Shown here in pieces: positions 1 through 53,407 of a stretch of DNA of 53,407 nucleotides. A program made the position numbers and the translations under genes. Every line of letters starts with the position of its first letter. Position 1 is the stretch's first letter. The notes beneath the pieces were generated by a model. That model ran no database searches and was not told the DNA's origin. It was given only the letters and a program-made list of their open reading frames with translations. Origin of the DNA: Alphaproteobacteria bacterium (lineage in GTDB: Bacteria; Pseudomonadota; Alphaproteobacteria; CAAHEQ01; UBA3637); assembly GCA_017958225.1 (NCBI GenBank), contig JAGDDD010000041.1, forward strand, positions 1 through 53,407, given 5' to 3'.

Positions 1-35
1 AAGTAAAGTGAAAAAATCTTGGGATGAGGTTTCAA

Positions 36-134
36 TCGGACTGTGTATAAGTGCTTGTTTTATAAAGAAATCGTATTTAAGAGTCCGATAATTGATGAAT
101 TTTAGCGTTTTTCGGACTGGTCATTATCGGACTT
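36..134. repeat. Cluster of TCGGACT heptamers
   Basis: TCGGACT occurs directly at 36-42, 112-118 and 127-133 and inverted (AGTCCGA) at 82-88. GTCCGATAAT at 83-92 and ATTATCGGAC at 123-132 form a perfect 10-bp inverted repeat with a 30-base spacer. No gene is visible between positions 1 and 357. The cluster lies beside a copied tRNA end, so a protein-binding site is possible, but nothing identifies the protein. Confidence 0.4.
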
Positions 135-161
135 GCCGAATGGCTTGCAAACAAAAGAAAA

Positions 162-189
162 AGCCCTCGTTTGAAAGAGGGCTATAATA
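162..189 (-). terminator. Hairpin beside the truncated tRNA copy
   Basis: AGCCCTC at 162-168 pairs with GAGGGCT at 177-183. On the minus strand an A/T-rich run follows the stem (TTTTTCTTTTG). It sits just downstream of the 3'-tRNA copy, as the hairpin at 325-356 sits downstream of the real tRNA-Thr. It may be the terminator of a former tRNA gene. Confidence 0.5.
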
Positions 190-191
190 CC

Positions 192-209
192 TGGTGCCGC
201 TGGTGAGAA
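192..209 (-). repeat. 18-bp copy of the tRNA-Thr 3' end
   Basis: These bases are identical to 358-375, which encode CCA, the discriminator base, the 3' acceptor strand and part of the T arm of tRNA-Thr. The match stops at 209, after which the sequence is unrelated and GC-rich. Such a copy is what an attachment site of an integrated element, or a partial tRNA duplication, leaves behind. No integrase gene is present in the window. Confidence 0.6.
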
Positions 210-324
210 AGTTCGCTTGCGCTCATCCCTCACTTTGTTCGGGATCGCCTGCGGCGTCCATCTTCGCTTTGCTCCGATTCCGGCCTCACGTGCCCCCGTG
301 GTCCGTTTCCCCCGACGATAACCA

Positions 325-356
325 TAAAAAAAACACCCACAAGGGGTGCTTTTTTA
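325..356 (-). terminator. Terminator of tRNA-Thr
   Basis: A run of A, the stem ACACCC/GGGGTG with a short loop, then a run of T. It is symmetrical enough to work on both strands. It lies directly after the tRNA-Thr CCA end on the minus strand. Confidence 0.8.
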
Positions 357-357
357 A

Positions 358-432
358 TGGTGCCGCTGGTGAGAATCGGACTCACGACCCCACCCTTACC
401 AAGGGTGTGCTCTACCACTGAGCCACAGCGGC
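358..432 (-). tRNA. tRNA-Thr (anticodon GGT)
   Basis: The reverse complement folds as a full cloverleaf: acceptor GCCGCTG with CAGCGGC, D stem GCTC with GAGC, anticodon stem CACCC with GGGTG around loop TTGGTAA (anticodon GGT), and T stem GTGAG with CTCAC. CCA is encoded. The gene has its own promoter behind lepA and is followed by a terminator. The last 18 bases are copied at 192-209. Confidence 0.95.
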
Positions 433-443
433 AACGTTTTCAC

Positions 444-472
444 TTTTTACACATTTTTCCGACAAATGTCAA
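444..472 (-). promoter_or_regulatory. Promoter of tRNA-Thr
   Basis: On the minus strand: TTGACA, 17-base spacer, TAAAAA, ending about 12 bases before the mature tRNA. It lies in the short gap between the lepA stop codon and the tRNA. Confidence 0.6.
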
Positions 473-475
473 GAA

Positions 476-2278
476 CTAATTATCACCAATGCGCAAGGCC
501 TGTATAAACGCCGATTGCGGAATCTCCACTTTGCCGAATTGGCGCATACGCTTTTTACCTTCTTTTTGCTTTTCAAGCAGTTTGCGTTTGCGGGTAATGT
601 CGCCCCCATAACATTTGGCGGTTACGTCTTTGCGGTAAGCGGACAAGTCCTCACGCGCGATAATCTTTCCGCCGATCGAAGCTTGAATAGGAATCTTGAA
701 TTGGTGCCGAGGGATCAGCTCTTTGAGCCGCGCACAAATCTGTCGCCCGCGCCGTTCCGCCTCTGTCTTATGTGTCAGGAAGGAGAGGGCATCTACGTTT
801 TCCCCATTGACCAAAATCGATACTTTGACCAGGTCGCCGGCCTCGTAATCGCCTAACTCGTAATCAAAACTGGCATAGCCGCGCGAAATAGATTTGAGGC
901 GGTCGTAAAAGTCAAACACGATTTCACTTAAGGGCAGGCGATACACCGCCATGGCACGATTGCCGATATAGGTCAGGTTCTCCTGCACGCCGCGCCGTTC
1001 CGAACACAGCGTTAAAATAGAGCCTAAATATTCATCGGGGGTCATAATCGTGGCTTTGACCCAAGGCTCTTCAATGGAAGAAATCAATGTCGTATCCGGC
1101 ATATCCGAGGGGTTGTGCAAATCGCGCACCTCGCCGTTTGTCAGGTGCAGTTTATACACGACCGTCGGCGCGGTGGTAATCAAATCTAAATTGAATTCGC
1201 GCTCCAGGCGTTCCTGAATAATTTCCATATGGAGCAGGCCTAAAAAGCCGCAGCGAAAGCCTTGCCCCAACGCCATAGACTTTTCCGGAATAAAGTGGAA
1301 ACTGGCGTCGTTGAGTTGCAGTTTGCCCAAAGATTCTTTCAGGTTTTCATAATCGCTGGCGTCCAAAGGAAAGAACGAGCAGAACACCACCGGAACGCTA
1401 GGCTTAAAGCCTTCTAACGCTTTGTCGGTCGGGCGCTTGTCGTCGGTCAGGGTGTCGCCGACTTTGGTGTCGCCTATGGTCTTGATACTGGCGGTAATAA
1501 AGCCGATTTCGCCCGCGTGGAGAACATCCGTTTCCTTCATTTTTGGCTCAAACACGCCCACGCGCTCCACCGTATGCACTGTGCCGGCGGACATCATGCG
1601 AATAGTCATGCCCTTTTTCAGCACGCCTTCTTTGATACGCAACAGCACGACCACGCCCAAATATGCGTCATACCAAGAGTCAATCAGCAAGGCCTTGAGA
1701 GGCTGCGTTTCGTCGCCGACAGGGGCGGGGATCCTATGCACAATCGCTTCCAAAACATCCTCGATGCCTATGCCGGTTTTGGCTGAGATACACACCGCAT
1801 CCGACGCATCTATGCCGATGACATCCTCGATTTGCTGTTTCACACGGGGCACATCCGCAGCGGGCAGGTCAATCTTGTTGATGACCGGCACCAATTCGTG
1901 ATTGACTTCCAAAGCCTTGTAAGTGTTGGCCAGGGTTTGCGCTTCCACGCCCTGCGACGCATCCACAATCAGCAAAGAGCCTTCGCAGGCGGATAGTGAA
2001 CGACTGACCTCGTACCCGAAGTCCACATGTCCCGGCGTGTCAATCAAATTGAGCTCGTAAGTATGGCCGTCTTTGGCTTTATACGACAGGCGCACCGTCT
2101 GTGATTTGATGGTAATGCCGCGCTCGCGTTCGATATCCATGTTGTCCAAGATTTGCTCTTTCATCTCGCGCTTGGGCACCAAACCGCAATATTCAATCAG
2201 GCGATCCGCCAAGGTCGATTTGCCGTGGTCAATGTGCGCAATAATGGAAAAGTTGCGAATTTTGCTGATATCGTGCAT
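476..2278 (-). CDS. lepA: Elongation factor 4 (LepA)
   Basis: LepA is a ribosome-binding GTPase of the translation-factor family that remodels stalled elongating ribosomes. The 600 residues match the family's usual length. Visible motifs: P-loop AHIDHGKST at residues 14-22, DTPGH at about 80-84, NKID near 135, and a Lys/Arg-rich C-terminal region containing [17 protein letters not shown], characteristic of LepA. The reading frame is open for 35 more codons upstream, but the start at 2278 has AGGAACACAGG just before it and matches the family N-terminus. A promoter with a 17-base spacer lies close upstream. tRNA-Thr follows with its own promoter. Confidence 0.97.
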
Positions 2279-2299
2279 CCTGTGTTCCTTTGACGAGCT

Positions 2300-2328
2300 A
2301 TTGTAAAGGAAAACACAATTAAAATCAA
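2300..2328 (-). promoter_or_regulatory. Promoter of lepA
   Basis: Minus strand TTGATT, 17-base spacer, TACAAT. The predicted start point gives a leader of about 15 bases that contains the lepA ribosome binding site. Confidence 0.6.
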
Positions 2329-2367
2329 GCGGAAAGTAAAACAATGCATAGTTTGTCAAAATATATT

Positions 2368-2396
2368 TTGCATTTGTGGGCAAATGGGGGTATAAC
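2368..2396 (+). promoter_or_regulatory. Promoter of the lipoprotein hydrolase; transcript probably leaderless
   Basis: TTGCAT, 17-base spacer, TATAAC. The -10 box ends six bases before the ATG at 2403, so transcription should begin at or next to the start codon. No Shine-Dalgarno sequence is visible between them. Confidence 0.6.
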
Positions 2397-2402
2397 TAAA
2401 GT

Positions 2403-3155
2403 ATGAAGAGATTATTATGCCTTTTATGTTTGTTGTTGTGCGCTTGTCAGACGCCTAATCCGCTGAAGAATATGCGCTTTGAGCAAATCAATGCCGGCGG
2501 CTATACCCTGTTTTCGACTTATCGGATTGAACAACCGGGGGCGCCGTTGAAGGTGTATATTGAAGGCGACGGTCATGCCTTTGACGCGCACGGTATGCCG
2601 ACCAACGATCCGACGCCGACCAACACATTTATGCGGTCTTTGGCTGCGGCGGATACCTCGCCCAACGTTGTTTATTTGGCTCGCCCCTGTCAGTATATTT
2701 TCAGTCGCGCCTGCACGCAAAAAGATTGGACTACAGGGCGTTTTGCGCCTGCTTTGATTCAGTCTATGGACACAGCGGTCGGGGCTTTAATGCGCAAAGC
2801 CCGCACGCAACAGGTCATTTTAATCGGTTATTCTGGTGGAGCGATGATGGCCGCGCAAATTGCTGCCGCACATCCGGCCTCTGTCAAGAAACTAATCACT
2901 ATTGCCGGTGTGTTAAATCACACACAATGGACGGGTTACCATGGCGATGCTCCCTTGGTGGACTCGGTTGATTTAAGCATTACGCCTGCCTTTTTAACAA
3001 TCCCGCAAGTGCACTATGTAGGCGGGAAAGATCCCGTTGTGCCACCAGTTTTGGCGCAAAATATTCTGCCTTCATCTGTGTTGGTCGTTGTCAAAAAGGC
3101 CACGCATGATTCCGGCTTTGACAGCATTTACGAAGATATTTGGAGCGAACAATGA
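2403..3155 (+). CDS. Lipoprotein of the alpha/beta-hydrolase fold
   Basis: A 250-residue protein with a lipoprotein signal sequence: lipobox LCAC, lipidated Cys15. The hydrolase core shows GYSGG at 142-146 (nucleophile Ser144), a candidate acid in GGKDP (Asp210) and a candidate base in ATHDSG (His235), all in the usual order. The natural substrate cannot be read from sequence. The start is fixed because the next Met lies after the lipobox. The stop overlaps the next start as ATGA, so the two genes are translationally coupled. The mRNA is probably leaderless (see the promoter). Confidence 0.8.
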   Translation: MKRLLCLLCLLLCACQTPNPLKNMRFEQINAGGYTLFSTYRIEQPGAPLKVYIEGDGHAFDAHGMPTNDPTPTNTFMRSLAAADTSPNVVYLARPCQYIFSRACTQKDWTTGRFAPALIQSMDTAVGALMRKARTQQVILIGYSGGAMMAAQIAAAHPASVKKLITIAGVLNHTQWTGYHGDAPLVDSVDLSITPAFLTIPQVHYVGGKDPVVPPVLAQNILPSSVLVVVKKATHDSGFDSIYEDIWSEQ

Positions 3156-4102
3156 AAAAGCACTCGGTGTGGGTTTTGACGGATGATCGTGCCGGTAATG
3201 TCAATCAGCTGTTGGGTGTGGCCGAAGCCTTGGGCTGGCCCTATGTGTGCAAGCCTGTGCGCTATACATCGTGGGTGAAATTGCCCAATCTGTTGCGCGG
3301 GGCATCTTTGGTCGGCGTTACCAAAGAGACCGCCAAAGACATCACAGCGCCTTTTCCCGATTTGGTATTAGGGGCCGGGCGGCGTATGTATCCTGTTTTG
3401 CGCTTTATCAAAAAGTGTTCGCCGAAAACGAAAATTGTGCAGTTGATGAACCCGGGCAGTGCCGGTTTTGCGGCAGCGGATTTGATTGTGTTGCCCTCGC
3501 ATGACGCCTATAAGGGCCACGCAAAAAATGTTGTGCGTGTGTTGGGCACAGCGCATCGGGTTACACCGGAGCGGTTGAAAAAAGAAAAGAAAAAGTGGAG
3601 CAAGTTTTTTGCGCCTTATGCCGAACCGTTTGTGTCTGTCATTGTCGGCGGCACAACCAAAAAGCAACCCTTTACGGCCGATATGGCTAAAGATTTGGCC
3701 TATAAATTGTTGCAGATGAAGGCCGGAGCCTTTTTGATTACGACTTCACGCCGCACACCTAAAGTTGTGGTGGATACGCTGAAAGAGGTTTTGCCCAAAA
3801 AGAAAACCTATCTTTATCAGTATGGAGACAAGGCGGAAAACCCATATTTCGGTTTGTTGGCCTGTGCGCAGCAAATTGTGGTGACCGGAGATTCCATGTC
3901 GATGTGCTCGGAAGCGTGTGGCGTTGGCGTGCCTGTGTTTATTTTTGCGCCTAAATCAGTGATGAGTGCGAAACACTTGCGTTTCCATCAGCAACTTTAT
4001 ACCAATGGTTATGCCACAGAACTCGGATCCGGACAGGTTGTGTTCGGGCATGTGCTCAATCCGGCGGCCGAGATTGCCGAACATATCAAGACTTTGTGGT
4101 AG
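3152..4102 (+). CDS. ELM1-like (DUF1022) protein
   Basis: A 316-residue protein beginning KKHSVWVLTDDRAGN and containing VLGAGRR, GGTTK, TTSRRTP and VTGDSMSM, the pattern of the family related to plant mitochondrial fission factor ELM1 and common in alphaproteobacteria. The fold resembles GT-B glycosyltransferases, and the second half (TGDSMSMCSEA) resembles a nucleotide-sugar binding region. The biochemical role is not established. An in-frame TTG 12 bases upstream is less likely as the start, because GGAG is well placed for the ATG at 3152. The 3' end overlaps the convergent DUF502 gene by 17 bases. Confidence 0.85.
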   Translation: MKKHSVWVLTDDRAGNVNQLLGVAEALGWPYVCKPVRYTSWVKLPNLLRGASLVGVTKETAKDITAPFPDLVLGAGRRMYPVLRFIKKCSPKTKIVQLMNPGSAGFAAADLIVLPSHDAYKGHAKNVVRVLGTAHRVTPERLKKEKKKWSKFFAPYAEPFVSVIVGGTTKKQPFTADMAKDLAYKLLQMKAGAFLITTSRRTPKVVVDTLKEVLPKKKTYLYQYGDKAENPYFGLLACAQQIVVTGDSMSMCSEACGVGVPVFIFAPKSVMSAKHLRFHQQLYTNGYATELGSGQVVFGHVLNPAAEIAEHIKTLW

Positions 4103-4790
4103 ATTTTTTTAAATCTTTTAGCGCAGATTTCAAAGCATCGTCCAAAAGTTTCTGCTGTTGCTTGGGCGATTCCGGCGTGACAATACCTGTAGATAAGATA
4201 ATTTTCCACGCTTCATCCACCTTTAATTGAACAGGGATGGTATCGGCCTCAGGCACAAACAGCAAAAAGCCCGAAGTCGGGTTGGGTGTCGTCGGCACAT
4301 AGACGCTGACAACGGCCTTTTTGATTTCATCTTGAATATGCGAGTAAGTCTTGCCCGTAATAAAAGCCAATGTCCAAAGGCCTTTGCGGGGATATTCGAT
4401 GAGAACGACTTTGTGGAAGGCAGACGACTGTGTGCCACCAATGACGGTTTCCAACACCTTTTTTAACGCCCCATATATGCCCGAGATAACAGGGATTTTC
4501 GAAATCGTTCGATTGACAAAAGTAATCAGCGCGTTGCCGATAAAGCCCGATGAGATAATGCCGACCAATAACAAAGCGACGCACAAGGTAACCGCGCTCA
4601 ATATAGGCACAATCAAAGGTTGGTAGGTTTCTGAAATGTATTGTTGAGGAATAAACTTGCCGACGCTGGCATCTAACATGGCGAACAGCTGCAAGGCTAA
4701 ATATATGGTAATGGCCAAAGGCGCCGATACCAAAATGCCGGTCAGGAAGTAAGTTTTCAAACTTTTTTTTGCTTTTTTTTCTGTTGCCAT
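4086..4790 (-). CDS. DUF502 family membrane protein
   Basis: A 234-residue protein with a basic N-terminus and two membrane segments, roughly residues 12-38 and 58-88. A family signature region follows (IPVISGIYGALKKVLE, then VVLIEYPRKGLWTLAFIT and VPTTPNPTSGFLLFVP). This matches DUF502, a widespread inner-membrane family without an assigned function. Its gene lies 60 bases downstream of the glycosyltransferase gene on the same strand, so co-transcription is likely. The 3' end overlaps the ELM1-like gene. Confidence 0.9.
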   Translation of the reverse strand: MATEKKAKKSLKTYFLTGILVSAPLAITIYLALQLFAMLDASVGKFIPQQYISETYQPLIVPILSAVTLCVALLLVGIISSGFIGNALITFVNRTISKIPVISGIYGALKKVLETVIGGTQSSAFHKVVLIEYPRKGLWTLAFITGKTYSHIQDEIKKAVVSVYVPTTPNPTSGFLLFVPEADTIPVQLKVDEAWKIILSTGIVTPESPKQQQKLLDDALKSALKDLKKSTTKS

Positions 4791-4850
4791 GATGTCCTCT
4801 TTGAATTTGTGATGTCAGTTTAGCATTTTTATTTTCTGTCCGCAAGGCGT

Positions 4851-5786
4851 TTATAAGGTGCGTATCATATCCGCCCATTGTTGTAGGCGTTGCGGGTAGG
4901 TGTGCTCCTTTAATGTGCGTTCATAGCCGGCTTGTGCGATGGCGGTGTATTGAGAAGGATTGCGCGTGATTTTAGCCACCCAGTCGGCCAACTCTTCCGG
5001 ACTGTTATAGGCCAAAGCCTCTTTGCCCGGGATGTAGCATTTTTCCAAATCAGTGCAGGCGCTGGTTAAAATCACTTTCCGCGCCGCTCCTAATTCAAAA
5101 ACACGAAAGTTGAGGCCATCGACGTTGTTAGGCGAAAACGCCATATTCAACGGGCACAGCGATTTTTGAATAAAGGCGGCGGCCTGCGTTAAAGATAACT
5201 TTTTGTTATGGACAGCGTGTTGCGATAAAAGCTTCTTGTCCCAACCTTTGCCATAGATTTGACAAGGCGTCGGGCAGTGTTGCAGATAGCGCATGCGCTC
5301 TGGGTTGGCTTGCCCAACAAAGAAAGGCTCTTGATAGGCCGGTCGTTCTGTCGGGCGGAAAATATCGGCGTTGGCGCATAAAGGCAAATAAAAGGCCGGA
5401 CACAGTTTTTTTGCTTCCTGTAAAAAGCCTGTATCTGTGCAAAACAGGGCATCCAAATGGAGTGCCTTGAATTCGTCTATGGCTTTGAAAACGTCGGCAA
5501 CCCAACCAACAAACAGGGCGGAAGTCGCAGAACGGCAGGCCTGTAAAATCGATAACGGCAGCAGGAAGGGAGAAATACACAGCACCACATCCGGTTTGAA
5601 TTCGGCCACTTGTTTGGCCAGGGCGTCGGCTCTGTTTTCTTGTCGGGCCTTTTTGTTCAATAAGCAGGCAGATAAAGGAAAATGATTAGTAATAAACAGG
5701 CGACAGTCATTTGTTGCCCGCAACGTCTGATAGACCGTTTCCGGCCAATTCATTACATTATGTTTTCCGACAACCAGTATTTTCAT
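4851..5786 (-). CDS. Glycosyltransferase, CgeB-like
   Basis: A 311-residue soluble protein. The N-terminal half resembles a GT-B donor-free domain (MKILVVGKHNVMNWPET, then FKPDVVLCISPFLL). The C-terminal half carries a GT1-like region with SPNNVDGLNFRVFELGAARK and a Glu placed as in the CgeB/DUF3880-type transferases (RVFELGA). It ends in the usual helical segment. Donor and acceptor are unknown; surface polysaccharide or protein glycosylation are both possible. A strong promoter, TTGACA-17-TATAAA, precedes it. Confidence 0.75.
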   Translation of the reverse strand: MKILVVGKHNVMNWPETVYQTLRATNDCRLFITNHFPLSACLLNKKARQENRADALAKQVAEFKPDVVLCISPFLLPLSILQACRSATSALFVGWVADVFKAIDEFKALHLDALFCTDTGFLQEAKKLCPAFYLPLCANADIFRPTERPAYQEPFFVGQANPERMRYLQHCPTPCQIYGKGWDKKLLSQHAVHNKKLSLTQAAAFIQKSLCPLNMAFSPNNVDGLNFRVFELGAARKVILTSACTDLEKCYIPGKEALAYNSPEELADWVAKITRNPSQYTAIAQAGYERTLKEHTYPQRLQQWADMIRTL

Positions 5787-5803
5787 AAAGCACTCTCTTA
5801 CCT

Positions 5804-5832
5804 TTTATAACGCGCCCTTACCGGCGTGTCAA
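5804..5832 (-). promoter_or_regulatory. Promoter of the glycosyltransferase gene
   Basis: Minus strand TTGACA, 17-base spacer, TATAAA. This is close to the sigma-70 consensus and drives the gene starting at 5786. Confidence 0.75.
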
Positions 5833-5841
5833 GAATAATGC

Positions 5842-5869
5842 TTGCAATGGGTTTTGTTTTTTCTATAAT
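5842..5869 (+). promoter_or_regulatory. Promoter of the MORN-repeat gene
   Basis: TTGCAA, 16-base spacer, TATAAT. It is divergent from the glycosyltransferase promoter; the two -35 boxes are about 10 bases apart, so one regulator could affect both. Confidence 0.7.
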
Positions 5870-5892
5870 AGATAAAAACAGGAAGGGGACGT

Positions 5893-7380
5893 ATGCGTTT
5901 ATTTTATATTCTTGCTATTTGTTTGGTATCCGCCGTGTGTGTGGCTCAATCGCCGGAACAAAAGGCGACAGCTCACTCGACGGCGTTTGCAGAAGATGCA
6001 CGTCAAGCCGGCCAGACCATAGAGCGAACCTATTACAAAGGTGGTCAGATCAAAACGGAGCAGGCTTTTGTCAATGGCGTGGCGGTGACCTCTCCGGTAA
6101 CATACTACGAAAATGGGCAAGTCAAACAGGAAGCCATGCCTGTCGGCGATTTTTCCGGTCCTATTCATACGTATTATGAGACGGGGGCCCTGCGTACCAT
6201 GACGACCTATAAAAAAGGCAAAAAAGACGGGTATATGCGGGTTTATCACGATAACGGGCAACTCAAACAAGAGTTTTATTATACGGACGGGCGCATGACG
6301 CACGCAGGGCGGCAATACTTTGCCAGCGGAAAATTGGCAGCCGACGCGGAGCCTATGACCGGCTTGATGAATCGTTATGATGAAGAAACGGGCCGGATTA
6401 TTGAAAAAGTGCCCTTTATCGATGGTCGAAAAGAGGGCGTTCGCCTGTTTTATGATACGCAGGGTCATCAAACCGGCTTTCAAGCCTGTCAAAACAATGT
6501 GTGTGGGGCGCATACGGATTTGACACAGAAACCATGGTATCAATACAGTTTCCCGAATATTCACGCCTCGTTTTGGTTGGTGCGCTTGCCCAAGACGATG
6601 CTGCAAACCAGTCGCAACTTTGTGCAAGAAAGGAATCAATTTGGCCTGTTGCAAATGCAGCAAGTGACGGCCGATGATCCGCAGATTAGCATTTTATATG
6701 CATACAATGCCGATGACTTGCCCAGTAAAGTAACCATTAATTTCCCGTTGGAAGGCGTTAAGGCGCTTGTGGAAAAAGAGTATACATATTCACCGCGCAC
6801 GATTACATGGAAACTCAACGGTGTGCCTGTTTGGGTCAGAAAGTGGGACAACGTAGGCATACAAACGGACGAATCGTTAAACAAGGCCCGCATTACAGAA
6901 ACGGATGAGGGGGCTCATAAGACGCGCCGCATTTTGGTGCAATCGCCGGACATCACTTGTCCTCTGTATCTGTCTTTTACAGTCAATGCGCAAAAAATGT
7001 TCACCACGGAAGATATCGGCTTGATTTATTGGAATAAACAGAAATCCATCACTTTGCGCCGTTCTGTGTCGTGGGCCTTTCAGCCCGACGGGCGTGTATC
7101 CTTTATGTATTTCCAGGTGCCGGAGCAATATTTGCGGGTGCAGTATGCATATGGCGTTGCCTCTCGTCTGATTGGCGAAAGTTGGCTTGAAACCAATGCA
7201 CAAGGCCAACACAAACAGTTTGATATGTCCTATATGTTCAATCAGTTGGGCGCGATATCCGGTCAGACGCTGTCGGCATATAATAAAGATGACCCGTTCC
7301 ACCAGAACAGTTTGTGGGATATGATTCGTCAAAACTATGACGAGATGCCGATCGCCGCAGAAAGTGCAATTAAGCAATAA
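5893..7380 (+). CDS. Secreted protein with MORN-type (YwqK-like) repeats
   Basis: A 495-residue protein with an N-terminal signal peptide (hydrophobic to about residue 18). Residues 45-155 hold five or so repeats of the form YY-x-NG-x-(L/V)-K-x-E, for example YYENGQVKQEA and YHDNGQLKQEF, as in MORN_2/YwqK proteins. The remaining 300 residues match nothing I recognise and are rich in beta-type sequence. Repeats of this kind usually form an extended beta surface. GGAAGGGG lies before the ATG. A hairpin follows immediately after the stop codon. Function unknown. Confidence 0.75.
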   Translation: MRLFYILAICLVSAVCVAQSPEQKATAHSTAFAEDARQAGQTIERTYYKGGQIKTEQAFVNGVAVTSPVTYYENGQVKQEAMPVGDFSGPIHTYYETGALRTMTTYKKGKKDGYMRVYHDNGQLKQEFYYTDGRMTHAGRQYFASGKLAADAEPMTGLMNRYDEETGRIIEKVPFIDGRKEGVRLFYDTQGHQTGFQACQNNVCGAHTDLTQKPWYQYSFPNIHASFWLVRLPKTMLQTSRNFVQERNQFGLLQMQQVTADDPQISILYAYNADDLPSKVTINFPLEGVKALVEKEYTYSPRTITWKLNGVPVWVRKWDNVGIQTDESLNKARITETDEGAHKTRRILVQSPDITCPLYLSFTVNAQKMFTTEDIGLIYWNKQKSITLRRSVSWAFQPDGRVSFMYFQVPEQYLRVQYAYGVASRLIGESWLETNAQGQHKQFDMSYMFNQLGAISGQTLSAYNKDDPFHQNSLWDMIRQNYDEMPIAAESAIKQ

Positions 7381-7384
7381 AAAA

Positions 7385-7404
7385 AGCACCCGACAGGTGC
7401 TTTC
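7385..7404. terminator. Shared terminator
   Basis: GCACC at 7386-7390 pairs with GGTGC at 7396-7400, flanked by A and T runs. It serves the MORN-repeat gene on the plus strand and tRNA-Phe on the minus strand. Confidence 0.8.
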
Positions 7405-7409
7405 TTAAA

Positions 7410-7485
7410 TGGTGCCCAGAGGCGGAATCGAACCACCGACACGAAGATTTTCAGTCTTCTGCTCTACCGACTGAGCTATCTGGGC
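7410..7485 (-). tRNA. tRNA-Phe (anticodon GAA)
   Basis: Complete cloverleaf with encoded CCA. Acceptor GCCCAGA pairs with TCTGGGC, the anticodon loop is CTGAAAA (anticodon GAA), and the T arm contains GGTTCGATTCC. It begins 15 bases after the aldose epimerase stop codon with no separate promoter visible, so it is probably processed from that operon's transcript. Confidence 0.95.
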
Positions 7486-7500
7486 AAAAAGTATTTTCCT

Positions 7501-8424
7501 TTATAAACGATTCTTGACCGCTTGTCCAGTATTTTTTTCATGAATAATCAATTTTATGCTTCCAGACAGGCTTTCGTTTTGTCCAAGACTGCGGATTCCG
7601 GTCCCTATAATGCCCATAGCCGCTTTGTTAAACGCGTTGTTTGTCATGGTCATCGGCACCAGTGAGAAGGTGTGGGAGTGTTCGGGAACATGCAAGGCCA
7701 CATGGTTGAAAATCGTGTCCGCTTGCATTTGAATTTCTATGCCGGATGAAGGATACTCAATACTGGCTTCCTGTCCAAAGCCGCCAAAACACGTGTGAGA
7801 TGGGGTGTTCGGCAAAGACTTCGTTTGCTCAAAGGTCCAACTGCTCGGCGTCTTGTAAGGTTGCGTAATCGGGTCGTCATTGTGCGACCAGACATTTTTC
7901 GTCTTGAAATTGAGTTTGACATGCGGAGATTTCACAAAAAACGGATGCACTCCCAAGCCGCAAGGCATAGGCAAGGTGCCCAAATTGGCAACACTGATGT
8001 CAATTACCAGCGCGTTGTCTTGCAGGGTATAGGTCAGCAACGCCTTGTAGGTAAAGGGCAGGCCTTTTGTTTTCTGTAAGTGCTCAAAAGACAAGGTAAC
8101 TTTGTTTTCCGCCGATTCAACGACTTGCCAGCGGGCTTTCCACCCATCGCCAAAAATAGGATCGGTGGTGTTCGGATGATTAGCCGGCACTTTGCGCAAA
8201 ACACCCCAGTAAGTGAATTGTCCGCCCTGGATGCTTTGTGTGTAGGGCAATTCCACAAACAAAGATGAGCCCAGCACATCTTTTCTTTTTTGCTTGGTGG
8301 GCGACATGGTGTGGAGCACTTCTTTGCCGGAAGCTGTCGTCAATTGAGTGATGGCACCGCCGAGTGAGGGCGCAATTGTCATTTTAAGAAAACGATTCGC
8401 TAATTTAATATTTTGTGACGACAT
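7501..8424 (-). CDS. Aldose 1-epimerase family protein
   Basis: A 307-residue protein of the GalM-like fold, which interconverts sugar anomers or acts on related hexose derivatives. Seen: the N-terminal SLGGAITQL, the central GLGVHPFF with the expected catalytic His, and the all-beta pattern throughout. The exact substrate cannot be deduced. The frame is open 16 codons further upstream, but AAGGAAACACC precedes the ATG at 8424. The start lies 10 bases after the stop of the PAS/GGDEF gene, indicating one operon, with tRNA-Phe last. Confidence 0.85.
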   Translation of the reverse strand: MSSQNIKLANRFLKMTIAPSLGGAITQLTTASGKEVLHTMSPTKQKRKDVLGSSLFVELPYTQSIQGGQFTYWGVLRKVPANHPNTTDPIFGDGWKARWQVVESAENKVTLSFEHLQKTKGLPFTYKALLTYTLQDNALVIDISVANLGTLPMPCGLGVHPFFVKSPHVKLNFKTKNVWSHNDDPITQPYKTPSSWTFEQTKSLPNTPSHTCFGGFGQEASIEYPSSGIEIQMQADTIFNHVALHVPEHSHTFSLVPMTMTNNAFNKAAMGIIGTGIRSLGQNESLSGSIKLIIHEKNTGQAVKNRL

Positions 8425-8434
8425 GGTGTTTCCT

Positions 8435-9439
8435 TTACTCTCGACTATAAACCGACAAAGATTTTTCAGCACGTTGCAGCATGGAGTCTATGGTATCGTC
8501 CTTGCTTTGCAGAACAGCCTTACCAAACAAGATTTTTTGTTTGCTGGACATTTCCTGTAATTTCAAATACAGGCGATCGGCCACAACCGACAGATTATCA
8601 TAAGGCGTTTCCGGCAACAACAGGGCAAACTCCACATCGTCAATACGCCCGAGGATATCCATTTCGCGTATGCAAAGTTGGCAAGCCTTGATGACCTGTT
8701 TAATGGCTTGCTCGCCCGTTTCAAAATCTTGATCTTGCCCCAACAAGCGCAGATAATCCAGTTTCAGCACCAGTAAGGACAAATGGCGGCCATAACGCAC
8801 AGCGCGTCGCACTTCTTGCTCGGCCACATTCATAAAGGCGGTGCGTTTCAACACGCCCGTCAGCACATCCACCGACGTTATGTGCTGTATTTTCTGTTCC
8901 AACTGCTTGCGTTTGGACACGTCAAAGCCGACCGCGCGTATTTCCGTCAATTCATTGTTGGGGCTATACATCAGCCGATACGTCCACGATACCCAGACAG
9001 GTGTGTTATCTTTGCGACGGTTGGGCAAATCTACATTGATGTATAACTTGGGATTGGCGACGATTTTTTGCACTAAGTCCGGCTCGTTGGCACGTTTGCG
9101 TTCGGGAATAGGCAGAATCGTTTCCTGAAGTGTGTGGCCGACCATCTCATCGTGGGTATAGCCAAAGAACGATTCGGCGTGGTCGTTGGTGTAAGTAATC
9201 ACACCCTTGGGATCAAAGGCCACAATCAGGCTGTCGCCGGTCGGAGCCGCCAGGTCGTCAATAATATCCTCGGAGGTCAAATGCTCGATGGTCTGCATCT
9301 TCTCGGCCAATTCCTGCCCGATATCTTTTAATGTCTTGCTCGTCTTTTTATAGCGCAGATATGTGTGCCACCAGCCCAGTATAACAAGCAGAACCAGGGC
9401 GCTCGACAGTATTAAAGGCAAATACGTTTCTATAAACAT
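8435..9439 (-). CDS. Membrane-anchored PAS and degenerate GGDEF protein
   Basis: A 334-residue protein: one membrane segment (about 6-26), a linker helix, a PAS domain (about 65-180, ending in [12 protein letters not shown]), then a GGDEF-type domain (about 188-334). The diguanylate cyclase signature reads DDVEF at 267-271, not GGDEF or GGEEF, so cyclase activity is unlikely. REMD at 258-261 sits exactly five residues before it, the position of the RxxD inhibitory site that binds cyclic di-GMP. A receptor role is therefore plausible. GGAG precedes the chosen ATG; 38 upstream in-frame codons are rejected. Confidence 0.85.
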
Positions 9440-9461
9440 TTTATTCTCCGACTTTTTATTG

Positions 9462-9491
9462 ATTACAAAAGAACGAAGTTTTACGCAACAA
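9462..9491 (-). promoter_or_regulatory. Possible promoter of the PAS/GGDEF operon
   Basis: Minus strand TTGTTG, 18-base spacer, TGTAAT. The predicted start gives a leader of roughly 15 bases containing GGAG. Confidence 0.4.
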
Positions 9492-9551
9492 GAAATTATT
9501 GACATTTTTCTTTTTTTGGTCCATTTTCTTACAAAGCGTTTGAAGGCCGAC

Positions 9552-10985
9552 ATGACACTGAAAGATGTAACAAAAACAATTGAAAAAGCCTATCCGTATG
9601 GGTTTGATACACCCGTAGCGACGGATACGGTGCCTGTGGGTTTGTCGGCTGATATTATTCGTCAGATTTCCGCCATTAAAGGCGAGCCACAATGGCTGTT
9701 AGATTTTCGTCTGAAAGCCTTTGAACATTGGCAGGGGATGAAGGAGCCTCATTGGGGAAAGGTTAAATACGCGCCGATTGATTATCAAAAGATTTGTTAT
9801 TATGCCGCCCCGAAAGCCGCGCCTAAATCGTTGGATGAAGTTGATCCAGCTGTTTTGGCCACCTATGAAAAGTTGGGGATTCCCGTGCGTGAGCAAAAAG
9901 CCTTGCAAGGTATTGTGGCGGTGGATGCGGTGTTTGACAGTGTGTCGGTCGCAACAACCTATCAAGAATCTTTGGCGCAAAAGGGCATTATCTTTTGTTC
10001 GTTTTCTCAAGCGGTCAAAAAATATCCGGACCTGGTCAAGCAATATTTGGGCTCGGTTGTGCCCTATACAGATAACTTTTTTGCCTGTTTAAACAGTGCG
10101 GTTTTTTCGGATGGCTCGTTTGTCTATATTCCCAAAGGCGTGCGCTGCCCGATGGAATTGTCCAGTTATTTTCGCATAAATGCGCGTAATTTCGGCCAGT
10201 TTGAGCGCACCCTGATTGTATGCGAAGAAGACGCCTATGTCAGTTATTTGGAAGGTTGCACCGCTCCGCAACGCGATGAAAATCAACTGCATGCGGCGAT
10301 TGTGGAAATTGTGGTAAAAGACAGGGGCGAGGTCAAGTATTCCACCGTGCAAAACTGGTATCCGGGCGATGAGACGGGCAAGGGCGGTATTTATAACTTT
10401 GTGACCAAAAGAGGTATTTGCCACACAGCGGCTAAACTGTCATGGACACAGGTAGAGACCGGCTCGGCGATTACATGGAAATATCCCAGCTGTATTTTAA
10501 AAGGCGATGATGCCGTCGGCGTCTTTTATTCTGTGGCACTAACCAATCATTATCAGCAGGCGGACACGGGCACCAAGATGATTCACCTGGGCAAGCGGAC
10601 GTCTTCTACCATTATTTCCAAAGGTATTTCGGCCGGCCATGCGCAACAGACTTATCGCGGGTTGGTGAAAATCGCGCCTCACGCCGAAGGCGCCCGCAAT
10701 TTTTCGCGTTGCGACAGTTTGCTCATCGGGCAACAATGTGGCGCGCATACGGTGCCTGTTTTACAAAATCAAAATCCGACAGCGCAGTTGGAGCACGAAG
10801 CTTCAACCAGTAAAATCAGCGAAGAACAACTGTTCTATTGTCAACAGCGCGGCTTGTCGGAAGAAGAGGCGGTGGCCTTGGTGGTCAATGGTTTCTGTAA
10901 AGAAGTTATGCAACAGTTGCCCTTGGAGTTTGCGATTGAAGCGTCGCGCCTTATTGGTGTCAATTTGGAAGGAAGTGTAGGATAA
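9552..10985 (+). CDS. sufB: Fe-S scaffold subunit SufB
   Basis: SufB is the scaffold on which the SufBCD complex assembles iron-sulfur clusters in the cytoplasm. Length 477 fits. Clear family stretches: [52 protein letters not shown] and [19 protein letters not shown], covering the Cys and Glu positions needed for assembly. The frame is open 63 codons upstream across the divergent promoter; the ATG at 9552 matches the family. A TTGACA at 9499-9504 is a candidate -35, but I see no good -10. No IscR-type regulator gene is adjacent. Confidence 0.96.
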
Positions 10986-11719
10986 TGCTGGATATTGTTG
11001 ATTTATATGCCCGTGTGGAGCAAAAAGAAATCTTAAAGGGGCTGTCTTTACGTATTAAAGAAGGCGAAGTCCATGCGATTATGGGGCCCAACGGGTCGGG
11101 CAAAAGCACGTTAGCGCAGGTGTTGGCAGGGCATCCGGCCTATCAGGTCACGCAAGGGCAGGTGCAATTTTGTGGCAAAGATTTGCTGAAAATGTCCGTT
11201 TCGGAAAGAGCGTGCCAAGGTCTGTTTTTAGGCTTTCAATATCCGGTAGAATTATCGGGTGTGCCTTATGCGACCTTTTTGAAACAATCGTTGGCAGCTT
11301 ATCGAAAAGCCAGAGGACAAGAGCCGTTGGACGCACCGTCTTTTATTCGCTATTTGAAGTTGCGTGCGCAGGCGGTCGGCGTGTCGGATGAAATGTTAAA
11401 ACGCCCCGTCAATGTCGGTTTTTCCGGTGGCGAAAAGAAAAGGTTAGAGGTCTTGCAAATGGCGGTGTTAGAGCCGAAATTGTGCATCTTGGATGAGTTG
11501 GATTCGGGCTTGGATATTGACGCTTTGCGGCAATTGTCCGAAGCGGTCAATGTGATGCGCGATGCGCACAGAAGTTTCTTGCTGATTACGCACTATGATC
11601 GCTTGTTGCAATATATTCAGCCGGATGTTGTTCATGTGATGAAGGATGGCAAGATTATCGAATCCGGAGATAAAACCTTGGCTCAAAAATTGGAAGAAAA
11701 AGGGTATGCCGATTATTAA
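10985..11719 (+). CDS. sufC: Fe-S assembly ATPase SufC
   Basis: SufC is the ABC-type ATPase that drives conformational change in SufBCD. Seen in the 244 residues: Walker A GPNGSGKST (about 34-42), signature FSGGEKKRLEVLQ, Walker B LCILDELDSGLDID with the Suf-typical DELDSGLD, and the switch His in LLITHYDRLL. There is no membrane domain, as expected. The start overlaps the sufB stop (TAATG), implying coupled translation. Confidence 0.97.
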   Translation: MLDIVDLYARVEQKEILKGLSLRIKEGEVHAIMGPNGSGKSTLAQVLAGHPAYQVTQGQVQFCGKDLLKMSVSERACQGLFLGFQYPVELSGVPYATFLKQSLAAYRKARGQEPLDAPSFIRYLKLRAQAVGVSDEMLKRPVNVGFSGGEKKRLEVLQMAVLEPKLCILDELDSGLDIDALRQLSEAVNVMRDAHRSFLLITHYDRLLQYIQPDVVHVMKDGKIIESGDKTLAQKLEEKGYADY

Positions 11720-12290
11720 AAAGTCTTTTGTCAATCTGGTGGAAGAAAGTCTGCATGTGCCTGCGCATACGCATATGCAGTTGTATTGCCTGCAAATGGG
11801 GAGCCGGGGACACTTGACCGTTTCATTGGACGGTGAGGGTGCGCGGGCCGATATACAGGTGGCTTATTTGTCGGATACGCAACATGCCAATGACTTTACA
11901 TGTGAAGTTTATCACAAGGCCTCTCAAACGATTTCTCATCAAAACATTGTCGGTGGGGCGGCACAGGCCGGACAGGCGCACATCAACAGTTTAATTCATA
12001 TTCAAGAAGGCGTGGCGCGTTGTGAAGGTTATCAGCAGCATAAAGGGCTTTTGCTGTCGCCGGACGCGTTGATTTCTTGCGTGCCGGAGCTCAACATTTA
12101 TGCGGAAGATGTGATTTGCACACATGGGTCGGCCATTGGCGCGTTGGATAAACTGGCCTTGTTTTATATGTGTTCGCGCGGTCTGTCCGAACAAGAGGCA
12201 AAAAAAATGTTGCTTTTAGGCTTTTTTGATATAGGCTTTGAAAAAGAGGCCTTACAACAAATAGAAAAGTGGGTAGAATCGTATGTATAA
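11706..12290 (+). CDS. sufD: Short SufD, core domain only
   Basis: SufD pairs with SufB in the scaffold. This protein has 194 residues, about half the length of E. coli SufD (423), and lacks the helical N-terminal domain and part of the beta helix. The C-terminal end is well kept: VICTHGSAIGALD includes the His that is important in E. coli SufD, and FYMCSRGLSEQEAKKMLLLGF follows. The start lies 14 bases inside sufC; longer in-frame extension into sufC gives no SufD-like sequence. It is an intact reading frame inside a tight operon, so it looks like a reduced but functional form rather than a pseudogene. Confidence 0.85.
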   Translation: MPIIKKSFVNLVEESLHVPAHTHMQLYCLQMGSRGHLTVSLDGEGARADIQVAYLSDTQHANDFTCEVYHKASQTISHQNIVGGAAQAGQAHINSLIHIQEGVARCEGYQQHKGLLLSPDALISCVPELNIYAEDVICTHGSAIGALDKLALFYMCSRGLSEQEAKKMLLLGFFDIGFEKEALQQIEKWVESYV

Positions 12291-13476
12291 AAGTGATTTC
12301 CCTATTTTTAAAACGCAGAAAAAACCATTTGTGTTCTTTGATACAGCCGCGTCGGCGCAAAAGCCTGCGGTGGTTATCAAGGCGATGTCCGAGATGTATA
12401 AAACCTGTTATGCCAATGTGCATCGCGGCCTGTATCGCCTGTCGGATGAAGCGTCGGCCGCCTTTGAGCAAGCCCGTCAAACGGTGGCGCAGTTCATCGG
12501 TGCGCAAAGCCAAGACATTATTTGGACGCGTGGCGCAACCGAATCTATCAATTTGGTGGCGCACAGTTTTGGACAGACACTGAAAGCCGGCGATGAGATC
12601 GTGTTGTCTGTAGCGGAACATCACTCCAATTTAGTGCCCTGGCAAGTGTTACGGGATCAAAAGGGTGTCGTTTTGAAGTTTGTGCCTGTTTTTCCGAATG
12701 GTTTGCCGGATATGAAAGTTTATGCGGGTAGCCTGACAAAGAAAACAAAACTGGTGGCGATGACCCATATGTCTAATGTGTTAGGCACAGTTTTCCCTGT
12801 GGAAGAGATGATTAAACAGGCCCACCAGGTCGGCGCCAAAGTGCTTATCGACGGCACGCAAAGTATTGTGCATAGGCCTGTCAATGTAGCGCGTATGGGC
12901 TGTGATTTCTTTGTCTTTTCCGGCCATAAGTTGTATGGGCCGACGGGCATTGGTGTGCTGTATGCACCGCATGCCTGGATGAATACCTTGCCGCCTTATC
13001 AGACCGGCGGGCAAATGATTAAAACGGTGACATTGGAAAAAACAACCTATGCCGAATCTCCTGCGCGATTTGAAGCCGGCACGCCGCCGATTGTGGAAGC
13101 GATCGGGCTGGCTAAGGCCATAGACTATGTCAAGTCTATTGGTTGGGATAAGATTCAAAAACACGAAGAGCGCATTTCTGCCTTGTTGATGCAGACTTTG
13201 GCCGATTGTCTTTTTGTGGAGCCTTTGGGTGCTTGGGCCGAAAAGAAAGGGCTTGTGGCCTTTAATATCAAAGGCGTGCATGCCTATGATGTCGGCACGT
13301 TTTTAGGCCTGTCGGGGCTGGCAGTGCGTGTCGGCTTGCACTGTGCAGAGCCTTTGGCGCAAGCGTTCCATGTGCCCGGTTCTGTGCGTATTTCGCTCGG
13401 TCTGTATAACGATGAAAAAGATATTCAAGCGTTAGCCGCTGCGTTGGCAAAATTGAAAAAGGTGTATGCTTTATGA
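12283..13476 (+). CDS. sufS: Cysteine desulfurase SufS
   Basis: SufS is a PLP enzyme that removes sulfur from cysteine and passes it to the SufBCD scaffold. In 397 residues: FDTAASAQKP at the start, RGATESINLVA, AEHHSNLVPW, DGTQS, the PLP Lys in FSGHKLYGPTGIG, and the catalytic Cys in RVGLHCAEP. No sufE or sufU sulfur-acceptor gene is in the operon. It overlaps sufD by 8 bases and the next gene by 4. Confidence 0.96.
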   Translation: MYKSDFPIFKTQKKPFVFFDTAASAQKPAVVIKAMSEMYKTCYANVHRGLYRLSDEASAAFEQARQTVAQFIGAQSQDIIWTRGATESINLVAHSFGQTLKAGDEIVLSVAEHHSNLVPWQVLRDQKGVVLKFVPVFPNGLPDMKVYAGSLTKKTKLVAMTHMSNVLGTVFPVEEMIKQAHQVGAKVLIDGTQSIVHRPVNVARMGCDFFVFSGHKLYGPTGIGVLYAPHAWMNTLPPYQTGGQMIKTVTLEKTTYAESPARFEAGTPPIVEAIGLAKAIDYVKSIGWDKIQKHEERISALLMQTLADCLFVEPLGAWAEKKGLVAFNIKGVHAYDVGTFLGLSGLAVRVGLHCAEPLAQAFHVPGSVRISLGLYNDEKDIQALAAALAKLKKVYAL

Positions 13477-13835
13477 CGGAAGAAGTCAAAGAGATTCAAG
13501 CTGAATTTGTCACGCCTTTGGCGAAGGGCGCGACGGTGGCTTCTCGTGAAACGCTAATAGAACGCATCAAGCAAATTCAAGATCCCGAATTGATGATAGA
13601 TATTTATAACTTGGGCTTGATTTATAAGTTAGATATTCACGACAATGGGGATGTGGATATTGATATGACTCTGACGTCGCCTATGTGCCCGTTGGCTGGG
13701 GAGATGCCCTATATGGTGGCGCATGCGGTGGGTACTGCCGAGGGCGTCGGTGTTGTGAAAGTGCGTTTGGTGTGGGAGCCGGCTTGGTCGTTGGACCGCC
13801 TAAGCGACGAAGTCAAATTAGCTTTGGGGATATAG
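13473..13835 (+). CDS. SufT/MIP18-type (DUF59) Fe-S assembly factor
   Basis: A 120-residue protein with the DUF59 pattern: IKQIQDPELMIDIYNLGLIY, then LTSPMCPLAGEMP with the conserved Cys, and VRLVWEPAWSLDRLSD near the end. Members act in maturation of Fe-S proteins and often close suf operons. ATGA overlap with sufS supports one transcript. The 3' end faces a convergent small membrane-protein gene seven bases away. Confidence 0.9.
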   Translation: MTEEVKEIQAEFVTPLAKGATVASRETLIERIKQIQDPELMIDIYNLGLIYKLDIHDNGDVDIDMTLTSPMCPLAGEMPYMVAHAVGTAEGVGVVKVRLVWEPAWSLDRLSDEVKLALGI

Positions 13836-13842
13836 CCGTTAT

Positions 13843-14100
13843 TTACAACTCTTTGAAATCAACATCTATGACTTTGTCTTGACCGCGTTTTTTGTGTGGC
13901 CGCATGGTCTTGGTTAAAGCGTCTTGCCAGGCTTTGAAAGTCTTTTTAAGTTGGTAGGAGTGCCAAGCGGATGATATGAAGAAGATGAGCAAAAGCACCA
14001 AAAAAATGGGCAAGGCTACATACCACACAATGCACAACAGCACAAAAATGCAGGCCAGTGTGACAGACAAAGAAAGTAAAAACAGTATGTTATTGAGCAT
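13843..14100 (-). CDS. Small membrane protein, unrecognised
   Basis: An 85-residue protein: two hydrophobic segments at about 3-25 and 27-44, which may form a hairpin, then a basic soluble tail ending VIDVDFKEL. AGAGG is well placed for the ATG at 14100 rather than for an ATG seven codons earlier. It lies 40 bases after the cREC gene on the same strand, and so is the last gene of the gpsA operon. I can assign no function. Confidence 0.7.
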   Translation of the reverse strand: MLNNILFLLSLSVTLACIFVLLCIVWYVALPIFLVLLLIFFISSAWHSYQLKKTFKAWQDALTKTMRPHKKRGQDKVIDVDFKEL

Positions 14101-14140
14101 GTTTTTTCCTCTATACGACAATATAGGTTATTCCATCAGA

Positions 14141-14455
14141 TTATTCAATAGGGCGTTTTGACGCCAGATAAGTTTCCAACAGATAGCGCAGTTTGGCACG
14201 ACCGGCCGGCGAATTGGAATGCACTTCAAAAGAGAAGTTTTCCGGTAAGAAGGCACCGTTCTTTTCCTTGTCCTGTTCAATCAGCCAATGCACAAAGGGC
14301 AGGGAATCTAACCCGTTGGCTAAATAAAAATCAAAAGAAATACACTCGGGGCATCCGTTGGTTTGCACCCAGCGAATCGCCTCGTCCGTTGTTCTGACGA
14401 CCGACCAGGTGGTGTCCGGCGCTTGACGCAGGTCATCCAAGAATAATTTTGCCAT
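14141..14455 (-). CDS. Receiver-like protein of the cyclic-phosphate processing (cREC) type
   Basis: A 104-residue protein with KLFLDDLR at the start, RTTDEAI, ISFDFYLANG in the position of the family's acidic motif, and the diagnostic FEVHSNSPAGRAKL. This matches the stand-alone receiver-like domain proposed to act on cyclic phosphates. The usual LDHDLG is altered to SFDFYLA, so the active-site acids may differ. Its ATG follows the gpsA stop codon with no gap, so translation is probably coupled. Confidence 0.75.
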   Translation of the reverse strand: MAKLFLDDLRQAPDTTWSVVRTTDEAIRWVQTNGCPECISFDFYLANGLDSLPFVHWLIEQDKEKNGAFLPENFSFEVHSNSPAGRAKLRYLLETYLASKRPIE

Positions 14456-15451
14456 TTATATACCTTCGTCTTTCAAGGGGCGCGTCAGCAATTCTTGCAT
14501 AGCGTCAGGAATAGAAAGGCCCTCAAACAAAATCTGATAAACTGCCGTGCAGATGGGCATTTCAATATTCAACTCTTTGGCGCGTTTTAACACAGCCGGC
14601 GCGGTATGAATACCTTCCACGGTCTTTGTGTTCTCGGCTAGCAATTCTTTGGCAGATAGGCGTTGTCCAACCTCAAAACCAAACGAAAAGTTACGCGATT
14701 GCGTGCAGGTGGCGGTCAAAATCAAATCGCCCAAGCCGCACATACCAATCATGGTGCGCAAATGTCCGTTTAACGCTTTGGCCAGACGAGTCATTTCGTT
14801 GAGGCCACGTGTAATCAAGGCAGCACGGGCATCATCACCGAATCCGGCACCTTCAACAATACCGGAAGCAATCGCCATGACGTTTTTCAAACTCCCCCCG
14901 ATTTGCGGAGAGATAATGTCCGCTGTTGTATAGGGGCGGAAAGTGCGTGTGCTCATCATTTTGGACAAGGTGTCCGCCGTTTCCTTTTCGGCGCAAGCAA
15001 TAGTAACGGCTGTCGGTTTGCCTAAGGCCACTTCGCGGGCAAAGGACGGACCGGCTAAAATCGCCAAGCGCACACCCGGCACAATCTGCTGGGCCACTTC
15101 GCTGAGCAACAGACCTGTATCTGTTTCAATACCTTTAGCGCATAAAATTAGGCAATTTTCCTTGCGGACAAAGGGCTTCATTTGCTCTAACACAGAACGC
15201 GTATGCTGGGCAGAGACGGTCATCAGCACAAACTCGGCCTGTTGTAAAACGTCTTGCAGGCTGTCCGTTGCTTTAATCGCTTCGGGCAAAGGAATCTCCG
15301 GCAAGAATCGTTCATTGATTCCCCGTTGATTGATGGACGCAACCACATCCGGTTCGCGTGCCCAACAAATAACGTGGTTGCCTGCGCGTGCAGCTGTCAA
15401 AGCCAGCGCTGTTCCCCAAATACCTGTTCCAATAACACCAATAGTTGCCAT
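14456..15451 (-). CDS. gpsA: Glycerol-3-phosphate dehydrogenase [NAD(P)+]
   Basis: GpsA reduces dihydroxyacetone phosphate to sn-glycerol 3-phosphate, the backbone for membrane lipids. The 331 residues show the nucleotide fold GVIGTGIWGTALA, AGPSFAREVALGKPTAV, the catalytic Lys region GGSLKNVMAIASGIVEG, and GLGDLILTATCTQSRN. AGGAGG seven bases before the ATG at 15451 settles the start. First gene of a three-gene operon with the cREC and small membrane proteins. Confidence 0.97.
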   Translation of the reverse strand: MATIGVIGTGIWGTALALTAARAGNHVICWAREPDVVASINQRGINERFLPEIPLPEAIKATDSLQDVLQQAEFVLMTVSAQHTRSVLEQMKPFVRKENCLILCAKGIETDTGLLLSEVAQQIVPGVRLAILAGPSFAREVALGKPTAVTIACAEKETADTLSKMMSTRTFRPYTTADIISPQIGGSLKNVMAIASGIVEGAGFGDDARAALITRGLNEMTRLAKALNGHLRTMIGMCGLGDLILTATCTQSRNFSFGFEVGQRLSAKELLAENTKTVEGIHTAPAVLKRAKELNIEMPICTAVYQILFEGLSIPDAMQELLTRPLKDEGI

Positions 15452-15507
15452 GGTTTTACCTCCTGATATGATACTAACATAATGCAAAAGAAAAAAAAAG
15501 ACAATAC

Positions 15508-15538
15508 TTGCTAATTGTTCTTTTTTTGTTATTATATA
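15508..15538 (+). promoter_or_regulatory. Possible promoter of lgt
   Basis: TTGCTA, then TATATA with a 19-base spacer, which is longer than ideal. It lies in an A/T-rich gap before the lgt ribosome binding site. Confidence 0.4.
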
Positions 15539-15560
15539 GTTTCAAAATAGAGGAGTGTTT

Positions 15561-16391
15561 ATGTATTCTGGAATTGTGTTACCACCTTTTGATCCCGTCG
15601 TGTTTCAGATTGGCTCGCTGGCGGTCCGTTGGTATTCTTTGGCCTATATCGTCGGTTTTATCTTGGCGTTATGCTTGGTCAGGCAAATGACCAGGTGTCG
15701 CATGCCCTGTTTGAACAAGGCCTTGTTGGATGATTTGCTGTTTTATTCGGTGTTGGGTGTTGTTGTCGGTGGTCGGTTAGGCTATGTGCTCTTTTATAAT
15801 TTTTCCTACTACGCGCAAAACTTTTGGGAAATATTTAAAGTATGGCAGGGCGGTATGGCCTTTCATGGCGGCTTGCTCGGTATGATTGTGGTCACTGTGT
15901 GGTTTGCGCGCAAGCACCGGATTCCTGTGCTTATTTTGTCCGATATTTTGGTGACGGTGGCGCCGATAGGCTTGCTGTTAGGTCGCTTGGCGAACTTTAT
16001 TAATGGGGAATTGTTCGGGCGTGTGACCAACGCTGTTCCTTGGGCGATGATTTTTCCGACAGATCCGTTGCTGTTGCCGCGCCATCCCAGCCAATTGTAT
16101 GAAGCGTTGGGCGAGGGCGTGTTCTTGCTCCTGTTGCTTAATATTTTGTGGTGGAAAAGTAAGGGTTGTCAAAAACATCCCGGCATTATCACGGGTTTAT
16201 TTTTTATGGTGTATGCGGCGTTGCGTTTTGGTATAGAATATTTCCGTGCGCCCGATGCGCAAATCGGTTTTATTTATGCGTTATCTTTGGGCCAGTGGTT
16301 GTGCCTGCCGATGTTGGTCGGTGGTGCGATTATCCTTGCCTACGGTGTGCGCCGAACCATCAGTAAATCTTGGGAGGTCAAGGTCAGATGA
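15561..16391 (+). CDS. lgt: Prolipoprotein diacylglyceryl transferase
   Basis: Lgt transfers diacylglycerol from phosphatidylglycerol to the lipobox Cys of prolipoproteins at the inner membrane. The 276 residues have seven or so membrane segments, with WYSLAYIVGF, VVGGRLGYVLFYN, HGGLLG, the Lgt signature GRLANFINGELFGR, and FGIEYFR. A GTG six bases upstream is not used, because it overlaps the AGGAG that serves the ATG at 15561. Several lipoproteins in this window (Cys-anchored hydrolase, MltA, the GGT homologue) are its likely substrates. Confidence 0.97.
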   Translation: MYSGIVLPPFDPVVFQIGSLAVRWYSLAYIVGFILALCLVRQMTRCRMPCLNKALLDDLLFYSVLGVVVGGRLGYVLFYNFSYYAQNFWEIFKVWQGGMAFHGGLLGMIVVTVWFARKHRIPVLILSDILVTVAPIGLLLGRLANFINGELFGRVTNAVPWAMIFPTDPLLLPRHPSQLYEALGEGVFLLLLLNILWWKSKGCQKHPGIITGLFFMVYAALRFGIEYFRAPDAQIGFIYALSLGQWLCLPMLVGGAIILAYGVRRTISKSWEVKVR

Positions 16392-16999
16392 ACGACAAAA
16401 AAACTTTTTGGGGACGTTGTATGCGCCTGTTGCGCTATAAGTTGGTTATTCCCCTCAAGCGCAGCCAGGAAAGCATAGATTATATTGCGCGTGGTGTGTC
16501 TGTCGGTTTGGCGTGGGCCATGACGCCATTGGTGGGCATCCAGATGACGACGGTGTTACTGACCTGGATTGTGGGCAAGTTCTTCAAATGGCGATTTTCG
16601 TTAGTGAGTGCGTGCGCCTGGACCTGGGTCACTAATGTTGTGACGATGTGGCCTATTTATTATGTCTTTTATGTAACGGGTAAGTTGTTGATGGGGCAGG
16701 TGCACAGTATCAATGCCTATACGACCTTTTTACAGGCAGCGAAAGAGGCCTTTTCGGAGAATACATCTTTCTGGGAAATCGGTCGCTCCATTATGATATT
16801 TATGAAACTGTTGTTGCAAGATTGGGGCATCGCTATGGCTGTGGGTTGTTTGCCCTGGTTAGTGGCGTCGGCCTGGTTAGGCTATGTGTTGAGTTATCGT
16901 TGGTTGTCGGCTCATCGCGCCAAGACCCAAAACAGAGAGGAAAGACGCGCTTATTGGCGGGCTCGTTTGGCGCGTAAGGGAAAACGTAAAGGTAAATAA
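16388..16999 (+). CDS. DUF2062 membrane protein
   Basis: A 203-residue protein with a basic N-terminus, membrane segments around residues 40-60, 72-95 and 140-170, and the DUF2062 pattern (GVSVGLAWAMTPLVGIQM, then WVTNVVTMWPIYY). It ends in a very basic tail, RRAYWRARLARKGKRKGK. Function unknown. ATGA overlap with lgt and direct abutment with pgeF show one operon. Confidence 0.85.
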   Translation: MNDKKTFWGRCMRLLRYKLVIPLKRSQESIDYIARGVSVGLAWAMTPLVGIQMTTVLLTWIVGKFFKWRFSLVSACAWTWVTNVVTMWPIYYVFYVTGKLLMGQVHSINAYTTFLQAAKEAFSENTSFWEIGRSIMIFMKLLLQDWGIAMAVGCLPWLVASAWLGYVLSYRWLSAHRAKTQNREERRAYWRARLARKGKRKGK

Positions 17000-17626
17000 A
17001 TGGAGCAGAGTTCTCTTTTACAAGCTCTTCCCAGTATCACGCATGGTTTTTATGGGCGCGCTGATACGCCTTTAGTCAAAGAGCCCGTGATTGTTAAACA
17101 GATTCACTCGGCGCGTGTTTTAACAGTGACCGGACCATGCCCAGATGCGTGCGCAGATGCTTTGGTAACCAAGACGCCGGGCGTCAATTTAGCTATCAAA
17201 ACAGGCGATTGTGTGCCGGTGCTGTTTGCCGATCCTAAAAATCATATTATCGGCGCGGCACATGCCGGTTGGCGCGGTGCGCTGGCGGGCGTTGTGGAGA
17301 CAACATTGTTGGCGATGGTGCGTTTAGGCGCTGATATCGAAGAGGTCGTGGCGGCTATTGGCCCTTGTATTCACAAAGAACATTACCAAGTCTCACCCGA
17401 TTTTCAGGCACAATTTTCTGCAGATGTGCAAGGATTTTTCAGCACTTTTCCCGACGGCCTTCATTTTGATTTGCCCTCTTATGTGGCGCATCGTTTGAAA
17501 GAAGCGGGGGTCAAAGCGGTAGATGTGCTGCCGATCGATACCTACACGGATCGGCGTTTTTACAGTTATCGCGCACAGCCGCAAGAAAAAGGGCGGCAGT
17601 TATCGTGTATTTGTTTGTGTCCGTAA
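17000..17626 (+). CDS. pgeF: Peptidoglycan editing factor / YfiH-family protein PgeF
   Basis: A copper/zinc-dependent family once annotated as laccase; members act on purine nucleosides or remove wrong residues from peptidoglycan precursors. Metal ligands are present in order: His in KQIHSARV, Cys in TGDCVPVL, His in AAHAGWRG. IGPCI and FYSYR complete the pattern. At 208 residues it is somewhat shorter than the usual 230-250, mainly at the N-terminus. It starts directly after the DUF2062 stop. Confidence 0.92.
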   Translation: MEQSSLLQALPSITHGFYGRADTPLVKEPVIVKQIHSARVLTVTGPCPDACADALVTKTPGVNLAIKTGDCVPVLFADPKNHIIGAAHAGWRGALAGVVETTLLAMVRLGADIEEVVAAIGPCIHKEHYQVSPDFQAQFSADVQGFFSTFPDGLHFDLPSYVAHRLKEAGVKAVDVLPIDTYTDRRFYSYRAQPQEKGRQLSCICLCP

Positions 17627-17627
17627 A

Positions 17628-18650
17628 CTAGGGCTCAATAAAAGTCGCATCGCCATAGGAAAAGAAGCGATATTTATTTTGTATAGCGTGCGCATAAGCC
17701 GTCTTCATGCGCTCTGTTCCGGCAAAAGCACAAACCAACATAAACAAGGTTGATTGTGGCAAGTGAAAGTTTGTCCATAGCGCATCAACGCACTTAAACT
17801 GATACCCCGGTGTGATAAAAATAGACGTGTTTTGCGCAAACGGATGAACTGTGCCACTGGCGTCGGTCGCGCTTTCTAACAGGCGCAGGGTCGTTGTGCC
17901 TACCGCGACAATGCGTCGTTTTTGCTGCTTGGCTTGGGTCAGAGCGTCAGCGGTCTTTTGGTCAATAATGCCATATTCGGCGTGCATAATGTGGTCTTTC
18001 GTGTCGGCTACCTTGACTGGCAAGAAAGTGCCTCCACCGACATGCAGAGTAATAAAATGGCGCTCAATGCCTTTATTTTCCAAGGCAGACATCAAGTTCG
18101 GCGTGAAATGCAGGCCGGCGGTCGGTGCGGCGACAGCACCTTCATGTTGCGCATAAATGGTCTGATAGTCGGCTTTGTCCTTGTTCGTGCTGGCCCGTTT
18201 GATATACGGTGGCAAGGGCATAATGCCATATTTGTGAAAGGCTTCAAACAAGTCGGGGCCTGATTGGTTAAATATCAGCACCACAGGTCCGTTGGGCAAT
18301 TTTTCTTTGACGGTTGCGGTAAAATCTGTGGCAAATGTAATTGTGTCTCCTGGGTGCAATCGGCGGGCATTTTTAATCAAGCAAGACCAAGTGTCCAAGG
18401 CCAGTTGTTGAAGTAAGGTGGCCTCTATGGCCGCTTGTCCGCGTTGTCCGTATAAACGCGCCGGGATAACTTTTGTATCATTAAAAACCAGGACATCATC
18501 TTTGCGCAACAGGGCGGGCAAATCGGTGACAGTTCTGTCATACAAAGCGTTAGGGGTAATGTGCAAGAGTCGGGCAGAATCGCGCGGGTTTGCCGGTTCG
18601 TTGGCAATCAGTTCATGAGGCAGTTCAAAATCAAAAAGAGAAACTTGCAT
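17628..18650 (-). CDS. queA: SAM:tRNA ribosyltransferase-isomerase QueA
   Basis: QueA transfers and rearranges the ribosyl part of S-adenosylmethionine onto preQ1 at the tRNA wobble position, giving epoxyqueuosine. The 340 residues show FDFELPHELIA, RDSARLL, VFNDTKVIPARLYG, APTAGLHFT, ITLHVGGGTFLPV, and HLPQSTLFMLVCAF. It begins two bases after the SMI1/KNR4-like gene, so the two are co-transcribed. The 3' end meets pgeF. Confidence 0.97.
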   Translation of the reverse strand: MQVSLFDFELPHELIANEPANPRDSARLLHITPNALYDRTVTDLPALLRKDDVLVFNDTKVIPARLYGQRGQAAIEATLLQQLALDTWSCLIKNARRLHPGDTITFATDFTATVKEKLPNGPVVLIFNQSGPDLFEAFHKYGIMPLPPYIKRASTNKDKADYQTIYAQHEGAVAAPTAGLHFTPNLMSALENKGIERHFITLHVGGGTFLPVKVADTKDHIMHAEYGIIDQKTADALTQAKQQKRRIVAVGTTTLRLLESATDASGTVHPFAQNTSIFITPGYQFKCVDALWTNFHLPQSTLFMLVCAFAGTERMKTAYAHAIQNKYRFFSYGDATFIEP

Positions 18651-18652
18651 CG

Positions 18653-19129
18653 TCAGTTTTCCAGCGGGATTTCCTCTTCATCTTCGTTAAAGGCCACATA
18701 GTTTTCCAGCAACTCAATCTGCTCGTTTAAGATATAACTGATCATTTTTTGAAAGGTGGGAAAAGATTTGATTTTCTCATCGGAAAATTCAGCCCGGATT
18801 TCATAGCGGTCTTTGGGGATGTTATAGATAAAGTTTTCTTCATCCGTTTTACCGACAATGATAGCATCTTTGTTGCCGGATAAGGCTTGATACAAATCGT
18901 TTTGTGTCAGCAAATCTGTGATACAATAGGCACCTTTTTGACGCGTTTTGGAGCCGAAAAACTCCAATCCGCCCCAATACAACCCATCGGCTGTTTTTAG
19001 CCATTGAATATAATCTTCAGGAATCTGGTAGCCCTGTGCATTGTTTTCTAACGCTTCTGTTTGTGTCAGGGGAGGTGCGATAAACGCTCCGCCCATTTCT
19101 TTTACTTGTTTTAATAGTTCTTTTAACAT
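18653..19129 (-). CDS. SMI1/KNR4 (SUKH)-like protein
   Basis: A 158-residue soluble acidic protein. The region LENNAQGYQIPEDYIQWLKT followed by ADGLYWGGLEFFG has the look of SUKH/YrhA-type domains, in which a conserved Pro, Tyr/Trp and Gly-rich turn follow a helix. Many relatives are immunity proteins; others are housekeeping adaptors. No toxin gene is adjacent, so an immunity role is unsupported here. AGAGGACAAA precedes the ATG. First gene of a pair with queA. Confidence 0.6.
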   Translation of the reverse strand: MLKELLKQVKEMGGAFIAPPLTQTEALENNAQGYQIPEDYIQWLKTADGLYWGGLEFFGSKTRQKGAYCITDLLTQNDLYQALSGNKDAIIVGKTDEENFIYNIPKDRYEIRAEFSDEKIKSFPTFQKMISYILNEQIELLENYVAFNEDEEEIPLEN

Positions 19130-19180
19130 TTTGTCCTCTGAAAGTTCGGTTGTAGAACATAAATGTTAATAAAAAGTTAA

Positions 19181-19786
19181 TTATCGGGTGCTTGCCGTGT
19201 GTTTTGTTAGTTGCTGCGTGGCAAAGTCCCAGTTGATGAGATGCTCTATCAGATTTTTTAAATACTCGGCCCGACGATTTTGATAATCCAGATAATAGGC
19301 GTGCTCCCAGACATCTATGACCAGTAAATGCTTTAGCGATTGAGGCTGTAACGCGTTAGATGTGGGCACCACTTTCAAATTGAGTTCATCGTCCAAAACA
19401 AGCCAGGCCCAACCGCTGCCAAACTGATTGAGCGCCGCATGCATCAACTGTTCGTTTAAGTTCGCCATCGAGCCAAAAGATTCATTGATTTTTTGCAATA
19501 AAGCACCTGTCGGTTGTGTGGGTGTCGGGGTTAAACTTTTCCAATATAAGTCATGGTTATAGACTTGCGCTGCGTTGTTATAAAGCTTGCGTTGTGCTGG
19601 ATCGTCGGCAGTCTGCGCGATAATTTGTGCCAAGGACAGTTTATCCAGGGGCGTGTCTGCTATCAACTCATTGACGGTGCGCACATAGCCGGCATGGTGC
19701 TTGCCGTAATGAAAAGAGAGTGTTTGTTCCGAAATATAAGGTGCCAAAGCGTTGGCAGCATAAGGTAGCGGGGCTTGTGTAATCAT
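19181..19786 (-). CDS. sodB: Superoxide dismutase, Fe type
   Basis: It converts superoxide to hydrogen peroxide and oxygen in the cytoplasm. The 201 residues have all metal ligands in place: His26 in SFHYGKHHAGYV, His in YNHDLYW, and Asp and His in VIDVWEHAYYLDY. The Gln in NNAAQVYNH favours iron over manganese. ALNQFGSGWAWLV is typical. AAGGAG lies before the ATG. A promoter with an embedded palindrome lies upstream. Confidence 0.95.
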   Translation of the reverse strand: MITQAPLPYAANALAPYISEQTLSFHYGKHHAGYVRTVNELIADTPLDKLSLAQIIAQTADDPAQRKLYNNAAQVYNHDLYWKSLTPTPTQPTGALLQKINESFGSMANLNEQLMHAALNQFGSGWAWLVLDDELNLKVVPTSNALQPQSLKHLLVIDVWEHAYYLDYQNRRAEYLKNLIEHLINWDFATQQLTKHTASTR

Positions 19787-19821
19787 AATATCTCCTTGAC
19801 CGATGGGTTCGTGTAACAGCC

Positions 19822-19852
19822 ATTATATAGGGCATTTTGCCTTAAAAAACAA
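19822..19852 (-). promoter_or_regulatory. Possible sodB promoter with internal palindrome
   Basis: Minus strand TATAAT at 19827-19822, with TTGTTT 19 bases upstream. Between them lies the palindrome GGCAAAATGCC, a possible operator. The -10 is convincing; the -35 is weak. Confidence 0.45.
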
Positions 19853-19870
19853 TTTATACGAAAAAAAAGA

Positions 19871-19899
19871 TTGATAAAAGATTGTATTTTTGCTATAAC
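19871..19899 (+). promoter_or_regulatory. Promoter of tRNA-Leu(GAG) and the two-component operon
   Basis: TTGATA, 17-base spacer, TATAAC. The predicted start point is about 10 bases before the tRNA. Confidence 0.65.
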
Positions 19900-19916
19900 T
19901 AATACAGATTTCTAGT

Positions 19917-20001
19917 GCGGTCGTGGCGGAATTGGTAGACGCGCAGCGTTGAGGTCGCTGTGGGGAGACCCGTGAAAGTTCAAATCTTTTCGATCGCACC
20001 A
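19917..20001 (+). tRNA. tRNA-Leu (anticodon GAG)
   Basis: 85-base type II tRNA with a long variable arm and encoded CCA. Acceptor GCGGTCG pairs with CGATCGC (one G-T), and the anticodon stem CAGCG/CGCTG encloses TTGAGGT (anticodon GAG). The response-regulator gene starts 20 bases later with no terminator between, so both may share a transcript. Confidence 0.95.
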
Positions 20002-20021
20002 ACATCTATGTAAGATATACA

Positions 20022-20708
20022 ATGACACAACAGGCACATATTTTAGTCGTAGATGACGATAATCGGTTGAGGGGGCTTTTACATCGTTACTTAACGGAAA
20101 ACGGCTTCCTTGTTTCGCAAGCCGCTTGCACTGCGCAGGCGCGCGAGTTGATGAGCACCTTTACCTTTGATCTCATGATTTTGGATGTCATGTTGCCCGA
20201 AGAAAACGGCTTTGACTTTGCCAAGGCTTTACGCCAACAGGGCGTTACCATGCCGATTTTGATGCTGACCGCTATGGGCGAATTGAGTGACCGTATTCAG
20301 GGCTTAGAGAGCGGCGTGGATGATTATTTACCCAAACCTTTTTCTTCTAAAGAACTGTTGTTGAGGATTCAAAGCATTTTGCGTCGTGTGGCGATGCGCG
20401 TTCCGGCGCACACTGAAACTATGCTGCATTTCGGCGATGTCGTCTATGATGTGGAACATCAGGTGATTATGCGCGACAGTCAAGTCGTGCCTTTGACGCA
20501 GGTTGAAAAGACTTTGTTGCGTCTTTTGATTGCTCATATGGGTAATGCTTTGCCACGGTCCGAATTGGCGGCCGGCTTGCAAACAGATAATGAACGCACG
20601 GTCGATGTGCAAGTGAATCGTTTGCGTAAAAAAATAGAGGTCGATCCGAAGGCACCTCGCTATTTACAAACCGTTCGGGGAAAAGGCTATATGTTGTTGC
20701 CCGATTGA
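20022..20708 (+). CDS. OmpR-family response regulator
   Basis: A 228-residue DNA-binding regulator. Receiver domain (about 5-120): DDD near the start, phospho-acceptor Asp in LMILDVMLP, Thr in MLTAMG and Lys in YLPKPF. Winged-helix domain (about 135-228) ending VDVQVNRLRKKIE and TVRGKGYMLL. It matches OmpR/PetR-type regulators. The ribosome binding site is poor. Cognate to the kinase encoded next. Confidence 0.93.
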   Translation: MTQQAHILVVDDDNRLRGLLHRYLTENGFLVSQAACTAQARELMSTFTFDLMILDVMLPEENGFDFAKALRQQGVTMPILMLTAMGELSDRIQGLESGVDDYLPKPFSSKELLLRIQSILRRVAMRVPAHTETMLHFGDVVYDVEHQVIMRDSQVVPLTQVEKTLLRLLIAHMGNALPRSELAAGLQTDNERTVDVQVNRLRKKIEVDPKAPRYLQTVRGKGYMLLPD

Positions 20709-20722
20709 AAAAGGCGTAAAGG

Positions 20723-22099
20723 ATGCAAGTTTTTCATATTTGTTGGCGCATTTTATCCGAAATCAACCATTTCCTACGTTTTACATGGGATAAGGTCCGC
20801 AAGAAGTTTTTACCGCAAAGTCTGTTTGCGCGCTTTGTCCTGATTATTTTGATTCCTTTGGTGGTGGTTCAGGTCATTGCCTTTATGATGTTCTATGATT
20901 ATCACTGGCATTTGGTCGGGCGGCGCCTGGCCAACGATGTCGCGGGCGATATTCGGGTGATTGCGGAGTTATACGAAGCCTATCCGCATACCTTGCAGAC
21001 AAAAGCCACTTTGGAAGTGGTGGCCTCTGTGTTGCGCCTGCCATCGAAGTTTTCGCGCGGACGGGAATTGCGCTTGGCGGACGTGCCCGAAAATACGCCG
21101 ATTGTCATGCCTTTGGTGACCGCGGTCAAATCTTTGGGTTATCCCTTTATTATTCAAGAGCATCTGTCCGACGATTATGTGCTTGTCTTTTTACAATTGG
21201 AAAAAGGCGTTGTGTCCGTTACCGTGCCGAAACGCCGGTTTTTTAGTTCATCCACTTACGCCTTTGTGGTGTGGATGATAGGTGTCTCTGTGCTGGTCTT
21301 TTGGATTTCCTTCCTGTTTATGAAGAATCAGGTGCGGTCCGTAACGCGTTTGTCGGTGGCGGCGAATCGCTTTGGTATGGGGCGTCCGGTGGATAGTTTT
21401 AAGCCAGAAGGTGCTACGGAAGTGCGGCGCGCCGGCCAGGCCTTTATGCAAATGAAGGAAAGATTGAGCCGCTATTTGTCCGAGCGGACAAGTATGTTAG
21501 CCGGCGTGTCTCATGACTTGAGAACGCCTTTGACGCGTATGAAACTGCAACTGTCCATGATGGATGATTTGGAAGGGCGCGACGACCTGTTGTCTGATAT
21601 TGACGAAATGCAGCGCATGTTGGAAGGTTATTTGGCGTTTGCGCGCGGGGAAGGCGAAGAAAAAAGTTGTATGAAGGAAGTGTCCGAACTGCTGGCATCT
21701 ATTGTGGAAAAACAAAGACGGTTGGGGCAAAAAATCGATTTCCATGCCGAGCAAAAACAGAATATGCTGCTGCGTCCGGATGCCTTTTCGCGTGCTATTT
21801 CTAATGTGTTGAACAACGCCAATCGTTACGCAAAAAGTGCGTGTATGACCATGAGTGTGCGCGATGGTTCTGTGCATATCATTGTGGATGATGACGGACC
21901 GGGTATTCCTGCAGAAAAACACAGTGATGTGTTCCGTGCGTTTTATCGCCTGGACGAATCCAGAAATACGCAAACCGGCGGCGTCGGTTTAGGGCTGACG
22001 GTCACGCGCGATATTGTGCTCTCGCATGGTGGCGATATTCAATTGGAAGAAAGCCCGATGGGCGGGCTGCGTGTCCACTTACAATTCCCGATAGATTAG
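20723..22099 (+). CDS. EnvZ-like sensor histidine kinase
   Basis: A 458-residue membrane kinase. Two membrane segments (about 38-58 and 175-198) bracket a periplasmic sensor region of some 115 residues. HAMP linker follows, then the dimerisation helix with phospho-His in GVSHDLRTPLTRMK, and a catalytic domain with NVLNNANRYAK, DDDGPGIP and GGVGLGLTV. The short periplasmic loop and order match EnvZ-type kinases, which sense envelope or osmotic state. It probably phosphorylates the upstream regulator. The 3' end overlaps convergent secB by 4 bases. Confidence 0.93.
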   Translation: MQVFHICWRILSEINHFLRFTWDKVRKKFLPQSLFARFVLIILIPLVVVQVIAFMMFYDYHWHLVGRRLANDVAGDIRVIAELYEAYPHTLQTKATLEVVASVLRLPSKFSRGRELRLADVPENTPIVMPLVTAVKSLGYPFIIQEHLSDDYVLVFLQLEKGVVSVTVPKRRFFSSSTYAFVVWMIGVSVLVFWISFLFMKNQVRSVTRLSVAANRFGMGRPVDSFKPEGATEVRRAGQAFMQMKERLSRYLSERTSMLAGVSHDLRTPLTRMKLQLSMMDDLEGRDDLLSDIDEMQRMLEGYLAFARGEGEEKSCMKEVSELLASIVEKQRRLGQKIDFHAEQKQNMLLRPDAFSRAISNVLNNANRYAKSACMTMSVRDGSVHIIVDDDGPGIPAEKHSDVFRAFYRLDESRNTQTGGVGLGLTVTRDIVLSHGGDIQLEESPMGGLRVHLQFPID

Positions 22100-22563
22100 G
22101 CCTTGGCTTTGGCTTGCACTTCGGCCAACCGCTGTCTATACAGGCTGGCAAAGTCAATCGGGTTGATGGACAAGGCCGGCAGACCGGCTTCGCGTGTCAG
22201 ATTGGCTAATAACGCGCGCGCGTAAGGGAAAATTAAATGCGGCACTTCAATCAACACCAACGGCTGAATATGTTCGGCGGGGGCTTCCACTGTGGCCACG
22301 GCGCCATAGGTCAATTCGCAGATAAAAGCTGGCGATTTGTCCAATGTGGCTTCGGCTTTCAAGGTTAAATCAACCGCAAATTGATTTTTCTTGTCTTCCA
22401 CGGGAACGGCATTGACTTGAACAGCCAAATTGATGGCGGGCGCTTGTTTCAATTCCTGTAACAATTTCGGCATTTTCGGGGCTTCAAACGATAAATCTTT
22501 GACATATTGAGCCTCTATGCGAATAGCAATTGTCGGGGGTGTTTGTTTTTCTTTTTCGGTCAT
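22096..22563 (-). CDS. secB: Protein-export chaperone SecB
   Basis: SecB keeps preproteins unfolded and hands them to SecA. The 155 residues show IRIEAQYVKDLSFEAP at the N-terminus and IEVPHLIFPYARALLANLTREAGLPALSI, hallmark SecB sequences, with a charged C-terminal tail. A promoter (ATGACA-16-TATAAT) lies about 45 bases upstream. It is divergent from the Tim44-like gene, a neighbourhood common in alphaproteobacteria. Confidence 0.96.
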   Translation of the reverse strand: MTEKEKQTPPTIAIRIEAQYVKDLSFEAPKMPKLLQELKQAPAINLAVQVNAVPVEDKKNQFAVDLTLKAEATLDKSPAFICELTYGAVATVEAPAEHIQPLVLIEVPHLIFPYARALLANLTREAGLPALSINPIDFASLYRQRLAEVQAKAKA

Positions 22564-22606
22564 CAGATACTCCTATACTTGTGAAAACTGTTAAGTGAAT
22601 ATATTT

Positions 22607-22634
22607 ATTATACAAAGAAAAGTAAAGTTGTCAT
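22607..22634 (-). promoter_or_regulatory. Promoter of secB
   Basis: Minus strand ATGACA, 16-base spacer, perfect TATAAT. Leader of about 37 bases. Confidence 0.6.
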
Positions 22635-22644
22635 TAAAAAAATC

Positions 22645-22673
22645 TATACAAAATACTCAAAAAGGCATATACT
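22645..22673 (+). promoter_or_regulatory. Possible promoter of the Tim44-mltA-Smr-tsaD operon
   Basis: TATACA, 17-base spacer, TATACT, then AAGGA before the ATG at 22702. The -35 is weak. Confidence 0.4.
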
Positions 22674-22701
22674 CATTTCATACACATAAGGAAAAAGAAA
22701 A

Positions 22702-23277
22702 ATGCATGCAGAATGGATTATTTTAACGGTTGTCGCTTGTGTCATTATTTCCAAGTTGATGTCGGTATTGGGCAAAGAGTCGGGGCCTATGGCGCAGGTA
22801 AAACCTGTCATGGCACGACCGGTGATGATATTAAACAAAAAGAACGTTGCGATCAAAGATGTGGCCGCTTTTGATGAGCAGGGCTTTTTGTTGTTCGCGC
22901 GTCTGGTGTTTGGCTCGGTGGTAGAAGCGTTTGCGTCCGGGCGTAAAGAGACTTTGCAAATGTGGTTGGCTAAACCCGTTTTGGACGCTTTTACCAAAGA
23001 CATCGATCGGCGCCAAAAATTAGGGCAAAAGGTTGAGTTTTCGTTGATTTCGATTCCCTCGGCCAAAATTATTGCCAAGAAAGACAATCCCTTGACAATT
23101 ACCGTGGCCTTTGATTCCGAACAGGTCAATGCGTTGAAAGACAAAGACGGTCGTGTGTTAGAGGGCGATCCTTTGATTATCAGCAAGTTAAAAGACGTGT
23201 GGACCTTTGAGGCGCGTAACAGCGTCAAGGCTATGTGGGTGGTCACGGAAACGCATAGTGAGGTTGCTTATGCATAA
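22702..23277 (+). CDS. Tim44-like domain protein (TimA type)
   Basis: A 191-residue protein with an N-terminal membrane segment (about 4-22). The Tim44-like domain (about 60-188) shows DEQGFLLFARLVFGSVVEAFASG and a C-terminal VWTFEARNSV. Bacterial members are related to the mitochondrial import motor subunit Tim44 and to ribosomal protein mL45; proposed roles are at the inner membrane. It overlaps mltA by 8 bases. Confidence 0.88.
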   Translation: MHAEWIILTVVACVIISKLMSVLGKESGPMAQVKPVMARPVMILNKKNVAIKDVAAFDEQGFLLFARLVFGSVVEAFASGRKETLQMWLAKPVLDAFTKDIDRRQKLGQKVEFSLISIPSAKIIAKKDNPLTITVAFDSEQVNALKDKDGRVLEGDPLIISKLKDVWTFEARNSVKAMWVVTETHSEVAYA

Positions 23278-24367
23278 ATACTTCGCCTTGTTGGTGTTGG
23301 GCCTTTTGGCCGCGTGTGCTTCGCGCATATCTCCGACGGGCGTGTCTTATGAAAAGATTTCCTTTCGCCAGATAGATGGTTGGTATCAGGACGATTTTGC
23401 GCAAGCCTATCCGGCGCTGATTAAATCTTGCACCGCACCGGCTCCGGCCTGGCACAAGTTTTGTGAAAAACTACACGACATTAAAGAGCCGACATCCGCC
23501 TCGATTCGCAAGTTGATCGAATATTATTTAACGCCGTATCAAGTGTATGCCAATGGCCAAAAGGAAGGGCGTTTTACCGGTTATTACGAGGCCTTTTTAA
23601 AGGGCTCGCCCAAGCGAACATCGACTTACACAACGCCTATTTACGGGATTCCGGCAGATTTAGTCAAAGTTGATTTGTCTTTGTTCGGTGTTGAGGGGCA
23701 GCGTCCCTATTTGATGGGGCGTGTGCAAGACGGTCGCCTGGTGCCTTATTACACGCGTCAGCAGATAACCGACAATGCGGTTAAAGAGCAGGTGATTGCC
23801 TGGGTTGATCCGGTGGATGCGTTTATGCTCCATATACAAGGCTCCGGCCGCGTCCAAATGGACAATCAGATGTTGTATCTGAACTATGCCGCCGATAACG
23901 GACACAAGTTTGTGGGCATTGGGCAGTTGATGAAGCAACAGGGCCTGTTAGAGCCGGGTAAGGCGTCTATGCCCGATATTCGTCAATGGTTGAAACAGCA
24001 TCCGAAACAGGCGCAGGCATTGATGAATCAAAACCCCAGATATATCTTTTTCAAAAGTGTGCCGGAAGCGTCCGGGCCTATCGGGGCGGCCGGTGTATCT
24101 TTAACGCCTTTGCGCAGTATGGCGGTAGATTCGCGTTACATTGCGCTCAACACACCGATTTTCCTCAATACAACTGATCCTGACGGGCGGCCTTTGCGGC
24201 GTTTGGTGGTGGCGCAGGATGTCGGCAGCGCGATTACCGGCGAAATTCGCGGCGATTATTTTTGGGGTTATGGCGAAGAAGCCTTTGAGCAAGCTGGTCG
24301 CATGAACAGTGCGGGCAGTTATGTTATCTTCTGGCCAAAAGAGGCGGATTTACCGATACAACGCTGA
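23270..24367 (+). CDS. mltA: Membrane-bound lytic murein transglycosylase A
   Basis: MltA cleaves the glycan chains of peptidoglycan, releasing 1,6-anhydro-muropeptides, and is anchored to the outer membrane. The 365 residues begin with a lipoprotein signal (LLAAC, Cys16). Then GRFTGYYEA, the MltA core with HIQGSGRVQ, and a C-terminal 3D domain with VDSRYIALNTP and the catalytic-Asp motif VVAQDVGSAITG. The frame is open upstream inside the Tim44-like gene, but only the ATG at 23270 gives the signal sequence. TGATG junction with the Smr gene. Confidence 0.94.
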   Translation: MHKYFALLVLGLLAACASRISPTGVSYEKISFRQIDGWYQDDFAQAYPALIKSCTAPAPAWHKFCEKLHDIKEPTSASIRKLIEYYLTPYQVYANGQKEGRFTGYYEAFLKGSPKRTSTYTTPIYGIPADLVKVDLSLFGVEGQRPYLMGRVQDGRLVPYYTRQQITDNAVKEQVIAWVDPVDAFMLHIQGSGRVQMDNQMLYLNYAADNGHKFVGIGQLMKQQGLLEPGKASMPDIRQWLKQHPKQAQALMNQNPRYIFFKSVPEASGPIGAAGVSLTPLRSMAVDSRYIALNTPIFLNTTDPDGRPLRRLVVAQDVGSAITGEIRGDYFWGYGEEAFEQAGRMNSAGSYVIFWPKEADLPIQR

Positions 24368-24744
24368 TGTTACCCGATATAAGCGACATTGAATTGTGGG
24401 AAAGAGTGAAACGGACGGTAACGCCGTTGTCTAAAGCGGTGCGCGCGTCTTTGCACAGAACTTGGTTTATGCCGGCGCAGCCTCGGCGATTAGATTTACA
24501 TGGCTATACCGTGCAAGAAGCCTATAAGCATACGTTGTCTGAAATACAGGCATCGGCGCGGCGTGGCGAAAAGCAATTGCTGATTATTACGGGCAAAGGC
24601 GTGGGCGGTAAAGGTGTCCTTAAGCGTGAATTGCCTTTGTGGCTGGAGACGGCGCGCTTGCCGGTGGCATCTGTTCAACAAGCGCCCGCGAAACAGGGTG
24701 GCGAAGGCGCCTATATTGTGAAATTAAAACGGAGAACAAAATGA
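24367..24744 (+). CDS. Smr-domain protein
   Basis: A 125-residue protein with a C-terminal Smr domain: RRLDLHGYTVQEAY, LLIITGKGVGGKGVL, and GGEGAYIVKLK at the end. Smr domains nick DNA or cleave RNA, some on collided ribosomes. The His in LDLHG and the TGKG loop are intact. Overlaps its neighbours by 1 base (mltA) and 4 bases (tsaD). Confidence 0.9.
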   Translation: MLPDISDIELWERVKRTVTPLSKAVRASLHRTWFMPAQPRRLDLHGYTVQEAYKHTLSEIQASARRGEKQLLIITGKGVGGKGVLKRELPLWLETARLPVASVQQAPAKQGGEGAYIVKLKRRTK

Positions 24745-25772
24745 TAGTGATGGGCATTGAAAGCAGTTGTGATGAAACAGCCTGCGGTATTGTCAATGAG
24801 AAAAAAGAGATTTTGGGCTCGGTTGTGTGGTCTCAATATGATGAGCATCGGCGCTTTGGCGGTGTCGTGCCGGAAATTGCGGCGCGTGCCCATTTGGAGC
24901 AAATCGATATTTTAATTACGGAGGCGATGCGCCAAGCCAATGTGGGCTTTCAAGATCTATCTGCCATAGCGGTGGCGGCCGGTCCAGGCCTTATTGGTGG
25001 TGTGTTGGTCGGGGCAATGACGGCCAAAGCGATTGCCTGGGCGCGTCAATTGCCCTTTATTGCGGTCAATCATTTGTCCGGCCATGCCTTGATGGCGCGC
25101 ATGACTGAAGACATTGAGTTCCCCTATCTTTTGTTGTTGGTGTCCGGCGGACATTGCCAGATTTTGGCGGTGGAATCGCCTAATGTTTATGTCAAACTGG
25201 GGGGCACAGTGGATGATTCGGCCGGCGAGGCCTTTGATAAAGTGGCCAAGATGTTGGACATCGGTTACCCCGGTGGGCCTGCGGTGGATCGCTTGGCGGC
25301 ACAGGGTAATCCGAAACGCTTTGTCTTGCCCAAGCCGATGAAGGGACGCCCGGGATGTGACTTTTCTTTTTCCGGACTGAAAACAGCGGTGCGTATGCTG
25401 ATTGATAAACAAGCCCCGTTGAGCCAACAGGACAAAGCGGATATTTGTGCCGCCTTTCAAGCAACTGTTATTTGTGTGATAGAAGATCGTTTGAAACATG
25501 CCATCAAGTTGTTTAAGCAACGCTATCCGCAAGGCAAACATTTGGTTGTGTCGGGTGGCGTGGCGGCGAATACTGCGTTGCGTGCCGCATTAAAGCAATT
25601 GGCCGCTCAACAAGGGATGATTTTCTCGGCGCCGCCGGTGTCTTTATGCACAGATAACGGGGTGATGATTGCGTGGGCAGGCTTGGAACGTTTCCGTTTA
25701 GGCCTGGTGGATACACTGGATTTCAAAGCGCGCCCGCGGTGGCCTCTTGACAGTTTAAGCGAAACTAATTAA
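24741..25772 (+). CDS. tsaD: tRNA threonylcarbamoyltransferase subunit TsaD
   Basis: TsaD transfers threonylcarbamoyl from its adenylate to A37 of ANN-decoding tRNAs (t6A), with TsaB and TsaE. The 343 residues begin MGIESSCDETACGIV and contain metal-binding HLSGHALMA, LLLLVSGGH, DDSAGEAFDKVAKML, GYPGGP, and SGGVAANTALR. GGAG precedes the ATG at 24741; 34 upstream in-frame codons belong to the Smr region and are rejected. Confidence 0.97.
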   Translation: MIVMGIESSCDETACGIVNEKKEILGSVVWSQYDEHRRFGGVVPEIAARAHLEQIDILITEAMRQANVGFQDLSAIAVAAGPGLIGGVLVGAMTAKAIAWARQLPFIAVNHLSGHALMARMTEDIEFPYLLLLVSGGHCQILAVESPNVYVKLGGTVDDSAGEAFDKVAKMLDIGYPGGPAVDRLAAQGNPKRFVLPKPMKGRPGCDFSFSGLKTAVRMLIDKQAPLSQQDKADICAAFQATVICVIEDRLKHAIKLFKQRYPQGKHLVVSGGVAANTALRAALKQLAAQQGMIFSAPPVSLCTDNGVMIAWAGLERFRLGLVDTLDFKARPRWPLDSLSETN

Positions 25773-25802
25773 GTTGTTAGTATCAAACAAAAGGAGAAAA
25801 CT

Positions 25803-26114
25803 ATGGATATAATCACTGATGAAAACTTTGCCAAAGAAGTCTTGCAATCTGATAAGCCTGTGGTGGTAGATTTTTTTGCAGAGTGGTGTGGCCCTTGTCG
25901 TCAAATGTTGCCAGTTGTGGCACAAATTGCCGAGGAACGCACAGATATTAAAATCTTTAAAATGAACGTGGACGAAGCGCCGAAAACGCCCGTGGAATAT
26001 GGTGTCCAAAGTATTCCGACATTTATTTTGTTTAAGCAGGGCCAGGCGGTGGATATGTTAGTCGGGAGCGCGACCAAGTCAGAAATCGTCCAATGGATTG
26101 ACAGCAAGATTTAA
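25803..26114 (+). CDS. trxA: Thioredoxin
   Basis: A 103-residue cytoplasmic disulfide reductase. WCGPC at 28-32 is the active site; VDFFAEWCGPCRQM, the buried Asp, and the cis-Pro in QSIPTFILFKQG are all present. AAGGAG lies before the ATG. It overlaps the convergent M48 gene by 4 bases. Confidence 0.95.
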   Translation: MDIITDENFAKEVLQSDKPVVVDFFAEWCGPCRQMLPVVAQIAEERTDIKIFKMNVDEAPKTPVEYGVQSIPTFILFKQGQAVDMLVGSATKSEIVQWIDSKI

Positions 26115-27418
26115 TTTATCTCGCGCTTTAACATATTTTGTAATTGTTCTAATTTGTGGTATTTGACGCTGTCCGGCGGCAAGGTTTTTTGTGCACGCTC
26201 GCTTTTATCCAGGGCTTGTTGCGTATCTCCGATGGCAGCAAAGTATTCGGCCAAAGCATAGTCGGCTTCGGCGGTCTGTCCTGCGCGCCCGTATAAGATA
26301 CTTTGTAAGCGCCAGGCTTGCGGTAAATACGCGTCATGCGCCAAGATAAAATCAATTTGTTTTTGCGCCTTTTTGTCATTGTCGGGCCGGTTTGTTTCGA
26401 TCAAGGCGTGGGCTAAGGCACAACGAATCAGTGTATCTTTGGGGAGCAATTCCACCGCTTTTTGATAACTGATAATGGCTTGTTCAATCTGGCCCGTTTC
26501 AAACAGAATCTGGCCTTTTAATTCGTGGAAATACGGGTTGGACGGTGCGCGCTTGATTAAAATATCCAGCTCTGCCAGGGCTTTTTGTATCTCTGTTTGC
26601 TTAAAATAGGCAATGGCGCGGGCATAGTGTGAAGCATCTGTGTTGTCATGATATGTGCTAAATGTCCGATTGGGCTCGCTGACGAAGGCATATAACTTGG
26701 CTTTTGCCAACAGAAAAGCGATGTCGTCTTGTCGCGGATAGGCATTTTTATTGCGTTCTATAAAGGTGATTCTGTCTTTGGTTAAGGGGTGCGTGCGCAA
26801 ATACGAGATGTTGTCGTCAATCTCTATTCTTTCTTGCTGTTGAATAATCTTCATCATTTCCAAAAAACCGACGGACGAGATACGATTTTTGTTGAGCAGA
26901 GACAGGGCCGCCTGGTCCGCCGAACTTTCTTCTGATTGCTGATACGCGCTGAAAAAGCCTTGGGCGGTGTTCATGCCGCCTAACATGACCGCTAAACCGA
27001 CATCCGCCCGGCCGGACGCCATGGCCGCCAATATGCCCAGTAAGGTGGTGGCAACGGTTGTGCTTTGCATTTTGGCATAAGCGCCTTGTGAGCGCAAAAT
27101 ATGTCCGCCCATTAAATGCCCTGTTTCGTGGGCTAATACACCGGTTATTTGGTCGCTGTGTGTTGCGTTGAGCAAAAGCCCTGTATGGACAAACACCGTC
27201 GTTCCGCCGACCACAAAGGCATTTAAGGTATTGTCATTGATAAGGATAACGCGGGCGTTACTGGTGGACAGACCGGCCGTTTTGAAAAGCTGTCGCGTCT
27301 GGGTCAAAAGATAATTTTCTATTTCACTGTCACGAATAAGAGATAAGGGCTTGCCAAATGCTACATTTTGTGGCATAACAAATAAAAATAAACAGATAAG
27401 GAACCAAACAATGCGCAT
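26111..27418 (-). CDS. M48 metalloprotease with TPR domain (BepA-like)
   Basis: A 435-residue periplasmic protein: signal peptide to about residue 22, then an M48 zinc protease domain with HETGHLMGGH (HExxH) and the third-ligand region SSADQAALSLL. A C-terminal half of tetratricopeptide repeats follows (for example NPYFHELKGQILFETGQIEQAIISYQ, residues about 290 on). BepA-like proteins act in outer-membrane protein assembly quality control. GGAG precedes the ATG. The start codon overlaps that of the divergent GGT gene within ATGCGCAT. Confidence 0.92.
   Translation of the reverse strand: MRIVWFLICLFLFVMPQNVAFGKPLSLIRDSEIENYLLTQTRQLFKTAGLSTSNARVILINDNTLNAFVVGGTTVFVHTGLLLNATHSDQITGVLAHETGHLMGGHILRSQGAYAKMQSTTVATTLLGILAAMASGRADVGLAVMLGGMNTAQGFFSAYQQSEESSADQAALSLLNKNRISSVGFLEMMKIIQQQERIEIDDNISYLRTHPLTKDRITFIERNKNAYPRQDDIAFLLAKAKLYAFVSEPNRTFSTYHDNTDASHYARAIAYFKQTEIQKALAELDILIKRAPSNPYFHELKGQILFETGQIEQAIISYQKAVELLPKDTLIRCALAHALIETNRPDNDKKAQKQIDFILAHDAYLPQAWRLQSILYGRAGQTAEADYALAEYFAAIGDTQQALDKSERAQKTLPPDSVKYHKLEQLQNMLKREIN
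27411..27418. other. Palindrome holding two divergent start codons
   Basis: ATGCGCAT reads the same on both strands. The plus-strand gene begins MRIFSP and the minus-strand gene MRIVWF. The ribosome binding site of each (AAGGA at 27398-27402 on plus, GGAG at 27427-27424 on minus) lies inside the other's coding region. Confidence 0.85.
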
Positions 27419-28643
27419 TTTTTCTCCAAAAGCACTTCATTATATAAGGCTCGGCACTTTAAGTCAATTTGTAATTTTAAGCCTGTTGGCCGCTTGTCAT
27501 TATGCTCCGGCCGTGAAAGAGGCGGATGTGGTCGGCTTTACCGGCGCGACAAACGAGCGGACAGCCTTGGTCGGTGAAAGGGTGTTGCGTCAAGATGGCA
27601 ATGCGGCCGATGCGGCAGTGGCTATGCTGTTGCATCAAGCGGTGGTGTTGCCTTCGCGTGCCGGTTTGGGTAGCGGTGGTGTGTGTCAGGTGTTGGACCC
27701 GGAAAGCGGACAAGTCAAGACTCTGACTTTTGTGTCCAAAAAGGCATCGTCCAGCGTTGGTATTCCGGCTTTACCCAAAGGGGCATCTGCCTTGCACGCG
27801 CGCTATGGACAACTGCGGTGGAACGAGGTGGTGCGTCCGGCATATGAGGCCGCGCAAAAGCGCATAGAAGTCTCAGCCTTGTTGAAACAGGACATGGAAC
27901 AATACCCTAACAGTGTGTTTGATAAGTCTATCTTGAAACAAGACACTTTGGTCACGACGCTGCAAGAGATGATGCAAAAGGGGGCCGGCACGTTCTATAA
28001 GGGCGAGTTGGGCAAGGCGATTATCAGCGAACATGCGGATCATTTGAACGAGCAGCATTATCAAGGCTATTCGGTCGCCTGGACAGATTCGATTGCTGTT
28101 AAATCTGCAGAAGGTAAGGGGTATTTCCCCAACACACCTGCGGCAGGACGGGCAGCGCCTGATTTGTGGAAATGGGCGCGCGACAATACAGATGTTGAGC
28201 AAATTGACGATGTCGGCGAGATGCCTATGTTTGCCGATCAAGAAATTAAAAGTGCGTCTGTCGTTGCGGTCGATTCGTCCGGCATGGTTGTGGCTTGTTC
28301 TGTGTCTTTGGGCAGTGTTTTCGGTTCGCACGTCTTTTCGAAAGAGGGCGGTTTTTATTTATCTAGCCCGCTTACGTCCTTGCAAGACTATCTGTTTAGC
28401 GCCATTTGGACACAACCCGAATCGTCCAGGATGGTTTATGTGGCGACAGCGCTTGACAATCGTGCTGTGGCTCGGGGTGTGCGCGTGGCGCGTGAAGTTT
28501 TGCAAAAAGGCAACAGTATGCAAGATGCTATCGAATCTGCGTCCGACACACAAGAACGGGATGTCGCTTTGGTTTGCTTGCCGGATGGCCTGGCCGCACC
28601 TTCGACCTGTCAAACTCAGGCCATGCGCATGATTGTAAAATAG
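27411..28643 (+). CDS. Degenerate gamma-glutamyltransferase-like lipoprotein
   Basis: A 410-residue protein with a lipobox (LAAC, Cys29). It keeps the order of the gamma-glutamyltransferase family: DGNAADAAVAMLL, SRAGLGSGG, then the small-subunit start region. There, the usual TTH(F/Y)SVVD with the autocatalytic Thr reads SASVVAVD at 281-288, and the later Gly-rich substrate motif is lost. It is also shorter than the usual 550 or more. It is likely not an ordinary transpeptidase; a Ser nucleophile or a binding role are alternatives. It is followed by two MCE genes on the same strand. Confidence 0.8.
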   Translation: MRIFSPKALHYIRLGTLSQFVILSLLAACHYAPAVKEADVVGFTGATNERTALVGERVLRQDGNAADAAVAMLLHQAVVLPSRAGLGSGGVCQVLDPESGQVKTLTFVSKKASSSVGIPALPKGASALHARYGQLRWNEVVRPAYEAAQKRIEVSALLKQDMEQYPNSVFDKSILKQDTLVTTLQEMMQKGAGTFYKGELGKAIISEHADHLNEQHYQGYSVAWTDSIAVKSAEGKGYFPNTPAAGRAAPDLWKWARDNTDVEQIDDVGEMPMFADQEIKSASVVAVDSSGMVVACSVSLGSVFGSHVFSKEGGFYLSSPLTSLQDYLFSAIWTQPESSRMVYVATALDNRAVARGVRVAREVLQKGNSMQDAIESASDTQERDVALVCLPDGLAAPSTCQTQAMRMIVK

Positions 28644-28679
28644 TTGACTTTATCTGAAAAGAGTTTTACAAAAGAACTT

Positions 28680-29186
28680 ATGATACAAATGACCGACATA
28701 AAAAGATATTTACGCAAGGAAAAAGAACTGTGTGCGGGGCTGTGCGTCCTGTTGCTTTGTGTCTTGTTCATTTGCCTAATTTATAATCGTCGCGCTCTGC
28801 GGCCTGAGGCTGATTTCAGTTTGTTGGCTACCTTTAAAAAGGTGGATGGTATTCGTGAAGGAACGCCGGTGCGTATGGGTGGAATCTATGTCGGGTCCGT
28901 GCAATCTTTGTCGCTGGCAGATGATTATTATGTGCATGTCGTCTTGCGCTTTGACAAGGTCTATCCCGTGCCCGATGATACGGTGGCGATGATTGTGTCC
29001 AGCGGGTTTTTGGGTCCTAAATATATAGAATTGATGGTGGGCGGCAGTGATGATATGCTGGAAAGTGGTGATACCTTGGCCTATACACAAGATGTATTGC
29101 TCATCGATGAGTTATTCCAACGTGTTTTGAGCATGATGCGCGCGAAAAAACTGCCCAACAAGGGTGTAGAAGGAGAACAAAAATGA
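28680..29186 (+). CDS. MCE-domain (MlaD-type) protein 1
   Basis: A 168-residue membrane-anchored protein: TM helix at about 18-36, then an MCE domain (about 45-130) with FKKVDGIREGTPVRMGGIYVGSVQ and SSGFLGPKYIEL. MCE proteins form rings that carry lipids between the membranes, as in the Mla pathway. No Mla ATPase or permease gene is adjacent here. A TTG further upstream is possible, but the ATG is preferred. ATGA overlap with the second MCE gene. Confidence 0.88.
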   Translation: MIQMTDIKRYLRKEKELCAGLCVLLLCVLFICLIYNRRALRPEADFSLLATFKKVDGIREGTPVRMGGIYVGSVQSLSLADDYYVHVVLRFDKVYPVPDDTVAMIVSSGFLGPKYIELMVGGSDDMLESGDTLAYTQDVLLIDELFQRVLSMMRAKKLPNKGVEGEQK

Positions 29187-29638
29187 AGAAAAGTCCCATA
29201 GAAGCGATTTTGGGTTTTGCCGTCGTGGCCTTTACAATCTTTTTCTTGGCATTTGCTGCCTTTAAGATTGATGTGGGCAAGATTGACGGTTACCCTGTCA
29301 ATGCTAAGTTTTCCAAAGTTGGCGGGTTAGAGTTGGGCGCTGATGTCGTTATCAATGGTATCAAGGTCGGTTCTGTCGTCGATGTGTATTTGGATGACGA
29401 GTATTCGGCCAATATCAAGATGATGATTAAACACAATATCTCTTTGCCGATTGATTCTGTGGCTGTGATTGCGGACGCCGGCCTGATGGGCTCAAAATAT
29501 ATTCGTTTAGAGCCGGGTATGGATAAGCAAAAGATTCAAAAAAATGGTGGCGGTGTGCTGAAGACGAAAGATTATCGTTCCTTTGAAGACAACGTCAGTG
29601 AGTTTATCTTTTTGTCGGTCAAGGACGATCAGAAATAA
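29183..29638 (+). CDS. MCE-domain (MlaD-type) protein 2
   Basis: A 151-residue paralogue of the preceding protein: one TM helix (about 8-27), then AKFSKVGGLELGADVVINGIKVGSV and ADAGLMGSKYIRL. Strong AAGGAG. Two MCE proteins in tandem suggest a mixed ring or two separate rings. It is followed after eight bases by the DUF2155 gene. Confidence 0.9.
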   Translation: MKKSPIEAILGFAVVAFTIFFLAFAAFKIDVGKIDGYPVNAKFSKVGGLELGADVVINGIKVGSVVDVYLDDEYSANIKMMIKHNISLPIDSVAVIADAGLMGSKYIRLEPGMDKQKIQKNGGGVLKTKDYRSFEDNVSEFIFLSVKDDQK

Positions 29639-29646
29639 GAGGCAAT

Positions 29647-30111
29647 ATGTTTAAGTGGTTGACAGTCTTTTTGATGTGTGCCAGTGTGGCGCTGGCGACA
29701 GATTTGCCGCGTAAGGTCGCGGTTATCAGAGGTTTGGACAAGATTACGGGACGCACAAAAACTTTTGCTGTGCCTGTGGGCTCATCTGTTCAGTTCGGCA
29801 AGATTTTCATTGAGCCGAAATCTTGTTTTTCTCATCCGCCAGAAGAATCGCCCGAAGATTCCGCTTTTTTGTATATTTACGAAAAAACAGACACGGCGCG
29901 GGAAATGTTCCAAGGCTGGATGTTTTCTTCCGATCCGGCGTTATCTACGATGGAAGATCCGGTCTATGATGTGTGGTTATTAGCCTGTCAAAATGGTGAG
30001 AATATTGCTTCTCAGGAAAAGAACGCCGAAAAGTCGGTCGAACCCGCGCCAGAGCCTGAGACAACAGAGACGACGGAAGAGCACACTTCTCAAGAAGAAA
30101 TTACAGATTAA
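29647..30111 (+). CDS. DUF2155 periplasmic protein
   Basis: A 154-residue protein with a signal peptide (to about residue 18), then the DUF2155 pattern: VIRGLDKITGRTKTFAVPVG, ESPEDSAFLYIYE and MFQGWMFSSDP-LS-MEDPVYDVWLLAC. The C-terminal 35 residues are Glu/Thr-rich and low in complexity. Alphaproteobacterial family without known function, commonly next to MCE genes. The 3' end overlaps ychF by 11 bases. Confidence 0.9.
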   Translation: MFKWLTVFLMCASVALATDLPRKVAVIRGLDKITGRTKTFAVPVGSSVQFGKIFIEPKSCFSHPPEESPEDSAFLYIYEKTDTAREMFQGWMFSSDPALSTMEDPVYDVWLLACQNGENIASQEKNAEKSVEPAPEPETTETTEEHTSQEEITD

Positions 30112-31204
30112 ACAAAAAGTGGACGATGTCACCGTCTTGCATTAGATAGCTTTTGCCTTCTGTGCGTAGTTTGCCTTGTTCGCGAGCGCCCGCTTCACCA
30201 CCGGCAGCAACATAATCGTTATAGGACACGACCTCTGCCCGAATAAAGCCTTTTTCAAAGTCTGTATGAATCACCCCTGCGGCAGCCGGTGCCAAAGTGC
30301 CACGTTTAATGGTCCATGCATGTGATTCTTTCGGGCCGCTGGTGAAATAGGTAATCAGGTCCAACAGTTTGTAGCCGGCTTTGATGACTTGATTGAGGCC
30401 GGTTTCTTTTAAGCCTAGGGCGCTCAAGAAGTCTTGTTTTTCTTTTTCGTCGGATAGTTGGCTGATTTCCGCTTCAATTTCGGCAGAAATAACGACCGCG
30501 GTCAGATTTTCTTTGCGCGCCCGTTCCATCACCTTTTCCGAATAGGCGTTACCGGTCGCGGCCGACGCTTCATCTACATTACAGACATACACAATCGGTT
30601 TGGCGGTCAGTAAGCACAGACTTTTAAACAGTTTTTCCTGTTCCGGATCGTCCGGTTGTGCTGTGCGCGCCAGTTTCCCGTCTTGTAAGGCCTTTAAGGC
30701 TGTTTGCATAACGGGGAGCAGGGCTTTGGATTCTTTGTCGCCGGCTTGTGCTTTCTTTTGAACGCCCACCAGTCGTTTTTCCAAGCTCTCCATATCGGCC
30801 AACATCAACTCTGTTTCAATGATTTCAGCGTCGCGTACCGGGTCAATCGAGCTTTCCACATGGGTAATGTTACTATCCTCAAAACAGCGCAAGACATGGA
30901 TAATGGCATCGACTTCGCGAATATTGGCTAAAAATTGGTTGCCCAGGCCTTCGCCTTTGGATGCTCCGCGCACCAGGCCGGCAATATCCACGAACTCAAG
31001 TTGCGTCGGGATGATTTTTACTGCGTTGTCAATTTTTTGCAGCACATCCAAGCGTTCGTCGGGAACGGCAATACGGCCGATATTGGGCTCAATTGTGCAG
31101 AACGGATAGTTGGCTGCTTGCGCCGCAACTGTAGAAGTTAAAGCATTAAACAAGGTGGATTTACCCACATTGGGCAACCCGACAATTCCACAATTAAATC
31201 CCAT
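30101..31204 (-). CDS. ychF: Redox-responsive ATPase YchF
   Basis: An Obg-related P-loop ATPase associated with ribosomes and stress response. In 367 residues: [44 protein letters not shown] in place of the NKxD motif (explaining ATP preference), and the C-terminal TGS-type domain with [12 protein letters not shown]-like and EVVSYNDYV. The 5' end overlaps pth by 11 bases. Confidence 0.96.
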
Positions 31205-31763
31205 AGTTTTCTCTTTTCAACAGCATATGTGCGTCTTGCGGCTTTTGTAAGATTTCGGCAAAATGTTCGGCAATATACGCGGTCATTTTTTCCAAATCTT
31301 GTAATTCGTTGCGTGTAAAGTTAGACAAGACATAGTCGGCGACATCATATTCGGGGGCCGGATGGCCTATGCCAAAACGAAGACGCCAATAGGTATTGCC
31401 AATGGCCGAATCGATGCTCTTTAATCCGTTATGTCCAGCGGATCCGCCGCCTTGTTTGATTTTGATGGTGCCAAAGGGCAGGTCCAGATCGTCATGCAGG
31501 ACAAAGACATCTTCGGGTTTGATTTTATAGAAATGCGCGGCCTGTCCCACAGCTTGTCCCGACAGATTCATAAAAGTTGTGGGTTTTAAAATAAGGGCTT
31601 GTTCGTCGCCAATGGTGGCCGTTGTGACAAGGCCTTGAAACTTTTTTTGCTCCGATCCAACGCCATAGCGGCGAATCAGTTGATCCGCCGCTATAAAACC
31701 CGCATTGTGTCGGTTATGGGTGTATTCTGTGCCTATGTTGCCAAGGCCCACAATCAACCGCAT
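31194..31763 (-). CDS. pth: Peptidyl-tRNA hydrolase
   Basis: Pth frees tRNA from prematurely released peptidyl-tRNA. The 189 residues begin LIVGLGNIGTEYTHNRHNAGF, with the catalytic His in NRHN, then KPTTFMNLSGQAV, VLHDDLDLPFG and GGGSAGHNGLKS. Three bases separate it from rplY upstream, so rplY-pth-ychF form one operon. Confidence 0.97.
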   Translation of the reverse strand: MRLIVGLGNIGTEYTHNRHNAGFIAADQLIRRYGVGSEQKKFQGLVTTATIGDEQALILKPTTFMNLSGQAVGQAAHFYKIKPEDVFVLHDDLDLPFGTIKIKQGGGSAGHNGLKSIDSAIGNTYWRLRFGIGHPAPEYDVADYVLSNFTRNELQDLEKMTAYIAEHFAEILQKPQDAHMLLKRENYGI

Positions 31764-31766
31764 AAG

Positions 31767-32447
31767 TTATTTTCCTTCTGCTTTATTGGTATCGGCCGCA
31801 GCAGCAGGTGCCTCGGCTTTGGCTTCGCCACCTTCAGCGGTTTCTGCCGCAGGCGCTTCAGCAACCGGTGTTTCTTCTTCAACAATGGTTGTCTCTGTGA
31901 TGGTCAATAAAGTCAATTCATCATTGGTGGTCAATGTGACTTTTTCAGGCAACACAATATCTTTTGTCGTTAAAGCATCGCCAATATTCAATGCTGACAC
32001 ATCCAAAGTGAAACTTTCCGGAATGGCATCCGGTGAGCAGCTGACCAACAAAGAACGGTGGACCAGGTTGATGGTGCCGCCTTCGCGTAAGCCCGGGCAA
32101 GTTTCTTCGCCAACGATGTGCAAAGGAATCTCCATTTCCAGTTTCGCATTTTTGGAAATGCGTAAGAAATCTGCATGTAAGGGCATATCAGACACAGGGT
32201 GCAATTGAACATCTTGGCAAATGGTTCTTGTTTTTTCGCCATCAACGTCAATTTCAAATTGGTGTGTCCAAAATCCCGCTTTCGCAAGCTCGGCCTTTAA
32301 TGCTTTTTCTGTAATTGTAATAAGGACCGGAGCTTTCTTGTCGCCATAAATAACGGCAGGAATTGTTCCTGCTTTGCGCAGTGCTCTAGAGGCCCCCTTA
32401 CCAGCTTTTTCACGCTTTTGAGCGTTCAGTTGTATAATTTTTGCCAT
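31767..32447 (-). CDS. rplY: Ribosomal protein bL25 (CTC type)
   Basis: The two-domain CTC form of bL25 that binds 5S rRNA. The N-terminal domain (1-95) contains RALRKAGTIPAVIYG; the second domain (96-185) ends in LPEKVTLTTNDELTLLTI. The last 40 residues are Ala/Glu-rich low complexity (EEETPVAEAPAAE and so on), common for the CTC form. A leader of about 60 bases can form a hairpin and is preceded by a promoter with the TTGC-type -35. Confidence 0.95.
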   Translation of the reverse strand: MAKIIQLNAQKREKAGKGASRALRKAGTIPAVIYGDKKAPVLITITEKALKAELAKAGFWTHQFEIDVDGEKTRTICQDVQLHPVSDMPLHADFLRISKNAKLEMEIPLHIVGEETCPGLREGGTINLVHRSLLVSCSPDAIPESFTLDVSALNIGDALTTKDIVLPEKVTLTTNDELTLLTITETTIVEEETPVAEAPAAETAEGGEAKAEAPAAAADTNKAEGK

Positions 32448-32479
32448 AATAATTTCCTTTTTTGTTATTGTTGCAAAAT

Positions 32480-32506
32480 CCTTATTCCTCCAGGGGTGAT
32501 ATAAGG
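32480..32506 (-). promoter_or_regulatory. Hairpin in the rplY leader
   Basis: CCTTAT and ATAAGG pair across 15 bases that contain CCCCTGGAGG. It lies between the promoter and the start codon; a site for feedback control by the ribosomal protein is a possibility only. Confidence 0.4.
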
Positions 32507-32513
32507 TTTCTTA

Positions 32514-32542
32514 TAAATACCCGAAAAAGGAAGAAAATGCAA
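32514..32542 (-). promoter_or_regulatory. Promoter of rplY-pth-ychF
   Basis: Minus strand CTTGCAT (-35 TTGCAT), 17-base spacer, TATTTA. The -10 is imperfect. Confidence 0.45.
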
Positions 32543-32593
32543 GTCTTTTTTATTATTTTTTCAAAAAATAAAGCAAATAGCCCGCAAAGTGCG

Positions 32594-33139
32594 TTAGAAC
32601 AGCCATCTCAATTTAAGCATTAAGGTGTGTGCATAATACTTTAATGTCTTGCCTTGGTGTTCGACGGCACGATTCGCTTGACTGTATCTGTATTCAACAT
32701 CGGCAACAAGCGGCAAGGTAAAGATGTCAGCTTCAATGCCCAAGATTCCTTGATACATCATGCCCATTTCCTGGTTCAAACGCATAATACCCAAGCCCAA
32801 GCCGGCATACGGTTCAAGCAACAGCAACGGAACGGGGATTCGCACATAACCGTTGGCCATCAAGGCATCCATATTCATATTGCCGATTTTAGCTTGCAAG
32901 TCGGCATGGTTATGGACATATTCCGCTTCCAGACGGACCAAATCTAACATAGGCAATTGGTAGCCGGCGGCCAGAGAATACAACATCGAATCGTCAATGT
33001 CGGCACGAATGCCGGCGCGGTTGGCCGATCCCGTGTTGTGGGTATAGCCCACGCCCGCAGAAACATAATATTCAGCCTTCGCTGCGCCGGTTTGACACAA
33101 CATCAAGGCCGCCAATAATAGTGTGATAATCTTACGCAT
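32594..33139 (-). CDS. Outer-membrane beta-barrel protein
   Basis: A 181-residue protein with a signal peptide ending AKA (about residue 21), then alternating amphipathic strands: EYYVSAGVGYTHN, SLAAGYQLPM, LEPYAGLGLGIM, LVADVEYRYSQ, and a C-terminal strand LMLKLRWLF ending in Phe, the usual Bam recognition signal. This is an eight-stranded OmpA/OmpW-like barrel in size. Ligand unknown. A TTGCCA-16-TATACT promoter lies before it. Confidence 0.85.
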   Translation of the reverse strand: MRKIITLLLAALMLCQTGAAKAEYYVSAGVGYTHNTGSANRAGIRADIDDSMLYSLAAGYQLPMLDLVRLEAEYVHNHADLQAKIGNMNMDALMANGYVRIPVPLLLLEPYAGLGLGIMRLNQEMGMMYQGILGIEADIFTLPLVADVEYRYSQANRAVEHQGKTLKYYAHTLMLKLRWLF

Positions 33140-33174
33140 GATTTAACTCCCTAACATATATTGCTATGGAAAAA

Positions 33175-33202
33175 AGTATATGCTATTGTAAAAAAATGGC
33201 AA
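33175..33202 (-). promoter_or_regulatory. Promoter of the outer-membrane protein gene
   Basis: Minus strand TTGCCA, 16-base spacer, TATACT, about 35 bases before the ATG. Confidence 0.65.
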
Positions 33203-33217
33203 GAGTTATTTTTTTTA

Positions 33218-33246
33218 TAGACATTTTTTATAAAACACCTTAAACT
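33218..33246 (+). promoter_or_regulatory. Promoter of the Sel1-repeat gene
   Basis: TAGACA, 17-base spacer, TAAACT, about 35 bases before the ATG. Confidence 0.5.
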
Positions 33247-33280
33247 GTTTTTCAATAGATAACAAAAAAGGGGATGAATC

Positions 33281-34393
33281 ATGTTGAAACGTTTGTTGTT
33301 AGTAACCGTTTTTTCCTTCACACTATCATCGATAGCCTGTGCAGATTATGCCAGTGCACTCAGCGCTGTGCGTCAAGGGAACTACTTTGCGGCTGTTCAG
33401 GAATTGGAAGCACCGGTGGCACAAGGCGATGCCAAGGCTCAATATTTGTTGGGTTATTTGACCTTCTACGGACACGGAACGAATCCAAACGATGAAAAGG
33501 CCTTTGAATTGTTCGAAAAGGCGGCAGCACAAGGTCATGCCCGCGCTCGTTCCTTTATGGCTTATATGTATGATGAAGGTCGTGGCGTTGCGCAAGATCG
33601 CAAGCAAGCCTTTGTTTTATATTCCAAATCAGCACAAGAGGGCGATGTCAGCGCCATTATCAATTTGGGCGCTATGTATGCGCAAGGCAAAGTCGTGCCG
33701 CAAGATTATACCAAAGCCTTCCAGTTGTTTAACAGTATCTCATCCGTTCAATCGTCTGTGTTGAAGTTATATTTGGCAACCTTCTATCATTATGGCACAG
33801 GCGTGGCCAAAGATATGAAAAAATCTATTGAATATTATAAGCAGGCGGCCAGTTTGGGCAATGTCGAGGCGCACTATGTGTTGGGTTATTTAGCCAATAC
33901 GCCGGAGGCCAAAGAGGCCGGTGTGACTTCACAATTTGATTTGTATCAGTATGCCGCTTTCCGCGGACATCCTTATGCGCAATTTAACTTAGGAACGATG
34001 TATGCGTCGGGTGCTTTGGGCTCGCCGGATCGTGTGAAAGCGTTTGCTTGGTTCAATCGTGCTGCCGAACAGGGCGTCGAGGCCGCAAAAGAAGCTATTC
34101 GCAAGTTGGAAGAGTCGATGTCTTTGGACGATGTGGCCAAAGCTAAAAACGAAATCTTGGATTTGCAAAAGGTCAATATGGAAACGGTGTCTTCGCCTGT
34201 TCCGCGTGTTGTGGAAGTCGTTACGACCACGACAGACGAGATTTTGGGACAAATCGAGACAGCACCTGTGGTCGGACAGACCAGCTTTATGTCTGGACAA
34301 TCTTCGGCCGGTTCCAGCACAAGCGTGAGCAGCCCTCGTGATACGTCACCAAGCGATGCGCCGCGTCGTCGCAGAGGGCGGAGACGGAGATAA
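33281..34393 (+). CDS. Secreted Sel1-repeat protein
   Basis: A 370-residue protein with a signal peptide (to about 21). Residues 35-275 hold six or seven Sel1 (TPR-like) repeats, such as AQYLLGYLTFYGHGTNPNDEKAFELF and ARARSFMAYMYDEGRGVAQD. The tail from about 310 is Ser/Thr-rich and ends in PRRRRGRRRR, a strongly basic terminus that may bind an anionic surface or nucleic acid. Sel1 proteins are usually scaffolds. Three bases separate it from the next gene. Confidence 0.88.
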   Translation: MLKRLLLVTVFSFTLSSIACADYASALSAVRQGNYFAAVQELEAPVAQGDAKAQYLLGYLTFYGHGTNPNDEKAFELFEKAAAQGHARARSFMAYMYDEGRGVAQDRKQAFVLYSKSAQEGDVSAIINLGAMYAQGKVVPQDYTKAFQLFNSISSVQSSVLKLYLATFYHYGTGVAKDMKKSIEYYKQAASLGNVEAHYVLGYLANTPEAKEAGVTSQFDLYQYAAFRGHPYAQFNLGTMYASGALGSPDRVKAFAWFNRAAEQGVEAAKEAIRKLEESMSLDDVAKAKNEILDLQKVNMETVSSPVPRVVEVVTTTTDEILGQIETAPVVGQTSFMSGQSSAGSSTSVSSPRDTSPSDAPRRRRGRRRR

Positions 34394-34396
34394 ACT

Positions 34397-34717
34397 ATGA
34401 AGCATTTTCTGATTACTTTGCGTGACACCTTCTCATTTCATTTTTGGGATGTCGTCGGTATCGGTGTAGCGGTTTATGTTATTCAGCAACGTCCGGACGT
34501 GACGGACCTGTTCAACGCGTTGTTGGAGTGGCCGATCTATTTCTTAATGCTGTTGGCAACAATTTTGGTGCGTGTTGCTCATTGGTTGGTGATGAAGCGG
34601 GCACTGAAGAGCGCGCTGAAGGGTGAGTTTATCGCTCTGGGTAAGGATATCGCGCGCGTCGTTTTGGTGTATTTACTGACAATCAGTACTTACTTCTTTT
34701 ATTTTGTGTTCTTTTAA
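34397..34717 (+). CDS. Small membrane protein, unrecognised
   Basis: A 106-residue protein with three hydrophobic segments (about 18-30, 43-62, 86-106) and a basic loop (VMKRALKSALKGEF). It is co-transcribed with the Sel1-repeat gene. The 3' end overlaps the convergent gene by 35 bases, so the last 11 codons are shared. No family recognised. Confidence 0.7.
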   Translation: MKHFLITLRDTFSFHFWDVVGIGVAVYVIQQRPDVTDLFNALLEWPIYFLMLLATILVRVAHWLVMKRALKSALKGEFIALGKDIARVVLVYLLTISTYFFYFVFF

Positions 34718-35486
34718 AGGGATGACCTTCTAGTTTCATCTCTGACTTGGGTCGCACGATGATCTGGGTCAGTTGCGGATGGTTTTTCTTGGCTTGGGCG
34801 ATCAGGGAGCCGGGCAGCGTGTCCAAATACTCCCGATAGGCTTTTAAGCCGCCATTATCCGTATAAGCCATTTCTATCTTGACAATCGGCAGTTTTGCCA
34901 GGTCATCCGCTCCGATATGCCCTTGGAGCAAGTCGCTCATCAGGTCATGGATAAAGCGGTCGGACACCGGATACAAAAAGACACGCATTTGCAGTTGCCC
35001 GACTTGTGCGGCATTGACGGTCATGTCTACAATTGCTTTTTGCTTGGTTTTGCTGACAATCAGTTTGCCGTTCATGCGCACCATCGGTTTGCCAATCAAC
35101 AACAGGGAGTGCAAGGGTCGTGCCAACAGGTGCGTAATCGGCTGATACGTCCGAAAGGCTTTCTCGACATCTGGCTGACGTTGTAGGGCGTGGAGCACAT
35201 CCAAATCCATGTTATGCAAAACGACAACCGCTTTGGTGGGGGTCATTTCGGCAACGGTAAGTTTTTCTATACTTAAATGCGGATAGGCATATAACTTGAC
35301 GCCCAACATTTGTCCTGTGGTGGAAAACAATTTATGGGAAGTGTCCGTGTAGGTCAGGTTATGTTCCCATCCGTTTTCCTGCAAGACATGCTCCAGTTGA
35401 TAGCGGGCATAGGTGTTGAGTTGCAGGCTGGCAAACACGATACATACGCAAATAATCAAGCCGCCAAAGACAAATACACTTTTCAT
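34683..35486 (-). CDS. Membrane-anchored periplasmic protein, unrecognised
   Basis: A 267-residue protein with an N-terminal signal anchor (about 4-22) and a mainly beta soluble domain containing MLGVKLYAYPHLSIEKLTV and GKPMVRMNGKLIVSKTKQ. The layout recalls AsmA/DUF2125-type periplasmic proteins but I cannot show it. Basic C-terminus. Last gene of the obg operon; ATGA overlap with the upstream gene. Confidence 0.65.
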   Translation of the reverse strand: MKSVFVFGGLIICVCIVFASLQLNTYARYQLEHVLQENGWEHNLTYTDTSHKLFSTTGQMLGVKLYAYPHLSIEKLTVAEMTPTKAVVVLHNMDLDVLHALQRQPDVEKAFRTYQPITHLLARPLHSLLLIGKPMVRMNGKLIVSKTKQKAIVDMTVNAAQVGQLQMRVFLYPVSDRFIHDLMSDLLQGHIGADDLAKLPIVKIEMAYTDNGGLKAYREYLDTLPGSLIAQAKKNHPQLTQIIVRPKSEMKLEGHPFKRTQNKRSKY

Positions 35487-36610
35487 CGGGTCTGTCCTTT
35501 CAGTTGCTCGGTTGCAGACTCAAACAGGCGTAAATCTTGGCAATACTCTTGCCGGCAAGGTTTAATTTTCAGCGCGCGCACAGGGGCAGCTTCCTGTTGC
35601 AAGGAAATGCCGGCGCGGCGTTTTTCTTTTTCAGACATGGGCGTGATAACCCCTTTGATTAAAGCCCACCCTGTAGAACGTGCGGATGACAAGGCCATGG
35701 GGAATGGGTAATCTATCCAGGCATTTTGTGTATCCAGTTTTGCGATGTGAGCCACAAACGTGCCTTCCATGGCCTTATCGGTGACTTGCGCCGCTTTCAA
35801 CAGGTGAATAGGAAAATCTATGGCCTGTCCGTTGGCGTAACGCGGTTGGTCATCGGTGCTGACGGCCTCTTCGATAGATTGGGGCAGGGTATTGACCGCA
35901 TGTCGCGTGTCCTCTATCCAGGCACCTTGCGCATTTTTGTTGTAAAAGGCCTGAAAGAAAATATCTTCCTCATAATTTTGCGGATTATCGGAAGCGCTGA
36001 ACACAAAAGAGGAGACATCAGGGCAGACTGTGGCCGCAGAACTTTTCACGATGCTGACAATGTTTTTCAAGGTGGCCGGGTTTTTGAAAAGGTCTTTGTT
36101 TTCTGTCAATAAGAGCATTTGAAAGGGCTGGCACAAGTTAAAATCGGTGTATTTCCCGCCTTTAACCACACTAATCATTTTGCCTAAGAAAAAGATTTTA
36201 AGCGTCGGGTCGCTTTGCAGGAAATAAAACGCTTCCTGATAGTCTTTTCGAGGGCTGTAACGTTTCAGTATTTTGGCCTTTAAGGGCGTTTTGCCAATGT
36301 AATAGCCATCCATGAAATAGCCGGTCAGGCGCTTGATAATCTTGTCGTTGTCGTCCAACACCAACACATCGTGCCACCCGAACTTTAAGTTGTCTGCCGG
36401 CGTAGCCACAATGTGCGTGCCTTGCGGATTTTTCGTCAGTTGGGTCAAATGGTAGGTTTTGTTGTTATCGTATAAGGTGTGCTCATCCAGGCTGGCGGGC
36501 TTGATACGTTCTATCTGGTCTTGTGTTTCAGGCGACCAGTCTTGTATTGTAAAGGCGTGCGCTGTGCCCAGCAGGCAAATATAGACGAAACACCACAGGA
36601 TACGCCGCAT
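35483..36610 (-). CDS. Secreted protein, unrecognised
   Basis: A 375-residue protein with a signal peptide ending AHA (about residue 19). Cys at several positions (NLCQPF, TVCPDV, KPCRQEYC) could form disulfides. No domain recognised. It overlaps the SH3 gene by one base and the next gene by four, so its expression is tied to the obg-rsfS operon. Confidence 0.7.
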   Translation of the reverse strand: MRRILWCFVYICLLGTAHAFTIQDWSPETQDQIERIKPASLDEHTLYDNNKTYHLTQLTKNPQGTHIVATPADNLKFGWHDVLVLDDNDKIIKRLTGYFMDGYYIGKTPLKAKILKRYSPRKDYQEAFYFLQSDPTLKIFFLGKMISVVKGGKYTDFNLCQPFQMLLLTENKDLFKNPATLKNIVSIVKSSAATVCPDVSSFVFSASDNPQNYEEDIFFQAFYNKNAQGAWIEDTRHAVNTLPQSIEEAVSTDDQPRYANGQAIDFPIHLLKAAQVTDKAMEGTFVAHIAKLDTQNAWIDYPFPMALSSARSTGWALIKGVITPMSEKEKRRAGISLQQEAAPVRALKIKPCRQEYCQDLRLFESATEQLKGQTR

Positions 36611-37080
36611 TATTTAACCTCTTCGTTTGGGTATAGACCCCACAGGTTTTTGCGTTGCACCCAACCTTTTATGCCTTGCACTTGTATCAGACAGAAACTT
36701 TCCGCCTTTGGACAGGACAAAAGATTGACAATGAACTCGCCCTTCAAGACAGCAATCACAGGCGAGGAAAATGATTTCTTTTTATAGACGGAAACCGCCT
36801 GATCCGCTGTTGTCAGCGCTGTTCGGCGTGTGGATAGCATGGTTTTATGCACCCAACCTTGTGTCTCGTCTTTTTCTTTGATTTTATACCACACATCAAA
36901 TTCGTCGATGATTTCAACGGGTAGAGTCGGCTTTGTATAGACCCATTGGATCGGGAAACGTTCTCCGGGGCCTGTTCTTAAATTGATTTGGGTTGCCCGC
37001 AGACTGCCAAAATAAGGCAGTGTGGCTGCATATACCGGTAAGGACAGCCCAACAAACAAAATCCAAGCCCATTTTTTCAT
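36610..37080 (-). CDS. Periplasmic protein with two SH3-like domains
   Basis: A 156-residue protein with a signal peptide (to about 19), then two bacterial SH3 domains: RATQINLRTGPGERFPIQWVY to GWVHKTML (about 28-82), and VSVYKKKSFSSPVIAVLKG to GWVQRKNLWG (about 95-150). Such proteins usually bind cell-wall peptides. They are common next to housekeeping genes in alphaproteobacteria. Confidence 0.88.
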   Translation of the reverse strand: MKKWAWILFVGLSLPVYAATLPYFGSLRATQINLRTGPGERFPIQWVYTKPTLPVEIIDEFDVWYKIKEKDETQGWVHKTMLSTRRTALTTADQAVSVYKKKSFSSPVIAVLKGEFIVNLLSCPKAESFCLIQVQGIKGWVQRKNLWGLYPNEEVK

Positions 37081-37091
37081 TCATCACTCCT

Positions 37092-37514
37092 TTAAGAAGA
37101 TTTTTTGGCGTTAGTTGGCACAGGCACTTCATCCAAAGTTACACGCAGCACGGGCGCAAACACCAATGATGCAATCTCTTGCCCGCGGCGGATCACCAAG
37201 GTACGATCCGTTGTGTTTTGGACAAGTACTTTCAATTCATCGCGTGAGGACGCATCATAGGTGGCCGGCGCATTGAGAACGATAAGGCCGGTGTCTTCAG
37301 ATACGGCGCGTGACGAGCGAATTTGTAACTCGGCCCCCAAGGGGAGTGCGAATATCAAGCCGGTGGGAATTAAAGCGCTTTCGCCGATGCCTAATTTAAC
37401 CGAGGCCGCGCAGGCAGCATAGACTGGTAAGGTGGTGCCTATGCCGTCAGTGTAAGCCGGCAAACGTAACCCAACAGCATGCGGTAAGCGAACGAAAGAG
37501 ATTTTCGGTAACAT
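37092..37514 (-). CDS. Degenerate dUTPase-like protein
   Basis: A 140-residue protein with the trimeric dUTPase fold: GESALIPTGLIFALPLGAELQIRSS, LIVLNAPATYDASSRDELKVLVQN and IRRGQEIASLVFAPVLRV. Motif 1 (usually AGxDL) is replaced by TDGIGTTL, motif 2 (PRSG) reads IRSSRA, motif 3 keeps Asp but not YRGE, and motif 5 (RGxGGFGSTG) is missing. Catalysis as a dUTPase is therefore unlikely. A genuine dut lies at 46.2 kb. AAGGAG precedes the ATG at 37514. Two bases after rsfS. Confidence 0.8.
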   Translation of the reverse strand: MLPKISFVRLPHAVGLRLPAYTDGIGTTLPVYAACAASVKLGIGESALIPTGLIFALPLGAELQIRSSRAVSEDTGLIVLNAPATYDASSRDELKVLVQNTTDRTLVIRRGQEIASLVFAPVLRVTLDEVPVPTNAKKSS

Positions 37515-37516
37515 AT

Positions 37517-37939
37517 CTACTCCTTTGTATGACTCCAAAGTTTTTCCAATTCATAAAAAGCGCGGGCTTGCGGGTGGAAAATATGCACAATAATGTCGTT
37601 GAGATCAATGACGATCCACTCGCCCGAACTTTGCCGCCCTTCAAGACGAGGCTTAAAGCCCAGTTTTTTCAACTCTTCTCCGACCTTGATGGCGGTGCTG
37701 ATGACATGGCGGGTCGAAGTGCCGGACGCAATGACTAATGCGTCGGCCAGGGTTGTTTTCCCAATCAACGAGATGGTCAGCACATCCTGCGCCTTGTTGT
37801 CTTCCAATAATTTAACGACCATTTTTGCCAGTTTTTGTGTGTCTTTGGGCAAAGTCGCCTCTTTTTTCACTGGCGCTTTTTTCATAACCGGTTTTTTCTT
37901 GGCCGGGGCCTTTTTTGTTGTCGTAGTTTTTTTAATCAT
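37517..37939 (-). CDS. rsfS: Ribosomal silencing factor RsfS
   Basis: RsfS binds uL14 and prevents subunit joining in starvation. The domain (about 32-140) shows VVKLLEDNKAQDVLTISL, ADALVIASGTSTRHV, GEWIVIDLNDIIVHIFHPQARAFYELEKLW. The first 30 residues are a Lys/Ala/Pro-rich extension not usual in the family. ATGA overlap with obg. In many alphaproteobacteria rlmH follows rsfS; here the degenerate dUTPase does. Confidence 0.95.
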   Translation of the reverse strand: MIKKTTTTKKAPAKKKPVMKKAPVKKEATLPKDTQKLAKMVVKLLEDNKAQDVLTISLIGKTTLADALVIASGTSTRHVISTAIKVGEELKKLGFKPRLEGRQSSGEWIVIDLNDIIVHIFHPQARAFYELEKLWSHTKE

Positions 37940-38934
37940 AGTTCTTCCTTCTTTTCCATCCAGTTATGGACCGCAAAGCGCAACAAGTCCTTGATACCTG
38001 TGCCGGCAACCGCCGAAATGGCAAAGACCGGCTTGCCAAAGCGTTCCAATTTTTTGACCAGTTTTTTTGTGTCGGCTTCGGGCAGGGCATCGCATTTGTT
38101 TAACACAATAATCTCCGGCTTGTTCTCCAACCCTTCGCCGTATATTTCCAACTCTTTGCGTATTGTTTTATAAGAGGCCAACACATCCTCGTCTGTGGCG
38201 GCAATCAAGTGAAAGAGCATAGCACAACGCGACAGATGTTTCAAAAACTTTGTGCCAAGTCCTACGCCTTGCGAAGCGCCTTCAATCAGGCCGGGGATGT
38301 CCGCAAACAACACCTCGCGGTCATCGACATAGGCCACGCCCAAATGCGGATGAAGCGTCGTAAAGGGATAGTTGGCAATCTTGGGACGCGCCTTGGTGGT
38401 GGCGGTCAAAAAGGTTGATTTTCCGGCGTTAGGCAGTCCTATCAAGCCAATATCGGCAATCAGTTTTAAGCGCAACCACACCCACAGTTCCTCGCCTTCT
38501 TCGCCTTTGTCGGCTTGTCGCGGCGCTTGACAGGTGGATGATTTATACGATTCATTACCGCGGCCACCCGCACCGCCATGCGCAATCAGGAAAGTTTGTC
38601 CGGCTTGAGTCAAATCGGCCAGGGACACGGTGCCGCTTTCATCCATGACTTCTGTGCCGACGGGAACGGAAATAACCAGGTCTTCGCCGGCGCCGCCTGT
38701 GCATTGAGAGCCGCCGCCGGGGCGTCCGTTTTCGGCTTTGAAATGTTGCTGATAGCGAAAGTCTATTAAAGTATTTAAGTTGGGAACGGCCTTTAAAATG
38801 ACATTACCGCCATGTCCGCCATTACCTCCGTCAGGCCCGCCAAACTCCAAGAACTTTTCATGGCGAAAAGAGCAGGCCCCGTTACCGCCGTTGCCCGCTT
38901 TGATATAGATTTTCGCCTGATCCAAGAACTTCAT
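37936..38934 (-). CDS. obg: GTPase Obg/CgtA
   Basis: Obg is a GTPase needed for large-subunit maturation and stress signalling. The 332 residues comprise the glycine-rich Obg domain (1-158; GGNGACSFRHEKFLEFGGPDGG), then the G domain with GLPNAGKSTFL, DIPGLIEGASQG and LNKCD. The C-terminal variable domain is absent, as is frequent. The ribosome binding site is AAGGTG. The first gene of a six-gene operon running to 34683. Confidence 0.96.
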   Translation of the reverse strand: MKFLDQAKIYIKAGNGGNGACSFRHEKFLEFGGPDGGNGGHGGNVILKAVPNLNTLIDFRYQQHFKAENGRPGGGSQCTGGAGEDLVISVPVGTEVMDESGTVSLADLTQAGQTFLIAHGGAGGRGNESYKSSTCQAPRQADKGEEGEELWVWLRLKLIADIGLIGLPNAGKSTFLTATTKARPKIANYPFTTLHPHLGVAYVDDREVLFADIPGLIEGASQGVGLGTKFLKHLSRCAMLFHLIAATDEDVLASYKTIRKELEIYGEGLENKPEIIVLNKCDALPEADTKKLVKKLERFGKPVFAISAVAGTGIKDLLRFAVHNWMEKKEEL

Positions 38935-38952
38935 AATTTCACCTTGCCCCCA

Positions 38953-38981
38953 AGTCTAGCCAATTTTTACACAAAAAGCAA
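38953..38981 (-). promoter_or_regulatory. Promoter of the obg operon
   Basis: Minus strand TTGCTT, 17-base spacer, TAGACT. The -35 and the bases before it are the 19-bp sequence repeated at 40388-40406. Confidence 0.6.
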
Positions 38982-38992
38982 GGTGTTTTTAT
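38974..38992. repeat. 19-bp direct repeat, left copy
   Basis: AAAAGCAAGGTGTTTTTAT, identical to 40388-40406. The two copies bracket the subtilase gene. This copy contains the obg -35 box on the minus strand. Confidence 0.85.
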
Positions 38993-39028
38993 TAGATGAA
39001 AGAGTCTTCTGCCAACAAGCGCTTTTAT

Positions 39029-40336
39029 TTATCGTGACGCCTCTTTTGTTGGTGTTTTTTTTGCTTTTCTTTGTTGGACTTTATTTTTGATGAAATTGAA
39101 AAGTTTACTATGCGTTTGAGGTAGGGCTGTTGTGGTCTTTATTGCTTGTCTTTTTATGTTGAGCGTATATTCATTTTCCAAGAAGTTCATTAATTGAAGG
39201 AGATTAGGAACTCTTGCAATGCCGTCTTTTCCTAGAGCGCTCGTTGCTACGGTGGCCTCATAAAATTGTTGAGGTGTTACCGAAGGATTGATTTGCCGGG
39301 CCAAAACAAACAAACCGGCAATATAAGGTGTTTTCCATGAGTAATCGGCACGAGCATAATGAACAAACTTATCTGATCCTATCTCTGATGCTGTGGTTAT
39401 ATGTCCAGCAGGAAATGCCAATAACCCCTTTTTGGCTTCTTTTTTTAGATGAGGTAATGCAATATTTACAAACCATCGGGGGAGAAAATAGTTTTTGCCT
39501 TCTTGAGTTGGTTGATTGTACTTCCTATCTAATGCAAATGTCCAAAATGATGTTCCTTCAAAACAAGATGCATTGAGTACAGCCAGTCCATTTTGTTGGG
39601 CATGTTCCATGGCCTTGGCCCATTCGCCCGTTTTGTCCCGTTTGTGCATTGCTCCCCAAGATATAGAGACAACTTGAATGGGTTTTTCACCTTTTTGAAC
39701 CAATTCTTTATTGATTTCAATAATCCGTTCCAGCGCGCGAGCATAATTGTGGGAAGATCCTTTTTTATCATAATCTTTTGAATTCATAGAGATAAACTTG
39801 TTGTTAGCATCAACGTGATTATTGGCGGCGAAATAATATAATTTAGCATCCGGGGCGACACCGCAGGTTTTGCCGACGGCCAAAGATGCCACGGCCGAGC
39901 CGTGCATAGATCCATGCATAGTTTCATGGTTCTCTTCATAGTGTGGCTGATCAAAACCAATTTCTTCATAATGCACCAAGTTGTCGTGATATTCCGTATG
40001 ATCAGATAGGAACTGATCTATAATGGCAATAGATAAACCCTTTCCGGTCAGTCCTTTTTTATGAAGAGCTTGCACATTCAATAGTCGCTTGCCTAATGCC
40101 ATAGTTTCTTTTGGGTCAAAATCCTTCGGCATTTTTGCTAGATCTGTTGGCCAAATTGTGTTTTCGTCAAATTCGATCAATTGAGGATCATAGGCGGACA
40201 AATCCAGTTGAGAGCAATCTACGCCCTTCAACCGTAAAGTAGCATAATCATCTTGAGATATTTGTTCGGGTGTTGGCAAATCATTAGCTTGCACATGTTT
40301 GTTGTTCCAAAAAGGATAAGGTGCTCTTAATTTCAT
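39029..40336 (-). CDS. Subtilisin-like (S8) serine peptidase without signal peptide
   Basis: A 435-residue protein with the catalytic triad in subtilase order: Asp107 in SIAIIDQFL, His145 in SMHGSAVASLAVG, Ser333 in YSWKTPYIAG (compare GTSMATPHVAG), and a candidate oxyanion Asn in VLNASCFEG. There is no signal peptide or propeptide pattern, so it may act in the cytoplasm or leave by another route. The Lys-rich C-terminus is unlike the window's core genes. AGGAG serves ATG ATG at 40339/40336; the second has the better spacing. The gene is flanked by a 19-bp direct repeat. Confidence 0.88.
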   Translation of the reverse strand: MKLRAPYPFWNNKHVQANDLPTPEQISQDDYATLRLKGVDCSQLDLSAYDPQLIEFDENTIWPTDLAKMPKDFDPKETMALGKRLLNVQALHKKGLTGKGLSIAIIDQFLSDHTEYHDNLVHYEEIGFDQPHYEENHETMHGSMHGSAVASLAVGKTCGVAPDAKLYYFAANNHVDANNKFISMNSKDYDKKGSSHNYARALERIIEINKELVQKGEKPIQVVSISWGAMHKRDKTGEWAKAMEHAQQNGLAVLNASCFEGTSFWTFALDRKYNQPTQEGKNYFLPRWFVNIALPHLKKEAKKGLLAFPAGHITTASEIGSDKFVHYARADYSWKTPYIAGLFVLARQINPSVTPQQFYEATVATSALGKDGIARVPNLLQLMNFLENEYTLNIKRQAIKTTTALPQTHSKLFNFIKNKVQQRKAKKTPTKEASR

Positions 40337-40366
40337 CATTTCTCTCCTGTCGAAATTATAAACCGC

Positions 40367-40395
40367 ATTATACCACACTCTTGCGCCAAAAGCAA
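40367..40395 (-). promoter_or_regulatory. Promoter of the subtilase gene
   Basis: Minus strand TTGCTT, 17-base spacer, TATAAT. The -35 lies in the repeated 19-mer, just as for obg. Confidence 0.7.
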
Positions 40396-40406
40396 GGTGT
40401 TTTTAT
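40388..40406. repeat. 19-bp direct repeat, right copy
   Basis: Identical to 38974-38992. It supplies the subtilase -35 on the minus strand and is followed by the G10 tract on the plus strand. Confidence 0.85.
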
Positions 40407-40416
40407 GGGGGGGGGG
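40407..40416. repeat. Homopolymeric G10 tract
   Basis: Ten consecutive G in the gap between the divergent subtilase and DUF362 genes, about 20 bases upstream of the candidate DUF362 -35. The first G belongs to an ATG (40405) preceded by AAGGTG and in frame with the DUF362 gene at this tract length. Confidence 0.9.
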
Positions 40417-40435
40417 ACACCTGTGCAATTTTTTC

Positions 40436-40464
40436 TTGCGTGGGTGGGCAGATTTATATACACT
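40436..40464 (+). promoter_or_regulatory. Possible promoter of the DUF362 gene
   Basis: TTGCGT, 17-base spacer, TACACT; TATACA with a 15-base spacer is an alternative -10. Confidence 0.4.
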
Positions 40465-40485
40465 GGAAAAAGAAGAGGAGGATGT

Positions 40486-41355
40486 ATGCCTAAAGTTTAT
40501 TTTACCCGCGATATCAGCCCGCAAGGCCTGTTAAAACTTTACCATCAAGTCAATCAAGACATTACCGGCAAGGTGGTTATCAAGTTCCATACCGGCGAAC
40601 CGCACGGACCCAACCTGTTGCCGCGCGATATGGTCAAAGCCTTGATAGATGATGTGCCGGGCAGTGTGTTGGCCGATACTAATGTATATTACGAAAGCCC
40701 ACGTCAAACGACAGCCGGCCATCGAGAGACGATACATATCAATGGTTGGGATAAGTTCGCCACTGTCGATATCTTGGATGAAGAGGGGGCTGTGATGCTG
40801 CCGGTGCATGGCGGCAAGCACTTTACGGCCATGTCCATGGGCTCACACATTAAAAATTATGATTCTATGATAGTCTTGACGCACTTTAAGGGTCATACGA
40901 TGGGCGGTTTTGGCGGCTCTATTAAAAATATTGCTATCGGTTGCGCGGACGGCAAAATCGGCAAGAAAATGCTGCACACTTATCCCGGACAAGACCAATG
41001 GTCCATCTGCAAAAAGCCTTTTATGGAAAATATGGTAGAGTCTGCCAAAGCCACGGTAGATTACTTTGCTCCGCACATCACTTTTTTGAACGTTCTGCGT
41101 CGTATGTCCGTTGATTGTGATTGTATGGGCGTTGATGCGGCCGAGCCGACGATACGCGATATCGGTATTTTGGCCTCTACGGATATTTTGGCGGTGGATC
41201 AAGCCTCAATTGATTTGGTCTATCAAGCGCCGGCAAAGGAACTGCACGATATTAAAAAGCGTATTGAATCGCGCGAGGGTTTGCATCAGTTGGTTTATGG
41301 TGCTAAAATCGGTTTAGGCTCACGCAAATACGAACTAATTGACATGGATAAATAA
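40486..41355 (+). CDS. DUF362 family protein
   Basis: A 289-residue protein with the DUF362 pattern: VVIKFHTGEPHGPNLLP, VLADTNVYYESPRQTTAGH, VLTHFKGHTMGGFGGSIKNIAIGCADG, and ILASTDILAVDQASIDLVY. Relatives often carry a 4Fe-4S ferredoxin segment; here only the short CDCMG (near residue 205) and a few other Cys remain. Function of the family is not settled. AGGAGG precedes the ATG. An in-frame ATG at 40405 leading through the G10 tract would add 27 residues with a hydrophobic stretch. The first paralogue gene follows after 11 bases. Confidence 0.8.
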   Translation: MPKVYFTRDISPQGLLKLYHQVNQDITGKVVIKFHTGEPHGPNLLPRDMVKALIDDVPGSVLADTNVYYESPRQTTAGHRETIHINGWDKFATVDILDEEGAVMLPVHGGKHFTAMSMGSHIKNYDSMIVLTHFKGHTMGGFGGSIKNIAIGCADGKIGKKMLHTYPGQDQWSICKKPFMENMVESAKATVDYFAPHITFLNVLRRMSVDCDCMGVDAAEPTIRDIGILASTDILAVDQASIDLVYQAPAKELHDIKKRIESREGLHQLVYGAKIGLGSRKYELIDMDK

Positions 41356-41366
41356 AGGAGAGAACA

Positions 41367-42158
41367 ATGGCGAAAAAAGCACGAAAGGCAAAAAAGAAAA
41401 AAGAAACTCGGACGTCAAAGAAAACCAGCTTGCGCAAAAAGATTACGTGGGGTGTCGTCTTTGTCCTTTTGGCAGGTGCGTTGGCAATTTATTTTTTCGG
41501 CGGAGAGAATGGGCGTCCGATCGGTCAGTATAGGCGCTATACCGATGCAATTGATAATGAATCTTCTGGTACGCATGAGACATTTGATGGTATGTTCTAT
41601 AAGCCCATTATTTACCTGTATCCCAAAAGTGAGATGAAGGTCTCTGTTGAGTTGGGACGCCCGGACAAAGTAACCCACACCTATCCGAAATACAACGACG
41701 GATGGCAAGTGGTGGCGCAACCCAATGGCGATTTGACAGATCCTAAAACAGGGCGGTATTACTATGCTTTGTATTGGGAAGGCGAGAATACCAGGGCGCC
41801 TGCGCCTATGGAAGAGGGCTTTATTGTGCGTGGCGAAGATACCATCAACTTTTTGGAAACGCAGTTGGCAAAACTGGGCTTGAACGAGCGCGAGGCCGAA
41901 GAGTTTATCGTTTATTGGCTGCCCAAATTGGAAAGCAGCCCTTATAACTATATTCGCTTTCAGACAAGGCGAGAGCAGGATCGGCATATGCCCTTAATTA
42001 TCAAGCCTTTCCCCAAGACGATTATACGCGTTATGATGGAATACGCCAATTTGCAAAAGCCTATCAAGGTCACTGAGCAGGTGCTGCCGGAAACGCCGGC
42101 GCGTGACGGCTTTACGGTGGTGGAGTGGGGCGCAACCGAATTGCCCGCACAACAATAG
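41367..42158 (+). CDS. Membrane-anchored protein, YLYP paralogue 1
   Basis: A 263-residue protein with a strongly basic N-terminus (1-27), one TM helix (about 28-46), a linker, then a globular domain. Shared with the next protein: KPIIYLYP, LGRPDKVTHTYPKYNDGWQV, AQPNGDLTD, YYALYWEG, EFIVYWLPKLES, YIRFQTR and GFTVVEWGATELPAQQ. The basic tail puts the domain outside the cytoplasm if the positive-inside rule holds. No named family or catalytic site is evident. Probably co-transcribed with DUF362. Confidence 0.75.
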   Translation: MAKKARKAKKKKETRTSKKTSLRKKITWGVVFVLLAGALAIYFFGGENGRPIGQYRRYTDAIDNESSGTHETFDGMFYKPIIYLYPKSEMKVSVELGRPDKVTHTYPKYNDGWQVVAQPNGDLTDPKTGRYYYALYWEGENTRAPAPMEEGFIVRGEDTINFLETQLAKLGLNEREAEEFIVYWLPKLESSPYNYIRFQTRREQDRHMPLIIKPFPKTIIRVMMEYANLQKPIKVTEQVLPETPARDGFTVVEWGATELPAQQ

Positions 42159-42187
42159 TTGATTTTGGGGCTGTCAGCGCCTATAAT
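42159..42187 (+). promoter_or_regulatory. Promoter of YLYP paralogue 2
   Basis: TTGATT directly after the TAG stop, 17-base spacer, TATAAT. The same arrangement recurs at 42974. Confidence 0.75.
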
Positions 42188-42220
42188 AAGCCTAGGCTAA
42201 CGTGAGATAAGGAGAGGACT

Positions 42221-42973
42221 ATGGCAAAACGCAAAGCAAAACCACCTTTGAAGAAAAAGATTATTATCGCTTTAGTGTTCTTGGGTGTGATTTGTGGCGG
42301 CCTGTGGTATTGGTTATACGATGGTTGCCCTACGGGGGAACATAAATGTTGTTATCTGTCGGCCAGTGGAGATGGAGGACACAGTTGCCATTGCACATCG
42401 TTGGAGTGTATGGATGCTAAACCCGTCATTTATCTGTATCCGACTGAAACGACAGATGTGTTTGTGCAACTCGGACGACCGGAAAATCTGACGCACACTT
42501 ATCCACAATACAACGGCGGTTGGCAAGTTACCGCTCAACCTAATGGCGATTTGACGGACGACAACACTGGACGGCACTATTATTCTTTGTATTGGGAAGG
42601 TGTGCATACGGGCATTCAATCACAACAGGATGGCTTTATTGTGGCCGGTCCGGATACCGTGCGCTTTTTGGAAGAAAAGTTGGCGTGGTTTGGCTTGACA
42701 GAGCGTGAAGCGCAAGAGTTTATTATTTATTGGCTGCCCAGGTTGGAGAGCAATGCGTATAACTTTATTCGTTTCCAAACGAGGGCGGAAATAGACGAGA
42801 ATATGCCGCTGATTATCACGCCTCAGCCGAATACGCTGATACGGGTTATGATGAGTTTTCGCCCTGCCGAACCGGGGGAACAGGTGCCGGCGCAAATCTT
42901 GCCGCCTATGCCTTTCCGCAATGGCTTTACGGTGGTGGAGTGGGGCGCGACCGAATTGCCCGCAAAACAATAG
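42221..42973 (+). CDS. Membrane-anchored protein, YLYP paralogue 2
   Basis: A 250-residue paralogue of the preceding protein. Basic start, TM helix (about 13-33), then a Cys-rich linker (residues about 35-65; GCPTGEHKCCYL, HSCHCTSLEC) absent from paralogue 1, and the same domain: KPVIYLYP, LGRPENLTHTYPQYNGGWQV, YYSLYWEG, EFIIYWLPRLES, NFIRFQTR, GFTVVEWGATELPAKQ. The linker has seven Cys and may hold a metal or disulfides. AAGGAGAGG precedes the ATG. Confidence 0.75.
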   Translation: MAKRKAKPPLKKKIIIALVFLGVICGGLWYWLYDGCPTGEHKCCYLSASGDGGHSCHCTSLECMDAKPVIYLYPTETTDVFVQLGRPENLTHTYPQYNGGWQVTAQPNGDLTDDNTGRHYYSLYWEGVHTGIQSQQDGFIVAGPDTVRFLEEKLAWFGLTEREAQEFIIYWLPRLESNAYNFIRFQTRAEIDENMPLIITPQPNTLIRVMMSFRPAEPGEQVPAQILPPMPFRNGFTVVEWGATELPAKQ

Positions 42974-43002
42974 TTGATTTTAATACCATTTGGGTGTATA
43001 AT
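42974..43002 (+). promoter_or_regulatory. Promoter of the 43036 gene
   Basis: TTGATT directly after the TAG stop, 17-base spacer, TATAAT: a copy of the arrangement at 42159. Confidence 0.75.
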
Positions 43003-43035
43003 ATGCCTATAATCATTTAAACAAAGGAGAAGAAA

Positions 43036-44166
43036 ATGGCAGATGAAACGTTTGCAGATTTGATGAGCCGCGCGACTTTTAAATATTCAAAAGCCGGCGA
43101 TTTACTTATTTGTGTAGATGGTGCTACCTTCAAGTTAAATCAAAAGAAAAATAAAACGCTGCTTGAGTTATCGGTGGAACAAGGTTGGGATATCGGGCAG
43201 AATGCGATGCCACCGGAAGTCGCTAAGTGGATTAATGACTTTTTAGCGGCCTATAAAGAGGGTAAATTGTGGGCAAATGCTCTTGTTTCTGCTATGGCGA
43301 AATTAAAACGTAATGCCGAAACAGGGAGCACGGAGACTTTTTATGAGGTGGCGCTTTCCGATCCACATGTTCTTGCTACATTAGATCCACGCATTCTTAC
43401 CACTTTACCTCCAAGTGATCTGGCCAGGTTGGATCCGACAGTCCTTGCTACTTTGGGTTCGCGCTCTGTGGGGCCGTCTGGGCCTCGTGACCTGGGACCG
43501 GTAAGCCGGTTCCTGTCTGTGAATGACAAAGGTCAGTTGGCTGTTAAAATGGTTTACCTGGGAACGGACGAAGATGGGGTTGTAAGATATGGCATGCCTG
43601 GCGATTATCTGGGTATCGAAAGCTCGTGGTATCCCGGCAAAGATAAACAGATTGGCTATGATGTAGATAACGTGTTGGGTTTGCCGGATGAATCTTCACA
43701 AAATGATCAGACTGTGATTGAATTGCCCTATACGGAAACACCCTCTGCGGAGAATAATCAATCTACCAATTCCAATACATCCACTCCGGGATCCCCGACA
43801 GGCACTGGTGGTAATGGCAAGATCAATCTTGTGGATAATAAAGCACAAGATATGACGAAACCAGAAAACAATTCTGGTGCGCGTATCGTATCGGGTCAGA
43901 CTGTGGCAAAACAGGCTCAAAAAGATGAGAAACATACGAAGAAGGGTAAGCGACTTCTTACTAGCGAACAGAGAAAGGCGCGTCGTCGGAAACCAAGACA
44001 GACAAGGAACAATCCTTCCAAGGATGATAAGGCTCAAAAAAGGTTGCTCGCCGTTCTCACGGCACACTATCGGAAAGAGGGAACAATCACCAGCAATCAA
44101 AGAGTGGTAGGTATGGCCAACAGGGGCGGGAAGCTTATACCAAAAGTAGCAAAAGTTACGCGCTGA
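43036..44166 (+). CDS. Repeat-containing protein, unrecognised
   Basis: A 376-residue protein without signal peptide or membrane segment. Residues about 107-142 hold a short leucine repeat (DPHVLATLDP, RILTTLPPSD, LARLDPTVLATLG), about 11 residues per unit. The middle (235-280) is Asn/Ser/Thr/Gly-rich, and the last 100 residues are very basic (KKGKRLLTSEQRKARRRKPR). A two-part layout of globular head, flexible linker and nucleic-acid-like tail can be seen, but no family. A strong terminator follows. Confidence 0.65.
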   Translation: MADETFADLMSRATFKYSKAGDLLICVDGATFKLNQKKNKTLLELSVEQGWDIGQNAMPPEVAKWINDFLAAYKEGKLWANALVSAMAKLKRNAETGSTETFYEVALSDPHVLATLDPRILTTLPPSDLARLDPTVLATLGSRSVGPSGPRDLGPVSRFLSVNDKGQLAVKMVYLGTDEDGVVRYGMPGDYLGIESSWYPGKDKQIGYDVDNVLGLPDESSQNDQTVIELPYTETPSAENNQSTNSNTSTPGSPTGTGGNGKINLVDNKAQDMTKPENNSGARIVSGQTVAKQAQKDEKHTKKGKRLLTSEQRKARRRKPRQTRNNPSKDDKAQKRLLAVLTAHYRKEGTITSNQRVVGMANRGGKLIPKVAKVTR

Positions 44167-44190
44167 TGGTCCTTGTCAATTATAAAAAAA

Positions 44191-44217
44191 CACCCTCACA
44201 ATGAGGGTGTTTTTTTT
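44191..44217. terminator. Bidirectional terminator
   Basis: CACCCTCA at 44191-44198 pairs perfectly with TGAGGGTG at 44202-44209, with A7 before and T8 after. It ends the island genes on the plus strand and the four-gene array on the minus strand. Confidence 0.92.
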
Positions 44218-44247
44218 ACGGGTAATATGAGCTAGTTTTAAATTATG

Positions 44248-44841
44248 TCACTCATATTCTTTAGGTGGTCGTTTCCCTGGGTTCGCGCGGTGTGCTGCAC
44301 GCAGGCGTTTTTTGTTTTGAGATTTTTGTTTGCAATAGTCTTTATAAGCGTCTTCAAGCACTTGTCTTGTTTCCAGCTTGCTAGCGGCCCTTCCGATCAA
44401 GAATTCGGCTTGGTCTTTGATTTGTGCCTTTTGTTCCTCTGGATTTTTATATCTTTTACGGTTCTGTTCGGCTATGTGGTAGGCACCTATTCTCCACCTT
44501 TCATACTGTGTTGGCTCCTTTTGTGCGTGAAAGGCTTTTTTAGCACCTCTTACACGGTTCTGTACATACCTGTCACGATTCTTTACTTCACGAGAATAAC
44601 GGTAATCTTCTATAATATCAATATCTTGTAAAAATTGTGTATCAGTTGCCTGTTGCGTCAAGTCTTCCACTAGTTCTGTGTAGGTTCCTTTCCCTGCCTT
44701 AGAGAGGATTTCAGCTCGTAACTCAATAGCTTTTTGTAGTTCTTCTTGTGTAAAAGTCACTTTTTGGGCTTTTTTGTCCATGTATTTTTGCACGGATGGT
44801 TTAGAATTTTGTTCGTTGTGTCTGACTGGTTTTACTGTCAT
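44248..44841 (-). CDS. Basic coiled protein of the tRNA-Leu array, gene 4
   Basis: A 197-residue charged, helix-rich protein without signal or membrane segment. FTQEELQKAIELRAEIL (about 30-46) closely resembles YTQEELKEAIRFRAEIN of array gene 1. KKAFHAQKEPTQYERWRIGAYHIAEQ and LEDAYKDYCKQ resemble the second shared motif. Leader AACAACACATAGGAGAAA is shared with array genes 1 and 3. Arg uses AGA and AGG codons often. No known family. Confidence 0.65.
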   Translation of the reverse strand: MTVKPVRHNEQNSKPSVQKYMDKKAQKVTFTQEELQKAIELRAEILSKAGKGTYTELVEDLTQQATDTQFLQDIDIIEDYRYSREVKNRDRYVQNRVRGAKKAFHAQKEPTQYERWRIGAYHIAEQNRKRYKNPEEQKAQIKDQAEFLIGRAASKLETRQVLEDAYKDYCKQKSQNKKRLRAAHRANPGKRPPKEYE

Positions 44842-44877
44842 ATTGATTTCTCCTATGTGTTGTTAATTTTTTGAGGG

Positions 44878-45198
44878 TTAGTCTTTTACAAAGTTTTTAT
44901 TCATTGGGTTGGTTTTTGGGACGTAATGACCCACCCTATTTATCTGCACCTGATCAAAGAAGGGGCGTTCTTTTTTGGGCAGTTTAAGATACTCACTGTA
45001 AGTTTTTAAAAGATTCGCAGCAAATTTCTTGTCTTTTTGAGCTTTTTCAGTAAATTCCTTACCTTTCTTCTCGCAGATATCTTCGTATACATCTTGATGA
45101 AGTGCGGTATTCTCAAGGCTATCGATGGTGGCACGAGCGTAGATATGCGCGAGCCAGATAATAGCATCTTCCAGTTTAGTTGTCTTTTTGCCTCTCAT
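44878..45198 (-). CDS. Basic coiled protein of the tRNA-Leu array, gene 3
   Basis: A 106-residue charged protein. EKAQKDKKFAANLLKTYSEYLKLPKKER (split here as EKAQKDKKFAANLLK and TYSEYLKLPKKER) resembles SKAQKNPDYAYWAVQ and AYRDHCKIPLEGRE of array gene 1. The leader AACAACACATAGGAGAAA is identical to that of gene 4. No membrane segment. Function unknown. Confidence 0.6.
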   Translation of the reverse strand: MRGKKTTKLEDAIIWLAHIYARATIDSLENTALHQDVYEDICEKKGKEFTEKAQKDKKFAANLLKTYSEYLKLPKKERPFFDQVQINRVGHYVPKTNPMNKNFVKD

Positions 45199-45227
45199 GT
45201 CAATTTCTCCTATGTGTTGTTGATTGT

Positions 45228-45668
45228 TTAAGATTTTTGATGTCCGCCATCGTCAAGGTATTGCAATTGGGGCATTTGATGCTTCTTAAGGCGTCGCGGT
45301 TGCGTTTTCTTCACGCCTCGTGCCTGAGCCTTCTTCACGCCGCGCACTTGAGTTTTCTTTTGGCCTTGTTTTTGAGCCCGCTTCACACGCCGTTTTTGGG
45401 CCTTCTTTTTGCATCTTACGCGCCGTCCTTTGCCACGTCGCGTGGGGGAGCCCTGTTCATCCTCTTCTGAGAACTCTTGTTCTTCGGCGGCTTTTGCTAG
45501 CAAGATTAGGCGTATCTTTGTGTATTGTTTTTCCCATTCTTCCTGATACTTTCCCTTTTCCCAGTTCAGTTTATCTGCGCAGGCTTGATCGGCAAGCTCT
45601 TTGGCTCGCGCGTCAATAATTGTTTCTAACATAGGGTTATGTAATTCTTTCTTTGCCTTCTTTGGCAT
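45228..45668 (-). CDS. Basic protein with octapeptide repeats, array gene 2
   Basis: A 146-residue protein. IIDARAKEL near the start recalls the AIxxRAEI motif of genes 1 and 4. From residue 87 to 134 it consists of six tandem octapeptides: KKKAQKRR, VKRAQKQG, QKKTQVRG, VKKAQARG, VKKTQPRR, LKKHQMPQ. The tail resembles histone-H1-like bacterial proteins and should bind nucleic acid or another polyanion. The leader is a looser version of the array consensus (TTAGGGAAAC). Confidence 0.65.
   Translation of the reverse strand: MPKKAKKELHNPMLETIIDARAKELADQACADKLNWEKGKYQEEWEKQYTKIRLILLAKAAEEQEFSEEDEQGSPTRRGKGRRVRCKKKAQKRRVKRAQKQGQKKTQVRGVKKAQARGVKKTQPRRLKKHQMPQLQYLDDGGHQKS
45267..45410 (-). repeat. 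Six degenerate 24-bp tandem repeats
   Basis: They encode the octapeptide K/V-K-K-A/T-Q-x-R-G units of array gene 2. The DNA copies have diverged, so the repeat is older than a recent slippage event. Copy number may vary between strains. Confidence 0.75.
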
Positions 45669-45724
45669 ATCAGTTTCCCTAATATCTTGTTTGGATTGGT
45701 CAGAAAACTCAAATAACGCGGGTT

Positions 45725-46027
45725 CTACATTGCATTTTGTGATTGTTGGTTTTGTCTTTTAAAATCGAACTTTTTCAAGTTTATAAGTCTCCGCTTATCC
45801 GCCTCACGTCCTTCGAGAGGGATTTTGCAGTGATCTCTATAAGCTTGTACCGCCCAATATGCGTAATCAGGATTTTTCTGTGCTTTGGACATTAAGGATC
45901 TAACTGTCCATGGGAACGCCTTCGCCTGTTTAGCTTTCTCTGCGGATGCCGCCCCAACATTAATCTCAGCTCGAAAACGAATGGCTTCCTTTAATTCTTC
46001 TTGTGTGTAGTTATCTTTTTTTGTCAT
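45725..46027 (-). CDS. Basic coiled protein of the tRNA-Leu array, gene 1
   Basis: A 100-residue protein with YTQEELKEAIRFRAEIN (about 7-23), a linker, and SLMSKAQKNPDYAYWAVQ followed by AYRDHCKIPLEGREADKRR. The frame is open upstream through the tRNA gene; the ATG at 46027 with AGGAGAAACAGAC before it is the true start. It lies 30 bases downstream of tRNA-Leu with no terminator between, so the tRNA promoter can drive it. Function unknown. Confidence 0.65.
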   Translation of the reverse strand: MTKKDNYTQEELKEAIRFRAEINVGAASAEKAKQAKAFPWTVRSLMSKAQKNPDYAYWAVQAYRDHCKIPLEGREADKRRLINLKKFDFKRQNQQSQNAM

Positions 46028-46057
46028 GTCTGTTTCTCCTATATGTTGTTCTTTAAT

Positions 46058-46146
46058 TGGTGCGGAAAGCCGGAATCGAACCGGCACGGGAGCAAAGTCC
46101 CAACAGATTTTAAGTCTGTTGCGTCTACCTATTCCGCCATATCCGC
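46058..46146 (-). tRNA. tRNA-Leu (anticodon TAA)
   Basis: 89-base type II tRNA with encoded CCA. The anticodon loop is CTTAAAA (anticodon TAA), the variable arm GGGACTTTGCTCCC, and the T arm GCCGGTTCGATTCCGGC. Acceptor GCGGATA pairs with TTTCCGC except for one T-T opposition at the sixth pair. It borders the accessory region. Confidence 0.93.
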
Positions 46147-46159
46147 AACCACAATGCAT

Positions 46160-46188
46160 ATTTTACTCGTTTTTCGCAAAAAAGTAAA
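46160..46188 (-). promoter_or_regulatory. Promoter of tRNA-Leu(TAA) and the array
   Basis: Minus strand TTTACT, 17-base spacer, TAAAAT, about 13 bases before the tRNA. Confidence 0.55.
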
Positions 46189-46205
46189 GTCTTTTTTGAA
46201 AAAAC

Positions 46206-46234
46206 TTGCCTTTTTGTTTTTTATATGCTATTCC
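46206..46234 (+). promoter_or_regulatory. Possible promoter of dut-ettA
   Basis: TTGCCT, 17-base spacer, TATTCC. The expected start point is only a few bases before the dut ATG, and no Shine-Dalgarno is visible. Confidence 0.4.
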
Positions 46235-46244
46235 TGCAGTTAAG

Positions 46245-46697
46245 ATGAAGTTGAAAATCAAATATTTACCCAATTATTTGCCCGACTGGCCGCGTTTAGC
46301 GTTTGCTCATCCGGGCGATTCCGGACTGGATTTGCGTGCCGCCATAGCCGAGCCTTTGGTGTTAAAGGCCGGACAGCGTGCTTTGGTGCCCAATGGGGTC
46401 CAAATGGAGATGGAAGCGGATAGCAGTGACTATGAAGTGCAAATACGCCCGCGTTCCGGTTTGGCGGCTAAAGCCGGTTTGTTTGTGCTTAACACGCCGG
46501 GCACCATAGATTGGGGCTATCGCGGAGAATATAAGACCATTTTATTTAATTCCAGCACAGAAGATGTGACTATTCAGCCGGGGGATCGTATCTCTCAAGC
46601 GGTGGTTTGCCCGATTGTCCGCCCGCAAATCGAGGAAGTGACCGATATGTCTGCAACGCAACGCGGCGACAAGGGCTTTGGATCTTCGGGAGTGTAA
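46245..46697 (+). CDS. dut: dUTP diphosphatase
   Basis: Hydrolyses dUTP to dUMP and pyrophosphate, limiting uracil in DNA and supplying thymidylate synthesis. The 150 residues contain all five motifs: GDSGLDLRAA, IRPRSGLAAKAG, GTIDWGYRGEYK, PGDRISQAVV, and RGDKGFGSSGV. The start at 46245 gives the usual length; no ribosome binding site is evident. ettA follows three bases after the stop. The paralogue at 37.1 kb lacks most of these motifs. Confidence 0.96.
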   Translation: MKLKIKYLPNYLPDWPRLAFAHPGDSGLDLRAAIAEPLVLKAGQRALVPNGVQMEMEADSSDYEVQIRPRSGLAAKAGLFVLNTPGTIDWGYRGEYKTILFNSSTEDVTIQPGDRISQAVVCPIVRPQIEEVTDMSATQRGDKGFGSSGV

Positions 46698-46700
46698 AGC

Positions 46701-48377
46701 ATGCCGGCGTATCAATATATTTATGTAATGAACGATTTGTGCAAGACTTGGCCTGACGGGCGCGAGGTCTTGAAAAACATTTCTTTGTCGTTTCTGCCCG
46801 GGGCAAAAATCGGTGTGTTGGGTGTCAATGGCGCCGGTAAATCGACCTTGTTAAAGATCATGGCCGGTATAGATAAAGATTTCCGCGGTGAAGCGTGGGC
46901 GGCTGACGGTGTGCGCGTCGGTTACCTGGAGCAAGAGCCGAAATTGGACCCGACCAAAACCGTGGGCGAAAATGTCATGGATGGTGTTGCGCCTGTGCGC
47001 GATTTGCTCAAACGCTTTGAAGAAGTCTCCGCGGCTTTTGCCGATGAAAATGCGGATATGGATGCCTTGTTGGCAGAGCAGGCAGCCTTGCAAGAGAAAA
47101 TAGACGCGTGTAACGGTTGGGAGATTGAGAGAACGCTGGAGATTGCCATGGACGCACTGCGTTGTCCGCCGGCCGATTGGCCTGTGGATAAACTGTCGGG
47201 TGGGGAAAGACGCCGCGTGGCTTTGTGCCGCCTGTTGCTGTCTAAACCAGATTTGTTGTTGCTTGACGAGCCGACAAACCACCTGGACGCCGAATCGGTG
47301 GAGTGGTTGCAACAGCACCTGAAGGCCTATGAAGGCACCATTGTGATGGTGACGCATGACCGCTATTTTTTGGACAATGTGACCGGCTGGATTTTAGAAA
47401 TTGACCGCGGGCATGGGATACCTTACGAGGGCAACTATTCCAGTTGGTTGGAACAAAAGCACAAACGCTTGATGCAGGAAGAAAAAGACGCCTCGGCCTA
47501 TCAACGCGTGATACAACAGGAACTCAACTGGATACGTCAATCACCGCAGGCACGACACGCGAAATCTAAAGCGCGTATTAAAGCGTATGAAACGTTGGTG
47601 CAGAACGCCAAGCAAGAATCGGTGGCCTCGGCGCAAATCTTTATCCCTGTCGGGCAGCGGTTGGGCGATGTGGTGTTGCAGGCCGAGGGCTTGCGCAAAG
47701 CCTATGGCGACAAGTTGTTGTTTGAGCAACTCAATTTTAATTTGCCGGCCGGTGGTATTGTGGGTGTTATCGGGCCTAATGGCGCGGGTAAGACGACGCT
47801 GATGCGCATCATTGTCGGGCAGGAAAAGCCGGATGAGGGCACTTTGCGCGTTGGCGAAACGGTGCAACTGGGCTATGTGGATCAGACGCGGGATGCTTTG
47901 AACGATAACAATACCGTGTGGCAGGAAATCTCCGAAGGCAAAGATATTTTGACCTTGGGCAAGCGGGAAATCGCGTCGCGGGCTTATGTGGCGCAATTTA
48001 ATTTCAAAGGGCCGGATCAGCAAAAGAAAATAGGGCAGTTGTCCGGCGGTGAGCGCAACCGCGTTCATTTGGCCAAGATGTTGAAAAGTGGGGCCAATGT
48101 GCTTTTGCTCGACGAGCCGACCAATGATTTGGATGTGGATACCTTGCGTGCGCTGGAAGAGGCCCTGTCTGATTTTGCCGGCTGTGCCGTGATTACCTCG
48201 CACGATCGTTGGTTTTTGGACAGGTTGGCAACGCATATTTTGGCTTTTGAAGGCGACAGTCAGGTGGTGTGGTTCGAAGGCAACTATGCCGAATATGAGC
48301 AAGACAGAAAGCGGCGTTTGGGCGCTTTAGCCGATCAGCCGCACCGTATTCACTATAAACCGCTCTCCCGGTCATAG
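46701..48377 (+). CDS. ettA: Energy-dependent translational throttle protein EttA
   Basis: An ABC-F ATPase that binds the ribosomal E site and gates the first elongation step according to ATP/ADP. The 558 residues hold two ABC domains: Walker [10 protein letters not shown] and GPNGAGKTT, signatures [13 protein letters not shown] and [13 protein letters not shown], Walker [13 protein letters not shown] and [12 protein letters not shown]. The inter-domain linker includes [17 protein letters not shown]. Length and the [10 protein letters not shown] start agree with EttA rather than Uup. Confidence 0.96.
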
Positions 48378-48403
48378 ATTTTGGCTTTTTTTATAAAAAA
48401 CAC

Positions 48404-48431
48404 TTGCTTTTATTTTCGTTTTCTGTATAAT
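48404..48431 (+). promoter_or_regulatory. Promoter of the DUF4167 gene
   Basis: TTGCTT, 16-base spacer, TATAAT, preceded by ATAAAAAACAC as in the obg and subtilase promoters. Confidence 0.75.
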
Positions 48432-48441
48432 CAGTCACATA

Positions 48442-48499
48442 GGTTCGAAAGGAACCGTTAAGAATCTATCTTTTCCTAAGAAAAATGAGTAAAAGATAG
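48442..48499 (+). promoter_or_regulatory. Structured leader of the DUF4167 gene with a tiny open reading frame
   Basis: Two hairpins: GGTTC/GAACC (48442-48456, loop GAAAG) and a perfect 9-bp stem CTATCTTTT/AAAAGATAG (48466-48499, 16-base loop). ATG AGT AAA AGA TAG (48485-48499) forms a four-codon reading frame in the second hairpin. The leader is about 87 bases, long for this window. Confidence 0.55.
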
Positions 48500-48524
48500 T
48501 AAATTTTATAAACATTGGTGATAA

Positions 48525-49010
48525 ATGAAACAGTCTTTTAAGTATCGCTCCGGCGGGCGTCATGGACGCTTTAACGGGTATCGTTCTAATAATACCATTA
48601 CACGCAACACTGTTTTTGACAGTTCGGGCCCTTGCGGTCGGTTGCGCGGAACAGCTCAACAACTGATGGAAAAATATATGTCTGCGGCTAAAGATATGAA
48701 GCATGCAGATCGTATTCAGGCTGAAATTATGTTCCAATACGCAGATCATTATGCGCGGTTGTTTGCTATGACCCTGAACACTCCGTCAGAAAACGCGCCG
48801 CGTCCTGTGGAAGCCCCCGCGGAAGAGGTTGTGTGCGAACAGCCGGCCCTTGAAGAAGAGGCTGCGCCTGTGGAAGCCGAACCTGCGGCCTCTAACGACT
48901 TGGCGTCCCTGCCTTTTATGGATGCGGTTGTTCCGGAAGAGCCGAAAACAACCAAACTGCACATAAAGCGCAAACAGAACAAAGATTCTGTTGAGCCGGC
49001 CGAAGCGTAA
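48525..49010 (+). CDS. DUF4167 RNA-binding-like protein
   Basis: A 161-residue protein with a basic, Arg/Asn/Gly-rich N-terminus (KYRSGGRHGRFNGYRSNN) and the DUF4167 core: NTVFDSSGPCGRLRGTAQQLMEKYMSAAKD, then HADRIQAEIMFQYADHYARLFA. The rest is Glu/Ala/Pro-rich. This family is alphaproteobacterial and its N-terminus suggests RNA binding. Only one domain copy is present. No clear ribosome binding site is visible (ATTGGTGATAA before the ATG). Confidence 0.88.
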   Translation: MKQSFKYRSGGRHGRFNGYRSNNTITRNTVFDSSGPCGRLRGTAQQLMEKYMSAAKDMKHADRIQAEIMFQYADHYARLFAMTLNTPSENAPRPVEAPAEEVVCEQPALEEEAAPVEAEPAASNDLASLPFMDAVVPEEPKTTKLHIKRKQNKDSVEPAEA

Positions 49011-49036
49011 TCTTTCTTCATAATATAAACTACTTA

Positions 49037-49064
49037 TTAACCAAACATCCGCTAGAACTATAAG
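49037..49064 (+). promoter_or_regulatory. Possible promoter of the fliL operon
   Basis: TTAACC, 16-base spacer, TATAAG. No sigma-28 or sigma-54 motif is apparent. Confidence 0.4.
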
Positions 49065-49087
49065 CAGGGCATTATAGAGGTCAGCGT

Positions 49088-49591
49088 ATGCAAATAGATG
49101 ATGAGATAACAAAGGGAAAAACAGTCGGCTTTGTCCGTATGGTCATTGCTGCGTTGTTTGTTGTGTTTTCCATTTGGATTTTGGTGCATGTTGTTCAATC
49201 TTATCAGACGCCGACACAGGTTGAAGAAGCGCCCGTTGTATGTGATTTACAACCCACTGTTTGGAAGGGGGAATACCTTCTGCCGTTGCCCTCGGTGGCG
49301 GTCAATGTGTTGGCTGACAAAGAAGTGGGGCCTGTGCTGCGCCTCTCTGTTGCCCTGGTGGTGTCTCATCGCTCGGATGTTAAAGACGTCTATAATGCTT
49401 TACCGGCGGTTAAAGAAAGCATTTTGTTGTTTGCGCGCGGTTTGTCGGTGCAGGATATCCACAACCCGGAAGCCTTGTATCGCTTAAAACAAGCCATTTT
49501 GCAACGCGTTCAATGGGTGCTGGCGCCGGTGGTGGTGCAAGATGTACTGATCAGCGAATTGGTGCTGGAAGGTGCTGCGGAGGACAAGTGA
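49088..49591 (+). CDS. fliL: Flagellar basal-body protein FliL
   Basis: FliL surrounds the stator units and supports torque. The 167 residues have a cytoplasmic basic start, TM helix at about 17-37, and a periplasmic domain with VALVVSHRSDVKDVYNALPAVKESILLFARGLS, LKQAILQRVQWVLAPVVVQDVLI. This order matches FliL. TGATG overlap with fliM. Confidence 0.85.
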   Translation: MQIDDEITKGKTVGFVRMVIAALFVVFSIWILVHVVQSYQTPTQVEEAPVVCDLQPTVWKGEYLLPLPSVAVNVLADKEVGPVLRLSVALVVSHRSDVKDVYNALPAVKESILLFARGLSVQDIHNPEALYRLKQAILQRVQWVLAPVVVQDVLISELVLEGAAEDK

Positions 49592-50502
49592 TGGACGAAC
49601 AGGTTTCTTTAAGCACTGTCTTGTCAAACGAGGAAATTAAAGCCTTGTTGTCGCCGGCACAAGAGCGCGGTGCCTGGCATGCGTCCTTTATGAAAATGGA
49701 TGTGCCGTCTGCCCCTGTTACCTGTGGAACAAGTCAGATTTTTGCTCATGTTGCCCAAGCTTTGACTGCGGTGTTCAAAGACAAAACAGGCTCGCCCTTC
49801 GTCAGTTTTGCCACCCCTTGCGTTCAGGAAATGTTGTTAAACGAATACCAAAAGCAACTGATGTCCGATATGTGTATTTTGCCCTTTGTGTCGGACAAGG
49901 ATGCCGGTTTGTTGGTGTTGGACGCTGATTTGGCCTATGCCTTGTTGGATATGATGTTGGGTGGTCGGCGCGGTTTAGGCACGTTGCACAAAGATTCTTA
50001 TACGCACATTGAATCGACGGTGTTACAAGAGCAAATGAAAGCCATGTTGTCGGCGATTTCTGCGACGCTCAAAATGCCCTTACAAGCCGCATCCGCTTTG
50101 CTGGCCCCAGCAGAGGTTTTGACGCACTGTGCGCCGGAAAAGAAACTGATTGGCGAATATAGCGTGCGTTTGGACCAGACAGAAGGGCGCTTGATTTTGG
50201 TTTTGCCTATGTCGGCGCAGGTGGTCGGGGAACAGTTTGAACGCGATAACGCGCCCGCAACGCCGATGTCGGAAGCGATGGCACACCATCTGCAACGGGT
50301 CAATGTGGAAATGTCCGCTGTTTTAAGAAAGCAAAATGTGCCCTTTAAAAACCTGTTTAATTTGAAGAAAGGTCAGTTTCTTGCTTTGAACAAAAACAAG
50401 ACGGTGGTTGTCCAATGCGAGCAGGTTCCTTTGTTTGAAGGCAAATTGACCAGCCAAAAAGATGCCGTTGTCATAGATAAAGGAGTCGCAGGATGCAAGT
50501 AA
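49591..50502 (+). CDS. fliM: Flagellar motor switch protein FliM
   Basis: FliM forms the C-ring and binds phosphorylated CheY. The 303 residues begin with LSNEEIKALL at 11-20, the CheY-binding motif (LSQDEIDALL in other species). The middle domain contains LLDMMLGGRRG; the C-terminal SpoA domain is KGQFLALNKNKTVVVQCEQVPLFEG. The start at 49591 keeps this motif near the N-terminus. It overlaps fliL by 1 base and the next gene by 10. Confidence 0.9.
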   Translation: MDEQVSLSTVLSNEEIKALLSPAQERGAWHASFMKMDVPSAPVTCGTSQIFAHVAQALTAVFKDKTGSPFVSFATPCVQEMLLNEYQKQLMSDMCILPFVSDKDAGLLVLDADLAYALLDMMLGGRRGLGTLHKDSYTHIESTVLQEQMKAMLSAISATLKMPLQAASALLAPAEVLTHCAPEKKLIGEYSVRLDQTEGRLILVLPMSAQVVGEQFERDNAPATPMSEAMAHHLQRVNVEMSAVLRKQNVPFKNLFNLKKGQFLALNKNKTVVVQCEQVPLFEGKLTSQKDAVVIDKGVAGCK

Positions 50503-50921
50503 CACAAGCGCTATATGTGATTCTTTTGGTTTTGTTGGCCATCGCCATTGTGTATGCGATGATTTTGAATTATCGGCTGTCTGTGTTTCAGGACACAAAA
50601 AGAGAAATACTGAAAACTGTGCAAAACTTCCGCCTGATTGTTGAAGATGCCGAACACTCTTTGACGCAAATGCAGAAAAACATTGATTTGACCGCAACGC
50701 AATTACAGCGGGAAATGAAAAAAGCCGTCTTGTTGCGTGACGATTTGGCCTTATTGTTGGACACAGCACGACAAGGCTCGTCTCCACGCCAGGAAACAGA
50801 AGATCAGCCTGTGTTTGAGCCTATGGCACGGCACACGCCGGAGCCGGCGGTTGATGTCTATCAATCTGAAGCCGAAAAGCAATTACAAGATGCCCTAAAA
50901 CGTTTGAAGAGGTCCGCATGA
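50493..50921 (+). CDS. DUF6468 flagellar-associated protein
   Basis: A 142-residue protein with an N-terminal TM helix (about 5-24), a coiled-coil region (RLSVFQDTKREILKTVQNFRL and following, about 28-95), and a charged C-terminus. Size, topology and position directly after fliM match DUF6468. Function unknown. ATGA overlap with the next gene. Confidence 0.75.
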   Translation: MQVTQALYVILLVLLAIAIVYAMILNYRLSVFQDTKREILKTVQNFRLIVEDAEHSLTQMQKNIDLTATQLQREMKKAVLLRDDLALLLDTARQGSSPRQETEDQPVFEPMARHTPEPAVDVYQSEAEKQLQDALKRLKRSA

Positions 50922-51319
50922 GACGCATCGTTGGACTGGCTTTGTTGATATTGGCGCTGCCGGCTTGGGCACAAGAGGTGCCTGTTTTGGAATTGGACAA
51001 GGGCGTTTCTAACGCGCAATTACAACTGCTTAACGATTTGGCGGCCCGTAAAAAATGGTTGGACCAGCAATCGGCACGCCCTGCGCCTTCTTTAGAGTTT
51101 GTGGATCCTGTCACACAAGAAGAGATTTCGCCCGTTGTGCAGATGTATTTATATATGTCGCCCGTTGATGCGGCGCGCTTGTTGTCAGCGATGCCGGAAG
51201 AGGAAGCGTTTGATATATTCCAGCGTATTCCTTCTTATCGTTCGGCGCTGATTTTAGCAAAATTGCCGGAAGATTTGGCGCACAAATGGACTTTGCGTTT
51301 GGCGGAGCACAATGACTAA
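50918..51319 (+). CDS. MotE/FlbB-like flagellar chaperone
   Basis: A 133-residue protein with a signal peptide (to about 18) and a C-terminal MgtE-N-like domain (about 78-130) with MYLYMSPVDAARLLSAMPEEEAFDIFQRIPSYRSALIL. In alphaproteobacteria the MotE protein with this domain stabilises MotC and couples stator parts. It is shorter than typical MotE. It overlaps the next gene by 8 bases. Confidence 0.7.
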   Translation: MRRIVGLALLILALPAWAQEVPVLELDKGVSNAQLQLLNDLAARKKWLDQQSARPAPSLEFVDPVTQEEISPVVQMYLYMSPVDAARLLSAMPEEEAFDIFQRIPSYRSALILAKLPEDLAHKWTLRLAEHND

Positions 51320-52775
51320 ATGTCTTTGGATTTTGATGTGGTGTGTGTGGGCGACGATGGCTGTTGCCGGCACGATGCCGTCTCGCGCCGTATTCAGTTA
51401 CAATGGCGTCTTGTGGTTTGTGGCTGATGCCGAAGCCTTTACCCCTATGCAAGCCTTTGAAAAAGAGCAACAATTGGTGGCGGATGATGTTGTGATTTAT
51501 CGCCTGTCTCATCAGGGGGAGGCCGCGCGGTTTGTTTCTACACAGGCGCAAAATAAACCTCTTGTGCCCACTAAAAAAGATGATCGGCTTTTCTTGCCCG
51601 TCAGCGTGGATCCCGTCCAAGTCAAAGATCCTTTGACGCAAGAGCTGTTGGTTATTTTCCCTCAGGCCGATGTTTTTGTGCCACGGACCATGGGAACTTT
51701 GGAAGTGACTTTGCCGGCAACACGCATGGGTGTGGTGGTCGTTGTTAAAAAGGATTCTGTCCAATTTAACCAGGTGGCGGACGGGGTGGAAATTGTCTTT
51801 AATCGTCCCTTTGCGGTGACACAGGATGTGCCCTTTGTGCCCGCTTTCCGTAAGGGCGCTTTGGATTTTGCTCCCGAAAAGCAAAAAGAGCCTGCCTGGC
51901 TGGTGTTAGAGACGCAAAAGTTGCGCTCTTTGGTGGATGTTTTGTCTATGCGTCAGAGCAGCACCTTAAAATTAGAATTGGCGCGGTTGTATCTATCGCA
52001 AGGGTTTGTGCCCGAGGCCTTGTCCGTTTTGAACACTTTGCGCACGGATGATGCGTTGGCTTTGAAAGGGCTGGCCCTATGGTTGAACAAAGATCCGGAC
52101 GGTATGACGCTATGGCAAAATCCGTATTTGAAGACGGATGTGACGGTGGCGCTTTGGTTAAAAGCCATCAAGTCGCATTTTTCAGAAGAGGCTATTCAGG
52201 CCTTGCGGACGCACACGACGGATACTTTGTTAGCGCAAGCCTTGTTGGTCGCTTTGGAACAAGACCCGACTAATAAAACAGTGATACAGACTTTGTCAGC
52301 TTTGCCTTTGAATAAATATCAAGCGCAACATTTTGACGTGCTGCAGGGGAAAACAACACTGACACAGGACTTGTCGGCAGAACAATGCTGGTTGCGGCTG
52401 CGGCAGTTGAAAGATAATGTCAAGCGCAGAGCGCCGGCTGATGTTATTGCCGAAGTGGAAATGTTGCGCCTGGCGTATCCGGCTCCCGACTTTGTCAAAC
52501 AGGCCAATGCGCTTTTGTTGCCCTTGTATAGAAAGACGCAAGATTATGTGTCGGCTTTGTCCTTATGTCCGTCCAATGAACGGCAAGAGATTTTACAAGA
52601 GGGCATATCCGTTTTACAAAAGCCGTTTGACCGCTTGACTTTGTGGTATGCCTTTGACGCGTTGGAACACACTTTGCCGACCGACGTTGGTGTGCGGCAA
52701 AAGATTTTGGATGACTATTTATTATTAGATTTGCCGGACGAGGCTAATCGTTTTCAGAGCCGGCTACCTCAATAA
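51312..52775 (+). CDS. Secreted TPR-type protein of the flagellar operon
   Basis: A 487-residue protein with a signal peptide (to about 19), a beta-rich first half, and a helical second half (from about 205) with TPR-like units such as LKLELARLYLSQGFVPEALSVL. Its place at the end of fliL-fliM-DUF6468-MotE suggests a role in motor assembly, by context only. The last 32 bases overlap the convergent acpS. Confidence 0.65.
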   Translation: MTKCLWILMWCVWATMAVAGTMPSRAVFSYNGVLWFVADAEAFTPMQAFEKEQQLVADDVVIYRLSHQGEAARFVSTQAQNKPLVPTKKDDRLFLPVSVDPVQVKDPLTQELLVIFPQADVFVPRTMGTLEVTLPATRMGVVVVVKKDSVQFNQVADGVEIVFNRPFAVTQDVPFVPAFRKGALDFAPEKQKEPAWLVLETQKLRSLVDVLSMRQSSTLKLELARLYLSQGFVPEALSVLNTLRTDDALALKGLALWLNKDPDGMTLWQNPYLKTDVTVALWLKAIKSHFSEEAIQALRTHTTDTLLAQALLVALEQDPTNKTVIQTLSALPLNKYQAQHFDVLQGKTTLTQDLSAEQCWLRLRQLKDNVKRRAPADVIAEVEMLRLAYPAPDFVKQANALLLPLYRKTQDYVSALSLCPSNERQEILQEGISVLQKPFDRLTLWYAFDALEHTLPTDVGVRQKILDDYLLLDLPDEANRFQSRLPQ

Positions 52776-53142
52776 CGACGAACGCTTGCGCGTAATCCCC
52801 ATCATCAGACAAGGAAAGGTGTATGTAGGGATTTTCTCCCTTTTCAGCCAACAATTTGGCGGCATCTGCGTGTAGTTGGACCATAGGGGCACCTTGTGCA
52901 TTGTTGGTGATTTCTATTTGTGTCCAGGCAACAGCACCTATGCCGGTGCCGAGCGCTTTTGCTACCGCTTCTTTGGCCGCAAAGCGTTTGGCATAAGTCT
53001 GAATCGTCAGGGCGGCACGCGCTTTAGCACAGGCTTGTTCTGCCGGCGTAAAAAGCCGCTGAATACCTTTGTCGCCCATTTTGGATAGGGCTTGTTCAAA
53101 GTGAGAGATACAGACGATATCTGTGCCGATACCTGCAATCAT
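52744..53142 (-). CDS. acpS: Holo-[acyl-carrier-protein] synthase
   Basis: AcpS attaches the phosphopantetheine arm of CoA to acyl carrier protein. The 132 residues begin IAGIGTDIVCISHFEQ (Asp8 for Mg), then FTPAEQACAK, YAKRFAAKEAVAKALGTGIG (Glu for Mg) and HLSLSDDGDYAQAFVV. The ATG overlaps the stop of the upstream RelA/SpoT gene. Confidence 0.96.
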   Translation of the reverse strand: MIAGIGTDIVCISHFEQALSKMGDKGIQRLFTPAEQACAKARAALTIQTYAKRFAAKEAVAKALGTGIGAVAWTQIEITNNAQGAPMVQLHADAAKLLAEKGENPYIHLSLSDDGDYAQAFVVIEVAGSEND

Positions 53143-53407
53143 GCGTCGTTCCTCGGTTTAATAGACATGACATCCGGTTCGGATTTCAAAGCTAAAATAA
53201 TGTCTTCTAGATGTTGCTTATTCAAGACTTCTATTTCAATCGCCAGGTCCATATAGCCCGGGGAGACAGACACAGTTTCCAGGCGTGATATATTGCTTTT
53301 TTGCTTGGCTATGGCGGTGGATAGGTGAGCTAAAGCCGCCGGTTTGTTGGCTAAAACAACGGTTAAAGTGACCGGGAAGTGCTGTTTGCTGTCTGATTGC
53401 CTGTTCC
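53139..53407 (-). CDS. C-terminal end of a RelA/SpoT (Rsh) protein, partial
   Basis: The last 88 or so codons of a gene that runs off the right edge. The readable sequence ends with an ACT domain: HFPVTLTVVLANKPAALAHL, then VSVSPGYMDLAIEIEVLN, and SEPDVMSIKPRNDA before TGA. This is the regulatory end of bifunctional (p)ppGpp synthetase/hydrolases. The neighbourhood (Rsh followed by acpS) is common in alphaproteobacteria. The catalytic domains lie outside the window. Stop and acpS start overlap as ATGA. Confidence 0.85.
   Translation of the reverse strand, partial: NRQSDSKQHFPVTLTVVLANKPAALAHLSTAIAKQKSNISRLETVSVSPGYMDLAIEIEVLNKQHLEDIILALKSEPDVMSIKPRNDA

Follow-up and report, generated by a model that had tools for sequence, protein, structure and literature searches.

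The genes between obg and dut in this contig are probably a mosaic of singly acquired genes, gathered at a permissive site (a rearranged junction together with a tRNA hotspot) and not one unit, and its parts need not act together. The window, meaning the whole stretch of 53,407 nucleotides that was analysed, belongs to a metagenome-assembled genome of 0.91 Mb (42 contigs, 85% complete). The subtilase, DUF362 protein, pair of ‘YLYP’ genes, repeat protein, small reading frames and tRNA described in the initial annotation are all present at 39029-46146, in the order subtilase, DUF362, YLYP1, YLYP2, repeat protein, s4-s3-s2-s1 and tRNA-Leu(taa) (Table 1), and the core-type genes that it placed on both sides are there as well (rsfS-obg on one side, dut and an ABC-F ATPase on the other). 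Taken as a whole, the region would be an ordinary accessory mosaic; the YLYP domain, and a set of insertions into an envelope operon of related genomes, are the parts worth following separately.

Table 1. Features of the region between obg and dut (positions in the window)
Feature	Positions	Strand	Remarks
19-bp direct repeat, left copy	38974..38992	+	exact
Subtilase (S8), cytosolic	39029..40378	-	triad intact; Pfam Peptidase_S8 4.7e-13
19-bp direct repeat, right copy	40388..40406	+	exact
DUF362 protein	40486..41355	+	Pfam 1.2e-39; native composition
YLYP1, signal-anchored, extracytoplasmic YLYP domain	41367..42158	+	domain from about 41592
Promoter-like TTGATT-17-TATAAT	42159..42187	+	before YLYP2
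YLYP2, signal-anchored, extracytoplasmic YLYP domain	42221..42973	+	domain from about 42401
Promoter-like TTGATT-17-TATAAT	42974..43002	+	before repeat protein
Orphan repeat protein	43036..44166	+	octapeptide (DPxxLATL-like) repeat; basic C-terminus
Perfect inverted repeat	44184..44216	.	putative bidirectional terminator between two convergent gene groups
s4, small basic ORF	44248..44841	-	
s3, small basic ORF	44878..45198	-	
s2, small basic ORF	45228..45668	-	Lys/Arg-rich tail
s1, small basic ORF	45725..46027	-	
tRNA-Leu(taa)	46058..46146	-	terminator-like hairpin absent here

Occurrence and composition of the genes

The family sample comprised 43 genomes from 13 genera (genus g1, to which the genome of the window belongs, being represented by that one genome); the relatives G012, G024, G028 and G057 are ruminant-gut metagenome-assembled genomes labelled Alphaproteobacteria, and the incompleteness of the relatives lends some error to every absence. 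The subtilase is found in 8 of the 43 genomes, DUF362 in 15 and YLYP in 9, and where they are present in relatives they lie in unrelated places. The initial annotation had proposed a lineage-specific or transferred block and had suggested a check of co-occurrence, which was run; the pairwise overlaps did not exceed chance (YLYP with subtilase in 3 genomes against 1.7 expected, p=0.33; YLYP with DUF362 in 1 against 3.1, this genome being the only one of the 43 to hold both; subtilase with DUF362 in 2 against 2.8). The idea of ‘one block’ is thereby refuted, because the genes occur independently of each other, while the lineage-specific part of the proposal holds: the arrangement is seen in no examined relative, and several of the genes are foreign in composition.

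Composition is not uniform across the region either. Third-position GC content is atypical in the subtilase (GC3 z -4.5), s4 (-4.5), s1 (-3.9) and s3 (-2.8), and the repeat protein is atypical by codon usage (z -3.5); DUF362, YLYP1 and YLYP2 lie within 1 SD of the core and appear native. Counting against a mosaic, the four genes from DUF362 to the repeat protein all run in one direction and are separated by short gaps, in the manner of an operon.

Two further readings were considered and dropped. None of the nine proteins matched a known anti-phage defence system in PADLOC at E 0.1. A phage or viral origin was set aside on the grounds that the repeat protein and s4 have no relatives in phages or viral contigs (IMG/VR), YLYP has none in IMG/VR, and the subtilase has weak matches only.

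The tRNA-Leu(taa) gene and the small reading frames

The strongest of the competing explanations, itself unlikely, is that the genes form one transferred genomic island, or a decayed integrative element at tRNA-Leu(taa) from which the integrase was lost. As in a tRNA-anchored island, the accessory genes stand directly behind the 3' end of the tRNA, and in the relative G008 the 3' side of the same tRNA carries a tyrosine integrase with DUF6538, followed by GmrSD, an IMS polymerase and HsdM (L210 5358-18000); mobile genes also lie near this tRNA in G018. The foreign-like composition of the subtilase, the repeat protein and three of the small ORFs would suit such an origin, but the native composition of DUF362 and YLYP would not, the components were not found travelling together among the relatives examined, and the searches of phages and viral contigs gave no relative of the repeat protein or s4. 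Moreover, the block holds no integrase gene, and an att-like repeat matching the 3' end of the tRNA was sought in the window and not found (the longest match, of 13 nt, falls in the anticodon part); the role of the tRNA is therefore inferred from the relatives. The region would also differ from a tRNA-anchored island in that its second boundary appears to be a rearrangement breakpoint and its genes to have arrived separately.

Behind the tRNA, the right-most small ORF had been thought to begin inside the tRNA gene; its start has been corrected to 46027, which puts s1 30 nt behind the tRNA. The tRNA itself is preceded by a promoter-like TTTACT-17-TAAAAT, with no such element between it and s1. 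A hairpin with a T-run, found directly after tRNA-Leu(taa) in three relatives, is missing from the window. The small ORFs may form an operon that is transcribed by read-through from the promoter of the tRNA, with the inverted repeat beyond s4 as its end.

That these four ORFs are basic and related to each other was upheld in part. All have a pI of 9.4-10.2, and the pairs s1/s3, s1/s4 and s2/s3 score 4.0, 4.7 and 3.1 SD above shuffles, although one or more of 300 shuffles outscored the real pair in the case of s1/s4 and of s2/s3; the other pairs are at noise, and s2 is not conspicuous. A leader of 46 nt with a ribosome-binding site precedes s1, s3 and s4, its copies being 72-80% identical to the reference one. 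Neither the repeat protein nor s4 has a convincing relative in the 43 family genomes, where weak matches only were seen and were treated as chance; the comparison of s1, s2 and s3 covered the loci of relatives that were examined. A single-sequence structure model of s4 was unusable (pLDDT 51).

The subtilase, the YLYP domain and insertions in core operons

The subtilase bears the marks of a one-gene insertion. The 19-bp direct repeat that brackets it has a chance mean of 0.05 even at 3 mismatches; the flanks of the other subtilase copies hold no repeats beyond those of shuffles, except for an 18-bp A-rich repeat in G013. Like other members of Peptidase S8 (PDB 3afg and 7xr8, the latter an intracellular serine protease), to which it has a domain-level sequence match, the predicted protease of about 430 aa has the catalytic Asp, His and Ser, and Asp108, His146 and Ser334 are invariant in nine members and align to the subtilisin triad positions. 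It differs in having no export signal: the absence of a signal peptide noted earlier was borne out by an N-terminus that is not hydrophobic, and a membrane segment is likewise lacking. The family is also set apart by its insertion as single genes into core operons and by its rarity outside its own family of genomes, where it was found in 2 others among 385 sampled in the class (1e-30). A second copy in the same genome (L212 8516-9691, contig G000:C1) is flanked on its two sides by the 3' ends of tRNA-Ser(cga) and tRNA-Asp(gtc).

The adjacent DUF362 protein matches the whole domain of PF04015 above the gathering score (136.9 bits against a cut-off of 24). In relatives, DUF362 neighbours are flavodoxin-like, LarC-like or FMN-reductase-like genes (named by eye), and some copies have a twin-arginine-like start; compared with these relatives, which often combine a Tat-like N-terminus with flavodoxin-like, LarC-like or Fe-S neighbours, the copy in the window stands alone, with neither Tat signal nor partner genes. 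The protein probably has a redox-related function that does not depend on the genes around it.

From DUF362 to the repeat protein the genes would make up a second group, convergent with the small ORFs; within this group YLYP2 and the repeat gene would each have a promoter of their own. Behind the stop codons of both YLYP genes the TTGATT and TATAAT elements are kept at a spacing of 17 nt while the spacer sequence has diverged, which is good evidence that both of these predicted promoters work. YLYP1 and YLYP2 are 55% identical, as suits the paralogues they had been taken for, and their 3' ends, of about 60 nt, are nearly identical (42100-42166 and 42915-42981), compared with about 70% identity in the remainder of the genes, a pattern that points to gene conversion. 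A recent tandem duplication as the source of the pair was considered and set aside: in the best tree YLYP2 groups with the copy of G008 and YLYP1 with those of G001 and G012, although an AU test does not reject sisterhood of the two (p 0.17 and 0.08). The alphaproteobacterial copies form one clade (95/83).

The YLYP domain itself, of about 185 aa, is C-terminal in nearly all of the loci that were read, and is preceded variously by a lipoprotein-like signal, a transmembrane anchor, Sel1 repeats, or a dockerin/SH3 or Cu-amine-oxidase N-terminal domain. It is encoded in at least 566 stretches of GTDB genomes, the best 80 of which are mostly from gut Clostridia, Bacilli and Saccharibacteria, and also from Bacteroidota, Myxococcota and Actinomycetota; these unannotated gut-bacterial proteins share the motif set KPxIYLYP...EWGG. 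One copy lies on a plasmid of Ruminococcus albus 7, where its sole annotation is BspA family leucine-rich repeat surface protein; no described family was found. The neighbourhoods of 80 loci have nothing conserved in common apart from further YLYP copies in tandem and some small clusters. When 74 members were scanned, no family was matched by more than one (Pfam) or more than two (NCBIfam); no description of the motif as a family was found in the open-licence literature, and no PDB sequence matched. The domain of YLYP2 (window 42401-42973) was modelled with a pLDDT of 96.9 and a pTM of 0.91, and the model has no fold match in the PDB (best E 0.19, TM below 0.2); the same predicted fold is found in an uncharacterised protein of Terrestrivirus sp. 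(A0A3G4ZNZ8; Foldseek 2.9e-13, TM 0.77). In the window, both proteins would be anchored in the inner membrane and expose the conserved domain to the periplasm, and the domain is probably one for binding and not catalysis, because its invariant residues include many aromatics but neither His nor Cys, Ser or Asp. A surface domain that is conserved, widespread and confidently modelled, and that lacks both a family entry and a fold match in the PDB, opens testable questions.

Relatives usually show the order ruvB-ybgC-tolQ-tolR-tolA, and insertions into this operon take four arrangements: ruvB|subtilase-kinase|ybgC (G063, where a kinase-like gene accompanies the subtilase), ruvB|YLYP|ybgC (G017 and G024), ybgC|subtilase|tolQ (G021) and tolR|subtilase|tolA (G065), the operon genes being named by sequence recognition and mutual similarity and not by family scans. 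These insertions are seamless, with stops and starts that abut within a few bases (loci L214, L215, L219, L065 and L066). With G017 and G024 taken once, 4 of 15 placements fall in the operon, for which the probability would be near 1e-6 under random placement, a figure that serves as a guide only, since the operon had been noticed before the test. Seamless insertion in a core envelope operon points either to a hotspot or to a functional connection with the Tol system. The chances seem evenly divided on a broader statement: that YLYP is an undescribed extracytoplasmic domain of unsolved fold, common to numerous gut bacteria as well as a giant virus, and that it and the cytosolic subtilase family enter core operons without a seam, in most cases one gene at a time and unaccompanied by mobile-element genes, the ruvB-ybgC-tol envelope operon being a favoured site.

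Since both genes are found in that operon in relatives more often than random placement would predict, and since DUF362, YLYP1, YLYP2 and the repeat gene are adjacent and co-directional in the window, it could be supposed that a periplasmic YLYP, a protease and a DUF362 redox protein cooperate as a functional envelope module. This is quite improbable, however: the components do not co-occur, the subtilase and DUF362 of the window have no export signals while YLYP is extracytoplasmic, and the relatives' DUF362 is found beside flavodoxin-like and LarC-like genes instead.

The junction between the obg and dut sides

It had also been proposed to ask whether obg and dut are adjacent where the block is absent. 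Matches to the obg family are present in 43 of 43 genomes (most of them full-length), and dut or its paralogue in 42, and the two were neighbours in none of the 20 relatives that were read at obg; in G017 about 15 kb of a single contig separates them. There is therefore no clean empty site, and the window marks a junction made by rearrangement, next to an integration hotspot at tRNA-Leu. By sequence recognition, rplU-rpmA precede obg in g8 and g9, and in g6 rpmA is also near obg, with one extra gene between; obg neighbours vary elsewhere in the family. In the genome studied here, rpmA is on another contig (C6), where it follows mfd and rplU. As for the dut side, tRNA-Leu(taa) is near dut in G008, G018 and G023, with one or two genes between, among them a gene of about 250 aa that is absent from the window. 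Two loci that are separate in the examined relatives, rplU-rpmA|obg-rsfS and tRNA-Leu(taa)|dut, are thus joined in the window.

For a mosaic of singly acquired genes, the course of events would begin with a rearrangement that separated obg from rpmA, after which the 3' side of tRNA-Leu would have collected genes that arrived separately. That the obg and dut sides were wrongly joined during assembly is very improbable, for although the junction occurs in no examined relative and the genome is metagenome-assembled in 42 contigs, the core flanks are alike in composition, the 19-bp repeat is too short to account for misjoined long contigs, and the surroundings of obg are commonly rearranged within the family.

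A second dUTPase-like gene lies behind rsfS (window 37092-37538) and is kept in most of the family; in G022, G005, G014, G007 and G010, which have no strong match to a canonical dut, this paralogue is the only dUTPase-like gene seen.
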